Of a stretch of 48,934 bases of DNA, positions 1 through 48,934 are shown one piece after another. A program made the translations under genes and the position numbers. The first letter of the stretch is position 1; the number at the start of each line of letters is the position of its first letter. The stretch is from Prevotella sp. (GTDB lineage: Bacteria > Bacteroidota > Bacteroidia > Bacteroidales > Bacteroidaceae): assembly GCA_017960525.1 (NCBI GenBank), contig JAGCZA010000009.1, positions 1-48,934 on the forward strand. Direction: 5' to 3'. Below the pieces are notes generated by a model that saw only the letters and a list, made by a program, of their open reading frames with translations, had not been told where the DNA came from and searched no databases.

Positions 1-2
1 CA

Positions 3-140
3 GCCCTGGCAACTATGGTACGCATACTACAGATGGAATACCTCAACATGAATGATTTCTTCAATATGCCAGATGCAGACATGAAAAGGATGATTGAAGA
101 TGCTGCGGAACCACCTCCTGACAATGCGGAAATCGAATGA
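3..140 (+). CDS. C-terminal fragment of an unidentified protein
   Basis: An open frame enters from the left edge and stops with TGA at 138-140, giving the last 45 residues of a longer protein. The tail is rich in Met, Asp and Glu (it includes NMNDFFNMPDADMKRMIED) and ends in a Pro/Asp/Glu-rich stretch, so it looks like a hydrophilic C-terminus. No domain can be recognised from so little sequence. The long gap that follows separates it from the ribosomal protein genes. Codon use looks ordinary, and it could also be a chance open frame. Confidence 0.45.
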   Translation, partial: ALATMVRILQMEYLNMNDFFNMPDADMKRMIEDAAEPPPDNAEIE

Positions 141-268
141 GGGGGCTTGTCGTAAACACAAAACATCCAAAATACTGTGTTACAGTAAGTTGGAATGGGG
201 GTTGTTGTGTTTAGCGGACAGTAATAAAATCAATTACAACTTTTTGGGGTTGGCCTAAGATAACCAAA

Positions 269-309
269 AATTTGGTTCGTCCAAACTCACAGTTTGGTTC
301 GTCCAAACT
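269..309 (+). repeat. 19-bp palindrome array, cluster A (2 copies, 22-bp period)
   Basis: Copies lie at 269-287 (first residues AATTTGG) and 291-309 (AGTTTGGTTCGTCCAAACT, exact consensus), separated by CAC. Arms AGTTTGG and CCAAACT flank a TTCGT loop. The array sits about 140 bp upstream of the rpmB -7 box. Sister arrays are at 22068, 33381 and 45474. Confidence 0.9.
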
Positions 310-451
310 TTTAGCCCGCTCCACCTTGTTTTCCGATAGGGTTTCAGACAGAAACACTTCCTGAACCACTTGCAGGTGGCAAGGAGCGTTAAAAATAATT
401 AAGAATTACATTAATTCGACGAGAGCGAAACGTTATTAGCAAAAAAAATCG

Positions 452-459
452 TACCTTTG
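452..459 (+). promoter_or_regulatory. Bacteroidota -7 box for rpmB-rpmG-bL38
   Basis: TACCTTTG followed by CACC matches the TAnnTTTG primary sigma consensus of Bacteroidota. It lies 53 bp before the rpmB start, with an A-rich untranslated leader. A clear -33 TTTG element is not obvious. Confidence 0.75.
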
Positions 460-512
460 CACCCTGTTTGGAGTAAGTATCAAAAAAAACATCAAAATTA
501 AAGTAGATAGCA

Positions 513-776
513 ATGTCTAAAGTTTGTCAAATCACAGGAAAGAAGGCACAGATAGGTAACAACGTGTCTCACTCGAAGCACCGCACAAAGCGCAGCTTCG
601 ACGTCAACCTGTTCAGCAAGAAATTCTTCTATGTAGAAGAGGACTGCTGGATTCAATTGAAGATTAGCGCCGCCGGCCTCCGTTTAATCAACAAGGTGGG
701 CCTCGACGCCGCCCTGAAGCAGGCTGTTGCCAAAGGCTATGTAGACTGGAAGGACATCAAAGTTATAGGAGACTAA
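513..776 (+). CDS. rpmB: Large-subunit ribosomal protein bL28
   Basis: This 87-residue protein has the L28 signature from its first residues ([20 protein letters not shown]) followed by the basic HRTKRSF stretch. L28 binds 23S rRNA near the exit-site region of the large subunit. The length is a little above the 78 residues of E. coli L28 and typical of Bacteroidota. It is the first gene of a three-gene ribosomal operon and is followed after 4 bp by rpmG. No Shine-Dalgarno sequence is visible, as is usual in this phylum; the leader is A-rich. The start is fixed by the promoter at 452-459 and the conserved N-terminus. Confidence 0.97.
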
Positions 777-780
777 GACC

Positions 781-972
781 ATGGCAAGCAAGAAAGCAAA
801 AGGCAATCGCGTCCAGGTGGTACTGGAGTGCACTGAGATGAAGAGCAGCGGGCTGCCCGGCACAAGCCGCTACATCACGACGAAGAACCGCAAGAACACG
901 TCGGAGCGCTTGGAGCTGAAGAAGTACAACCCCATCCTGAAGAGGGTGACCGTGCACAAGGAAATTAAGTAA
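781..972 (+). CDS. rpmG: Large-subunit ribosomal protein bL33, zinc-free type
   Basis: The product has 63 residues and the L33 pattern ([12 protein letters not shown] near residues 13-24, then [10 protein letters not shown]). L33 is a small 50S protein near the E site. The zinc-binding form of L33 carries two CxxC pairs; here only Cys17 is present, so this is the C-minus (zinc-independent) form. It follows rpmB by 4 bp and precedes the DUF4295/bL38 gene by 27 bp, the order usual in Bacteroidota. Confidence 0.96.
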
Positions 973-999
973 GCAATCAAGTATTAATAGTATTATAGT

Positions 1000-1158
1000 A
1001 TGGCAAAGAAAACCGTCGCTACCCTCCACGAAGGCTCTAAGGATGGTCGCGCTTACTCAAAGGTTATCAAGATGGTGCGCAGCCCAAAGACGGGTGCCTA
1101 CATCTTCGACGAGCAGATGGTTCCCAATGAGGCCGTCAAGGACTTCTTCAAGAACTAA
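1000..1158 (+). CDS. DUF4295 protein, probably ribosomal protein bL38
   Basis: A 52-residue basic protein starts MAKKTVATLHEGSKDGRAYS and ends in VKDFFKN. It matches DUF4295, a tiny Bacteroidota-restricted family nearly always encoded behind rpmG. I recall that the Flavobacterium johnsoniae ribosome structure contains an extra large-subunit protein named bL38 that corresponds to this family; I cannot verify that here. A strong terminator (1177-1237) ends the unit. In many Bacteroidota ftsY comes next; here it does not. Identity of the family is secure, and the ribosomal role rests on memory and context. Confidence 0.85.
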   Translation: MAKKTVATLHEGSKDGRAYSKVIKMVRSPKTGAYIFDEQMVPNEAVKDFFKN

Positions 1159-1176
1159 ACACTTTACGAACATAAC

Positions 1177-1237
1177 AGACAATAACCAATAAAACGAAGT
1201 CCGTAAGAGACTGAGGTTTATTGGCTATTGTCTTTTT
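1177..1237 (+). terminator. Rho-independent terminator after the ribosomal operon
   Basis: Two 8-bp stem halves separated by one mismatch (AGACAATA-A-CCAATAAA at 1177-1193 against TTTATTGG-C-TATTGTCT) close a loop of about 20 nt, and five T follow at 1233-1237. It lies 18 bp after the bL38 stop. Confidence 0.85.
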
Positions 1238-1249
1238 ACATTATACGCA

Positions 1250-2146
1250 ATGAGACTGAACACGGGCTACAATCAAGGCGGAGACTACAACCACCTGACG
1301 GTGGACGAGCCGATGCCGCTGCTGGAGTTTCTGCTGAAAAGCTTAGAGCAGAGCCGCTCAAAGGTAAAAGCCACCCTGCAGGGGCGTGGCATCAAGGTGG
1401 ACGGGAAGACCGTCACACAGTTCGACTTTATGCTGCAACCAGGGATGAAGGTTGCCGTGTCGAAGTCGAAGCGCAACCAGTTTGGTTTCAAGAGTCGATA
1501 CGTAAAGATTGTCTACGAGGACCGATGGCTCATTGTGATAGAAAAGCAGGCTGGCATCCTCTCGATGGCGGGCGGTCACTCGTCGCTCAACGTGAAGACA
1601 GTGCTCGACAGCTATTTCCGCCAGTCGCGCCAAAAGTGTACAGCCCACGTGGTGCACCGCCTCGACCGCGACACCAGCGGCCTGATGGTCTACGCAAAGG
1701 ACATGGACACGGAGCAAATGCTGGAGCACGCTTGGCACCAGCTGGTCTACGACCGCCGCTACGTGGCCGTGGTGAGTGGCGAGATGGAGCAGGATGAGGG
1801 TACGCTGCAAAGTTGGCTGAAGGACAACAAGGCCTACATCACCTACTCGTCGCCCGTGGACAACGGCGGCAAATTGGCCATCACCCACTACCACGTGCTG
1901 GACCGCACCACAGAGCACTCGCTGGTGGAGTACCGACTTGAGACTGGACGCAAGAACCAGATTCGCGTCCACTCTGCCGACTTGGGGCATCCAGTCTGCG
2001 GCGACACAAAATACGGCAATGGCGACGACCCGTTGCACCGCCTCTGCCTGCATGCCTGGCTGCTCTGCTTCACCCATCCCGTCACGGGAGAGCGTATGGA
2101 GTTTGAGACACCCATCCCCGTGGCGTTCCGTCGTATGTTCAAATAA
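1250..2146 (+). CDS. RluA-family RNA pseudouridine synthase
   Basis: This 298-residue enzyme would isomerise specific uridines in rRNA or tRNA to pseudouridine. An S4-like RNA-binding segment lies at about residues 24-70. The catalytic domain follows, with the family motif HRLDRDTSGLMVYAK at 136-150, in which Asp139 is the expected catalytic aspartate. Further down RKNQIRVH is the conserved arginine-containing motif of RluA-type enzymes. RluA, RluC and RluD relatives cannot be separated by eye, so the target is unknown. The gene starts 13 bp after the upstream terminator; I see no separate -7 box, so it may depend on read-through or a weak promoter. Confidence 0.92.
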   Translation: MRLNTGYNQGGDYNHLTVDEPMPLLEFLLKSLEQSRSKVKATLQGRGIKVDGKTVTQFDFMLQPGMKVAVSKSKRNQFGFKSRYVKIVYEDRWLIVIEKQAGILSMAGGHSSLNVKTVLDSYFRQSRQKCTAHVVHRLDRDTSGLMVYAKDMDTEQMLEHAWHQLVYDRRYVAVVSGEMEQDEGTLQSWLKDNKAYITYSSPVDNGGKLAITHYHVLDRTTEHSLVEYRLETGRKNQIRVHSADLGHPVCGDTKYGNGDDPLHRLCLHAWLLCFTHPVTGERMEFETPIPVAFRRMFK

Positions 2147-2158
2147 AATACAAGAATT

Positions 2159-5100
2159 ATGGACAACTGGATGCTTTATGTCATGGCTTTGGTCGCTATT
2201 GTCGTGGTTTTCTACGTTGTGAAGAAGGTGACCAGTTGCATCGTGAAGGCCATTATACTGATTATATTGGTAGCAGTACTGGCCTGCCTGCCTTTGATTA
2301 TGCGCGGCCAGCAAATCATATCGCTGGCAGGCCCGTGGGAGTTTTCCACTCGTGATGTGTTTCCGCCACTTAGTTCCAGCCAACAGGCCGCATCTGCCGC
2401 CAACACCGATTACCTGATGCTGCCCGGCTCGATGCTGACCAACGACAAGGGCAATCCCGTGAGCATCCATACAAAATGGACAGGTTCGCTCTACGACTCC
2501 AGTTTCTACTTTAATCCCTATATGGAGAAATACCGCGTAGAGAGCCAGATGAAGTTCCCTTTCTTCCTCACCCCCAACCGCCATTACGTCGGCGCGGCTT
2601 GGTACAGTCGAAGCGTCTATGTGCCAAAGACCTGGAGCGACCACCGTATCATGCTCTTTCTGGAAAGGCCACATATAGAGACCACCGTCTACGTGAACGG
2701 GCGTGAGGTGGGACACCAAATGAGCCTGTCAACGCCCCACGTCTACGACGTGACCAAACAGATAAAGTTGGGGCGTCGCAACGACATTGCCATCCGTGTC
2801 TACAACGGCATCGAGAACGTCTGCGTAGGCCAGGACTCCCATTCCGTGACCGACCAGACTCAGGGCAACTGGAACGGCATTGCCGGTCGCATAGAACTGC
2901 AGGCAAGGCCCCGCCACGTGAACATCCGACAGGTGCGCGTCTACCCCAATGTAGCAGAGCGAAAGGCTCACGTGGTGGTGGACTTGGAGAATCACGCCAA
3001 CTTCTTGATGGGCAACGTTCACGTGATGCAGATGAAAGAGTACGGCCTCACCTACGATGTAGCTATCGAAGGGGAAACCGTATCGAAACCCATTTACACA
3101 GGCGGATGGAAGGAACTGGACGGACGCAAGAAAATAGAGTTCGACATCCCCATGAACCAAGAGATGCTGCCCTGGGAGGAATTTATGCCCATGGTCTACC
3201 GTCTCACGGTTTTTGCCGGCGAGGACAGTTATGAAACCACCTTCGGTTTCCGCGACATCAGCATAGAAGGCCGCCAGATGATGATTAACGGACATCCGTT
3301 GTTCATCCGGGGTACTGTGGAGAACTGCTGCTTCCCCCTGACGGGCTACCCCCCGACCGATGTGGACGAGTGGCTGCGTATCTTTAAGAAATGTAAGGCT
3401 TACGGACTGAATATGGTGCGCTTTCACAGCTACTGCCCACCAGAAGCCGCCTTCCAGGCTGCCGACCGCGTGGGCATCTACCTGCAGCCGGAAGGCCCGT
3501 CGTGGCCCAACCACGGCGTGAGGCTGCGTCGGGGCATGGCTATCGATAAGTATCTGCTTGATGAGTCGAAGCGCATCATCGACACCTACGGCAACCATCC
3601 CTCCTTCGTGATGATGGCGGCAGGCAACGAGCCTGCTGGCGACTGGGTGAACTACTGCAACGACTGGGTGAAGCAGATGCATCAATATGACTCGACCAAG
3701 GTCTACTGCGGCGCTTCCGTAGGCGGCGGATGGGCCTGGGACGACGGTTCGGAGTATCACGTGAAAGGCGGTGCCCGAGGTCTTGACTGGGATCGTCACG
3801 CCCCCTCTTCCGACGACGACTACTACGCTCAAATAGAACGCCCGCGCAACTACAAGGGGGAGCAGCCTAACCAGTCGCCTATCATCGCCCACGAGCAGGG
3901 ACAATGGTGTGCTTTCCCAGACCTTAAAGAGACATCGCAATATACTGGCGTCTACAAGGCTGGCAATTTCGACATCTTTGCCGACCTATTAGCCCGTGGC
4001 GGTATGGCTGCTCAGGCCGAGAAGTTCCTAATGGCCAGCGGAAGGCTACAGACGCTCTGCTACAAGTACGAGATAGAGCGCAACCTGCGAACTCCCGACT
4101 ATGCGGGGTTCCAGTTGTTGGGCCTGAACGACTACAGCGGGCAGGGCAGCGCCATCGTGGGGCCACTCAACGTTTTCTGGAAGGAGAAAGGCTATGTGGA
4201 TGCCGACACATGGAAGCAGTTCTGCTCCTCGCTTGTGCCACTGGCCCGTTTCCCCAAGTTCGTCTATACCAACCGTGACACCCTGCGCGTACCCGTCGAA
4301 ATCTACAACGCTCTTTATCGTACTATTTCCAATGTGCGCACATCCTATTATATTACTGACGACAGCCTGAATGTTTTCACTGGCGGACTGCTGTCCCAAA
4401 GTACCGTTCCCATTGGAAAGAACAACAAGACTGACACAGTGGTTTTCCCGCTTGACACCATCACCAAGCCAACGAAGCTGACGCTCACCGTAAGGGTTTC
4501 CAACAAGATAGAAAACAAATGGGACTTCTGGGTGTACCCGTCGGAACTTCCGGCAGACACCATCCAGGGGAGTGACCACATTCTCATTGCCGACTCACTC
4601 ACGGCAGAAGCCATTGACGTGCTGAAAAAGGGCGGCAAAGTGCTGCTTACTGCAGCCGGACGGGTGAAGCTGGGCAGCGACGTGAAGCAGACCTATCTGC
4701 CCGTGTTCTGGAACACATCGTGGTTCAAGATGCGCCCACCCCACACTACTGGAGCATACATCGACACGTCGCACCCCCTCTTCGCCCACGGATTCCCCAC
4801 TGACGACTGGGCAAACCTGAACTGGTGGGAACTGCTGAACAAGGCACAGGTAATGAATCTGATGGAACTGCCCGCCGACTATCAGCCGCCTATCCAGCCC
4901 ATCGACACGTGGCACGTCAGCCGCAAACTGGGTATGCTCATCGAGGCCCAAGTGCTGAAAGGCAAACTGCTGATGACCACAATGGACATCAGCAGCCGTT
5001 TGGACGAGCGCATCGTGGCGCGGCAAATGCGCAGTGCCATTATCAGTTATATGCAAAGCGGGGACTTCCAGCCAACTATTAAACTTACGCCGGAGGTGGT

Positions 5101-5188
5101 GCGCGACTTCTACCACAAGCAGGCACCGCCCGTGAATATGTTCACCAACGAATCGCCCGACGAACTGAAGCCAGCGCTCAAGGGATAA
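2159..5188 (+). CDS. Glycoside hydrolase family 2-like enzyme with an unusual membrane N-terminus
   Basis: The 1009-residue protein has the GH2 layout: a jelly-roll sugar-binding domain (about 55-250), an immunoglobulin-like domain (about 255-365) and a TIM barrel (about 370-690), then extra C-terminal domains. The predicted acid/base is Glu491 in AAGNEP and a likely nucleophile is Glu579 in IAHEQGQW. It should cleave a beta-linked sugar from polysaccharide or glycan; the substrate cannot be told, and no SusC/SusD pair is nearby. The first 48 residues form two hydrophobic segments separated by KK, with LAC resembling a lipobox, before the mature-looking IISLAGPWEF. An in-frame ATG at 2300 could be an alternative start. 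The 3' end overlaps the convergent queA by 11 bp. Confidence 0.85.
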   Translation: MDNWMLYVMALVAIVVVFYVVKKVTSCIVKAIILIILVAVLACLPLIMRGQQIISLAGPWEFSTRDVFPPLSSSQQAASAANTDYLMLPGSMLTNDKGNPVSIHTKWTGSLYDSSFYFNPYMEKYRVESQMKFPFFLTPNRHYVGAAWYSRSVYVPKTWSDHRIMLFLERPHIETTVYVNGREVGHQMSLSTPHVYDVTKQIKLGRRNDIAIRVYNGIENVCVGQDSHSVTDQTQGNWNGIAGRIELQARPRHVNIRQVRVYPNVAERKAHVVVDLENHANFLMGNVHVMQMKEYGLTYDVAIEGETVSKPIYTGGWKELDGRKKIEFDIPMNQEMLPWEEFMPMVYRLTVFAGEDSYETTFGFRDISIEGRQMMINGHPLFIRGTVENCCFPLTGYPPTDVDEWLRIFKKCKAYGLNMVRFHSYCPPEAAFQAADRVGIYLQPEGPSWPNHGVRLRRGMAIDKYLLDESKRIIDTYGNHPSFVMMAAGNEPAGDWVNYCNDWVKQMHQYDSTKVYCGASVGGGWAWDDGSEYHVKGGARGLDWDRHAPSSDDDYYAQIERPRNYKGEQPNQSPIIAHEQGQWCAFPDLKETSQYTGVYKAGNFDIFADLLARGGMAAQAEKFLMASGRLQTLCYKYEIERNLRTPDYAGFQLLGLNDYSGQGSAIVGPLNVFWKEKGYVDADTWKQFCSSLVPLARFPKFVYTNRDTLRVPVEIYNALYRTISNVRTSYYITDDSLNVFTGGLLSQSTVPIGKNNKTDTVVFPLDTITKPTKLTLTVRVSNKIENKWDFWVYPSELPADTIQGSDHILIADSLTAEAIDVLKKGGKVLLTAAGRVKLGSDVKQTYLPVFWNTSWFKMRPPHTTGAYIDTSHPLFAHGFPTDDWANLNWWELLNKAQVMNLMELPADYQPPIQPIDTWHVSRKLGMLIEAQVLKGKLLMTTMDISSRLDERIVARQMRSAIISYMQSGDFQPTIKLTPEVVRDFYHKQAPPVNMFTNESPDELKPALKG

Positions 5189-6404
5189 GCAGCGAACTGT
5201 CGCCGTAACTCAGGAAGCGGAAATCGTGACTGAGCGCATAGTCGTAGATGGTGCGCCAATCACCGTGGACGAAGGCACTGACCAGCAAGAGCAGCGTGGA
5301 CTGCGGCTGGTGGAAATTGGTGACGAGTATGCGTACAATCTTGTAGTCATAACCTGGAGCAATGATGATTTGCGTACTGCCGTGGAAGACATCCATCTGG
5401 TTGCGGTCGAGCCACGACAGGATGTTGCCAATGGCCTGCTCCACGGGAATGTCGGCTGTCTGTGAATACGGCTCCCATTGGTCTATATGCAATTGTTCCA
5501 TCTGGCTGTCTGGGGCTGACTGCAGGCGCAGACCAACGTAGTAGAGGCTTTCCAAGGTGCGCACGCTGGTGGTGCCCACGGCAATGGCCTGACAATTGTG
5601 GCGCAACAGTTTCTCCAGCATCTGCCGACTGACAGCGAAATACTCCGTATGCATTTCGTGGGCACCAATCTCCTCACTCTTGACTGGCTTGAATGTTCCA
5701 GCCCCTACGTGGAGGGTCAGTTCCTCGCGGTCGATGCCTTTCTGGTCGATAGCGGCAAGCACGTCGGGAGTGAAATGCAGTCCCGCCGTTGGAGCCGCCA
5801 CACTTCCCTTAATCTTTGAATAGACCGTCTGATAGGTCTGCTTGTCGCTCTCCTCACTCTTACGGTTCAGGTAGGGCGGAATGGGCAGTTCGCCGATGGC
5901 GTCAATCACCTCGGCGAATGAGGGAAGAAGGCCAGGCGAAGCCGATTCCCACTCAAAGTCAATGCGATAACTGGTGCCGTGCTGCGGCCCGCGCACAGCC
6001 CGGATTATAAATTGTGAATCGCCGATTGCGAATTGGCCACAGAGCGTTCCCTCCTTCCATTTCTTCAGGTTCCCCACCAGGCAGAACCAGGAGCAACGGC
6101 CCCGCGCCTGAAACATCTGCTCATAGTCGGCAGGCACGGCGGGTTCCAGCAGGAAGATTTCAATCAGCGCCCCCGTCTCCTTGCGGAAGTGTAGGCGGGC
6201 CTGGATGACGCGGGTGTTATTGAAAACCATCAGCGCCCCTGTTGGCAGATAGTCGGGCAAATGGCAAAAGCAGTCTTCCCCCACCCTGCCCTGATTGTAG
6301 ACCAGCAGTTTCGACTGGTCGCGCCGAGCCAATGGGAACTTTGCTATCCGCTCGTCGGGCAACTCATAGTTGTAGTCACTTATCCGTATGTGTTGAGTAT
6401 CCAT
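5178..6404 (-). CDS. queA: S-adenosylmethionine:tRNA ribosyltransferase-isomerase
   Basis: The product (408 residues) transfers and isomerises the ribosyl group of SAM onto 7-aminomethyl-7-deazaguanine in tRNA, giving epoxyqueuosine at the wobble position. Diagnostic stretches are YELPDERIAKFPLARRD near residue 13, MVFNNTRVIQARL near 60, AAPTAGLHFTPDVL near 210, the VGAGTFKPV motif, and VTNFHQPQSTLLLLVSAF near the C-terminus. It is longer than the roughly 350 residues of E. coli QueA, mainly through an insertion around residues 100-170, which is common in Bacteroidota. It follows the small membrane protein gene by 10 bp and is probably cotranscribed with it. Confidence 0.97.
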   Translation of the reverse strand: MDTQHIRISDYNYELPDERIAKFPLARRDQSKLLVYNQGRVGEDCFCHLPDYLPTGALMVFNNTRVIQARLHFRKETGALIEIFLLEPAVPADYEQMFQARGRCSWFCLVGNLKKWKEGTLCGQFAIGDSQFIIRAVRGPQHGTSYRIDFEWESASPGLLPSFAEVIDAIGELPIPPYLNRKSEESDKQTYQTVYSKIKGSVAAPTAGLHFTPDVLAAIDQKGIDREELTLHVGAGTFKPVKSEEIGAHEMHTEYFAVSRQMLEKLLRHNCQAIAVGTTSVRTLESLYYVGLRLQSAPDSQMEQLHIDQWEPYSQTADIPVEQAIGNILSWLDRNQMDVFHGSTQIIIAPGYDYKIVRILVTNFHQPQSTLLLLVSAFVHGDWRTIYDYALSHDFRFLSYGDSSLLIP

Positions 6405-6414
6405 TGCTTTACTG

Positions 6415-6588
6415 TTAATAACGGCTGTCGCGCTTCAAGCCCCACACATAGACCACTATGCCGATAACAATAAGGCAGAGGGGAATGGTGAGCAATTCGT
6501 TCACCATTGTGAAATGGAGCAGATGCTGCACCACAAGCAGCAGCACTCCAACCAGCATGAGACTTATTCCTATATATTTACGTACCAT
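6415..6588 (-). CDS. Small two-helix membrane protein of unknown function
   Basis: This 57-residue protein begins MVRKYIGISLMLVGVLLLVV and ends LKRDSRY. Two hydrophobic helices (about residues 5-20 and 34-50) are joined by a short polar loop, with positive charge at both ends. Such tiny proteins are common in Bacteroidota and are often left unannotated. It lies 10 bp upstream of queA on the same strand. I do not recognise a characterised family. Length, charge pattern and tight linkage support a real gene. Confidence 0.6.
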   Translation of the reverse strand: MVRKYIGISLMLVGVLLLVVQHLLHFTMVNELLTIPLCLIVIGIVVYVWGLKRDSRY

Positions 6589-6665
6589 TTCTGATGGTGT
6601 CTGGAAAACAAAAAAGAGAAATCTGCTTCAGCAAATCCCCTTCACCAGACAATTCTTAAAACTTG

Positions 6666-6738
6666 AGCGGAATACGGGACTCGAACCCGCGACCCTCGGC
6701 TTGGGAAGCCAATGCTCTACCAACTGAGCTAATTCCGC
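6666..6738 (-). tRNA. tRNA-Gly (anticodon CCC)
   Basis: Read on the minus strand, the acceptor arms GCGGAAT and ATTCCGC pair perfectly, the T arm holds GGTTCGAGTCC, and the anticodon stem TTGGC/GCCGA encloses TTCCCAA, so the anticodon is CCC. The discriminator is U, as in E. coli glycine tRNAs. CCA is not encoded. It lies 42 bp downstream of tRNA-Thr. Confidence 0.96.
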
Positions 6739-6780
6739 CTTTTAGAAATAAAGGAAGAACCCTATTGCTCTTCCCTTTTG

Positions 6781-6853
<73 letters not shown>

Positions 6854-6864
6854 TTAAGCGGGTG

Positions 6865-6872
6865 CAAAGGTA
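6865..6872 (-). promoter_or_regulatory. -7 box for the tRNA-Thr/tRNA-Gly unit
   Basis: On the minus strand the sequence is TACCTTTGCACC, 12 bp before the 5' end of tRNA-Thr. This is a full match to the extended TAnnTTTGCA motif seen throughout the window. Confidence 0.75.
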
Positions 6873-6945
6873 CAGATATTTTTCTTTACGCACAAATTTT
6901 GCATCCACTTTTTTCCTCTTACGGAATATTTTTTACTTTTTTTTA

Positions 6946-8790
6946 CTACTCCACCGTCACCGATTTTGCCAGGTTCCTGGGCTGGTCTACGTTTTTGCCT
7001 TTGCAGACAGCGACGTGGTAGGCAAGCAGTTGCAGGGGGATAGTGGCCACGAGCGGTTCAAGACATTCCATCACCTCCGGCAGTTCGATGACCTCGTCGG
7101 CAATCTTTGCGATGGTGTCGTCGCCTTGTGTCACAAGGGCGATGACGCGGCCTTGGCGGGCCTTGATTTCCTGAATGTTCGAGAGCACCTTCTCGTACAT
7201 GGCGTTATGGGTGGCGATGACCACCACGGGCATATCGCTGTCGATAAGGGCAATGGGGCCGTGCTTCATTTCGGCAGCGGGATAGCCCTCGGCGTGGATG
7301 TAACTGATTTCCTTCAGTTTCAGCGCGCCCTCAAGTGCCACAGGATAACTGAAACCACGACCCAGATAGAGGAAGTTGTGGGCGTAGGTGAACGTGCGGG
7401 CCAGGTCGGCCACCTTCTCGTTGGTCTTCAGCACCTCCTCAATCTTGGCGGGAATCTCGCTCAGACCCTTCACGATTCTCAGGTATTCGTTGCGGTCGAT
7501 GGTGCCCTTGGCCTCGCCCATCGCCAACGCAATCATTGTGAGCACCGTCACCTGACCGGTGAAAGCCTTTGTCGAAGCCACACCAATCTCGGGGCCGACG
7601 TGGATGTAGGTTCCCGTGTTGGTGGCTCTGGGGATGCTGGAGCCGATGGCGTTGCAAATGCCGTAGATGAAAGCCCCTTTCTCCTTGGCCAGTTGTACGG
7701 CGGCCAACGTGTCGGCGGTCTCTCCGCTCTGCGAGATGGCGACGACCACATCGTCTTCTCCCACCACAGGATTGCGATAACGGAACTCGGAAGCATACTC
7801 CACCTCAACGGGGATGCGGCAGAGTGTCTCAATGATCTGCTTGCCAATGAGACCTGCGTGCCAACTGGTGCCGCAGGCCACGATGACCACACGCTTGGCA
7901 TTGAGCAACTGCCGACGGTAGTCGATGAGGGCCGAGAGGGTCACGTGGTCGGCCTCCACATTGATGCGTCCGCGCATACAATTGGTCAGACATTCGGGTT
8001 GCTCAAAGATTTCCTTCAGCATAAAGTGCGGATAGCCGCCCTTCTCTATCTGTCCCAGGTCAATGTCGACGGTCTTCACCTCCAGGGCCTGCTCTTCGTT
8101 CAGGATGCTCACCACCTTCAATTCCTCGCCAAGACGCATCACGGCGATGTTGCCATCCTCCAGATAGACCACCTTGTCGGTGTACTCGATGATGGGGCTG
8201 GCATCAGAACCCAGGAAGAACTCGCCGTCGCCGATACCCACCACCAGCGGACTCTGCTTGCGGGCAGCAATAATCTGCGTGGGGTCACGCCTGTCGAGAA
8301 TGGCAATGGCGTATGCGCCAAACACCTGGTGGAGGGCCACCTGAACAGCAGTCAGCAAGTCCAGATTCTTGCGATCCATAACATACTCCACCAACTGCAC
8401 AAGCACCTCGGTGTCGGTATCGCTTTGGAAAGTCACGCCCTTTGCCTGAAGGTTTTTCTTGATGTCGGCATAGTTCTCGATGATGCCATTGTGTATGATG
8501 GCCAGATTCTTCGATGTCGAGTAGTGGGGGTGCGCGTTGCGGCTCGACGGCTCGCCGTGTGTGGCCCATCGTGTATGGGCAATGCCCACCGCACCGCTCA
8601 CGTCTTTGTCGGCGCAATACTCCACCAAGTTGTCCACTTTGCCTTTCGTCTTGTAGACGTTCAGGCTGTCATCGCCATTGATTAGTGCCACGCCTGCGCT
8701 ATCGTAACCTCTGTACTCCAGTCGGCGAAGGCCTTTGATAAGAATGGGAAACGCCTCGCGCTTTCCCAGATAACCTACAATTCCGCACAT
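6946..8790 (-). CDS. glmS: Glutamine--fructose-6-phosphate aminotransferase (isomerizing)
   Basis: The 614-residue enzyme makes glucosamine-6-phosphate from fructose-6-phosphate and glutamine, the first step toward UDP-GlcNAc for peptidoglycan and lipopolysaccharide. Residues 1-220 form the N-terminal-nucleophile glutaminase domain, starting MCGIVGYLG with Cys2 as nucleophile; RRLEYRGYDSAG and HTRWATHGEPS are conserved. Two SIS isomerase domains follow (ACGTSWHAG and SQSGETADT are sugar-phosphate sites), and the C-terminus KSVTVE is the usual one. No glmS ribozyme is visible. The leader is unusually A/C-rich on the sense strand (8791-8832) and is preceded by a long inverted repeat (8833-8888). 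Confidence 0.98.
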   Translation of the reverse strand: MCGIVGYLGKREAFPILIKGLRRLEYRGYDSAGVALINGDDSLNVYKTKGKVDNLVEYCADKDVSGAVGIAHTRWATHGEPSSRNAHPHYSTSKNLAIIHNGIIENYADIKKNLQAKGVTFQSDTDTEVLVQLVEYVMDRKNLDLLTAVQVALHQVFGAYAIAILDRRDPTQIIAARKQSPLVVGIGDGEFFLGSDASPIIEYTDKVVYLEDGNIAVMRLGEELKVVSILNEEQALEVKTVDIDLGQIEKGGYPHFMLKEIFEQPECLTNCMRGRINVEADHVTLSALIDYRRQLLNAKRVVIVACGTSWHAGLIGKQIIETLCRIPVEVEYASEFRYRNPVVGEDDVVVAISQSGETADTLAAVQLAKEKGAFIYGICNAIGSSIPRATNTGTYIHVGPEIGVASTKAFTGQVTVLTMIALAMGEAKGTIDRNEYLRIVKGLSEIPAKIEEVLKTNEKVADLARTFTYAHNFLYLGRGFSYPVALEGALKLKEISYIHAEGYPAAEMKHGPIALIDSDMPVVVIATHNAMYEKVLSNIQEIKARQGRVIALVTQGDDTIAKIADEVIELPEVMECLEPLVATIPLQLLAYHVAVCKGKNVDQPRNLAKSVTVE

Positions 8791-8832
8791 AGTTCTTAGA
8801 TTGTGTTTGTTTGTGTTTGTGTGTATGTGTTT

Positions 8833-8888
8833 AAGGAGTAAGAAGGAGTTAGACAGACAATACTCTCTCTAACTCCTTCTTACTCCTT
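8833..8888. repeat. Perfect 21-bp inverted repeat between the export gene and glmS
   Basis: Arms 8833-8853 and 8868-8888 are exact reverse complements, with a 14-nt loop. The arm starts AAGGAGTAAG and continues AAGGAGTTAGA. T residues follow the right arm on the plus strand (8887-8892), but no plus-strand gene reads into it. On the minus strand it lies just after the export-gene stop (8898) and 43 bp before glmS, so it may act as a terminator or an mRNA-stabilising hairpin. Confidence 0.85.
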
Positions 8889-8897
8889 TTTTCTCGA

Positions 8898-9692
8898 TTA
8901 CTTCAAAATGTTGTAGAGCAGCGATGTGAGCGAAATCAGGATGCTCGTTGCCGAGAACCAGAGGGTGGTCATGCTACCAACGCTGGAGTTCTGGGACTTC
9001 ACCTTGTTGGGGGTGACGTAGATAACATCGTTCTGCTGCAGATAGTAATAAGGCGAGTTGATGATGTTGGCATCGGTGAGGTCGAAGAAGTGAATGGACT
9101 TCTGGCCGGTGCTGTCCTCGCGAATGAGTTGCACGTTCTTGCGCTGGCCCCAGATGGTGAGGTCGCCAGCCTGTGCAAGTGCCTCAAGTATGGTTATCTT
9201 CTCACGCGAGACGTTGAACGTACCGGGACGCGCCACTTCGCCAATGACCGAAATCTGATAGCCCGGCATACGCACGGTGACGATGGGCTTTTCCTCTGAA
9301 GCCATATAAGGCTTGATCTTTTCCTGAATCATGTTCTCAGCCTGCGACTTGGTGAGGCCTCCCACATGCAGTTTGCCAACGATGGGGAAGTTGATATTGC
9401 CCTCGTTGTCCACCAGATAGGCCTGCAGCATAGCCTGCGAATAGGTATTACGGCTGTTCACGGTATAGGGCGTGGGCACAGTCAGGTTGAAAGGCACGGC
9501 AGCCTCGTCGGTCGTAGTACTCACGGTGATGGTGAGTTGATCCTTAGGCATAATGCGTGCATCGTAGAGATACTGCGACTTGGACAAGTCGGTAGCAGCT
9601 GAGTTCTGGAAATAGGGCACGTCTTTCTGGCTTCCACAACTGGCCAGCAACAAGAGTGCGAACAAGGGAAAAAATACTTTTCTGTAATCCAT
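8898..9692 (-). CDS. Outer-membrane polysaccharide export lipoprotein (Wza/BexD-like)
   Basis: The protein (264 residues from the chosen start MDYRKVFFPL) has a lipoprotein signal ending LLASC with Cys19 as the lipidated residue. The polysaccharide export domain spans about 35-140 (RIMPKDQLTITVS, then GNINFPIVGKLHVGGLTK) and an SLBB domain lies about 150-235 (ISVIGEVARPGTF). The C-terminus ends in a hydrophobic helix, as expected for an outer-membrane export channel of capsule or exopolysaccharide. An ATG ten codons upstream (9722) falls inside the -7 box at 9720-9727 and is unlikely to be used. No Wzc-like kinase partner is adjacent. Confidence 0.88.
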   Translation of the reverse strand: MDYRKVFFPLFALLLLASCGSQKDVPYFQNSAATDLSKSQYLYDARIMPKDQLTITVSTTTDEAAVPFNLTVPTPYTVNSRNTYSQAMLQAYLVDNEGNINFPIVGKLHVGGLTKSQAENMIQEKIKPYMASEEKPIVTVRMPGYQISVIGEVARPGTFNVSREKITILEALAQAGDLTIWGQRKNVQLIREDSTGQKSIHFFDLTDANIINSPYYYLQQNDVIYVTPNKVKSQNSSVGSMTTLWFSATSILISLTSLLYNILK

Positions 9693-9719
9693 ATTGTCTG
9701 TTATTGATGATTTTGGGTG

Positions 9720-9727
9720 CAAAATTA
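9720..9727 (-). promoter_or_regulatory. -7 box for the polysaccharide export gene
   Basis: The minus strand reads TAATTTTGCACCC, matching TAnnTTTGCA, 28 bp before the ATG at 9692. This placement decides the start of the export protein. Confidence 0.65.
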
Positions 9728-9805
9728 CTGCTTATTTTCGAGATAAACAAATAAACGGCTAAAAAATTGACGATTGCCTGCAAAAACTATGGCCAAAGCA
9801 CGGTG

Positions 9806-12136
9806 CTACCACAACTCTTCGTCGGCTGTTACAGACTTTTCCTCCTCCTGCGGCTTTGGCTTCTGGGGCAACTGTTTCACTTTCCCTTCAGCATCGAACA
9901 TACCGTAGGTGGTTCTAAGCACGAGGAACTCCGTGCGGCGGTTCAACTGGTGGCAGGTTTCCTGCTTCTCCTCGTCGTTCAGGGCGTTGATGAACTCTTC
10001 GGTGAGCACATCGTCTGCCTTCAGCCAGTCGTAGCGCTCCGTCAGCCTGCGCTTGACGGTCTTGGGCTTGTCCTCGCCATAGCCCTTCGGCGTGAGGCGG
10101 TCGGCGGCGATGCCGTGCTCAATGAGATAGGCGACGACGCTCTCTGCCCTGCGTTGCGACAGCCGCTCGTTGTACTCGGCAGAGCCGCGACAGTCGGTAT
10201 GGGCGCTCAGTTCTATGGTCACATTGGGGTTCTCGTTCAACAGTTCCACCAGTTTGTCGAGGGCTTCGGCACTCTCAGGCCGGAGCGTGGCCTTGTCGAA
10301 GTCGTAGAAAATATTTTCGATGAGCACGGGGGCTGAAATGTTGGCCAGTGGGAACTGCAGGGTGTACTCCTCGCTCTCCAGCACAGGCTCTACGCGCAAT
10401 TCCTCCTTGTGATTGAGGAAGCCCTTGCAAGTGCCGAGGAACACGTAACTCACGCCGGGCTTGATTTCCTGCTCGAAAGAGCCGTCGCCCTTCACGTTCA
10501 ACTTCATATTGGTGCCGTCGTTGCCCACCATATAGACCTGTCCGCTGGGCAGTTCGTAGCCGTCTTGCTCGTAGACCCAACCCTTGACGGTCTGCACGAC
10601 CTCGTGTTTCTCAAAGGAATAGATGTGGTCCCAGCCACGGGCGTCGCCCCGGTTACTGGAGAAGTAGCCGCGATTGTGCAGCCCCTCGAAGGTCATTCCG
10701 AAGTCGTCGCCCTGAGAATTGAGCGGCCAGCCGGGGTGTTCCAAGTCATAAGTGACAAGCGGCGAGTCGTCATTCTTGTCGCTCTGCTCCACGGGCTTGG
10801 CGATGAAGATGTCGAGGCCGCCGAAGCCTGGATGGCCGTCGCTGCTGAAGTAGAGGTCGCCATTGGGGCGGAACGTTGGGAACATCTCGTCGCCAGGCGT
10901 GTTGATAGGTTCGCCCAGGTTTTCCAGTCCAATGAGGCCGTGACTGGTCATTTCGATGCGCCAGATGTCGTAGCCGCCCAGTCCGCCAGGCATATCGCTG
11001 ACGAAGTAGAGCCACTGGCCGTCGGGCGAGACGGCAGGATGTGCGAAAGTGGAAAGCGTGTCGCGGGTGATTTCCTGCACGGTGGCCTTGCCCCACGAGG
11101 CATCGCTGCGCTGGCTGGTGGCTATCTGGGCGTAGCGCGGATAACTGGGGTCGGTCTTGCAAACGGTGAGATACATCGTCTTGCCGTCGGGCGTGAAGGC
11201 ACAGGCGCCCTCGTCCTCCTCGCTGTTCAGGTCGCTTTCGATGGCCTCGGGCTTCGACCACTTGCCCTTGTCGTCCTTCTGCGAGAAGAAGATGTCGGCA
11301 TTCTTGGTGCCCGTGATGCCGCTCACCTCGTCGCCCTTGGCCTGGTTGCGCGTCGACGAGAAGAAGAGTTGGTCGCTGTCGTCGCCGCAGAGCATAGGCG
11401 AATACTCCGCACGTCGCGAGTTGAACAGTTCCTGTTTCTTCACGGTATAGCCGCTGTATTCGGCCTCTTCCTTCCATTTCGGGGCCTGACGGGCTGACTC
11501 CAGCCCTACCTTGACAAGGCGCATATCGGGCGAGACGTGCTTCTTCAGCGAGTCTTTCTTGGCCTTTGCGGCCTCTTTCTCGGCTTTCTCGGCTTCCTTC
11601 TCGGCCTTTTCAGCCTCTTTTTCGGCCTTCTTTTCCTCGGCGGCCTCGCGTTTCAGGGCTGCTTTTGCACTCTCTTTCTTGTTCTTGCCGCGCCGTTTCT
11701 TCTTGACGGTCTTCTTGTTCTGCTGCTTTTCCACAACGGGGGCCTCCTCCAAGACCAGCGTGCCGTCGAGCAAACTGCTGAACGACTGTTCGGCTTCCTT
11801 GTAGTTGCCGTTCTTCAGTTGCAACTGACCCAGGTAGAACACGGCCATAGAGTCGGCCTGCTTGTAGCGCACGGCATTGTTGTAGGCCGCCATCGCCCTT
11901 TGCGTCTGGTTGATGCGGCGGTAGCAGTCGGCCATCTTCAGCGCCCTCTGTCCGCGCAGGGGGCGGTCTTTGGCCTTGGTTTGTGAATACGCCTTCTTGT
12001 ACTGGTCGGCGGCATCGTAGTATTCGCCCAAGGCGAAGAACTTGTCGCCCTTCTTCATAGCCGTCTCTGCCCCACAGGCGGACAGCACCAGCACGGCCAC
12101 AATTATATATAATATGGTATAGCAAGAATTGCGCAT
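9806..12136 (-). CDS. PorE-like OmpA-family lipoprotein (TPR, propeller, CRD, OmpA)
   Basis: This 776-residue lipoprotein (lipobox LSAC, Cys21) has TPR-like repeats at about 30-130, a Lys/Glu/Ala-rich coiled coil with AEKEAEKAEKE repeats at about 140-205, a WD40/PD40-type beta-propeller at about 225-480 (repeated SPDGQWLYFVSD-like blades), a carboxypeptidase-regulatory-like domain at about 525-605 and a C-terminal OmpA peptidoglycan-binding domain (SAHTDCRGSAEYNERLSQRR). This order is the one I know for PorE of the Porphyromonas T9SS, which anchors the secretion ring to peptidoglycan. The charged coiled coil is an extra. It may instead be a general OmpA scaffold. No clear -7 box is seen upstream. 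Confidence 0.8.
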   Translation of the reverse strand: MRNSCYTILYIIVAVLVLSACGAETAMKKGDKFFALGEYYDAADQYKKAYSQTKAKDRPLRGQRALKMADCYRRINQTQRAMAAYNNAVRYKQADSMAVFYLGQLQLKNGNYKEAEQSFSSLLDGTLVLEEAPVVEKQQNKKTVKKKRRGKNKKESAKAALKREAAEEKKAEKEAEKAEKEAEKAEKEAAKAKKDSLKKHVSPDMRLVKVGLESARQAPKWKEEAEYSGYTVKKQELFNSRRAEYSPMLCGDDSDQLFFSSTRNQAKGDEVSGITGTKNADIFFSQKDDKGKWSKPEAIESDLNSEEDEGACAFTPDGKTMYLTVCKTDPSYPRYAQIATSQRSDASWGKATVQEITRDTLSTFAHPAVSPDGQWLYFVSDMPGGLGGYDIWRIEMTSHGLIGLENLGEPINTPGDEMFPTFRPNGDLYFSSDGHPGFGGLDIFIAKPVEQSDKNDDSPLVTYDLEHPGWPLNSQGDDFGMTFEGLHNRGYFSSNRGDARGWDHIYSFEKHEVVQTVKGWVYEQDGYELPSGQVYMVGNDGTNMKLNVKGDGSFEQEIKPGVSYVFLGTCKGFLNHKEELRVEPVLESEEYTLQFPLANISAPVLIENIFYDFDKATLRPESAEALDKLVELLNENPNVTIELSAHTDCRGSAEYNERLSQRRAESVVAYLIEHGIAADRLTPKGYGEDKPKTVKRRLTERYDWLKADDVLTEEFINALNDEEKQETCHQLNRRTEFLVLRTTYGMFDAEGKVKQLPQKPKPQEEEKSVTADEELW

Positions 12137-12252
12137 ACCATTATATAACGTTGCTCAACTCGTTTTATTGCATCGGCATTTTTCTGTTCGGAATATAGGC
12201 TTAGACTTTCGCCCTGGACTGCAACGACAAGAGAGTAATAACCTTTGGTCGG

Positions 12253-12337
12253 AGTTAGAAGGTATATAACTCAGAGTTAGAAGGTATATAACTCGGAGTT
12301 AGAAGGTATATAACTCGGAGTTAGAAGGTATATAACT
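12253..12337 (+). repeat. Tandem array of a second 19-bp palindrome (4 copies, 22-bp period)
   Basis: Units AGTTAGAAGGTATATAACT lie at 12253-12271, 12275-12293, 12297-12315 and 12319-12337, separated by CAG, CGG and CGG. Arms are AGTTA/TAACT, or GAGTTA/TAACTC with the flanking bases of the inner copies. The period and the AGTT...AACT ends equal those of the TTCGT arrays although the core differs. The array lies in the divergent gap 12137-12483, whose remaining sequence is AT-rich apart from the promoter at 12448. Confidence 0.92.
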
Positions 12338-12447
12338 GCTATTCCCTACGATTCCCCTCCCCTTCTCCAGCGACGGGGAACAGGGGCCAATTGAGACAAA
12401 TTATCTAAAATAAATGTGTTTTTTATAGCAGATACAGACTTTTTTTG

Positions 12448-12455
12448 TACCTTTG
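12448..12455 (+). promoter_or_regulatory. -7 box for the zinc-ribbon/thrA/apgM operon
   Basis: TACCTTTGCACC, a full extended match, 29 bp before the ATG at 12484. Its position excludes a possible upstream TTG start at 12445, which would lie inside the box. Confidence 0.75.
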
Positions 12456-12483
12456 CACCGCAAAAAAAACAAAAACAAGACTT

Positions 12484-12864
12484 ATGAAATGTCCCAAATG
12501 CTCACACGAGAACGCTGAAGGCGCCAAATATTGCAGCCAGTGCGGCCAGAATCTGGCCGACGTGAAAGACTGGCCCAGCCTTCTGCTGCTGGGGTGGTGC
12601 GGCTCGCTGATATTCTTTGCCGCCGCCTATTTTGTCATCGGCTACGTGGGGTCGCTGCTCAATATGGAGTGGCAGGCCCGCAACTATGCCATCTTCGTCA
12701 TCTCCATCATCCAGTCGTTCACCTTCCTGGTCATCCCCTTTGCCATCAGGAAAACCAGTTACAAGGTGGCCGCGTTCATTATGGTATTGATTTACATTGT
12801 TTGGACGGTGGTCTCAAACGTGAGCAGCATCATCAACACTTACGAAATCAGCAGTAATTACTAA
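12484..12864 (+). CDS. Zinc-ribbon membrane protein, first gene of the thr operon
   Basis: The 126-residue protein starts MKCPKCSHENAEGAKYCSQC, a rubredoxin-like four-cysteine zinc ribbon (two CxxC pairs), followed by three hydrophobic segments at about 35-58, 66-85 and 93-115. Zinc-ribbon plus membrane-helix proteins are widespread and mostly uncharacterised. It ends 3 bp before thrA, so it is probably the first gene of the threonine operon. I cannot assign a function; the linkage to aspartate-family biosynthesis may be accidental. Confidence 0.75.
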   Translation: MKCPKCSHENAEGAKYCSQCGQNLADVKDWPSLLLLGWCGSLIFFAAAYFVIGYVGSLLNMEWQARNYAIFVISIIQSFTFLVIPFAIRKTSYKVAAFIMVLIYIVWTVVSNVSSIINTYEISSNY

Positions 12865-12867
12865 CCA

Positions 12868-15324
12868 ATGAAAGTATTGAAATTCGGCGGAACGTCCGTA
12901 GGTTCCGTGAAAAGCATTCTCAGTTTGAAGAGAATAGTGGAGGCAGAAGCCGGACGGGGGCCTGTCATCGTAGTGGTGAGCGCACTCAACGGCATCACCG
13001 ACAAACTGATAGCCACCTCGCAAATGGCCCTCAGCGGCGACGAGCAGTGGCGGAAAGAGTACGAGGCCATTGCCGACCGTCATCACGAGATGATTGACAC
13101 CGTGATTACCGACGGCAACAAACGCACCGAACTGCTGGCCAGCGTCGACGCCCTCTTGGAGCAACTAAAGAGCATCTTCTACGGCGTGTACCTGATTCAC
13201 GACCTTTCGGGAAAGACCGAGGACGCCATCGTGTCCTACGGCGAGCGCCTGTCGTCGCACATCGTCACCGCCATCCTCGACAACGCCAAGCGGTTGAACA
13301 GCCGCGACTTCATACGCACAGAGAAGAAACAGGGCAAGCACGTGCTCGACGCCGAACTGACATACAAGTTGGTGCGCGAGACGTTTACTGACACGAAACA
13401 AATAGCGGTAGTTCCAGGCTTCGTCGCCCGCGACCGTGACACCCACGAGACCACCAATCTGGGGCGCGGCGGCAGCGACTACACCGCCGCCATCATCGCC
13501 GCCGCACTCGATGCCGACGAACTGGAGATTTGGACCGACGTGGACGGCTTTATGACCGCCGACCCGAAGGTGATCCAGTCGGCATACACCATCAATGAAC
13601 TGTCGTATGTGGAGGCGATGGAACTGTGCAACTTCGGCGCAAAAGTGGTCTATCCCCCGACCATCTACCCCGTCTGCGTGAAGAACATCCCCATCCGCGT
13701 GAAGAACACCTTCAACCCGGAGCATCCGGGCACGCTCATCAAGGACAAGATAGACGACGACCTGAAGCCCATCAAGGGTATCAGCAGCATCAAGGGCACC
13801 ACGCTTATCACCGTGACGGGCCTCTCGATGGTGGGCGTCATCGGTGTGAACCGCCGCATCTTCACCACGCTGGCCAACGAGGGCATTTCGGTGTTTATGG
13901 TCAGCCAGGCTTCTTCAGAGAACAGCACCTCTATCGGTGTGCGCGACGAAGATGCCGAGGCCGCCATCAAAGTGCTCAACGAAGAGTTCGCCAAGGAGAT
14001 TGAGACGGGCGCAATGTTCCCCATGCAGGCAGAGAACGGCCTGGCCACCATCGCCATCGTGGGCGAAAATATGAAGCACACGCCGGGCATCGCCGGTAAA
14101 CTCTTCGGCACGCTGGGCCGCTCGGGCATCAGCGTCATCGCCTGCGCCCAGGGCGCTTCGGAGACAAATATTTCGTTTGTCGTCGAAGGCCGCTTCCTGC
14201 GCAAGTCGCTCAATGTGCTCCACGACTCGTTCTTCCTCTCCGAATACAAGGTGCTCAACCTCTTCATCTGCGGCATCGGCACCGTGGGTGGTATGCTCTT
14301 GGAGCAAATCCGCACCCAGCAGCAGTACCTGATGCAGACCAAGCGCCTCAAACTCAACGTGGTGGGTATCAGCGACGTATATAACTTCGTGCTCGACCGC
14401 GAGGGCATCGACCTCAACGACTACGAGAAGGTGCTGCGGGCAGGCGAACCGGCCAATACCGACCGTATGCGCGACGAAATCGTGAAGATGAACATCTTCA
14501 ACAGCGTCTTCGTCGACTGTACCGCTAGCCGTCAGATTGCCGCCCTCTACCAGACCTTCCTGGAGCATAACATCAGCGTGGTGGCTGCCAATAAGATTGC
14601 CGCCTCCAGCGACTACGACAGTTACGTGAAACTGCGCCAGACGGCCCGCGACCGTGGCGTCTGGTTCCGCTACGAGACCAACGTGGGTGCCGGATTGCCC
14701 ATCATCGGAACCATCAACGACCTGTGCAACTCTGGCGATAAGATACTGAAAATCGAGGCAATTCTGTCTGGAACCCTCAACTTCATCTTCAACGAGATTG
14801 CCGCCGACGTGCCCTTCTCCGAGACCGTGCGCCGCGCCAAGGAACAGCGTTACTCTGAGCCTGACCCGCGCATCGACCTCAGCGGCACCGACGTCATCCG
14901 CAAACTCGTCATCCTCACCCGCGAGGCAGGCTACAAGGTGGAGCAGGACGATGTGGAGAAGCACCTTTTCGTGCCCGACGACTACTTCGAGGGTTCGCTC
15001 GACGACTTCTGGCGCCGTCTGCCTGAACTCGATGCCGACTTCGAGGCCCGCCGCAAGGTGCTGGAGAAGGAAGGCAAGCGCTGGCGCTTTGTCGCCACAA
15101 TGGAAGCCGGCGGCGAGGGCCAGCCGGCCAGCAAGACCAGCGTCGCCCTCAAGGAGGTGCCGTCGACCCATCCGTTCTATTCCCTCGAAGGCTCGAACAA
15201 CATCGTGCTCCTCACCACCGAGCGCTACAAGGAGTATCCTATGCTCATCCAAGGCTACGGAGCCGGTGCCGCCGTCACCGCCGCCGGTGTCTTCGCCAAT
15301 ATTATGTCCATTGCCAATATCTAA
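12868..15324 (+). CDS. thrA: Bifunctional aspartate kinase / homoserine dehydrogenase
   Basis: The 818-residue fusion catalyses the first and third steps of the aspartate pathway to threonine, methionine and lysine. The kinase domain (about 1-300) begins MKVLKFGGTSVGS and has GRGGSDYTAA near residue 203. Two ACT regulatory segments follow (about 310-460), suggesting feedback control by threonine. The dehydrogenase half (about 465-818) has the nucleotide-binding stretch ICGIGTVGGMLL, VVAANKIAA and the catalytic region ETNVGAGLPII. The stop codon abuts the ATG of the next gene without a gap. thrC, which often completes the operon in Bacteroides, is absent from the window. Confidence 0.97.
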   Translation: MKVLKFGGTSVGSVKSILSLKRIVEAEAGRGPVIVVVSALNGITDKLIATSQMALSGDEQWRKEYEAIADRHHEMIDTVITDGNKRTELLASVDALLEQLKSIFYGVYLIHDLSGKTEDAIVSYGERLSSHIVTAILDNAKRLNSRDFIRTEKKQGKHVLDAELTYKLVRETFTDTKQIAVVPGFVARDRDTHETTNLGRGGSDYTAAIIAAALDADELEIWTDVDGFMTADPKVIQSAYTINELSYVEAMELCNFGAKVVYPPTIYPVCVKNIPIRVKNTFNPEHPGTLIKDKIDDDLKPIKGISSIKGTTLITVTGLSMVGVIGVNRRIFTTLANEGISVFMVSQASSENSTSIGVRDEDAEAAIKVLNEEFAKEIETGAMFPMQAENGLATIAIVGENMKHTPGIAGKLFGTLGRSGISVIACAQGASETNISFVVEGRFLRKSLNVLHDSFFLSEYKVLNLFICGIGTVGGMLLEQIRTQQQYLMQTKRLKLNVVGISDVYNFVLDREGIDLNDYEKVLRAGEPANTDRMRDEIVKMNIFNSVFVDCTASRQIAALYQTFLEHNISVVAANKIAASSDYDSYVKLRQTARDRGVWFRYETNVGAGLPIIGTINDLCNSGDKILKIEAILSGTLNFIFNEIAADVPFSETVRRAKEQRYSEPDPRIDLSGTDVIRKLVILTREAGYKVEQDDVEKHLFVPDDYFEGSLDDFWRRLPELDADFEARRKVLEKEGKRWRFVATMEAGGEGQPASKTSVALKEVPSTHPFYSLEGSNNIVLLTTERYKEYPMLIQGYGAGAAVTAAGVFANIMSIANI

Positions 15325-16596
15325 ATGAAGCACATCATTATCCTTGGCGACGGAATGGCCGACAAGCCTGTTGAGCGTTTGGGCGGGAAGACCCTGCTGC
15401 AATACGCCAATAAGCCGATGATGGACCTGTTGGCCCGCGAAGGCCGCACAGGGCGACTCATCACCGTGCCAGAAGGCTTCCCCCCAGGCAGCGAGGTGGC
15501 CAACACGGCCATCCTCGGCTACGACCTGAACAAGGTGTACGAGGGGCGCGGCCCGTTAGAGGCTGCCAGCATCGGTTACGAGATGGCTGCCGACGACTTC
15601 GCCATCCGCTGTAACATCATCACCCTCGCTGACGGCAAGATTATCACCCACAACGGCGGCAACTTGCAGACCGAGGACGCCCGCGTGCTCATCGACTACC
15701 TGAACGCCGAACTGGCCGCCCCCATCAACGCTGAGCAGGGCTGCGAGCGGGTGAAGTTCATCTGCGGCATACAGTACCGCCACCTCCTCGTCATCAAGGG
15801 CGGCAACAAGCACATCGACTGTGCGCCCCCTCACGACCACCCCAACGAGCCTTGGCACGACCTCCTCGTAACCCCCAGTCCCGTAGACTGCGCAAGTAGC
15901 GCAGCCCACCCAACAGCCCTCTCCCCCCAGGAAACCGCCGACCTCATCAACACCCTCATCCTCCGCTCCCAAGAACTGCTGCCCAAGCACCCCTACAACC
16001 AGGCCAAGGCCGCAAAGGGCGAGCGCCAGGCCAACAGCATCTGGCCCTGGAGCGGCGGCTACCGCCCGTCGATGCAGACGCTCCAAGAGCAATATCCCCA
16101 GGTGAAGAGCGGAAGCGTCATCTCCGCCGTAGACCTCATCCGAGGCATCGGCCACTATGCCGGCCTCGACATTGTGGAGGTGGAAGGCGCCACCGGCCTG
16201 GCCGACACCAACTACGAGGGCAAGGCACGGGCCGCCATCAAGGCCCTGAAGGGGCAGGACTTCGTCTTCGTCCACGTGGAAGCCAGCGACGAGGCCGGAC
16301 ACGACGGCGACCTGGAACTGAAACTGAAGACCATCGAATACCTGGACCAGCGGCTCATCAAGCCCATCTATGAAGCCGTCAGGCAAATGGACGAACCCGT
16401 CTGCATAGCCGTGCTTCCCGACCACCTGACGCCTGTGGAGCAGCGCATACACGTGGGCGAGCCGGTGCCTTTCCTCATTTGGCACCGAGGCATCACGCCC
16501 GACGACGTGCAGCGCTACGACGAGGTTTCCTGCGTCTCTGGCGGTTACGGCCTGCTGCGCCTGCAAGAGTTTATGCAAACCCTGATGAGCGTTTAA
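15325..16596 (+). CDS. apgM: ApgM-type phosphoglycerate mutase, probable homoserine kinase substitute
   Basis: This 423-residue member of the alkaline-phosphatase superfamily has the metal site GDGMAD at residues 8-13, the nucleophile region PPGSEVANTAILGYD (Ser about 56) and HVEASDEAGHDGD near 315. It resembles cofactor-independent phosphoglycerate mutases of archaeal type. Bacteroides lack a usual thrB, and this family, encoded next to thrA, has been proposed as the homoserine kinase; I recall genetic support in B. thetaiotaomicron but cannot check it. It directly abuts thrA. A 17-bp palindrome inside the gene (15888-15904) encodes Cys-Ala-Ser-Ser-Ala-Ala in a loop. Confidence 0.88.
   Translation: MKHIIILGDGMADKPVERLGGKTLLQYANKPMMDLLAREGRTGRLITVPEGFPPGSEVANTAILGYDLNKVYEGRGPLEAASIGYEMAADDFAIRCNIITLADGKIITHNGGNLQTEDARVLIDYLNAELAAPINAEQGCERVKFICGIQYRHLLVIKGGNKHIDCAPPHDHPNEPWHDLLVTPSPVDCASSAAHPTALSPQETADLINTLILRSQELLPKHPYNQAKAAKGERQANSIWPWSGGYRPSMQTLQEQYPQVKSGSVISAVDLIRGIGHYAGLDIVEVEGATGLADTNYEGKARAAIKALKGQDFVFVHVEASDEAGHDGDLELKLKTIEYLDQRLIKPIYEAVRQMDEPVCIAVLPDHLTPVEQRIHVGEPVPFLIWHRGITPDDVQRYDEVSCVSGGYGLLRLQEFMQTLMSV
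15888..15904 (+). repeat. Intragenic palindrome within apgM
   Basis: CTGCGC-AAGTA-GCGCAG forms a 6-bp stem with a 5-nt loop. It is read as CASSAA. A near-identical element in valS (24159-24177) is read in the same frame as CESSAA. Confidence 0.75.
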
Positions 16597-16598
16597 AG

Positions 16599-17243
16599 AT
16601 GACCGACGTCAATACTCTGGTGAAAGAAATCAAGCAGTCGTTCCGCCAACTGATGGACGGAGCGACTGCTCAGTCTATGCGCAACAAAGGGCTGAACTAC
16701 TCCCTCAACTGGGGCGTGACGCTGCCGCGTCTGCGCGAAATGGCCGACAAGATTGCCGACGGCAAAGACCCCGCACTCCTCTACGACCTGTCCATCGCTT
16801 TGTGGAAGGAAAACGTGCGCGAGTGCAAGATACTGGCCACTATGCTGATGCCTGCTGAAAAAATGCTCCCGGAAGTGGCCGACATCTGGATGGAACAGAC
16901 GCCGACGCTGGAGATTGCCGAACAGGCCGCCTTCAATCTTTACCAGCACTTGCCCTATGCTGCCGACAAGGCTTACCAGTGGCTGGCCTCACCCGACGAC
17001 CTGCCACAAATATGCGGCTATCACGTGCTGGGCCGCCTCTTTTCCCAAGGGCAGGAACCCAATGAGCGCGGCATCAACGAGTTTATCGACCAGGCCATCA
17101 GCGCCTTACAAGGGCCAAGCCTTTCTCTGCGAAAAGCCGCCCTTAACGCCCTCAACCGTTTTGCCACGCTGGGCCTGCTCTACGAGCGCCTGGCACAATC
17201 GGCCCTAAGAAAGGGAGGCTTCAATCCAATCTCATCAAAATAA
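16599..17243 (+). CDS. DNA alkylation repair (AlkD-like) HEAT-repeat protein
   Basis: The 214-residue protein starts MTDVNTLVKEIKQSFRQLMD, 2 bp after the apgM stop. It is all-helical in appearance, with the NWGVTLPRLREMADKI motif near residue 31 and repeating paired helices typical of HEAT-like AlkD DNA glycosylases. AlkD enzymes remove positively charged alkylated purines. The catalytic Trp/Asp residues of AlkD cannot be placed reliably by eye, so a structural rather than enzymatic role is possible. An earlier in-frame start at 16479 lies inside apgM and is rejected. It converges with the next gene, 4 bp away. Confidence 0.75.
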   Translation: MTDVNTLVKEIKQSFRQLMDGATAQSMRNKGLNYSLNWGVTLPRLREMADKIADGKDPALLYDLSIALWKENVRECKILATMLMPAEKMLPEVADIWMEQTPTLEIAEQAAFNLYQHLPYAADKAYQWLASPDDLPQICGYHVLGRLFSQGQEPNERGINEFIDQAISALQGPSLSLRKAALNALNRFATLGLLYERLAQSALRKGGFNPISSK

Positions 17244-17247
17244 GGAA

Positions 17248-18225
17248 TCAGTCGCGGTAGAACCACGATAGAATGGAATTCACCCAACCGATGGAGCAAC
17301 GGAACCAACGGTAGGTGCTGGTGGGCTTTCCGCCAAAACGAAGGATAAACTCACGGTAGGCATTCTTGCGGAAAGGCAGTCCGACATCCATAAAGAAAAT
17401 GTGCTCCATACTTGTGCAGTGCGAGTCCTTGATGGCGTGCCAGACGGTAAGTACAGCCGGATGGAGCCAGGCGTATGTCTTACGGCGATAGGCGGCATAC
17501 CAAAGATAGGCCTGCCCCTGACTGTGAACCACCGCCGAACAGCCGATGATGTGCTCGCGGTAGCGTGTCAGATAGAGCCGCCCGTCCTCACACTCTCGCA
17601 GCCCTTGGAAGAACTCGGCAGCGGGAATGTAGCGCTTGGGCTTCAGCCAGTGATGATGGCGCAACAGGCGCATAAAGGACTGGAAATCGTCGTCGCTGGC
17701 CACCTCATCGGTCACTACGCCACGCTCGTAGGCCATATCAATCTGCCGTTGCAGATGGGGCGTGATACGCTCCTCCGGCGTGCGTGAATGCAGGGAATTG
17801 TGGATGCTCATCCAGCGCACAGGGAAGAACCCGTTTTCACGAAACTGCTTGTATCCCATCATCTTAGTCGAAAGATTGCTCACCTCAATGTAGAGCGTCC
17901 ACTGACCCAGACGCTCCGTCAGTTGGTGCATCATCATACCCAACAATTCTCCTTTCTGGCTCTCGTCGGCATAGCAGCCCTCACCCAAAACGCGACAATG
18001 GCGGTAGAGAAAAGGTGGCAGCCACGTGGAACGGTAGCGCAAGATGGCCAGCATCTGGGCACAAATGGTGCCGTCGGGCTGCTCCACGGTGAGCATATAG
18101 GGCTTATAGCGAGGGGTTTTGGCACACAACGCGAAAAACTGCGGGCTGTGGAAGAAGTTCTCCCGAAACAGCCCTGCGGGCAAATGCTGCTTGCTGGTAT
18201 AGATTTGGACGCGCAGTGTGTTCAT
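17248..18225 (-). CDS. GNAT/FemAB-like acyltransferase family protein
   Basis: The chosen start (MNTLRVQIYTSKQHLPAGLF) gives 325 residues and sits just downstream of a -7 box at 18232-18239; upstream in-frame ATGs run into the divergent nitroreductase gene and are rejected. The protein resembles the two-domain GNAT fold of FemAB-like proteins: an N-terminal half around YKPYMLTVEQPDGTICAQML and a C-terminal half with GCSAVVHSQGQAYLWYAAYR and a conserved end REFILRFGGKPTSTYRWFR. The family is common in Bacteroidota, and its acceptor is unknown. It might modify a cell-wall or lipid precursor, but nothing here proves that. Confidence 0.7.
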   Translation of the reverse strand: MNTLRVQIYTSKQHLPAGLFRENFFHSPQFFALCAKTPRYKPYMLTVEQPDGTICAQMLAILRYRSTWLPPFLYRHCRVLGEGCYADESQKGELLGMMMHQLTERLGQWTLYIEVSNLSTKMMGYKQFRENGFFPVRWMSIHNSLHSRTPEERITPHLQRQIDMAYERGVVTDEVASDDDFQSFMRLLRHHHWLKPKRYIPAAEFFQGLRECEDGRLYLTRYREHIIGCSAVVHSQGQAYLWYAAYRRKTYAWLHPAVLTVWHAIKDSHCTSMEHIFFMDVGLPFRKNAYREFILRFGGKPTSTYRWFRCSIGWVNSILSWFYRD

Positions 18226-18231
18226 CGAGGG

Positions 18232-18239
18232 CAAAAATA
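18232..18239 (-). promoter_or_regulatory. -7 box for the acyltransferase-like gene
   Basis: The minus strand reads TATTTTTGCC, fitting TAnnTTTG, only 7 bp before the ATG at 18225. The short leader is a weakness of this call. Confidence 0.45.
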
Positions 18240-18282
18240 CAAAATAATTCTTAAACGCAAACACATTTTGTGGATAATTTGC

Positions 18283-18290
18283 TAACTTTG
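18283..18290 (+). promoter_or_regulatory. -7 box for the nitroreductase operon
   Basis: TAACTTTGCAGG, 27 bp before the ATG at 18317. It forms a divergent pair with 18232-18239. Confidence 0.7.
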
Positions 18291-18316
18291 CAGGAAATTT
18301 TTTAATAATTAGCACA

Positions 18317-18853
18317 ATGGAAGACTTTAAGACACTGGTGCAGCAGCGACGCTCGCACCGCAAGTTTACCGCCGAAGAGATAGATGCCGACGATGTGCGG
18401 CTGATTATGAGGGCTGCGCTGATGGCACCCACCAGCAAAAGCCTAAGGGCGTGGCAGTTTGTATTGGTCGACGACAAGACCGACTTGGAAAAACTGGCCG
18501 ACGCCAAAGACCTGGGCGGACAGTTCCTAAAGGATGCGCCACTGGCCATCGTCGTACTGGGCGACCCTGTACAGAACGACTGCTGGGTGGAAGATGGGGC
18601 CATCGCCGCCATCTCTATGCAGTACCAGGCTGAAGACCTGGGGCTAGGCAGTTGCTGGGTGCAGATGAGAGGCCGGGGCCTTTCCGACGGCACAACCGCC
18701 GATACCGTCATCCGTGGCGTCCTTGACATACCCGACAATCTGTGCGTGCTCTGCGTCATCGCCGTGGGGCACAAGGCTGACGAGCGGAAGCCCCAAAACG
18801 AAGACAAACTGAAGTGGGAGAACGTGCACGCAGGCAAATATAACCAATTATAG
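18317..18853 (+). CDS. Nitroreductase family protein
   Basis: This 178-residue FMN-dependent oxidoreductase starts MEDFKTLVQQRRSHRKFTAE; the RRSHRKF segment near residue 11 is the usual FMN-phosphate contact. Next come APTSKSLRAWQFVLVDD (about 37-53) and a GSCWVQMRGR stretch (about 114-123). Nitroreductases pass electrons from NAD(P)H to quinones, flavins or nitroaromatics; the natural substrate is unknown. It opens a same-strand run continuing to 22030. A 20-bp gap separates it from the DUF2520 gene. Confidence 0.9.
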   Translation: MEDFKTLVQQRRSHRKFTAEEIDADDVRLIMRAALMAPTSKSLRAWQFVLVDDKTDLEKLADAKDLGGQFLKDAPLAIVVLGDPVQNDCWVEDGAIAAISMQYQAEDLGLGSCWVQMRGRGLSDGTTADTVIRGVLDIPDNLCVLCVIAVGHKADERKPQNEDKLKWENVHAGKYNQL

Positions 18854-18873
18854 AATAGATATTTAAGACAAAA

Positions 18874-19656
18874 ATGCAGCAGGAAACGTTTGGGATAGTA
18901 ATGGTGGGTGCAGGACGCCTGGCCACCAACCTTGCGCTGGCTCTTCACGAGAGCGGCCAAAGGGTGGTCGCCGTCTACAGCCGCACGATGGAGTCTGCCC
19001 AACGGCTGGCCGACAAGGTCGGCGCCTTGGCCACCAACGACATAGCCGCCCTGCCCACTTATGCCGACGCTTTCATCCTATCCGTCAAAGACGATGCCCT
19101 CCCCACGGTTATCGCCCAGTTGCGCCAAGGCAGAGAAGATTGCTGTTTCTTCCACACAGCCGGTTCGGTGCCGATGGCAGTCTTTGGGGAGCATCCCCTC
19201 CAAGGTGTCATCTATCCTATGCAGACGTTCTCGCTGGATAAGCGGGTGGATTTTTCCCAAATCCACATTTTCATAGAGGGAAACACTCCGCAGACGCTCC
19301 AACTGGCACGCCAATTGGCACAGACGGTAAGCCCACACATACACGAAATGACTTCTGAACAGCGACGAAAACTGCACTTGGCTGCCGTCTTCGGCTGCAA
19401 CTTCGCCAATCACTGCTACACCCTGTCCGCCCACATCCTGGAGCGCGAAGGATTGCCTTTCGACGTGATGCTGCCCCTCATCGACGAAACTACGGCAAAG
19501 GTGCACACCATACACCCACGCGACGCACAGACAGGGCCAGCCGTGCGATTCGACGAGAGTGTGATGGGGGCGCAGAAAGAGATGCTCAACGACGAGCCGC
19601 TGCTGCAACAAATCTATTCGCTTATGAGCGAGAGCATACACCTGACCAAACTATGA
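18874..19656 (+). CDS. Rossmann-like and DUF2520 domain protein
   Basis: The 260-residue protein has an N-terminal Rossmann fold with the dinucleotide motif [16 protein letters not shown] (about 9-24) and a helical C-terminal DUF2520 domain beginning near residue 130. The architecture resembles ketopantoate or pyrroline-5-carboxylate reductases, but the family has no firmly known substrate. It overlaps the kdsC-like gene by 4 bp (ATGA), indicating translational coupling. Confidence 0.88.
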
Positions 19657-20171
19657 TAAACTACGACCTTCGGAAAATACGCGCCATCGTCTTCGATGTG
19701 GACGGCGTGCTCAGCCAGCAAACTATCACGCTGCCCCCCGACGGCGTGCCTCAGCGCACGGTGAACATCAAGGACGGCTATGCCATACAGTTAGCCCTGA
19801 AACTGGGCCTCAGACTGGCCATCATCACCGGCGCCAACGTCGAGGCCATACGCAAACGCTACGAAGCACTCGGTATGACCGACATTTATATGGGTTGTGC
19901 CGTGAAGATAAACACTTACGAGCAGTTTCTCAGCAAATACCAGTTCACCGATGATGAGGTGATGTATATGGGCGACGACGTGCCCGACCTGGAGGTAATG
20001 CGGCGCGTGGGATGTCCTGTCTGCCCCAAGGATGCCTGTGTGGAGGTGCAGGAGGCCGCCGTCTACATCAGCCATCTGGATGGTGGCCAAGGTTGCGCTC
20101 GCGACGTCATCGAGCAAACGCTCCGCGCTCAAGGTCTATGGAAGATGGATGCCACCGCCTTCGGTTGGTAG
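19653..20171 (+). CDS. KdsC-like HAD phosphatase (KDO-8-phosphate phosphatase)
   Basis: The 172-residue HAD-family protein has motif I FDVDGVLS (about residues 13-20), motif II in [12 protein letters not shown] and motif [15 protein letters not shown] near 109. It lacks a cap domain, as in KdsC, which removes phosphate from 3-deoxy-D-manno-octulosonate 8-phosphate during lipopolysaccharide core synthesis and works as a tetramer. The length agrees with the family. Relatives acting on other 8- or 9-phosphosugars cannot be excluded. It lies between the DUF2520 gene and maf, an order I associate with Bacteroidota. Confidence 0.85.
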
Positions 20172-20192
20172 AATGATAATGAATCGTGAACT

Positions 20193-20780
20193 ATGAAGCA
20201 ATACCGTATCGTTTTAGCAAGCAACTCTCCACGCCGCCGCCAATTGATGGGCGGCCTCGACATTCCCTTTGAGGTAAGAGTTCTTCCAGACATTGAAGAG
20301 AATTATCCAAAAGGATTGTCTGTCAACCAAATACCAGAATACATAGCAACCGAGAAGGCCGAGGCTTACAGGGCACAAATGGCCGGCGACGAACTGATTA
20401 TCACAGCCGATACGGTCGTTATTCTGGGACAGGAGGTGCTCGGCAAACCTTCTGACTCCGACGACGCTTGCAGGATGCTCAGGGAGTTGAGCGGGCGCAC
20501 CCATCAGGTCATTACGGGCGTCTGCCTGACAACCAAAGAGCGGCAGAAAAGTTTCTCCGTCACCACTGATGTCACCTTCGGCCCCCTCACCGAAGAGGAA
20601 ATCACGCACTACGTGAAGAAATACCAGCCTTTCGACAAGGCCGGTGCCTACGGCATTCAGGAATGGATCGGCTACATTGGAGTGACGGGGCTGAAAGGCA
20701 GTTATTACAACGTGATGGGCCTGCCCATCCAACGCATTTATACTGAACTGAAGGCGTTTTCCGATTCTTCTGACGAATGA
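20193..20780 (+). CDS. maf: Maf-family nucleoside triphosphate pyrophosphatase
   Basis: The 195-residue protein starts MKQYRIVLASNSPRRRQLM; the ASNSPRR motif is diagnostic. ITADTVVILGQEVLGKP (about 70-86) carries the catalytic Asp, and DKAGAYGIQEW lies near 150. Maf proteins hydrolyse modified or canonical dTTP/UTP/CTP-type nucleotides to monophosphates, a house-cleaning role. The residues that separate the YhdE from the YceF subtype suggest the dTTP/UTP type, but this is uncertain. It overlaps the T9SS plug gene by 4 bp. Confidence 0.93.
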   Translation: MKQYRIVLASNSPRRRQLMGGLDIPFEVRVLPDIEENYPKGLSVNQIPEYIATEKAEAYRAQMAGDELIITADTVVILGQEVLGKPSDSDDACRMLRELSGRTHQVITGVCLTTKERQKSFSVTTDVTFGPLTEEEITHYVKKYQPFDKAGAYGIQEWIGYIGVTGLKGSYYNVMGLPIQRIYTELKAFSDSSDE

Positions 20781-22030
20781 TGAAGACCTTGATACGAATG
20801 GCTTTATCCGCCATAACAGCCGCAATGCCCTTCGCCGCTACGGCGTGGCACAGCGTGAAAGTGCCCAACGTGAAGGGGCTGCAAGTGGTGTTCAACGACG
20901 ACTTTGAGGCCCTGCCCGTGCTCAAATTGGGCAGTAACGATGTCCTGCACATCGGCTTCGACGAGATGTCGCACAACTACCACCGCTTCACCTACACGCT
21001 GGAGCCGTGCAACCCCGACTGGACCCCGGTGGAAGGACTCTTCGAGAGCGACTGGCTGGCGGGCATCAACGGACTGCCCATCGACGACTACGAAAACTCC
21101 ATCAACACCGCCATACTCTACAACCACTACGAACTGACCTTCCCAAACCGTGACTGCCAGCCAAAGATGAGCGGAAACTACCGCCTGCACATCATCGATG
21201 AAGACAACGACGAAGAGGCCATCGTCATAGAGTTAAGGGTTGTAGAGCCGGTTATGAACGTGGGGCTGAGTTCCACCGCCAACACCGACATCGCGCTGAA
21301 CACCAGATACCAGCAGGTGAATATGACCGTCAACTTCAACAGCGTGCGAGTTACCAGACCAGATGAACAGATTCAGACTTTCGTCCTGCAGAACGGACGT
21401 GAGGACAATATGAAAGTGAACGTCCGTCCCACCCACATCACGCCTATGCAGTTGAGATGGGAACACCAGCGGGAACTCATCTTCGATGCCGGCAACGAAT
21501 ACCACAAGTTTGAAGTACTCGACCCCAGCCACACCACGATGGGACTGGCATCGACATCGTGGGACGAGCAGACGCGCTCCTGGCACGCTACGCCATTCCC
21601 CTGCGAGGAACGCCGCAACTATTCCTACGACGAGGATGCCAATGGCGCCTACCTCCAGCGAAACAGCGACAACTACGACATCAACCGCACGGCTGAATAT
21701 GTCTATGTGCATTACCAACTGCTCAATGCGCCACACTACGACAACGCCAATGTCATTGTGACGGGACGATGGGCCAACGAGGAATGTACTCCCTACGCTA
21801 TGGATTACGACGAGGAAAACCGGTCCTATTCGCTCACCATTTTGCAGAAACTGGGTTACTACAACTATATGCTGCTATTGGCCGATGCCGACGGCACCAC
21901 GCATCCGCTGCCCGAAGAAGGTTCTTTCTTCCAGACCGAAAACCGCTACCAGGCATTTGTCTACTACAAGGGAACAGGGGAACGGACCTGGCGTCTGCTC
22001 GGCTTTCAAGAAATAAAACACATACCCTGA
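20777..22030 (+). CDS. Type IX secretion system plug protein (DUF5103)
   Basis: The 417-residue protein has a signal peptide (MMKTLIRMALSAITAAMPFA, cleavage near ATAW). It then has beta-rich domains: the N-terminal part compares with YTLEPCNPDWTPVEGLFESD and NYRLHIIDEDND, and the C-terminal part ends with FFQTENRYQAFVYYKGTGER. This matches DUF5103, which was recognised as the plug that closes the SprA translocon of the type IX secretion system when PorV is absent. The gene is commonly separate from the por core genes in Bacteroidota. It is the last gene of its run; a palindrome array begins 38 bp after its stop. Confidence 0.85.
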   Translation: MMKTLIRMALSAITAAMPFAATAWHSVKVPNVKGLQVVFNDDFEALPVLKLGSNDVLHIGFDEMSHNYHRFTYTLEPCNPDWTPVEGLFESDWLAGINGLPIDDYENSINTAILYNHYELTFPNRDCQPKMSGNYRLHIIDEDNDEEAIVIELRVVEPVMNVGLSSTANTDIALNTRYQQVNMTVNFNSVRVTRPDEQIQTFVLQNGREDNMKVNVRPTHITPMQLRWEHQRELIFDAGNEYHKFEVLDPSHTTMGLASTSWDEQTRSWHATPFPCEERRNYSYDEDANGAYLQRNSDNYDINRTAEYVYVHYQLLNAPHYDNANVIVTGRWANEECTPYAMDYDEENRSYSLTILQKLGYYNYMLLLADADGTTHPLPEEGSFFQTENRYQAFVYYKGTGERTWRLLGFQEIKHIP

Positions 22031-22067
22031 TAGCGGACCTTTGCACCCCCTCTCTGACACAGCCAGA

Positions 22068-22152
22068 AATTTGGTTCGTCCTAACTATGAGTTTGGTTCG
22101 TCCTAACTGGTAGTTTGGTTCGTCCAAACTATAGGTTTGGTTCGTCCAAATT
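22068..22152 (+). repeat. 19-bp palindrome array, cluster B (4 copies, 22-bp period)
   Basis: Copies start at exactly 22068, 22090, 22112 and 22134, with spacers ATG, GGT and ATA. All contain TTTGGTTCGTCC. The first two end CCTAACT, which breaks the stem but keeps the AACT end; the third is the exact consensus; the fourth is GGTTTGG...CAAATT. The array lies between the T9SS plug stop and the valS promoter. Confidence 0.93.
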
Positions 22153-22248
22153 TTGGGCATAGTCTCTTCATTTGGTCAAAAGTGTGTATTTAACACCGCT
22201 TAACGCATAAAGAAGCGGCATTTTTTTTCACGTTTCAGATTTTCTTCG

Positions 22249-22256
22249 TACCTTTG
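22249..22256 (+). promoter_or_regulatory. -7 box for valS
   Basis: TACCTTTGCACC, 32 bp before the valS ATG. The gap also holds a partial relative, ACCTTTGCACC at 22038-22048, that lacks the leading T. Confidence 0.75.
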
Positions 22257-22288
22257 CACCCCGAAAGAGAAAGCATTTATAAACAGGT

Positions 22289-25000
22289 ATGGAAATAGCA
22301 AGCAAATACGACCCTCGCGAAGTTGAGGGTAAGTGGTATCAGTATTGGCTGGATAACAAACTTTTCAGTTCGAAGCCAGATGATCGTGAACCTTATACAA
22401 TCGTCATTCCCCCGCCCAACGTGACGGGCGTGCTCCACATGGGGCACATGCTCAACAACACCATTCAGGACATCCTTATCCGCCGTGCTCGTATGGAGGG
22501 CAAGAACGCCTGCTGGGTGCCAGGCACCGACCACGCCTCGATAGCCACCGAGGCCAAAGTGGTGAAGAAACTGGCCGAACAGGGCGTCAAGAAGCGTGAC
22601 CTCACCCGCGACGAGTTTCTGAAGCACGCCTGGGACTGGACCGACGAACACGGCGGCATCATCCTGAAGCAGTTGCGCCGCCTCGGTGCCTCGTGCGACT
22701 GGGATCGCACCGCCTTCACGATGGACCCTGTGCGCTCTGAGAGCGTCATCAAGGTTTTTGTCGACCTTTACCGCAAGGGCTATATCTATCGCGGCCTCCG
22801 TATGGTGAACTGGGACCCGAAGGCTCTTACCGCCCTCTCAACCGAGGAAGTGGTCTACAAGGAGGAACAGAGCCATCTCTTCCACCTGAAGTACTACGTT
22901 GACGGCCTCAATGCCCTTGACAACGAAGATGCTTTGAAGGCAGAAGGTAACGTTATCCATAAGGATGCTAAAGGCTACTACGCCGTTGTGGCTACCACAC
23001 GTCCTGAGACCATTATGGGCGATACCGCTATGTGTATCAACCCCAAAGACCCCAAGAACCAGTGGCTGAAGGGCCGCAAAGTTATCGTGCCTCTGGTAAA
23101 CCGCGTCATCCCCGTCATCGAGGACCGTTACGTGGACATCGAGTTCGGAACGGGCTGTCTGAAGGTGACACCCGCCCACGACACCAACGACTATATGCTG
23201 GGCAAGACGCATAACCTGGAGACCATCGACATCTTCAATCCTGACGGCACCATTTCCGAACAATCGCCCATCTATGTCGGAATGGACCGTATGGACTGCC
23301 GCAAGCAGATTGTCAAGGACTTGCAGGCCGCTGGGCTGATGGAGAAGATTGAGGACTACACCAACAAAGTGGGCTACTCGGAGCGAAACCCCGACACACC
23401 CATCGAGCCGCGTCTCTCCTTACAGTGGTTCCTCAAGATGGAACATTTCGCACAGATTGCCCTGAAACCCGTGATGGAGGGTGAGATGCACTTCTACCCC
23501 CAGAAGTATGTCAATACCTATAAGAACTGGCTGGAGAACATCCAAGACTGGTGCATCAGCCGCCAGTTGTGGTGGGGTCACCGCATCCCTGCCTATTACT
23601 ACGACGAAGAGAAGTTCGTCGTTGCTGAGACGGCCGAGGAGGCACTTGAACTGGCACGCAAAGAGAGCGGCAACAACAACCTAAGTCTAAACGACTTACG
23701 CCAAGATGAGGACGCACTCGACACTTGGTTCTCATCGTGGCTTTGGCCCGTCAGCCTCTTCGACGGCATCCGCAATCCCGGTAACAAGGAAATCAGTTAC
23801 TACTACCCCACCAGCGACTTGGTGACCGCCCCCGACATCATCTTCTTCTGGGTGGCCCGTATGATTATGGCTGGCGAGGAGTATATGGGCACGTTCCCCT
23901 TCAAGAACGTCTATTTCACTGGCATTGTGCGCGACAAACTGGGCCGCAAGATGTCGAAGAGCCTGGGCAACAGCCCCGATCCCATTGAACTGATTGAGAA
24001 ATTCGGTGCCGACGGCGTGCGTATGGGTATGATGCTAAGTGCCCCTGCCGGCAACGACATCCTCTTCGACGAAGCCCTCTGCGAGCAAGGCCGTAACTTC
24101 AACAACAAAATCTGGAACGCCTTCCGCCTGGTCAAGGGCTGGCAGGTTGGTTCCGAAGGCTGCGAAAGTAGCGCAGCAAACAAGACGGCCATCGCCTGGA
24201 TGGACGCCAAACTGAAGCAGGCCGATGCTGAACTGAAAGACCACTTCTCGAAATACCGCATCAGCGACGCTTTGATGACCGTCTACAAACTGTTCTGGGA
24301 CGAGTTCTCGCAATGGTATCTGGAGATGGTGAAGCCCGCCTACATCGACGGCAAGCAACAGCCACTCGACCGTGAGACTTACGACGCCACGCTGCGTTTC
24401 TTCGAGATACTGCTGAAGATGCTCCACCCCTTTATGCCATTCATCACCGAAGAGTTGTGGCAGGCCCTCTACGACCGCAAGCCAGGCGAGAGCATTATGC
24501 GTGACCAACTGGTGCTGGGCAAACTGACCACCGAAGACGAGCAACTCATTGCCGACATCGAACAGGTGAAACTGGTAGTGGGCGGTGTGCGAACCGTACG
24601 TAGCCAGAAGAACATCGCACCGAAAGAACGTCTTCAACTCCAGATGGTTAGCCAGAATAGGTTCGAGCGTTACAACGACATCATTATGAAGATGGCCGGC
24701 CTCTCCGCCATCACCGTTGTGGAGCAGAAGGATGCCACCGCCAGTGCCTTTATGGTGGGCACCGACGAACTGGCCGTGCCCCTGGGCGACCTCATCGACG
24801 TGAAGGCCGAGATTGAGAAAATGGAGGCCCAACTGAAGCACCTCGAAGGTTTCCTGATGGGTGTGCAGAAGAAACTCTCTAACGAGCGTTTCGTGGCCAA
24901 TGCCCCTGAGGCCGTCGTGGCCTTGGAGCGCAAGAAGCAGAGCGATGCTGAGGAGAAAATCGCCTCACTAAAGGAATCTCTTGCTGCACTAAAAAAATAA
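22289..25000 (+). CDS. valS: Valyl-tRNA synthetase
   Basis: The 903-residue class Ia enzyme charges tRNA-Val. The HIGH motif appears as [13 protein letters not shown] (about residues 41-53), the editing (CP1) domain includes [13 protein letters not shown], the tryptophan-rich [14 protein letters not shown] lies near 420, and the KMSKS loop is [12 protein letters not shown] at about 554. A C-terminal coiled-coil arm (from about 830) is typical of ValRS. A 19-bp palindrome (24159-24177) lies in the anticodon-binding region. It is 6 bp upstream of the transporter gene and probably cotranscribed. Confidence 0.98.
24159..24177 (+). repeat. Intragenic palindrome within valS
   Basis: GCTGCG-AAAGTAG-CGCAGC has 6-bp arms and a 7-nt loop, read as Gly-Cys-Glu-Ser-Ser-Ala-Ala. 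It matches the apgM element (15888-15904) at 16 of 17 positions and is in the same reading frame. Confidence 0.75.
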
Positions 25001-25006
25001 AGGACA

Positions 25007-26707
25007 ATGGAATCCTTCCAATGGCTTTCAAGCCTCTTCACCAATACCTCGTCGGTGGCACACATAGCGTTACTCTACGCTATTGTGATTGCCGTCGGCG
25101 TTTATTTGGGTAAGATTAAGGTGCTGGGCATTTCGCTTGGCGTCACTTTCGTGCTCTTTACAGGCATCATTGCCGGTCACATCTTCCATTACTATGGTAT
25201 GGAGGCCGCACCGACCGACATCCTGACATTCATTCAGGACTTTGGTCTCATCCTCTTTGTCTTTATGATTGGACTTCAAGTGGGGCCTGGTTTCTTCGAG
25301 AGTTTCGGAAAGGCCGGCGTGAAACTGAACGGACTGGCTGCTGTGGCTATCCTGCTCAACATCCTCGTGATGTTCGCCTGCTACTACATTTTCTTCGACA
25401 CCAACAACCCCTCGACGCTGCCTATGATGGTGGGCACGCTCTACGGTGCCGTGACAAACACCCCCGGTCTTGGTGCTGCCAACGAGGCGTTGGTGTCGGT
25501 CTTTGGTGCCAACGCCCCACAGATTGCTTCGGCCTACGCCTGCGCCTATCCGCTTGGTGTGCTGGGCATCATCGGCGCCATCGTCCTGACACGCTACATC
25601 TGCAAGATTAAACTGGAGAAGGAAGAGAAGCGGCTGGCCGCTATGGAGGAAACCAGCGCCAACAAAAAGCCTTTCAAGATGCACTTGGAGGTAACTAACA
25701 AGTATTTGGAAGGCAAGACATTGCTACAGGTGCACAATTTCCTGAACCGCGACTTCGTGGTGTCGCGCTTGGTACACGCCGGTGAATTGTGCATCCCCAA
25801 CCGCGATACCGTGTTCCACGTGGGCGACCAGATGCTCATTGTCTGTGCCGAGGCTGACCACGAGGCCATTATGGCCTTCATCGGCCCAATGATTGACATT
25901 GACTTCCAGCAGCAAGACCAGCCGCTCGTTTCGAAGCGCATCCTCATCACCAACCCCGAAATCAACGGCAAATCGATGGCCTCAATGCACTTCTCCAGCG
26001 TTTACGGTGTGAACGTCACCCGTCTCACCCGTCACGGCATCGACCTTTTCGCCTCAGCCGGTCTGCCCCTGCAAGTGGGTGACAAAATTATGGTTGTGGG
26101 ACCTGAGGACGCCGTCGACCGCGTGGCCACAAAGATGGGCAATAGCGTGAAGCGACTCAATGCGCCCAACATCGCCACCATCTTCGTCGGCATCTTCCTC
26201 GGTATCATCTTTGGTTCACTACCCTTCATTCCGGGTATGCCTTTGATGAAACTCGGCATTGCTGGCGGCCCGCTCATCGTGGCCATCCTCATTGGACGCT
26301 ATGGTTATAAGATAAGGCTCGTGACCTACACCACCACCTCAGCCAATATGATGCTACGCGAGATAGGACTTGTACTTTTCCTCGCCTCGGTGGGTATCAA
26401 GGCCGGTGCAGGCTTCTTTGAGACCGTAATGGAGGGCGACGGACTGCTCTATGTGCTGACGGGCTTCCTTATCACCGTAATACCTATATTGATTATCGGA
26501 CCCATCGCCCGATGGAAGTTCAAGTTCAACTACTTCACCATCGCCGGAATGTTGGCCGGCACCTATACCGACCCGCCCGCCCTGGCCTACTCGAACAGCA
26601 TCTGCTCCCGCGAGGCGCCTGCACTTGGCTACTCCACGGTCTACCCCCTCTCGATGTTTCTTCGCATACTGACCGCACAACTTATCGTGCTCTTCTTCTG
26701 TGGATAA
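25007..26707 (+). CDS. AspT/YidE-family putative transporter with two TrkA-C domains
   Basis: The 566-residue membrane protein has about five hydrophobic helices at the N-terminus (about 15-200), two cytosolic TrkA-C-like domains in the middle (about 222-380; [16 protein letters not shown] is one start) and a second set of helices from about 385. This duplicated layout is that of the aspartate:alanine exchanger family (AspT, YidE, YbjL). AspT exchanges aspartate for its decarboxylation product. The substrate here is unknown. It is placed between valS and the decarboxylase subunit genes, which invites a link to dicarboxylate decarboxylation. Confidence 0.88.
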
Positions 26708-26746
26708 ACCTTCTATAAAAACTAAATAATACACGTAATTAAAACA

Positions 26747-27769
26747 ATGAACCACCTAAAACCCCTGCTGGCAGGACTACTGCTGACCGCTTCGGGTACA
26801 TTGTTCGGCCAAGGTGCCAAGAACATCGTCATCAGCGAAGTGCTGACCAACAACACTACCAGCATCCAGGATGAGTTTGGACGGCGCGAAGCGTGGATAG
26901 AACTGGAGAACACCTCGTTCACCACCTACAACGTGCGCGGTATGTTCATCACTACCGACCGCCGCGTACTCGACGCGAACCTTTCCGCGCCCGACCGTAT
27001 CAAACTTATGCGTATGATTCCCAGTGGCGAAGACCGCACACAAATTGGCGGCCGTCACCATCTGCTGCTCTTCGCAAACAGTAACCCTGCCAACGGCAAG
27101 TTGCATCTTGCGCTCAATGTTCCTTTGTCGGAACCTGTATGGATCGCACTTTTCAACGGCAACGGTGTAGAGTTGATTGACTCTGTGACGGTTCCTGCCC
27201 TGTCTGCTGACCAGTCGTATGCCCGTGTGAAAGGGCGCTGGAGCGTGAAGGCGCCCGAAGCCGTCACCCCGGGCATTGAGAACACCATCGAGGCCAGCGC
27301 ATCGAAGATTGACCAGTTCAAGGAGCGCGACCCTCACGGCTTCGCAATGGCCCTGATGGCTATGGGCATCGTGTTTCTATGCCTTGCCCTGCTCTGGATT
27401 TTCTTCACGCTCTTCGGCATCGTAATGCGTCACCTCGACACCGCTAAGAAAGTGGCCAACGCACAGCCCATCAAGCCCATCACCAAGACGGTGGAGAAAA
27501 CACGTGAGGTGGCCCACAAGACGGGCAACATTATGCAGGAGGGCCTTGAAAAGAAGGGCATAGACCTGGAAGTCTATATGGCCGTCATCGGTATGGCTCT
27601 GAAACAGTACGAGGACGATGTGCACGACGTGGAGAGCGGCGTCATCACCATTAAGCCCAAAGACACAGGCTGGGATGATGAATATAGCCAAATGACCCAT
27701 CTGCACGACCCATTCCTCCCCACCGACCATAATGCTCCCCGCATACCCACAACTCCAGAGTTGCATTAA
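26747..27769 (+). CDS. Lamin-tail domain fused to OadG-type decarboxylase gamma subunit
   Basis: This 340-residue protein has a signal peptide (MNHLKPLLAGLLLTASG, cleaved near FGQG), a lamin-tail-like beta domain (about 24-185; NIVISEVLTNN and RREAWIELEN are its landmarks) and a single membrane helix at about 200-228, then a cytosolic tail resembling OadG. The gamma subunit stabilises and assembles the alpha-beta sodium pump decarboxylase. Placing a lamin-tail domain in the periplasm on this subunit is unusual compared with the roughly 80-residue Klebsiella OadG. A biotin-carrier gene and a beta subunit follow, confirming the context. Confidence 0.82.
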   Translation: MNHLKPLLAGLLLTASGTLFGQGAKNIVISEVLTNNTTSIQDEFGRREAWIELENTSFTTYNVRGMFITTDRRVLDANLSAPDRIKLMRMIPSGEDRTQIGGRHHLLLFANSNPANGKLHLALNVPLSEPVWIALFNGNGVELIDSVTVPALSADQSYARVKGRWSVKAPEAVTPGIENTIEASASKIDQFKERDPHGFAMALMAMGIVFLCLALLWIFFTLFGIVMRHLDTAKKVANAQPIKPITKTVEKTREVAHKTGNIMQEGLEKKGIDLEVYMAVIGMALKQYEDDVHDVESGVITIKPKDTGWDDEYSQMTHLHDPFLPTDHNAPRIPTTPELH

Positions 27770-27817
27770 TGGAAACAAAGATAAGGTAATAACGAGATAA
27801 CGTAATAACGAAAAACA

Positions 27818-28276
27818 ATGAACAAATATCAATATAAAGTGAAAGGCGTGGACTACGAAGTGGAAATCGCCGAAGTGGAAGGCAATATCGCCAAAGTGAA
27901 CGTCAACGGCATCCCGTTTGAGTTGGAACTGCAGAAGCCCATCAACGCCGCCAAGCATCCGTCAATGAACAAGCCGAAGGTGGAGGCTCCCCGCCCCGCT
28001 GCTGCCACACCCGCACCCGCTGCTGCTCCCGCTCCTGCTGCTGCTCCTGCCGCTACCGGAGCCGGCAACGCCCTGAAGGCACCACTACCCGGCACTATTA
28101 TAGAGGTGAAGGTTCAGGTGGGCCAGCAGGTCAATGTTGGCGACACCGTTCTGGTGCTTGAGGCCATGAAGATGCAGAACAACATCGAATCCGACTATGC
28201 CGGACAAGTAACATCCATTGTCGTTAAACAGGGCGACACGGTTATGGAAGGAGCCGTGCTGCTCACAATCGCATAG
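27818..28276 (+). CDS. Biotin carboxyl carrier subunit of a sodium-pump decarboxylase
   Basis: The 152-residue protein has an N-terminal segment (1-50), a Pro/Ala linker (about 56-82, rich in APAAA) and a biotinyl domain with EAMKMQN, in which Lys118 is the biotin attachment site. The linker allows the biotin arm to swing between the carboxyltransferase and the membrane beta subunit. The order gamma, carrier, beta is that of methylmalonyl-CoA or oxaloacetate decarboxylases of Bacteroidota. The leader (27778-27817) has a simple AT-rich direct repeat. It ends 4 bp before oadB. Confidence 0.93.
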   Translation: MNKYQYKVKGVDYEVEIAEVEGNIAKVNVNGIPFELELQKPINAAKHPSMNKPKVEAPRPAAATPAPAAAPAPAAAPAATGAGNALKAPLPGTIIEVKVQVGQQVNVGDTVLVLEAMKMQNNIESDYAGQVTSIVVKQGDTVMEGAVLLTIA

Positions 28277-28280
28277 AAAA

Positions 28281-29432
28281 ATGTTTGAATTCATAGCCAA
28301 TAACTTCAATGAGTTCCTGACCTACACCGGCTTTGCCAATGCCGAGGTGGGAAACATCATTATGATTGTTGTGGGAGCCATCTTCATCTATCTTGCCATC
28401 AAGAAAGACTTTGAACCGCTCCTGCTTGTACCCATCGGACTGGGCATCATCCTGGGCAATATCCCCTTCCGTGGCGACGCCGGACTGGAGATTGGCCTCT
28501 ACGAGGACAACTCCGTGCTGAACATCTTCTACCAAGGTGTGCGCCAAGGCTGGTATCCGCCGCTCATCTTCCTCGGCATTGGTGCCATGACCGACTTCAC
28601 GGCCCTGCTGGCCAACCCGAAACTGATGCTCATCGGTGCCGCCGCACAGTTCGGCATCTTCGGTGCCTATATGATTGCCTTGGCACTGGGCTTCGAGCCT
28701 AACCAGGCAGCCGGTATTGCTATCATCGGCGGTGCCGACGGCCCCACGGCCATCTTCCTTTCGTCGAAGTTGTCGCCGAACCTGATGGGTGCCATTGCCG
28801 TGTGTGCCTATAGTTATATGGCCCTTGTGCCGCTCATCCAGCCACCCATTATGCGTCTGCTCACTACTGAGAAGGAACGTCTCATCAAGATGAAGCCAGG
28901 CCGCGAAGTGAGCCAGACAGAGCGCATCCTCTTCCCCATCATCGGACTGCTCATCACAACTTTCATCGTGCCCTCTGCCCTACCCTTGCTCGGTATGCTG
29001 TTCTTTGGAAATCTGTTAAAGGAGAGCGGCAAGACCACCCGCCTGGCCAAGACTGCCGGCGCTGCGCTGAACGACATTGTGGTGATGCTGCTGGGTCTCA
29101 CCGTGGGCTGCTCCACGCAGGCCAGCGAGTTCCTGACACTGAACACCGTGTTCATCTTCGCCATCGGTGCTTTCGCTTTCGCCATTGCCTCGGCCAGCGG
29201 CGTGCTGTTTGTGAAAATTATGAACCTGTTCCTGCCGAAGGACAAGAAAATCAACCCGCTTATCGGCAATGCCGGCGTGAGCGCAGTACCTATGGCTGCC
29301 CGTATCAGTCATAATATGGGATTGGAATACGACCGCCACAACTTCCTGCTGATGCACGCTATGGGTCCCAATGTGGCTGGCGTCATCGGGTCGGCAGTGG
29401 CTGCCGGAGCCTTGCTCGGCTTCCTGTCGTAA
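28281..29432 (+). CDS. Sodium-translocating decarboxylase beta subunit
   Basis: From MFEFIANNFNEFLTYTGF the protein has 383 residues and about nine to ten hydrophobic helices. IGGADGPTAIFLSSKL (about 152-167) is the signature of the OadB/MmdB family, containing the Asp that takes part in Na+ transport. It decarboxylates carboxybiotin and pumps Na+ outward. An alternative upstream start at 28218 overlaps the biotin carrier and is rejected. Whether the substrate is oxaloacetate or (S)-methylmalonyl-CoA depends on the alpha subunit, which is not encoded in this window. Confidence 0.93.
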   Translation: MFEFIANNFNEFLTYTGFANAEVGNIIMIVVGAIFIYLAIKKDFEPLLLVPIGLGIILGNIPFRGDAGLEIGLYEDNSVLNIFYQGVRQGWYPPLIFLGIGAMTDFTALLANPKLMLIGAAAQFGIFGAYMIALALGFEPNQAAGIAIIGGADGPTAIFLSSKLSPNLMGAIAVCAYSYMALVPLIQPPIMRLLTTEKERLIKMKPGREVSQTERILFPIIGLLITTFIVPSALPLLGMLFFGNLLKESGKTTRLAKTAGAALNDIVVMLLGLTVGCSTQASEFLTLNTVFIFAIGAFAFAIASASGVLFVKIMNLFLPKDKKINPLIGNAGVSAVPMAARISHNMGLEYDRHNFLLMHAMGPNVAGVIGSAVAAGALLGFLS

Positions 29433-29438
29433 AACTTT

Positions 29439-30263
29439 TCAAGGAGCATCCGCAGCCGCACTTTCCTTGCGGCTGCGCTCCTCTTCCATCAGTTGGAAGT
29501 CTTTCTTTTTCAGCACAAACGAATTGGAAAGATATTTCTCACGCACAATTTTATTTTCAGCCAATTGTTCGGGCGTACCCTCAAAGAGGATGCGCCCTTC
29601 AAATAGCAAATAAGCGCGGTCGGTGATGCAGAGCGTCTCCTGCACATTGTGGTCGGTGATGAGGATACCGATGTTGCGGTACTTCAGCCTCCACACTATC
29701 TGCTGGATGTCCTCCACGGCAATGGGGTCGACGCCGGCAAACGGTTCGTCGAGCATAATGAACTTCGGCTCGATGGCCAGACAGCGGGCAATCTCAGTAC
29801 GGCGCCTTTCTCCTCCAGAAAGTTGGTCGCCCTTGTTCTTGCGCACTTTCTGCAGTCGGAACTCGCTGATAAGGCTCTCCAACTTTTCCAGTTGATACTG
29901 CCGAGGCCTGCCCGTCATTTCCAGCACGGAGAGGATATTGTCCTCGACACTCATCTTGCGGAAAACGGAAGCCTCCTGCGCCAGATAGCCGATGCCTGCC
30001 CGTGCCCGCTTGTAAACAGGATAGTCAGTTACCTCCTGTTCGCCCAGATAGATATGGCCGCCATTAGGCAGGACAAGTCCTGTGGTCATATAAAAAGAGG
30101 TGGTCTTGCCGGCACCGTTAGGCCCCAGCAGCCCTACAATCTCGCCTTGGCACACATTGAAACTCACATCGTTCACCACCGTGCGCTTGCCATAGCGCTT
30201 TACCAGCCCTTCACTGCGCAGCACAATGCTCTCTTCAACGGGTGTGTTTTGGATCTCTTCCAT
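29439..30263 (-). CDS. lptB: Lipopolysaccharide export ABC transporter ATPase
   Basis: The 274-residue ABC ATPase has Walker [10 protein letters not shown] (about 48-56), signature [16 protein letters not shown] (about 148-163) and Walker [15 protein letters not shown]. The D-loop sequence and the [15 protein letters not shown] segment are characteristic of LptB, which powers transfer of lipopolysaccharide from the inner membrane with LptF and LptG. It is convergent with the decarboxylase beta gene (6-bp gap). It has a longer C-terminal tail (about 35 residues, ending AAADAP) than E. coli LptB. Confidence 0.93.
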
Positions 30264-30286
30264 TGATTTCTTTCCTTATTTTGCTG

Positions 30287-30294
30287 CAAAATTA
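30287..30294 (-). promoter_or_regulatory. -7 box for lptB
   Basis: The minus strand reads TAATTTTGCAGC, matching TAnnTTTGCA, 23 bp before the lptB ATG. Confidence 0.65.
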
Positions 30295-30499
30295 CTAAAA
30301 ACCTCCCATAATCCACTTGACGCCACTATATTTTAGGTTTAAATAACATTACCGCCTCCTGAAAAATTAATTAATCTTCACTCATTAAACGAATGTAAAT
30401 TTACCCGCGCCGCTCGCAAACGGAATTTAAAGGGAAATCGGAAGTGTTAAAATGAAAGAAAAAGAGCAGACAAATTGTCAGTATTTGGATTTTTGACTA

Positions 30500-30507
30500 T
30501 ATATTTG
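30500..30507 (+). promoter_or_regulatory. -7 box for htrA
   Basis: TATATTTGCAAC, 44 bp before the ATG at 30552. The remaining gap to lptB (30295-30499) is AT-rich, with no further element that I can name. Confidence 0.65.
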
Positions 30508-30551
30508 CAACAAAGATTTCCAAACGAATCAGAATCATTAACAAACAAAGT

Positions 30552-32057
30552 ATGGATATGAAAAAGATTGTAAATTTCGTGACACCGGCCCTCAGCGTGG
30601 CCGCTATCGTTTTCTCTGTAGCAGCCTTCAACACCACTTGCGCTGCCACCCACTCACCGTCAGCCCCTGAGACAGCATCCGTGGCTGCCATAACAGCCGC
30701 CCAGCCCGTCGACCTGACCTACGCCGCCGACAAGGCCCTGCCATCGGTGGTGCATATTAAATATGTGCAAAACTCGAAAGTGCAGACCGTCGAGGTGCAG
30801 ACCGACCCCTTCGAGGACTTCTTCAGCGACCCCTTCGGCGGCTTCTTCGGACGCGGACAGCGCGGACAGGGCGGCACCCGCAAGCAACAGGTGCAGACGC
30901 CGAAACGCACGGCTACAGGCAGCGGAGTGATTATCTCGTCCGACGGCTATATCGTGACCAACAACCACGTGGTGGACGGGGCCGACGAACTGACTGTCAC
31001 ACTGTCAGACAATAAGGAATACTCCGCACGCATCATCGGTGCCGACAAGACTACCGACCTGGCCCTCATCAAGATTGACGGCAAGAGCCTGCCCGCCATC
31101 AAGATTGCCAACTCGGACGACGTGAAGGTGGGCGAATGGGTGCTGGCCATCGGCAACCCCTTGGGCCTGAACAACACCGTCACCGCTGGCATCATCTCGG
31201 CCAAGGCCCGCACGCTGGGTGCCAACGGCGTGGAGAGTTTCATCCAGACCGATGCCGCCATCAACGCAGGCAATAGCGGTGGTGCACTGGTCAATGCCAA
31301 CGGCGAACTCGTCGGCATCAACGCTATGCTCTACTCGCAGACGGGTTCGTACAGCGGTTACGGCTTCGCCATCCCCACGGCCATGATGAACAAAGTGGTC
31401 GACGACCTGAAGCAGTACGGTACTGTCCAGCGCGCCATGATTGGCATCAGCGGCCGCGATGTCAAGACCCAAGTTGACCTTGAGAAAGAAGACGGCAAGG
31501 AGACCGACTACGGCACAATGGAGGGCATTTACGTGGCAGAGGTTGTAGAAAACAGTGCTGCCCAGGAGGCCGGCATCGAAAAGGGCGACGTCATTACCGA
31601 AGTGGACGGCCAGAAGGTTCAGAAGTTCGGCGACCTCTCAGGCATCATCGCCCAGAAGCGCCCCGGCGACAAGGTGGCCCTCACCTATCTGCACAACAAG
31701 AAGAAGCAGACCAAGACCGTGACGCTGCGCAACGAGCAGGGTAACACAAAGGTGGTGAAGAACGCCGATCTGGACGTGCTGGGAGCCGACTTCCGGGAAA
31801 TCACCAAGGCCCAAAAGGAGCAGTTGGAAATCAGTTACGGCCTGGAGGTCATCAAGGTAAGCGGTGGCAAGATGAAGGAGGCTGGTGTGCCCAAGGGATT
31901 CATCATCCAGCGCGTGAACGACGAGGCCATGAAGACCGTCGAGGACTTGCAGAATGCCGTCAAGGAAGCCAGCACATCAAAAGAGCCAGTGCTCATCATC
32001 CGTGGAATGTACCCCACCGGCAAGCGCGGCTACTTCGTAGTACAACTCAGTGAGTAA
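30552..32057 (+). CDS. htrA: DegP/HtrA-type periplasmic serine protease
   Basis: The 501-residue protein begins with a signal segment (MDMKKIVNFVTPALSVAAIV) and a trypsin-like domain whose triad is His139 (VTNNHVVD), Asp169 (TTDLALIKID) and Ser242 (GNSGGAL). Two PDZ domains follow (about 305-395 and 405-495). An acidic, Phe/Gly-rich segment at 85-105 (FEDFFSDPFGGFFG) corresponds to the flexible LA loop region. It degrades or refolds damaged envelope proteins. It ends head-to-head with hflX stop to stop, with no base between. Confidence 0.96.
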   Translation: MDMKKIVNFVTPALSVAAIVFSVAAFNTTCAATHSPSAPETASVAAITAAQPVDLTYAADKALPSVVHIKYVQNSKVQTVEVQTDPFEDFFSDPFGGFFGRGQRGQGGTRKQQVQTPKRTATGSGVIISSDGYIVTNNHVVDGADELTVTLSDNKEYSARIIGADKTTDLALIKIDGKSLPAIKIANSDDVKVGEWVLAIGNPLGLNNTVTAGIISAKARTLGANGVESFIQTDAAINAGNSGGALVNANGELVGINAMLYSQTGSYSGYGFAIPTAMMNKVVDDLKQYGTVQRAMIGISGRDVKTQVDLEKEDGKETDYGTMEGIYVAEVVENSAAQEAGIEKGDVITEVDGQKVQKFGDLSGIIAQKRPGDKVALTYLHNKKKQTKTVTLRNEQGNTKVVKNADLDVLGADFREITKAQKEQLEISYGLEVIKVSGGKMKEAGVPKGFIIQRVNDEAMKTVEDLQNAVKEASTSKEPVLIIRGMYPTGKRGYFVVQLSE

Positions 32058-33308
32058 TCACTCATCCTCTATGGTATAGAGGAAGTCATTATAAGGATAT
32101 TTTTGAACGTGCAGTTTGCGCACCATACTGTAAAGTGTGGTGCGCAACTCGTCTATGTTCTGCCTTTCGCGGGCTGAAATAAAGAGGCATTCACCGTTCA
32201 TGCGGGCCATCCACGTCTGGCGCAGGTCGTCCAGCGAAATGTTCTCCTTGGTAGGCTCGGTCAAGTCGTCCTCGTCCTGGGGCGTCCAGCAGTAGGCATC
32301 TATCTTGTTGAACACCACCATTGAGGGTGTCTCCTGGCATCCCAATTCGGCAAGTGTTTGTTCTACCACCTTTATCTGCTCCTCAAAGTCGGGATGGCTG
32401 ATGTCCACTACGTGGACGAGCAAATCGGCCTCGCGTACCTCGTCAAGAGTGCTCTTGAACGACTCCACCAGGTCTGACGGCAGTTTGCGTATGAAGCCTA
32501 CGGTATCGGCCAGCAGGAAGGGCAGGTTCTCGATGGTTACCTTGCGCACGGTGGTATCGAGCGTGGCGAAAAGTTTATTCTCGGCGAAGACATCGCTTTT
32601 GGAGAGCAGATTCATCAGCGTCGATTTTCCCACATTGGTATAGCCCACCAAGGCCACACGGATGAGGCGCCCACGGTTTTTGCGCTGCGTTGTTTTCTGC
32701 TGGTCAATCTCTGCCAGCCGCTGTTTGAGCAGGGTAATGCGGTGCAGTATGATACGGCGGTCCATCTCCAACTGCGTCTCACCAGGGCCACGCAAGCCCA
32801 CAGTACCCTTGCCGCCGCCACCACCGCTGCCGCCGCCTTGGCGCTCCAAGTGCGTCCACAGCCGTTGCAGACGTGGCAGCATGTAGCGGTGCTGCGCCAG
32901 TTCCACTTGGGCCTTGGCCTCCGCCGTCTGCGCACGCATAGCGAAGATGTCGAGGATGAGGCTGGTACGGTCAAGTATTTTCACTTGCAGTTCCTTCTCG
33001 ATGTTACGCAACTGCTTGGCCGTCAGTTCGTCGTCGAAGATGACCATGCCCACAGGCTCGTCGGCATCCTCACAATCCTTGATATACTGACGGATTTCCT
33101 GCAACTTGCCGCTACCCACGTAGGTCACGCTGCTGGGGCCGCCCACGCGCTGGGTGAAGCGCCTCACGGTGCGCGCCCCTGCGGTGTCGGCCAAAAACTC
33201 CAGTTCGTCCAAGTATTCTTTGGTCTTGGCCTCATCCTGGTTGGGCGTAATCAGGCCCACGAGTACCGCCGTTTCGGCTTTGGCTTCGGATATGATAAAT
33301 TCCTTCAT
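32058..33308 (-). CDS. hflX: GTPase HflX
   Basis: The 416-residue GTPase starts MKEFIISEAKAETAVLVGL; an upstream ATG at 33347 lies upstream of the -7 box (33335-33342) and is rejected. The N-terminal HflX domain contains GGPSSVTYVGSGKLQEI. A glycine-rich hinge (GGGSGGGGGKG, about 155-165) precedes the GPGETQLE motif, and the G domain has P-loop GYTNVGKST, DTVGFIRKLP and NKID. HflX splits stalled or stressed ribosomes and binds the 50S subunit. A palindrome array lies upstream of its promoter. Confidence 0.96.
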   Translation of the reverse strand: MKEFIISEAKAETAVLVGLITPNQDEAKTKEYLDELEFLADTAGARTVRRFTQRVGGPSSVTYVGSGKLQEIRQYIKDCEDADEPVGMVIFDDELTAKQLRNIEKELQVKILDRTSLILDIFAMRAQTAEAKAQVELAQHRYMLPRLQRLWTHLERQGGGSGGGGGKGTVGLRGPGETQLEMDRRIILHRITLLKQRLAEIDQQKTTQRKNRGRLIRVALVGYTNVGKSTLMNLLSKSDVFAENKLFATLDTTVRKVTIENLPFLLADTVGFIRKLPSDLVESFKSTLDEVREADLLVHVVDISHPDFEEQIKVVEQTLAELGCQETPSMVVFNKIDAYCWTPQDEDDLTEPTKENISLDDLRQTWMARMNGECLFISARERQNIDELRTTLYSMVRKLHVQKYPYNDFLYTIEDE

Positions 33309-33334
33309 TATGGCTCTAAAATGGTTTGATGGTG

Positions 33335-33342
33335 CAAATATA
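33335..33342 (-). promoter_or_regulatory. -7 box for hflX
   Basis: The minus strand reads TATATTTGCACC, 27 bp before the ATG at 33308. The palindrome array (33381-33443) begins 39 bp upstream of it. Confidence 0.7.
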
Positions 33343-33380
33343 CACATTTTTTCCGAAATACAAGCCTATTGGGCGGAAAA

Positions 33381-33443
33381 AGTTTGGACGAACCAAACTA
33401 TGACTTTGGTTCGTCCAAACTGGTGGTTTGGTTCGTCCAAACT
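33381..33443. repeat. 19-bp palindrome array, cluster C (3 copies, one inverted)
   Basis: Copies lie at 33381-33399, 33403-33421 and 33425-33443, with spacers ATG and GGT, period 22. The first is AGTTTGGACGAACCAAACT, the exact reverse complement of the consensus; the others are in the forward sense. The array is 7 bp after the serpin stop and upstream of the hflX promoter. Confidence 0.93.
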
Positions 33444-33449
33444 CAAACC

Positions 33450-35348
33450 CTACTTTACCACCTTTTTTCCGTTCCTGATATAAAGGCCCCTGGGCAGGCT
33501 CTCGCCCGACACTTTGCGGCCTTGCAGATCGAAGAGGTCGCTGTTGCGGTTAGTCGGCTCAAATTTGCTGTCGGCAATGTTAGTAGTGGTATCGCCCGTG
33601 TACTGGCCCATAAAGAGGATGATGCCCGTCGACTGCTCGCTGATGATGTAGAGGAAGGGCCGGTCGGCGTGGAACGAAACCCTTTCTGGTATACCTGTAG
33701 CCGCTTCTCCGATGACAGTGACGGCGGCGGCCTCGGTGCCCTGCTCGTTGACCTCAATCTTAGCCACCTGTTTCATCAGTTCTATGAAGAGGTTCTCGCC
33801 CTGCATATCGACAACGAGGTCTGAGAAGTCGGCCTCGTAAGGACTGAATGCCGTGGGCATACCCAAATCGGACATAATCGTATTCAAGTCTATGTTTGAA
33901 CTTGTATCGAAACGCGGCAGTTTCAAATCCACATCGCAACTGCGGCTATACATCCGCCAGTTTTTCCCGTCCAGGCTTTCCACCAGTTCGGCCAGCGTCT
34001 TGCCCTCAAGGGGCAGCAGTATTTGCATTTGGTAACTGCCGTTGCCGTAAGGCAGCCACACAGACTGGCAGAGTTCGTTCTCGGCATAAGTCATCAATTC
34101 ATACTTGTGCATCATCGGCACGCTGGCACCGCCATTGAACGGCTCGTCCCGCGTATCCTCCACCTTGAACGGGTCACTCCAAATCCCCTTGAAATAAATG
34201 GCGTTGAGCAGATAACTCACGGCCTGCGGGTTGAACTCCCTTTCGCTGAGCACCTCCTTTATCATTCCCGCCGTGTGGTCGCTGGCCCACTGGTTGATGA
34301 CGTTGCGGGTCTGGCCGTCGGCAAAGTCGCGGGCCTGCGGATTGGCCATATAGTACTGGCTGCACGTTTGGGCGAAGTCTGGCTTCAGCTGCCAGCCCAT
34401 ACCATTATTCACGAACATAGTGTTCGAGAGGTTCAGCTTGGTGGTCGGGTCATACCAGCCCGTTCCTGCCAGTTCGAGTTTCATCTTCTGGCAGAACTCG
34501 TTCTGGGCCGACACATCGTTGAAGCCCAGCACTTGGCCTATTTCCTGCTGAGTCTGCCCGGCGGCGCCGTTGTTGAGCATACCCAGAGCGTAGGTGATGC
34601 TGAGCGGCGACAGGATGAGGTTGGCCTCGCCACGCGCCTTGCGGAAGAGGTCGAAGGCGAAGTCGTTGTTCTGCTCCACCAATTGCTTTTCGTCCTGCGT
34701 CAGCTCGATATACTTGGGGGCATTGAAATCGTTGGCGGTGAACCAGATGCCGCCGCCCTCCACAGCCGAAAACGACTCGTAGTCGCAAATGCAGTCCGGT
34801 TCGGGTTCAAACAGGTAGTGCACCAGTCCCTTCTCTTTCAAACCCACGCCCTCAACGCCGAGTCTCCCGTTCCAACTGTGGCGGTGGAGCATTTTTCCCC
34901 AAATATTGACCACATCGACAATGTCTCCCACATCGGGACATTCGCCTGGATATTGGAAGCAGGTGTAGTCGCAAATCATAAAGTCCTGCTTGTCGCCCAT
35001 GTAGTCGTACTGCCACACCAGCCCCTCGTCGTCTTCGCGGAAGGCGCCATAGTAGCGGCTGCCATTGTGGTCGCGGCGGTACATCTTCATATACTGCCGC
35101 CCGTCTATAACGGTGTCGCCCTGAAGCGTATAGCGCACCTCCCATACGGTCTCGTCGAACATATCGAAATAGGACTCATACTCCTGGCCGGGAGGCAGTT
35201 CCTTCTCCTCGAAATGGTGATAGACATACCACCACGTCTTGCCCTGCACCAGCATAGGACAGCGGCTGTTTTCTGCACCGGCGCCCAATGCGACTGCCAT
35301 AACGGCTGATAACATTAACTTTCTCATAGCATTTTTCTTCATACGCAT
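33450..35348 (-). CDS. Secreted serpin with an added N-terminal domain and short T9SS-like tail
   Basis: From MRMKKNAMRKLMLSAVMAVA (signal peptide, cleavage near AGA) the protein has 632 residues. Residues of about 25-225 form a domain I do not recognise (WWYVYHHFEEKELPPGQEY). A full serpin fold follows (about 230-580; NLILSPLSITYALGMLNNGA and NAIYFKGIWSDPF are conserved). The hinge of the reactive loop, NEQGTEAAAVTV, has the small residues needed for insertion, so an inhibitor is likely; the scissile region AATG suggests a small P1 residue. The end DLQGRKVSGESLPRGLYIRN plus GKKVVK resembles a short T9SS type A sorting tail. Confidence 0.85.
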   Translation of the reverse strand: MRMKKNAMRKLMLSAVMAVALGAGAENSRCPMLVQGKTWWYVYHHFEEKELPPGQEYESYFDMFDETVWEVRYTLQGDTVIDGRQYMKMYRRDHNGSRYYGAFREDDEGLVWQYDYMGDKQDFMICDYTCFQYPGECPDVGDIVDVVNIWGKMLHRHSWNGRLGVEGVGLKEKGLVHYLFEPEPDCICDYESFSAVEGGGIWFTANDFNAPKYIELTQDEKQLVEQNNDFAFDLFRKARGEANLILSPLSITYALGMLNNGAAGQTQQEIGQVLGFNDVSAQNEFCQKMKLELAGTGWYDPTTKLNLSNTMFVNNGMGWQLKPDFAQTCSQYYMANPQARDFADGQTRNVINQWASDHTAGMIKEVLSEREFNPQAVSYLLNAIYFKGIWSDPFKVEDTRDEPFNGGASVPMMHKYELMTYAENELCQSVWLPYGNGSYQMQILLPLEGKTLAELVESLDGKNWRMYSRSCDVDLKLPRFDTSSNIDLNTIMSDLGMPTAFSPYEADFSDLVVDMQGENLFIELMKQVAKIEVNEQGTEAAAVTVIGEAATGIPERVSFHADRPFLYIISEQSTGIILFMGQYTGDTTTNIADSKFEPTNRNSDLFDLQGRKVSGESLPRGLYIRNGKKVVK

Positions 35349-35460
35349 AGTTATTAGAGTTACTCTACTAATAAATAGCGAAACGCCCAAAATACTGCAT
35401 ACGTTCCTAAACATTTAACGTATTTTTATTTTTTCGGTGGCGTTTTGTTCTTTATCGCTG

Positions 35461-35468
35461 CAAAATTA
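35461..35468 (-). promoter_or_regulatory. -7 box for the serpin gene
   Basis: The minus strand reads TAATTTTGCAGC, about 113 bp before the serpin start, leaving a long leader. It diverges from the rnpB promoter at 35531. Confidence 0.55.
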
Positions 35469-35530
35469 AGCAAAAACATCGGAACGGCCAAAAAAAGATG
35501 GAAAAGTTTCCACATTTCTGCAAAAATGCT

Positions 35531-35538
35531 TACCTTTG
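35531..35538 (+). promoter_or_regulatory. -7 box for rnpB
   Basis: TACCTTTGCA, about 6 bp before the expected 5' end of the RNase P RNA, as for the tRNA promoter at 6865. Confidence 0.75.
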
Positions 35539-35543
35539 CAGTC

Positions 35544-35940
35544 GGGAAAGTACTGCCACGGTCTGCCGCTGGTCTATCCTGTAAAGGAGAGGCGGGAGGA
35601 AAGTCCGGGCAGCACAGGGCGCTCCACTTCCGAAAGTAGAAGCAGTTGGCGACAGCTGGATATGGGAGAAGAAAACAACCGCCCAATTGAAGATTGGGCA
35701 AGGGTGAGAAGGTGGTGTAAGAGACCACCAGCCGGCGGGTGATCGCCGGGCTGTTCCATCTGGAGGCTGCAAGTTCATGTAAACCATCGCCATGAGAGGG
35801 TTGCCCGCCCGATTCCGCCCCGGCGGATGCGATGGAGGGTAGAACGCTGGAGACGTGTGGCGACGCACGTAGTAGATAAATGGCAGACACTGGCAGCAAT
35901 GCCAGCACAGAACCCGGCTTACAGGGGCAGTGCTTTCTCT
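35544..35940 (+). ncRNA. rnpB: RNase P RNA (bacterial class A)
   Basis: The ends pair into helix P1: AAAGTACTGCC at 35547-35557 with GGCAGTGCTTT at 35926-35936. The conserved core GAGGAAAGTCCGGGC (about 35594) and the universal AGAACCCGGCTTA (about 35909) form helix P4, and GAGGGTAGAACGC follows the pattern of class A RNAs. It is the catalytic subunit that trims the 5' leader of tRNA precursors. The stretch of T at 35939-35945 serves as the termination tract. The exact 5' end is inferred from the promoter. Confidence 0.95.
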
Positions 35941-35968
35941 TTTTTCATTGAACATTGAACATTGAGCA

Positions 35969-37297
35969 TTGAAGATTAAGGAACTGAAAGAGTTTTTCCA
36001 AGTGGGCATCTGGCGGGTGGACGACGACGAGCTGCCGCCAGTCAGGCGTTTGCTGTATGCCGTTGTGAAGACGGCCTATCTGGCCATCCGCTTCTTCACC
36101 ACCAAGCGGGTGCTGACGCAGGCGTCGGCGCTGACCTACAGCACGTTGCTGGCCATCGTGCCCATCCTGGCTGTGGTGTTCGCCATAGCGCGTGGCTTCG
36201 GTTATAATAAATATATAGAGGTGTGGTTCCGCGACGCCTTCTCGTCGCAGCCACAGGTGGCCGAAGTGATGATTGGCTTCGTGAACAGTTATCTGGTCCA
36301 CACCAAGAGCGGCATTTTCCTCGGCGTGGGTCTGGTGTTTATGCTCTACACCGTGCTGATGCTGGTGAACAACATCGAACTGACCTTCAACGAGATATGG
36401 CAGGTGAAGAAGAAGCGCAGCATCTTCCGAACCATCACCGACTATCTGGCTATGTTCTTCCTTTTCCCCATCCTGATAGTCATCTCGTCGGGTATCAGCC
36501 TTTTCCTGGCCACGGTGGCCAAGTCGTTGCCGGACTTCCTGCTATTAGGGCCGGCGGTGAGAGAACTCATCGATATGTCGCCATACGTGCTCATGTCGCT
36601 GCTCTTCATCGGCCTCTACGTCTTCATGCCCAACACCCACGTCCGGGTGCGCAACGCCATCGTGCCGGGCATTCTCGCAGGTATCGCCATGCAGTTACTG
36701 CAGTTTGTCTACATCCATTCGCAGATTTGGGTGACGGGCTACAACGCCATCTACGGCTCGTTTGCCGCCCTGCCGCTGTTTATGCTCTGGCTGCAGTTGT
36801 CGTGGACCATCTGCCTCTTCGGGGCCGAGTTGTCATACACCTCGCAGAACCTGGACTACTACGACTACAACGCGACAACCGACGACATCAGCCACCGCTA
36901 CCAGTTAATGATTAGCGCCCTGCTGATGTCTCGCATCTGCCGACGCTTCGCCGACGGGCGAAAGGCTCCCACCGCCGACGAACTGCGGCAGGAGACAGGC
37001 GTGCCCATCCGCATCGTGAACGACCTGCTCTTCCGGCTGATGGAGGCACGTCTGCTCATCGAGGTCTCGCCCGACGAGAAAGGCGATGCCTCGACCTTCG
37101 TACCCGCTGAGAGCCTGGACAACCTGAACGTGGGTGTGATGATTGACCGGCTGGAGGCGCAGGGCCGCTGGCAGTTGGACTTGCCCGTAGCGGAACTAAT
37201 GGCCAACGACTGGGCCAAGGCCATCCAGATGCGTGCCGACTATTTGCGGCAGGCACGCACCATCCGACTGGAAGACCTGCAGAAAAGTGAAAAGTGA
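35969..37297 (+). CDS. YihY/BrkB-family inner membrane protein
   Basis: The 442-residue protein has six hydrophobic helices in its first 300 residues; VLTQASALTYSTLLAIVPILAV contains the family ASALTYxT motif, and NAIYGSFAALPLFMLWLQLSW lies near 263. A soluble C-terminal part of about 140 residues (from 300) has a winged-helix look. YihY proteins were once misnamed RNase BN; their role is unclear. No ATG is available: in-frame TGA stops the frame at 35963, and TTG at 35969 is the first plausible start, immediately after a string of ATTGAAC-like repeats. Confidence 0.85.
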   Translation: MKIKELKEFFQVGIWRVDDDELPPVRRLLYAVVKTAYLAIRFFTTKRVLTQASALTYSTLLAIVPILAVVFAIARGFGYNKYIEVWFRDAFSSQPQVAEVMIGFVNSYLVHTKSGIFLGVGLVFMLYTVLMLVNNIELTFNEIWQVKKKRSIFRTITDYLAMFFLFPILIVISSGISLFLATVAKSLPDFLLLGPAVRELIDMSPYVLMSLLFIGLYVFMPNTHVRVRNAIVPGILAGIAMQLLQFVYIHSQIWVTGYNAIYGSFAALPLFMLWLQLSWTICLFGAELSYTSQNLDYYDYNATTDDISHRYQLMISALLMSRICRRFADGRKAPTADELRQETGVPIRIVNDLLFRLMEARLLIEVSPDEKGDASTFVPAESLDNLNVGVMIDRLEAQGRWQLDLPVAELMANDWAKAIQMRADYLRQARTIRLEDLQKSEK

Positions 37298-37310
37298 ATC
37301 AGAGAATGTT

Positions 37311-38324
37311 ATGAAACTACTGAAACTAATAGCCGTACTGGCCATAACGCTGCTCTGCACGGCAGCCACCACCGAGAAGACCACCACCATCTTCATCATC
37401 GGCGACTCCACCGCCGCCAACAAAGACATTTCCAACGGCAAGCAGGAGCGGGGCTGGGGTATGGCTCTGCAATGCTTCTTCGACGATAATATCCGTGTGG
37501 ACAATCACGCCGTGAACGGGCGCTCGTCGCTGAGTTTCCTCAACGAGGGACGCTGGGACAAGGTATTGGAGCGGCTGCGCCCTGGCGACTATGTCATCAT
37601 ACAGTTCGGCCACAACGACGAGAAGCCAAAGGCCGACCGCCACACCGACCCAGGCTCGACCTTCGACTACAACCTGGCCAAATATGTACGCGAAACCCGC
37701 GAGAAAGGTGGCATACCCGTGCTGATGAACTGCGTGGTGCGCCGCAACTTCTTCGTGACTGCGCCGGAGAACGACGATGACGAGAAACTGCGCACAACGA
37801 CCTTCAAGGACGGTGTCAAGATGGTGGAGGGCGACTCGCTCATCGACACCCACGGCCTCTACCGTGTGGCTCCCCGCGACGTGGCCTGCCGTATGAATGT
37901 GCATTTCGTCGATGCCAACCAAATCACCCACGACCTGGAGCAGGGGCTGGGCACGGAGGAGTCGAAACGGCTCCACATGTGGTTCCTGCCCGGCCAAGAG
38001 CCAAGTGTGCCAGAAGGCCGCCAGGACAACACCCACTACAACGTCTATGGTGCCCACGTGGTGGCCCGTCTGTTGGCTGATGCACTTTGCGAGGAGATTC
38101 CCGTGCTGCGCAAATACCGCACCGATGCCGACATTACCGTCGACCGCAAGGGACGGGGCAACTATATGGAACTGCAAAAGGCCGTCGATGCCGCCCTGCT
38201 CCGCAGCAATGCCGAGACCACCATCCAGATTCTGGGCGGCGAGTGGGCCAAGCCGCAACTGCCCAAGAAGAACCGCATCAAGTTCGTACTACGCGAAAAC
38301 GCTGTCTGGAAAGTTGAAAACTGA
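37311..38324 (+). CDS. SGNH/CE12-type acetylesterase with a pectinesterase-like C-terminal remnant
   Basis: From MKLLKLIAVLAITLLCTAAT (signal peptide) the protein has 337 residues. The SGNH motifs are FIIGDSTAAN (catalytic Ser about residue 27), NGRSSLSF, FGHNDEKP and DNTHYNVYGAH with the Asp/His pair. This is the layout of rhamnogalacturonan acetylesterases (CE12), acting on pectin. Residues from about 273 to the end (DITVDRKGRGNYMELQKAVD) match the start of a pectin methylesterase beta-helix (compare ITVxxDGxGDYxTIQxAVD) but stop after about 65 residues. So a second domain seems to have been truncated. An earlier ATG at 37233 lies in the yihY gene. Confidence 0.85.
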   Translation: MKLLKLIAVLAITLLCTAATTEKTTTIFIIGDSTAANKDISNGKQERGWGMALQCFFDDNIRVDNHAVNGRSSLSFLNEGRWDKVLERLRPGDYVIIQFGHNDEKPKADRHTDPGSTFDYNLAKYVRETREKGGIPVLMNCVVRRNFFVTAPENDDDEKLRTTTFKDGVKMVEGDSLIDTHGLYRVAPRDVACRMNVHFVDANQITHDLEQGLGTEESKRLHMWFLPGQEPSVPEGRQDNTHYNVYGAHVVARLLADALCEEIPVLRKYRTDADITVDRKGRGNYMELQKAVDAALLRSNAETTIQILGGEWAKPQLPKKNRIKFVLRENAVWKVEN

Positions 38325-38325
38325 T

Positions 38326-39639
38326 ATGAGACACGGATTATTGGCCTTATCGCCGTTGCTGGTGTTTGTCACGCTCTATCTGGTGACGAGCATCGTGGCA
38401 GGCGATTTTTACCGGGTGCCCATCACGGTGGCGTTCCTGGCGGCCTCGGTCTATGCCATTGTGCTGCCCATCTTTTCAGGACTGGTGTCCAAGCGAAAAC
38501 GGACACGCTGGGGAGCCTTGCGCGGACGGCTCGACGTGTTCAGTCGTGGCGCTGGCAATCCGCAGATGATGCTGATGGTCTGGATATTCGTACTGGCTGG
38601 CGCTTTCGCCAACACGGCAAAGGTGATGGGCAGCGTCGATGCTACCGTCAGCCTGACGTTGGCCGTCATACCACCGCAGATGCTGCTGGCAGGCCTCTTC
38701 GCTGCCGCCTGTTTTATCTCACTCAGTATCGGCACTTCGGTGGGAACTATCGTGGCGCTCACGCCGATAGCCGCTGGCGTGGCCCAGCAGACGGGCGCCG
38801 AGGCGGCCCTGGTGGCGGCAGTAGTAGTGGGTGGCTCGTTCTTTGGCGACAACCTCTCATTCATCAGCGACACCACCATTATTGCCACACAGACGCAGGG
38901 CTGCCGTCAAAGTGACAAGTTTCGCGTCAATTCGTTCATCGTCATTCCCGCCGCCGTCATCATCCTGCTGGTCTATGTTTGGATGGGACGTGGCATCAAC
39001 GCCCCAACTGACACCGGCGAGGTTCGCTTCTGGCTCGTTCTACCCTATCTGGCCGTGCTCGCCACCGCCATCCTCGGCCTCCACGTGATGGCCGTGCTCA
39101 CGCTGGGCATTGTGCTGACGGGCATCGTGGGCCTCTCCACGGGTGTCTTTGCCGACGTGTTTGTCTGGATGCAGGCTATGGGCGACGGCATCGTCTCGAT
39201 GGGCGAACTCATTATCATCACCATGCTGGCCGGAGGACTATTGGAGACGGTGAAGGACCAAGGCGGCATCGACTTCATCATCACGCGGCTGACACGCCAT
39301 CTGCACGGCAAGCGTGGGGCTGAACTGGCTATCGGTATGCTGGTGGCTGTGGTCAACCTCTGCACGGCCAACAACACCGTAGCCATCATCACCGTGGGCG
39401 GTATTGCCCACCAGATAGGCGAGCGTTTCCACTTGGACCCACGCAAGTGCGCCTCGCTGCTCGACACGTTCTCGTGTACTGTGCAAGGCCTCATCCCCTA
39501 CGGTGCACAAGTGCTGATGGCCGCCGGGCTGGCCCAGCTCAACCCCGTCACCATCATCCCCTGGCTCTTCTACCCTATCGCCATCGGCATCGCCGCCACC
39601 CTCGCCATCCTCCTCCGCTACCCCAAACGCTATTCGTAA
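38326..39639 (+). CDS. nhaC: NhaC-family sodium/proton antiporter
   Basis: The 437-residue protein starts 1 bp after the esterase stop, at MRHGLLALSPLLVFVTLY. It has about eleven to twelve hydrophobic helices; GGSFFGDNLSFISDTTIIA near residue 168 is the NhaC/ArsB-type signature with conserved acidic residues, and NNTVAIIT lies near 351. It exchanges Na+ for H+ or a related organic pair (some NhaC relatives exchange malate and lactate). A long open frame starting at 37897 through the esterase gene is a frame accident. Confidence 0.92.
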   Translation: MRHGLLALSPLLVFVTLYLVTSIVAGDFYRVPITVAFLAASVYAIVLPIFSGLVSKRKRTRWGALRGRLDVFSRGAGNPQMMLMVWIFVLAGAFANTAKVMGSVDATVSLTLAVIPPQMLLAGLFAAACFISLSIGTSVGTIVALTPIAAGVAQQTGAEAALVAAVVVGGSFFGDNLSFISDTTIIATQTQGCRQSDKFRVNSFIVIPAAVIILLVYVWMGRGINAPTDTGEVRFWLVLPYLAVLATAILGLHVMAVLTLGIVLTGIVGLSTGVFADVFVWMQAMGDGIVSMGELIIITMLAGGLLETVKDQGGIDFIITRLTRHLHGKRGAELAIGMLVAVVNLCTANNTVAIITVGGIAHQIGERFHLDPRKCASLLDTFSCTVQGLIPYGAQVLMAAGLAQLNPVTIIPWLFYPIAIGIAATLAILLRYPKRYS

Positions 39640-39654
39640 CCTCTGCCCTAGCCT

Positions 39655-40473
39655 ATGGATATTGTCACACGCAATCTTTTCCGCCTGCTGCGCGCAGGGG
39701 TGTTCCATAGACAGGAACTAGTGGAGCCTATGTCGGTATGGAAATGGGGCAAAACTTATGAACTGGCCCTCCTCCACGGCATGGAGGCCGAGACATGGGA
39801 GGGTGTGAAGCAGACAGAAGACCAGCCTGCCATGCACCTCACCGACAAGTTACACCAACAATGGGAGCGGAGTGTTCAGGCTGCCAAGGCTCCTTCCGCC
39901 GAAAGCCGTCAAATTGCCAACCCCCTATTGGCCCGCAAACTGAAGAAAATGGAAGAGGAGTCTGGCGGCACACCCACCTACGCCTTGCTGCGCCAGATGG
40001 TCGACGTGGCCCTGTGTCTCCTGTCGGCCGACCGCTGGGTGAGACCCCTGCTCTCGCTCGGACAGATGCTGGAGGGCAACAATGGCATTGACCGCGACCA
40101 ACTGCTGGCGTGGACAGGCCAACTGCACTTGCAGCGTATGCTCCAGTTGGAGGGTGCCCTGCTGGTGTCACTCCTGGGCATCGACGAACAACAACTCCCC
40201 TTTGAACTGACCACCGCTCTGCCCCGCCGCGAGCGTATGGTGGAGGAAGTGGCGGCCACCATAGCGGCCACACGCCACCAGTGGCAGTTCTATACAGAAG
40301 AAAGCGATGCCGCAGGGAATGTGCAGCATCGCATCTTCGTTCACAACAGTAATGCTTCGGCCATGTTCTGGCAGGCCCGTCATTCCGCCCGCTATATGAA
40401 GTATTACCCCTCGGAGAGCATGGCCACCTTCTTCACCTCTCTGGCCCAGTCGCTCACCAACATCGAGGAGTGA
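39655..40473 (+). CDS. Unrecognised 272-residue protein
   Basis: The protein begins MDIVTRNLFRLLRAGVFHRQ and is helical in character, with Gln/Glu/Leu-rich segments and no signal peptide or membrane helix. The first 50 residues (LFRLLRAGVFHRQELVEPMS) resemble the N-terminus of a family in Prevotella that I cannot name. A Phe/Arg-rich C-terminus contains HNSNASAMFWQARHSARYMK. It starts 15 bp after nhaC on the same strand. No function is proposed. Confidence 0.65.
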   Translation: MDIVTRNLFRLLRAGVFHRQELVEPMSVWKWGKTYELALLHGMEAETWEGVKQTEDQPAMHLTDKLHQQWERSVQAAKAPSAESRQIANPLLARKLKKMEEESGGTPTYALLRQMVDVALCLLSADRWVRPLLSLGQMLEGNNGIDRDQLLAWTGQLHLQRMLQLEGALLVSLLGIDEQQLPFELTTALPRRERMVEEVAATIAATRHQWQFYTEESDAAGNVQHRIFVHNSNASAMFWQARHSARYMKYYPSESMATFFTSLAQSLTNIEE

Positions 40474-40509
40474 ACAGTGCTTACCAACATCCCCGATGAT
40501 GCTGCAAAA

Positions 40510-40785
40510 CTACTTGTCATCGTAATGGCCGTAGGTAGAAATCACAAGTACAATGACTTCTTCCGCCAACACACGATATACCAGTCTATGTTTGTCGCTG
40601 ATGCGACGGCTCCAACGGCCCTCAGGTTGTCCTTTCAGTGGTTCAGGGTGCCCAGTGCCAGTAGTGGGGTGTTCGTAGAGTTCGGCTATCAATTTAAGTG
40701 CTTTCTTGTAAGTTCTTGGCTCACTCTTCAACAAACGTGCAAGTCCCTCTTCCGCTTTAGGGGCAAAAATGATTTTGTGTCTCAT
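40510..40785 (-). CDS. yoeB: YoeB-type toxin (Txe/YoeB mRNA interferase)
   Basis: The 91-residue protein from MRHKIIFAPKAEEGLARLLK has the family features: EPLKG near residue 50, WSRRISDKHRLVYRV near 59, and the C-terminal STYGHYDDK with the catalytic His-Tyr pair. YoeB cleaves mRNA in the ribosomal A site. Its ATG overlaps the antitoxin stop (ATGA), the usual coupling order of antitoxin then toxin. A start five codons upstream at 40800 lies within the antitoxin and is less likely. Confidence 0.93.
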   Translation of the reverse strand: MRHKIIFAPKAEEGLARLLKSEPRTYKKALKLIAELYEHPTTGTGHPEPLKGQPEGRWSRRISDKHRLVYRVLAEEVIVLVISTYGHYDDK

Positions 40786-41036
40786 AAACCGCGAATACAC
40801 CTATCCAGTTCCTCCACACTGTCGAAACTATGGCCCTTGCCATCGGCGATTTCTTTCTCGGCATCGTCCAGCATATTGAAGAATTCTTCCCTACTCATCA
40901 GTGTGGGGTCTTCTTTCTCTTTCACCAACTTCTTGGCAAATCGGGTCAGCCGCTTCATCAGCGACTCATTGTCGGCTATGGCGCCAATGCTCTGCCAAAG
41001 TTCAGTGTTCATTGCGTTGAGTTGTAGTGAAGTCAT
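40782..41036 (-). CDS. Antitoxin partner of the YoeB toxin
   Basis: The 84-residue protein is strongly charged; the first third (TELWQSIGAIADNESLMKRL) and the middle KKLVKEKEDPTLMSREEFF look helical, and the last third is acidic (DDAEKEIADGKG). It lacks the YefM/Phd DNA-binding signature, so it belongs to a different antitoxin class, of the kind often paired with YoeB in Bacteroidota. A second start at the ninth codon (41012) is possible. It is 26 bp downstream of proS on the same strand. Confidence 0.8.
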   Translation of the reverse strand: MTSLQLNAMNTELWQSIGAIADNESLMKRLTRFAKKLVKEKEDPTLMSREEFFNMLDDAEKEIADGKGHSFDSVEELDRCIRGL

Positions 41037-41062
41037 AATTACAATGCTTTTTTTAGAGTGAT

Positions 41063-42544
41063 TTAGTAGCTGCGGGCGATGATGACGCGGTATTTGGCTG
41101 GCTTGCCAGAGACCATATCCACGCCGGGAGTCTGCTCGTAGGCGAAGGGTACGCAGCGGATAGTGGCCTGCGTCTCTTCCTTGATCTGGGCCTCAGTCTC
41201 GGCGGTGCCGTCCCAGTGGCAGAGGAAGAAGCCGCCGTCCTTGATGCGCTCCTTGAACTCCTCGTAGTTGTCGCACTCGTAGACGTGGTCATCACGATAC
41301 TTGCGGGCCTTCTCGAAGATGTTCTTCTGAATGTCGTCAAGCAACGTCTCCACATGCTCCACAATGCCTTCCAAAGGCAGCGTCTCCTTCTCCAAGGTGT
41401 CACGGCGCATCAGTTCGATGGTGCCGTTCTCCAAGTCGCGGGCACCGAGAACGAGACGCACAGGCACGCCCTTCAGTTCATAGTCGGCGAACTTGAAGCC
41501 AGGACGCTTATTGTCAGCATCGTCGAACTTCACGCTGATGCCCTTCTTGCGCAGGCCCTCGATGATGGGAGCCACCTCGCGGTTCACTATCTCCATCTGC
41601 TCCGGCTTGTTGGCGATGGGGATGATGACCACCTGGATGGGGGCTAGGCGCGGCGGCAGTACGAGACCGTTGTCGTCGGAGTGGGTCATGATGAGGGCAC
41701 CGATGAGACGGGTGGACACGCCCCACGACGTAGCCCAGACGTATTCCGGCTTATTCTCTTTATTCAAATAGGTCACCTCGAAAGCCTTGGCAAAGTTCTG
41801 GCCGAGGAAGTGGCTGGTGCCGCTCTGCAGAGCCTTGCCGTCCTGCATCATAGCCTCGATGGTATAGGTGTCGAGGGCGCCGGCGAAGCGCTCGGTCTCG
41901 CTCTTCACACCCTGCAGCACGGGTACGGCCATCCAGTTCTCGGCAAAGTCGGCATAGACCTTCAGCATCTTCTGGGCCTCCTGTTCGGCCTCTTCGCGGG
42001 TAGCATGGGCAGTATGACCTTCCTGCCAAAGGAACTCGCTGGTACGCAGGAAGGGGCGCGTGCGCATCTCCCAGCGCATCACGTTGCACCACTGGTTGCA
42101 CATCACAGGCAGGTCACGCCACGACTGAATCCAGTTCTTATAGGTGTTCCAGATGATAGTCTCCGACGTGGGGCGGATAATGAGTTCCTCCTCCAGTTTA
42201 GCGGCAGGATCCACCACCACACCGCTCTTGTCGTCGGTGGCCTTCAGACGGTAGTGAGTCACCACGGCACACTCCTTGGCAAAGCCCTCCACGTGTTCAG
42301 CCTCACGCGAGAGGAATGACTTCGGTATGAGCAGGGGGAAATAGGCGTTTTGCGCACCCGTCTCCTTGAACATACGGTCCAGTTCGTGTTGCATCTTCTC
42401 CCAGATGGCATAGCCGTAGGGCTTGATGACCATACAGCCGCGCACTGCCGACTGCTCGGCCAAGTCGGCCTTCACCACCAAGTCATTGTACCACTGACTA
42501 TAATTGTCACTTCTTTTTGTTAAATCCTTCAATTCTTTTGCCAT
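41063..42544 (-). CDS. proS: Prolyl-tRNA synthetase, eukaryote/archaea-like short type
   Basis: The 493-residue class II enzyme charges tRNA-Pro. Motif 2 and 3 regions show as [24 protein letters not shown] (about 155-178) and [22 protein letters not shown] near 283. It lacks the large INS editing domain of E. coli ProRS and has a C-terminal extension ending in SY, as in archaeal-type and Bacteroidota enzymes. It heads a minus-strand unit that continues into the YoeB toxin-antitoxin genes. Confidence 0.97.
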
Positions 42545-42572
42545 AATTATACTTCTTTTTTAAATTTTGGTG

Positions 42573-42580
42573 CAAAGGTA
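42573..42580 (-). promoter_or_regulatory. -7 box for proS and the downstream toxin-antitoxin pair
   Basis: The minus strand reads TACCTTTGCACC, 28 bp before the proS ATG. The divergent ompA promoter (42625-42632) is 45 bp away, and between them lies a duplicated CATAATTCGT (42591-42600 and 42605-42614). Confidence 0.75.
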
Positions 42581-42624
42581 CAAAATAATTCATAATTCGT
42601 TATTCATAATTCGTAATTATTTTG

Positions 42625-42632
42625 TAACTTTG
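42625..42632 (+). promoter_or_regulatory. -7 box for the OmpA lipoprotein gene
   Basis: TAACTTTGCC, 39 bp before the ATG at 42672. Confidence 0.7.
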
Positions 42633-42671
42633 CCGCGATTTAAACATTTAACCAATTAAAAAACTGCTATT

Positions 42672-43370
42672 ATGAAGAAAATGAAAGTTGTTATCCTGTC
42701 TCTTTGCGCAGGAATTGTCATGGCCGGTTGTAACAATTTGGCCAAGGGTACTGCCATCGGTGCCGGTGGTGGTGCTGTGCTTGGTGCCATCGTTGGCAAA
42801 ATGGCTGGTAACACGGCTGTTGGTGCTGCCATAGGTACTGCAGTTGGTGCTGGTGCTGGTGCACTCATCGGCAAGCACATGGACAAGGTGAAGGCTCAGG
42901 CCGAGGCTGTGCAGAACGCTCAGGTTGAGGGTGTGACCGACGCCAACGGTCTGGCTGCCGTCAAACTGACTTTCGACTCTGGCATCCTCTTTGCTACGGG
43001 CAAGTCGACACTGACCGCCAGTTCAAAGGCTGCACTGAGCCAGTGTGCCGATCTGCTGAAGAGCAATACCGACTGCGATGTGGCCGTACAGGGCTATACT
43101 GACAACGATCCTTGGAAGAACTCTACTGCCGAGCAGAGCGCACAGAAGAACCTGAACCTCTCACAGCAGAGGGCACAGGCCGTGACCAACCATCTGCTCT
43201 CGCTGGGCGTACCCGCCACCCAGATTCGCGCTACCACCGGTTTTGGCGAGGCCAGCCCCGTGGCTGACAACTCGACGGCTGCCGGCAAGGCCCAGAACCG
43301 CCGCGTGGAAATCTATATGTACGCCAGCCAGTCGATGATCAATGCTGCCGAGCAGGGCACGCTGCAGTAA
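42672..43370 (+). CDS. OmpA-family lipoprotein with glycine-zipper segment
   Basis: The 232-residue protein has a lipoprotein signal (MKKMKVVILSLCAGIVMAGC, lipidated Cys20). A glycine-zipper region (about 25-70, runs of GAGGGAVLGAIVG and GAAIGTAVGAGAG) could cross the membrane, and an OmpA-like peptidoglycan-binding domain lies at about 98-220 (FATGKSTLTASSKAAL, then LSQQRAQAVTNHLLSLGV and GKAQNRRVEIYM). It probably helps tether the outer membrane. The mtgA gene begins 4 bp after its stop. Confidence 0.93.
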   Translation: MKKMKVVILSLCAGIVMAGCNNLAKGTAIGAGGGAVLGAIVGKMAGNTAVGAAIGTAVGAGAGALIGKHMDKVKAQAEAVQNAQVEGVTDANGLAAVKLTFDSGILFATGKSTLTASSKAALSQCADLLKSNTDCDVAVQGYTDNDPWKNSTAEQSAQKNLNLSQQRAQAVTNHLLSLGVPATQIRATTGFGEASPVADNSTAAGKAQNRRVEIYMYASQSMINAAEQGTLQ

Positions 43371-43374
43371 GACT

Positions 43375-44052
43375 GTGTTACGACGAATCCGACTATTTAT
43401 ACGCTGGACGGTGGGGCTGTTTTTCGGCTCCACCGTCATAGCAGTTATCGTATTGCGTTTCGTGCCCGTCTACTTTACCCCGCTCATGTTCATCCGCCTT
43501 TTCCAGAACGACGAGGTGAAACTGAGCCACACGTGGGTGCCGCTGGAGGAAATGTCGGAAAAGATGCCGTTGGCCGTGATGGCAAGCGAGGACGCCAAGT
43601 TCCTTGAGCACCACGGCTTCGACTTCAACGCCATACAAAGTGCGGCAAAGCGCAACCGCGAACATCCGGAGAAAAACAAACTGGGTGCATCGACCATCTC
43701 GCAGCAGACGGCCAAGAATGTCTTTCTGTGGCCAGGCCGCTCATGGGTGAGGAAAGGGCTGGAGGCCTATTTCACCGCCCTCATCGAACTGTTTTGGACC
43801 AAGGACCGCATTATGGAAGTTTACCTCAACTCCATCGAAATGGGGCCGGGCATCTATGGCGTGGAGGCCGTAGCTGAGGAGCACTTCAACCGCAAGGCCA
43901 GCGAACTCACCGCCGAAAACTGCGCCCTCATCGCCGCCACGCTGCCCAATCCGCGCAAGTTCAGTTCAAAGCATCCCAGCAACTATATGCTGAAGCGGCA
44001 AAAGCAGATACTGAAGAATATGAGATACATTGAAGTGAAAAGTGACAAGTGA
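43375..44052 (+). CDS. mtgA: Monofunctional biosynthetic peptidoglycan transglycosylase
   Basis: The 225-residue protein (GTG start chosen 4 bp after the ompA stop) has one N-terminal membrane helix (about 9-28) and a GT51 domain: VMASEDAKFLEHHGFD carries the catalytic Glu, followed by GASTISQQTAKNVFLWPGRSW and RIMEVYLNSIEMGPGIYGVE. It polymerises lipid II into glycan strands. An ATG at 43342 overlaps ompA by 29 bp and would add eleven residues; which start is used is uncertain. The gene's last codons run into an AAGTGA-type simple repeat (44033-44065). Confidence 0.94.
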   Translation: MLRRIRLFIRWTVGLFFGSTVIAVIVLRFVPVYFTPLMFIRLFQNDEVKLSHTWVPLEEMSEKMPLAVMASEDAKFLEHHGFDFNAIQSAAKRNREHPEKNKLGASTISQQTAKNVFLWPGRSWVRKGLEAYFTALIELFWTKDRIMEVYLNSIEMGPGIYGVEAVAEEHFNRKASELTAENCALIAATLPNPRKFSSKHPSNYMLKRQKQILKNMRYIEVKSDK

Positions 44053-44065
44053 TAAGTGATAAAGT

Positions 44066-45013
44066 ATGGAAAGACACAATTTCGTTACCATCGCCAACCT
44101 CACCCGTGAGAAGATACTCTATATGATTGAGATGGCCCAAGAGTTTGAGCGCCACCCCAACCGCGAACTGCTCAAAGGAAAAGTCGTGGCAACGCTCTTC
44201 TTTGAGCCGTCCACCCGCACACGCCTCTCGTTTGAGACTGCAGCCAACCGCCTCGGCGCCCGCGTCATCGGCTTTGCCGACCCCAAAATAACCAGCGGCA
44301 CCAAAGGTGAGACGCTGAAGGACACCATCCTGATGGTAGCCAACTATGCCGACGTCATCGTGATGCGCCACTTCATCGAGGGCGCGGCGCAGTATGCCTC
44401 CGAAGTGTCGCCAGTACCCATCGTCAATGCCGGCGACGGCGCACACCAGCACCCTTCACAATGTATGCTCGACCTCTACAGCATCTACAAGACGCAGGGC
44501 ACGCTGGAGAACCTTAATATATATATGGTGGGCGACCTGAAATACGGGCGCACCGTCCACTCGTTGCTGATGGCCATGCGCCACTTCAATCCCACATTCC
44601 ACTTCGTGGCACCCAAAGAACTGGCTATGCCCAACGAGTATAAACTCTACTGCAAGGAGCACGGCATCAAGTATCAGGAGCACACAGCCTTCAACGAGAA
44701 GGTCATACAGGACGCCGACATCGTCTACATGACCCGCGTGCAGAAGGAGCGCTTTTCCGACCTGATGGAATACGAGCGCGTGAAGAACGTGTATATCATG
44801 AATAACGACACCCTGCGGCTCGCCAAGCCCAATATGAAAATCCTGCATCCCCTACCCCGCGTCAACGAGATTTCATACGAGGTGGACGACAACCCCCATG
44901 CCTACTATATCCAGCAGGCCGCCAACGGTCTCTTCGCCCGCGAGGCCATCTTCGCCGATGTACTCGGCATATCACTCAACCAAATAAAAGCCGACAAGAC
45001 CATCATCCCATGA
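44066..45013 (+). CDS. pyrB: Aspartate carbamoyltransferase, catalytic chain
   Basis: The 315-residue enzyme joins carbamoyl phosphate and aspartate at the first committed step of pyrimidine synthesis. The carbamoyl-phosphate site [12 protein letters not shown] (about 49-60) and the [13 protein letters not shown] motif (about 129-141) are intact, as is the Asp-binding PLPRVNEI near 267. It overlaps pyrI by 4 bp, and the two chains should form the allosteric holoenzyme known from enterobacteria. The leader is a short A/G-rich repeat; no pyrimidine attenuator is visible. Confidence 0.98.
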
Positions 45014-45456
45014 ACAAGAAAGAACGCCTCGTCGCCGCCATTGAGCACGGCACAGTAATAGACCACATACCCGCCGCCAAAACCTACCAGGTGGCACAGT
45101 TGCTGGGCCTTTTCGACCTGAAGACGCCCGTCACCATCGGCATCAACTATCCCTCGCTGAAAGTAGGGAACAAAGGCATTATCAAGGTGTCGGACAAGTT
45201 CTTCACCGACGACGAAATCTCACGCCTCTCCGTGGTGGCGCCAAACGTCATTCTCAACATCATCCGCGACTACGAAGTGGTGGAGAAGAAAACTGTGGAG
45301 ACACCCGCCGAGATACGCGGCATCGTAAAGTGCAACAACCCCAAGTGCATCACCAACAACGAGCCGATGCAGACACTTTTCCACGTCAGCGGCTCCACCC
45401 TCACTTGCCACTACTGCGAGCGCGAGCAAGACATCAGCAAGGTTGAATTGGTTTGA
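45010..45456 (+). CDS. pyrI: Aspartate carbamoyltransferase, regulatory chain
   Basis: The 148-residue chain has an N-terminal nucleotide-binding domain ([20 protein letters not shown] near residue 8) and a C-terminal zinc domain with four cysteines, in CNNPKCI and later [11 protein letters not shown] and ATP binding to this chain controls the catalytic chain in E. coli. It is coupled to pyrB by a 4-bp overlap. A palindrome array begins 18 bp after its stop. Confidence 0.97.
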
Positions 45457-45473
45457 CGACAAATCAGCGTCTG

Positions 45474-45536
45474 AGTTTGGTTCGTCCAAACTCATAGTTT
45501 GGTTCGTCCAAAGTGGGAGTTTGGTTCGTCCAAACT
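45474..45536 (+). repeat. 19-bp palindrome array, cluster D (3 copies, 22-bp period)
   Basis: Copies lie at 45474-45492 (exact consensus), 45496-45514 (ending CAAAGT) and 45518-45536 (exact consensus), with spacers CAT and GGG. The array fills most of the gap between pyrI and the CDF gene. A decayed trace (GGTTTGACGACAAAT) may exist in the last bases of pyrI, but is too weak to count. Confidence 0.93.
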
Positions 45537-45561
45537 TTGGAGTGCCTTTTTCAAAACAAAT

Positions 45562-46665
45562 ATGAATCGTTCACAAAAGATTATCCGCACCAGCATTATC
45601 GGCATTGTGGCAAATGTGCTGTTGGCAGCATTCAAGGCCGTGGTGGGCGTATTGGCCAGTTCCGTGGCCATCGTGATGGACGCAGTGAATAACCTGAGCG
45701 ATGCGCTGTCGAGCGTCATCACCATTATCGGCACAAAACTTTCCGAGCGGCCAGCCGACCGTGAGCACCCCTTCGGCTTCGGTCGCATAGAGTACTTTAG
45801 TGCCATCATCATCGCCGTCATCGTCCTGACGGCAGGCATCACCTCACTGATAGAATCAGTGAAGAAAATCTTCCAGCCCACGGAGCCGGAATACACCACA
45901 GTAACGCTCTTGGTCATCGTGGTGGCTGTCGTGGTGAAACTGGTGCTGGGACAGTTTGTGAAACGGCAGGGCCAGCAGTTGAAGAGCGACGCGCTGATTG
46001 CCTCTGGCTCCGATGCCCTTTTCGATGCTGTTATCACGCTGGCCACACTGGTGTCGGCAGGCATTATGCTCCTCTGGCATGTGTCGCTCGACGGCTTCCT
46101 GGGCGCACTGATTTCCATCGTCATCATCAAGGCCGGTTTCGAGATGCTGGCCTCTCCCGTCAACGAACTGCTGGGCGCAAGAATTTCTCCGGACTTGGTG
46201 CACGACATCAAGCAGGAAGTATTAGCCTTCGAGGGTGTTCACGGTGTATTCGACATCATCCTGCACAACTACGGCCCCAACGTATTGATTGGTTCCCTGC
46301 ATATAAACGTCTATGACACGATGGATGCCCACGACATTCACGGCCTGACCCGCCGTATCTCCGAGCAGATGTACACCCGTCACGGCATTGTCATGACCGT
46401 CGGCATATATGCTGTTGCCACAGGCGACAACCGACGGGCAGAACTGCAAAGCAAGGTAATGCAGGCATTGGCCAAACACAAGGAAATCCTGCAAGTCCAC
46501 GGTTTCTACTACTTTGAAAAGGAGCATCGAGTTTCAGTCGATGTGGTTCCCGACATCTCCGTCCACGACGAAGCCGCCCTGTCATCCTATCTGACGGACG
46601 AGATAAAAGCCCTCGTCCCCGGAGAGGATGTCACCATCGTGATAGACCATAACTATAGCGAATAA
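45562..46665 (+). CDS. Cation diffusion facilitator (CDF) metal exporter
   Basis: From MNRSQKIIRTSIIGIVANVL the protein has 367 residues: six hydrophobic helices (about 11-205) and cytosolic C-terminal parts. Helix II has AIVMDAVNNLSDALSSV and helix V has LKSDALIASGSDALFDAVI, each with the Asp pair of the metal site. Likely substrates are Zn2+, Fe2+ or Mn2+. The C-terminal region is longer than in the roughly 300-residue FieF, with a second alpha/beta segment. An ATG at 45499 lies inside the palindrome array and is rejected. Confidence 0.92.
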   Translation: MNRSQKIIRTSIIGIVANVLLAAFKAVVGVLASSVAIVMDAVNNLSDALSSVITIIGTKLSERPADREHPFGFGRIEYFSAIIIAVIVLTAGITSLIESVKKIFQPTEPEYTTVTLLVIVVAVVVKLVLGQFVKRQGQQLKSDALIASGSDALFDAVITLATLVSAGIMLLWHVSLDGFLGALISIVIIKAGFEMLASPVNELLGARISPDLVHDIKQEVLAFEGVHGVFDIILHNYGPNVLIGSLHINVYDTMDAHDIHGLTRRISEQMYTRHGIVMTVGIYAVATGDNRRAELQSKVMQALAKHKEILQVHGFYYFEKEHRVSVDVVPDISVHDEAALSSYLTDEIKALVPGEDVTIVIDHNYSE

Positions 46666-46732
46666 TAGGCAAATCGCCCTGTCTCCATCCATAGGGCACA
46701 AAGAAACGAAGCTATTGTAACATAAAAAAACA

Positions 46733-47674
46733 TCACATTGCTTCACACAATTCATATTCTAAATGATGTTTGGGGGCTTTTATACCGTACCATTCGAAGT
46801 TGTCGGATATAAGCAATTCCTCTTTCGTAACCAGATGCGTTGTCTGCATTGGAATTGTAATATAGGGGAGTCCATAATCCTCCACCCAACCACGTACTTC
46901 TGCTGTATCGTCGTAAGTTAGAAGGAAGTGACCACGCATTTGGCTCGCCAGTTCAAAGATACGGCGGTGGTCAACCTCGAAATGATTGTAGAGCCGGCGT
47001 CCGGCGATAGTGTATGGAGGGTCAATGAAGAAGAAAGCGTCCTCGTCGTTCAGTCGTTGCTCCATTACTTCGAAAGCGTCTCCGTGAACGAATGTGATTC
47101 GTTCGCGAATCCTGTTTACGTCAGCAATTCGCTTAACAAGCGTACCGGGGTACCACCGTGATGAAAGTCCGCGTCCATTCTCGCCTGTCTTTATCAAGCC
47201 GGAGCCTCTGGCGAGTATGCCGCCGTGGTTGGTACGGTTGCGGACGATAGTAGAGAATCCGCGCTCTTTCAAACCGTCGTCTGCATGTTCTATAACATAG
47301 TTGATGTTGTCAGGGGTGACTACAAAAGAAGAAATCTGCTTGATAAGCCACTGACAATCGTCGGAAAGAATGGTTTGCCAAGCCGCTGCCATGTCATCGT
47401 CGAGTTCAACCATCGTAACGTGTCCGAAATAGTGTTCTGCCGCTGCTGTCAACGCGATAATTCCGCCGCCGGCAAATGGCTCTACGAGTTCGGAGCCATT
47501 GGCTGCCTGTGCGAACCATTTGCGAGCCGTAGGTACAAGCCATGTTTTTCCGCCGGGATAGCGGAAGGGGCTGCGCTGAGGTACAGAAGCAACGTTGATG
47601 ACATGCTGCGAGGCCACGACAGTCTCTACCTCATCATTCGAGAACAGGTTTAATTGTAATTCTTGTGATCTCAT
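46733..47674 (-). CDS. Dam-type DNA adenine N6-methyltransferase of a restriction-modification pair
   Basis: The 313-residue protein is of the D12 (alpha) class: the SAM motif FRYPGGKTWL lies at about residues 37-46, with VEPFAGGGIIALT near 64, and the catalytic DPPY near 218. It methylates adenine at N6 in a specific site. It overlaps the NotI-like nuclease gene by 4 bp, nuclease first, so it most likely protects the host from that enzyme. The A+T content is higher than in neighbouring genes, consistent with recent acquisition. Confidence 0.88.
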   Translation of the reverse strand: MRSQELQLNLFSNDEVETVVASQHVINVASVPQRSPFRYPGGKTWLVPTARKWFAQAANGSELVEPFAGGGIIALTAAAEHYFGHVTMVELDDDMAAAWQTILSDDCQWLIKQISSFVVTPDNINYVIEHADDGLKERGFSTIVRNRTNHGGILARGSGLIKTGENGRGLSSRWYPGTLVKRIADVNRIRERITFVHGDAFEVMEQRLNDEDAFFFIDPPYTIAGRRLYNHFEVDHRRIFELASQMRGHFLLTYDDTAEVRGWVEDYGLPYITIPMQTTHLVTKEELLISDNFEWYGIKAPKHHLEYELCEAM

Positions 47675-48531
47675 AGCAATTCGTAAACGGAGTGGGGTTC
47701 GGGGTCGTTGCTGATGCGCTCGTAAAGTTTGTCTTGCAGCAGGGCAAGGAAGTCGGACATCTGTCCGGGCTTGGTATAGATGACCTTTTCCAGTGCAGCT
47801 TGAAACTCGGTATAAATAGTATCGACTAAGACCAAGTGATTGCGCTGGTCGGCTTCGCTATATTCCAAGTCGTAGAGGAACCATGCAATGTCAGCCTTTT
47901 CTTTTGTCGTTTGGGGGATTGGCGGTAGTGTATCGAAGAAAGACTTCTGGATAACCACACATTGCTTCTTACCCCAAGCCTTGAAGATGCCTCCCTTGTA
48001 GAGCATCTGCGGAATCAGTCGTTTGCGCGAAGATGAGAGATAGTCAGGATGAGGACACTTACCTTCCCACTCAAAGACTGCTGATGGGGATTTCATGTAC
48101 TCCAGGAACGGATTACGCAAATTGCCGCTGATGTAAACGCCCTGCACTTCTATTGATGCAAAGTCGGTGATTTGTCCATCCTCGTTGTAGCTCACTATTA
48201 CATAGTCTACATTTCCTGCCGATTGACCATTGGCATCAACAAGCTTGATTTCCGGAAGAGACGTCCATTTCGTTCCTTTCGGCCAAACGAATGAGGCTGC
48301 ATTGTGCAGAATCTTCCAATCCTCACGGAATCGCGAAGGACATGTGATGACTTTATTCTCGCCATGACAAACGCTACAAACGCCCAGTGGGTTGTCAGCC
48401 TTGTCCTTCGTGCAGTTAGGGAAGCGGTTGTGATAAGGGCACAGCCTGTTGTCACGATAATATTTTGCGTTCTCCGTTAAGTTTGAAACGGGGAAACCAA
48501 ACACTTCGGCTAAAGGGTTAATGTTCGGCAT
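47671..48531 (-). CDS. NotI-family type II restriction endonuclease
   Basis: The 286-residue protein resembles NotI: an N-terminal cysteine cluster (LCPYHNRFPNC, then GVCSVCHG and CPSRF) like the Cys4 metal site reported for NotI. It is followed by a PD-(D/E)XK core with VDYVIVS and IEVQ, where the E-x-Q variant matches the NotI active site as I recall it. It cuts double-stranded DNA at a specific site that cannot be read from the protein. It starts its unit behind the promoter at 48629-48636 and is coupled to the methylase gene. Confidence 0.78.
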   Translation of the reverse strand: MPNINPLAEVFGFPVSNLTENAKYYRDNRLCPYHNRFPNCTKDKADNPLGVCSVCHGENKVITCPSRFREDWKILHNAASFVWPKGTKWTSLPEIKLVDANGQSAGNVDYVIVSYNEDGQITDFASIEVQGVYISGNLRNPFLEYMKSPSAVFEWEGKCPHPDYLSSSRKRLIPQMLYKGGIFKAWGKKQCVVIQKSFFDTLPPIPQTTKEKADIAWFLYDLEYSEADQRNHLVLVDTIYTEFQAALEKVIYTKPGQMSDFLALLQDKLYERISNDPEPHSVYELL

Positions 48532-48628
48532 AATATCATTCTTTAAATTGTTTGTTGGCTCCTATATAACTAACCTCTGCGAGGTGTTATAAACCGCCTC
48601 TGCTTTCGGTCAGCAGAAAAGTTTGCTG

Positions 48629-48636
48629 CAAAGATA
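48629..48636 (-). promoter_or_regulatory. -7 box for the restriction-modification pair
   Basis: The minus strand reads TATCTTTGCAGC, 98 bp before the nuclease ATG. No controller (C-protein) gene or operator is apparent. The gap 48532-48830 otherwise holds the terminator at 48691. Confidence 0.6.
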
Positions 48637-48690
48637 CGAAACTTTCTTCAGATTAATCCCTTTCCCCTCGAAAAATTAACAAATCGTCAC

Positions 48691-48741
48691 GAAAAAGGGC
48701 GGGGAGCCGCGCCGACATCCTCGGCCTCGGCTCCCCGCCTT
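48691..48741 (-). terminator. Rho-independent terminator after the ABC permease gene
   Basis: A 12-bp GC-rich stem (GGCGGGGAGCCG at 48698-48709 with CGGCTCCCCGCC at 48728-48739), extended inward by further pairs, is followed on the minus strand by TTTTT (complement of 48692-48696). It lies about 90 bp after the permease stop. Confidence 0.85.
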
Positions 48742-48830
48742 GCGTTTCTTACTTATTATATCGTTCATCGTGGCGGTCTTTTTGCCCCTTTTTTGAAAGT
48801 TCAACTAACAAATCTTGCAAAAATGGTTCT

Positions 48831-48934
48831 TCACTCGTAGCGCATAGAGCGTGCGGGATGTACCCGGCTGGCCAAATAGCTGGGGATGATAAGCACTAAC
48901 ACGCTAATGAACAGGGTGGCCACATTGAGCAGCA
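48831..48934 (-). CDS. C-terminal fragment of an FtsX-type ABC transporter permease
   Basis: The 34 residues that remain read FISVLVLIIPSYLASRVHPA followed by RSMRYE and stop. A hydrophobic helix followed by PSxxASRVHPARSMRYE is the usual end of MacB/FtsX-like permeases of Bacteroidota, which act in mechanical or lipoprotein-type export. The gene enters from the right edge on the minus strand and its N-terminus is outside the window. Confidence 0.75.
   Translation of the reverse strand, partial: LLNVATLFISVLVLIIPSYLASRVHPARSMRYE

Follow-up and report, generated by a model that had tools for sequence, protein, structure and literature searches.

The window, a 48,934-nt stretch of a Prevotella genome, carries short intergenic arrays in which a 19-bp palindrome and a 3-bp spacer recur with a step of 22 bp, about two turns of the DNA helix. 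What keeps this step, and is it the mark of a protein bound along one face of the DNA or of a replicating palindromic unit like REP/BIME, the two readings offered in the initial annotation? Below, the genome of the window is called G000, a sister species G406, and fetched stretches carry L-numbers.

Arrays in the window

A pattern scan allowing up to three mismatches recovered exactly the 12 units in four places that had been annotated, with none in 100 shuffles, and the step of 22 bp was exact for all 12 units within their arrays. Array 1 (269..309, plus strand) consists of two 19-bp units (269-287 and 291-309) upstream of an L28-like gene (513-776). Array 2 (22068..22152, plus strand) has four units; a T9SS plug-like gene (20777-22030) ends 37 bp before it, and a valyl-tRNA synthetase-like gene (22289-25000) begins 136 bp after it. 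Three units, the first of them inverted (- + +), form array 3 (33381..33443), which is flanked by genes for an HflX-like GTPase and a serpin-like protein, the stop of the latter 6 bp away. Array 4 (45474..45536, plus strand) has three units, and the genes on either side of it are PyrI-like (45010-45456) and cation-efflux-like (45562-46665). The four arrays were confirmed, but a fifth 22-bp array had been overlooked, with four units of TCGGAGTTAGAAGGTATATAAC at 12249..12337 in the divergent gap 12136-12484 and a sequence unrelated to arrays 1-4.

The genes flanking the arrays are functionally unrelated (L28, T9SS plug, valyl-tRNA synthetase, HflX, serpin, PyrI, cation efflux), which makes a regulon unlikely. 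A TAnnTTTG motif (TACCTTTG, 22249..22256, plus strand), which matches the -7 promoter motif of Bacteroidetes, was found ~97 bp past the right edge of array 2, and outward-pointing TAnnTTTG motifs were enriched 50-100 bp from array edges in G000.

A dispersed family with an exact step

Besides the window, 40 fetched stretches were examined for the family, together ~300 kb of the 3.97-Mb genome, where genes called by codon score covered 84% of the sequence. This sample contained 45 arrays, most of them with three (29) or four (12) units; two had five, one had two, and one was a single unit. None of the 45 lay mostly within called genes, in agreement with the annotated intergenic location. In the whole genome, the 15-mer core TTTGGTTCGTCCAAA occurred 347 times and a loose two-unit pattern 172 times, and ~130 dispersed copies of the family were estimated from the core counts. 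Among 135 strong copies, 84 had their next neighbour at 22 bp and 6 at 44 bp, with no other distance below 200 bp (90/90), and 41 of 44 multi-unit arrays had a single orientation.

The core described as invariant, TTTGGTTCGTCC, was intact in all 12 window units but not in every unit genome-wide. The proposed variability of outer bases at array edges applied to the outermost column pair of the unit (2/18), the most variable of all, but not to whole units, as the mean number of mismatches was 1.25 in edge units (n = 89) and 1.37 in inner units (n = 59). The centre TTCGT was conserved as strongly as the arms, and the left arm was strong and the right arm weaker, so that a plain symmetric dimer site is a poor fit. 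A weak motif extended exactly one repeat (20 bp) past both array edges and then ended.

The position of arrays in gaps tracked gap length without preference for divergent gaps, and 9 of 44 arrays from arbitrary stretches of the genus also lay in convergent gaps. Promoter-specific placement was rejected on these grounds, and operators are not proposed, despite the enrichment of outward TAnnTTTG motifs.

Sequences private to a species

The sequence of the family was private to its genome. The 15-mer core was absent from all 59 other genomes searched, 35 from the genus and 24 from the order, and a 17-mer was absent from all 120 others in a family-wide draw. The loose two-unit pattern was present in 5 of 397 other genus genomes, and two of the five, G091 and G230, had a recognisably related array with the centre CCCGT. 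G140, G186, and G301 also matched the loose pattern; in G301 (L053:1501-1537) and G140 (L056:1501-1537), nested palindromes TTTGGCGCC..GGCGCCAAA formed what is seemingly a different, larger palindrome despite the match. Among the matches listed, those in Parabeggiatoa and Acetatifactor were chance-like and judged unrelated on inspection. A virus or plasmid origin was rejected, as the two-unit pattern was not found in viral contigs, nor array 2 among 72,556 plasmid records.

A comparison of the same gaps in relatives had been proposed, and it was informative. G406 had the same genes as the window in the same order, with ~75-88% identity per long aligned block and 91% over part of one gene. Two-sided comparison was possible for twelve array-bearing G000 gaps (two from the window, nine from fetched stretches, and L035, which was aligned through), and the TTTGG array was absent from G406 in 12 of 12. 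At the gap of array 2, the flanking alignments were separated by ~19 bp in G406 versus 128 bp in the window; array 3 was missing at the matching gap; and the gap of array 4 had no two-sided alignment. The arrays were gained recently relative to G406. The ~350 exact cores in G000, together with the lack of the two-unit pattern of this family in G406, support within-species spread by copying.

G406 has arrays of its own. At 4 of the 12 comparable gaps, an array of another palindrome occupied the same place: AAATTACG(A/T)CGTAATTT at a 21-bp period in the orthologues of L014, L027, and L049, and AGATAAGTGSCACTTATCT plus 3 bp at a 22-bp period in the orthologue of L042. Exact matches to the former numbered 26 in G406, and 148 other genus genomes contained none. 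The TCGGAGTTAGAAGGTATATAAC family of the fifth window array was found at 14 further places in G406, where the gap matching the fifth array itself held a different array (L078:2686-2761, AAATTACG family). A single sequence-specific protein would not account for the at least three array families in G406 alone. Next to the gap matching L021, G406 also had a ~25-bp array (TTTGACAGACTAACATACGAACATT, L091:5162-5267), outside the 22-bp ruler.

Arrays shared a slot at 4 of 12 G000/G406 gaps, in 5 of 22 species at slot A (a count that includes the borderline, coding-like G301 and G180, with a lag of 27), and in 1 of 11 at slot B, versus 0.13 arrays per gap of at least 60 bp. These numbers are suggestive, at most, of array slots conserved between species.

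Spacing along the chromosome and the possibility of selfish elements

On the contigs with complete copy lists (C4 to C34 and the window contig, C59), 31 intervals between G000 arrays averaged 18.8 kb. Apart from one local duplicate, 1.3 kb away from its neighbour, arrays were at least 7.9 kb apart. A single interval out of the 31 was shorter than 7.5 kb, compared with 11.1 expected, and none of 20000 simulations was as low; the arrays were also more even than chance (coefficient of variation 0.53 vs 0.88, P = 0.0003). Ten further intervals from thinned lists of other G000 contigs had a minimum of 12.8 kb. Oral taxon 299 (NC_022111.1) showed no such regularity. Recombination that removes repeats lying close together, target immunity, and domain spacing are each a possible cause of the minimum spacing in G000.

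Selfish intergenic elements are, in our view, an improbable explanation, if the strongest of the rivals. A putative enzyme would copy palindromic units or arrays, 22 bp would be its step and not that of a binder, and the minimum spacing in G000 would resemble target immunity as known from transposons of the Mu/Tn7 type, with their likewise ~22-bp end sites. The presence of several private, multi-copy families in one genome is as expected of such elements, as are the arrays missing from orthologous G406 gaps and the scarcity of short intervals. So is a stretch common to G091 (L061:3181-3344) and G230 (L062:1749-1914), in which two unlike 22-bp arrays, CCCGTCCAAAGTGGGAGTTTGG and AAGCACGCCCGTGCTGAATATC, adjoin; the left flanks differ between the two genomes, and the stretch is possibly a mobile composite.

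The marks of transposition speak against them. Direct repeats of at least 5 bp at the edges were found for 5 of 45 arrays versus 4.5 after permutation (the three top rows of this test were zero-variance artefacts), and none were found farther out, to 45 bp from the edges. The exceptions to the lack of a general target-site duplication were a 6-bp candidate at L021 and slightly raised 4-bp repeats (21 vs 15.4, sd 3.5). A DDE transposon or its MITE was rejected, since a fixed-length target-site duplication was not seen at the 45 arrays. Selfish elements are also disfavoured by the lack of fixed array ends, by the absence of Y1 transposase from 14 of 21 genomes, and by the lack of regular spacing in oral taxon 299.

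A 22-bp period common to the genus

Arbitrary 20-kb stretches of the genus were surveyed in two sets, the first from 19 genomes and the second of 20 stretches, 18 from genomes of set 1 and two more, so that the sets are not fully independent. Stretches shorter than 3,000 bp (L194, L170, L173) were excluded from the period survey. Across the 39 stretches, 42 of 70 intergenic tandem arrays with periods of 15-45 bp had period 22 (25/38 in set 1, 17/32 in set 2), and at least one such array was present in 15 of 19 stretches of set 1 and 8 of 20 of set 2. Our conclusions rest on these arbitrary stretches; a tally of selected loci (period 22, n = 70) includes the G000 family and some places twice.

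Intergenic self-matches peaked at lags of 22, 44, and 66 bp, with z of 7.6, 5.3, and 3.7 in set 1 and 5.7, 2.7, and 2.6 in set 2; with different baseline lags, z in set 1 was 5.0, 3.4, and 2.3. These peaks were not found in coding DNA of set 1. Lag 21 was raised too (z 4.5 and 4.1). In other genera of the family, 6 of 13 arrays had period 22 and 4 of 19 stretches contained one, with z 2.7 at lag 22 and lags 21, 27, and 15 about equal; in other families, period 22 was seen in 1 of 9 arrays and z was 0.7. Two 23-bp arrays (CTCACAAGTTTGTCAGTTTTTAC, L172:8231-8298 and 9647-9736), with the same step as BrickBuilt, were observed in a genome of another Bacteroidales family, and the ruler may vary from one family to the next.

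In NC_022111.1, a finished replicon of Prevotella sp. oral taxon 299, 400 kb contained 16 period-22 arrays (z 7.3, 6.6, and 5.3), so the arrays are not an assembly artefact. AAAAGCA or TGCTTTT was present in 11 of the 16 consensus units, again one private family. In G145, an adjoining pair of 22-bp arrays (L145:3879-4098), one of them polypurine/polypyrimidine, recurred in inverted order 15 kb away (19005-19221).

With a sequence private to each species sampled and a 22-bp step in common, these are apparently an undescribed kind of array, frequent in Prevotella-type bacteria; no description of such arrays was found within open-licence PMC papers. The outcomes named in advance as contrary to the initial annotation (copies at chance level, variable spacing, an existing description) did not appear, as copies were far above chance and the spacing of the family in G000 was invariable.

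The common period bears on whether the arrays are neutral minisatellites, short intergenic repeats expanded by slippage with neither function nor dedicated enzyme. Their intergenic location without preference for gap type and the range of one to five units would suit that explanation. Slippage leaves unexplained why one period recurs across unrelated sequences and is weak in other families, and the genus-wide lag-22 peak, the dyads, and the ~130 dispersed copies of one family make minisatellites a poor candidate.

REP-type repeats, hairpins, and iterons

Mobilisation by a RAYT transposase, as of REP/REPIN-type elements, is a slightly poorer candidate still. The arrays resemble REPs in being short intergenic palindromes, high in copy and species-specific. 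The suggested co-occurrence with a RAYT gene did not emerge from a search for Y1 (PF01797) alone among HUH types: the domain was absent from 14 of 21 genus genomes, including the single-contig genomes G024, G273, G369, and G374, and G000 and G406 each had one partial match. The 2,989-bp locus around the sole G000 match (L064) contained no TTTGG-type unit. The units also lack a conserved unpaired GTAG or CGTC end tag, their spacer triplets vary, and their arms do not covary. Of the reading as a replicating unit like REP/BIME, copying within the species is supported and membership of the REP/RAYT class is not.

A role of the units as hairpins in RNA or as intrinsic terminators is very improbable. 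A unit folds with -6.9 kcal/mol, many G000 arrays have a stop codon no more than 40 bp away, and G406 has a terminator-like hairpin at gap 3, where the window has an array. Intrinsic terminators were rejected because a T-run followed the edge unit at only 8 of 83 edges and array 3 had no terminator match. Structured RNA was rejected because compensated changes in the arms of G000 units numbered 5 versus 4.4 when shuffled, and Rfam gave no match at the arrays. Without arm covariation, it is likely the duplex that is read rather than a hairpin. The left and right flanks of the same array were no more complementary than permuted pairs, so an array in a terminator loop was rejected as well. Equally improbable are chromosomal iteron-like arrays bound, and perhaps titrated, by plasmid-type Rep proteins, which would fit the direct repeats in one orientation and the iteron-like layout of 19 + 3 bp but not the lack of array 2 from the plasmid records.

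Phased nucleoprotein arrays as the preferred explanation

What the unrelated families have in common is geometry. Among 40 arbitrary period-22 units, 21 had a dyad in which 6 or all 7 of the arm positions paired and the loop was no longer than 6, compared with 5.5 expected, and a stricter whole-unit dyad test was weaker (9/49 at p < 0.05). The A/T content of the 40 units had an 11-bp component (z 4.5, or 3.5 relative to dinucleotide blocks), with the 22-bp component depleted and 5.5- and 4.4-bp components raised too. Excess curvature was not found with a wedge model (mean z 0.22 over the 40 units, 5/40 above 1.64; -0.17 for G000 units), and curved DNA was rejected. The step, the dyad, and the helical A/T rhythm, kept across species, point to a protein complex on the duplex with one unit per two turns.

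We therefore favour two-turn-phased nucleoprotein arrays for a putative protein, with families sweeping within species while the sequence turns over, at a probability of roughly 0.4, ahead of a machine that copies in steps of 22 bp. A putative cooperative DNA-binding protein, or paralogous proteins, common to Prevotella-type species would occupy multi-unit sites; each 22-bp repeat would hold one protein unit, all on one face of the helix, and the bound units would nucleate an intergenic complex, either wrapped or filamentous. The geometry (22 bp, a dyad, and an A/T patch each turn) would be retained and the sequence replaced fast. Within a species, a winning array would be copied to many intergenic sites, giving each species private families, as in the different ones of G000, G406, and others. 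The 21-bp period of one G406 family and the raised lag-21 self-match count against a plain 22-bp binder. The annotated reading of one-face binding keeps its two-turn phase, shared genus-wide irrespective of sequence, while the binder is itself only putative. The cooperativity of the protein, the copying route, and any role of the arrays are likewise conjectural; chromosome organisation or supercoil insulation would be a guess.

A broader proposal, which we hold tentatively and think somewhat doubtful, is that a conserved Prevotella machine, an oligomeric binder or a copying enzyme, keeps the geometry while species rewrite the sequence of hundreds of arrays, and that the spacing of at least ~8 kb in G000 marks chromosome domains. 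The common ruler predicts that these bacteria, abundant in the gut and mouth but with a little-known nucleoid, share a protein or an enzyme, and that binding or copying depends on the step and not on the sequence. If the spacing of G000 holds elsewhere, it bears on chromosome domains or on how mobile repeats avoid each other.

Comparison with known systems

Dispersed palindromes between genes are known, but no description of a fixed step common to unrelated, species-private families was found within open-licence PMC papers. Plasmid iterons are direct repeats of 17-22 bp, about two helical turns, at one replication origin, whereas the Prevotella arrays occupy over a hundred intergenic sites. 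The ends of Mu/Tn7 transposons contain several ~22-bp protein sites, and target immunity spaces their copies; the Prevotella arrays differ in having neither general target duplication nor fixed termini.

REPs have an unpaired tag at one end, and GTAG types accompany RAYT genes (PMC3733652). REP/BIME and GTAG/CGTC repeats are, like the Prevotella units, short dispersed intergenic palindromes that are species-specific and sometimes clustered, but REP clusters as described there do not have a fixed 22-bp spacing (PMC3733652). The Prevotella units have CGTC inside the loop only.

A further likeness is to BrickBuilt, a MITE of Porphyromonas gingivalis with tandem 23-nt units, intergenic and dispersed, in 19 copies in one strain; it has a leader and tail with terminal inverted repeats, and is one family in one species (PMC4596501). 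Both are tandem, fixed-length intergenic units, dispersed in Bacteroidales with a limited host range, the unit here being 22 instead of 23 nt. A leader or tail with terminal inverted repeats was not found, the G000 flanks having only the weak 20-bp motif, and some G406 arrays share flank words. Compared with BrickBuilt, the Prevotella arrays have dyad units and no fixed ends, and they comprise many unrelated families across the genus, with ~350 cores in one genome.
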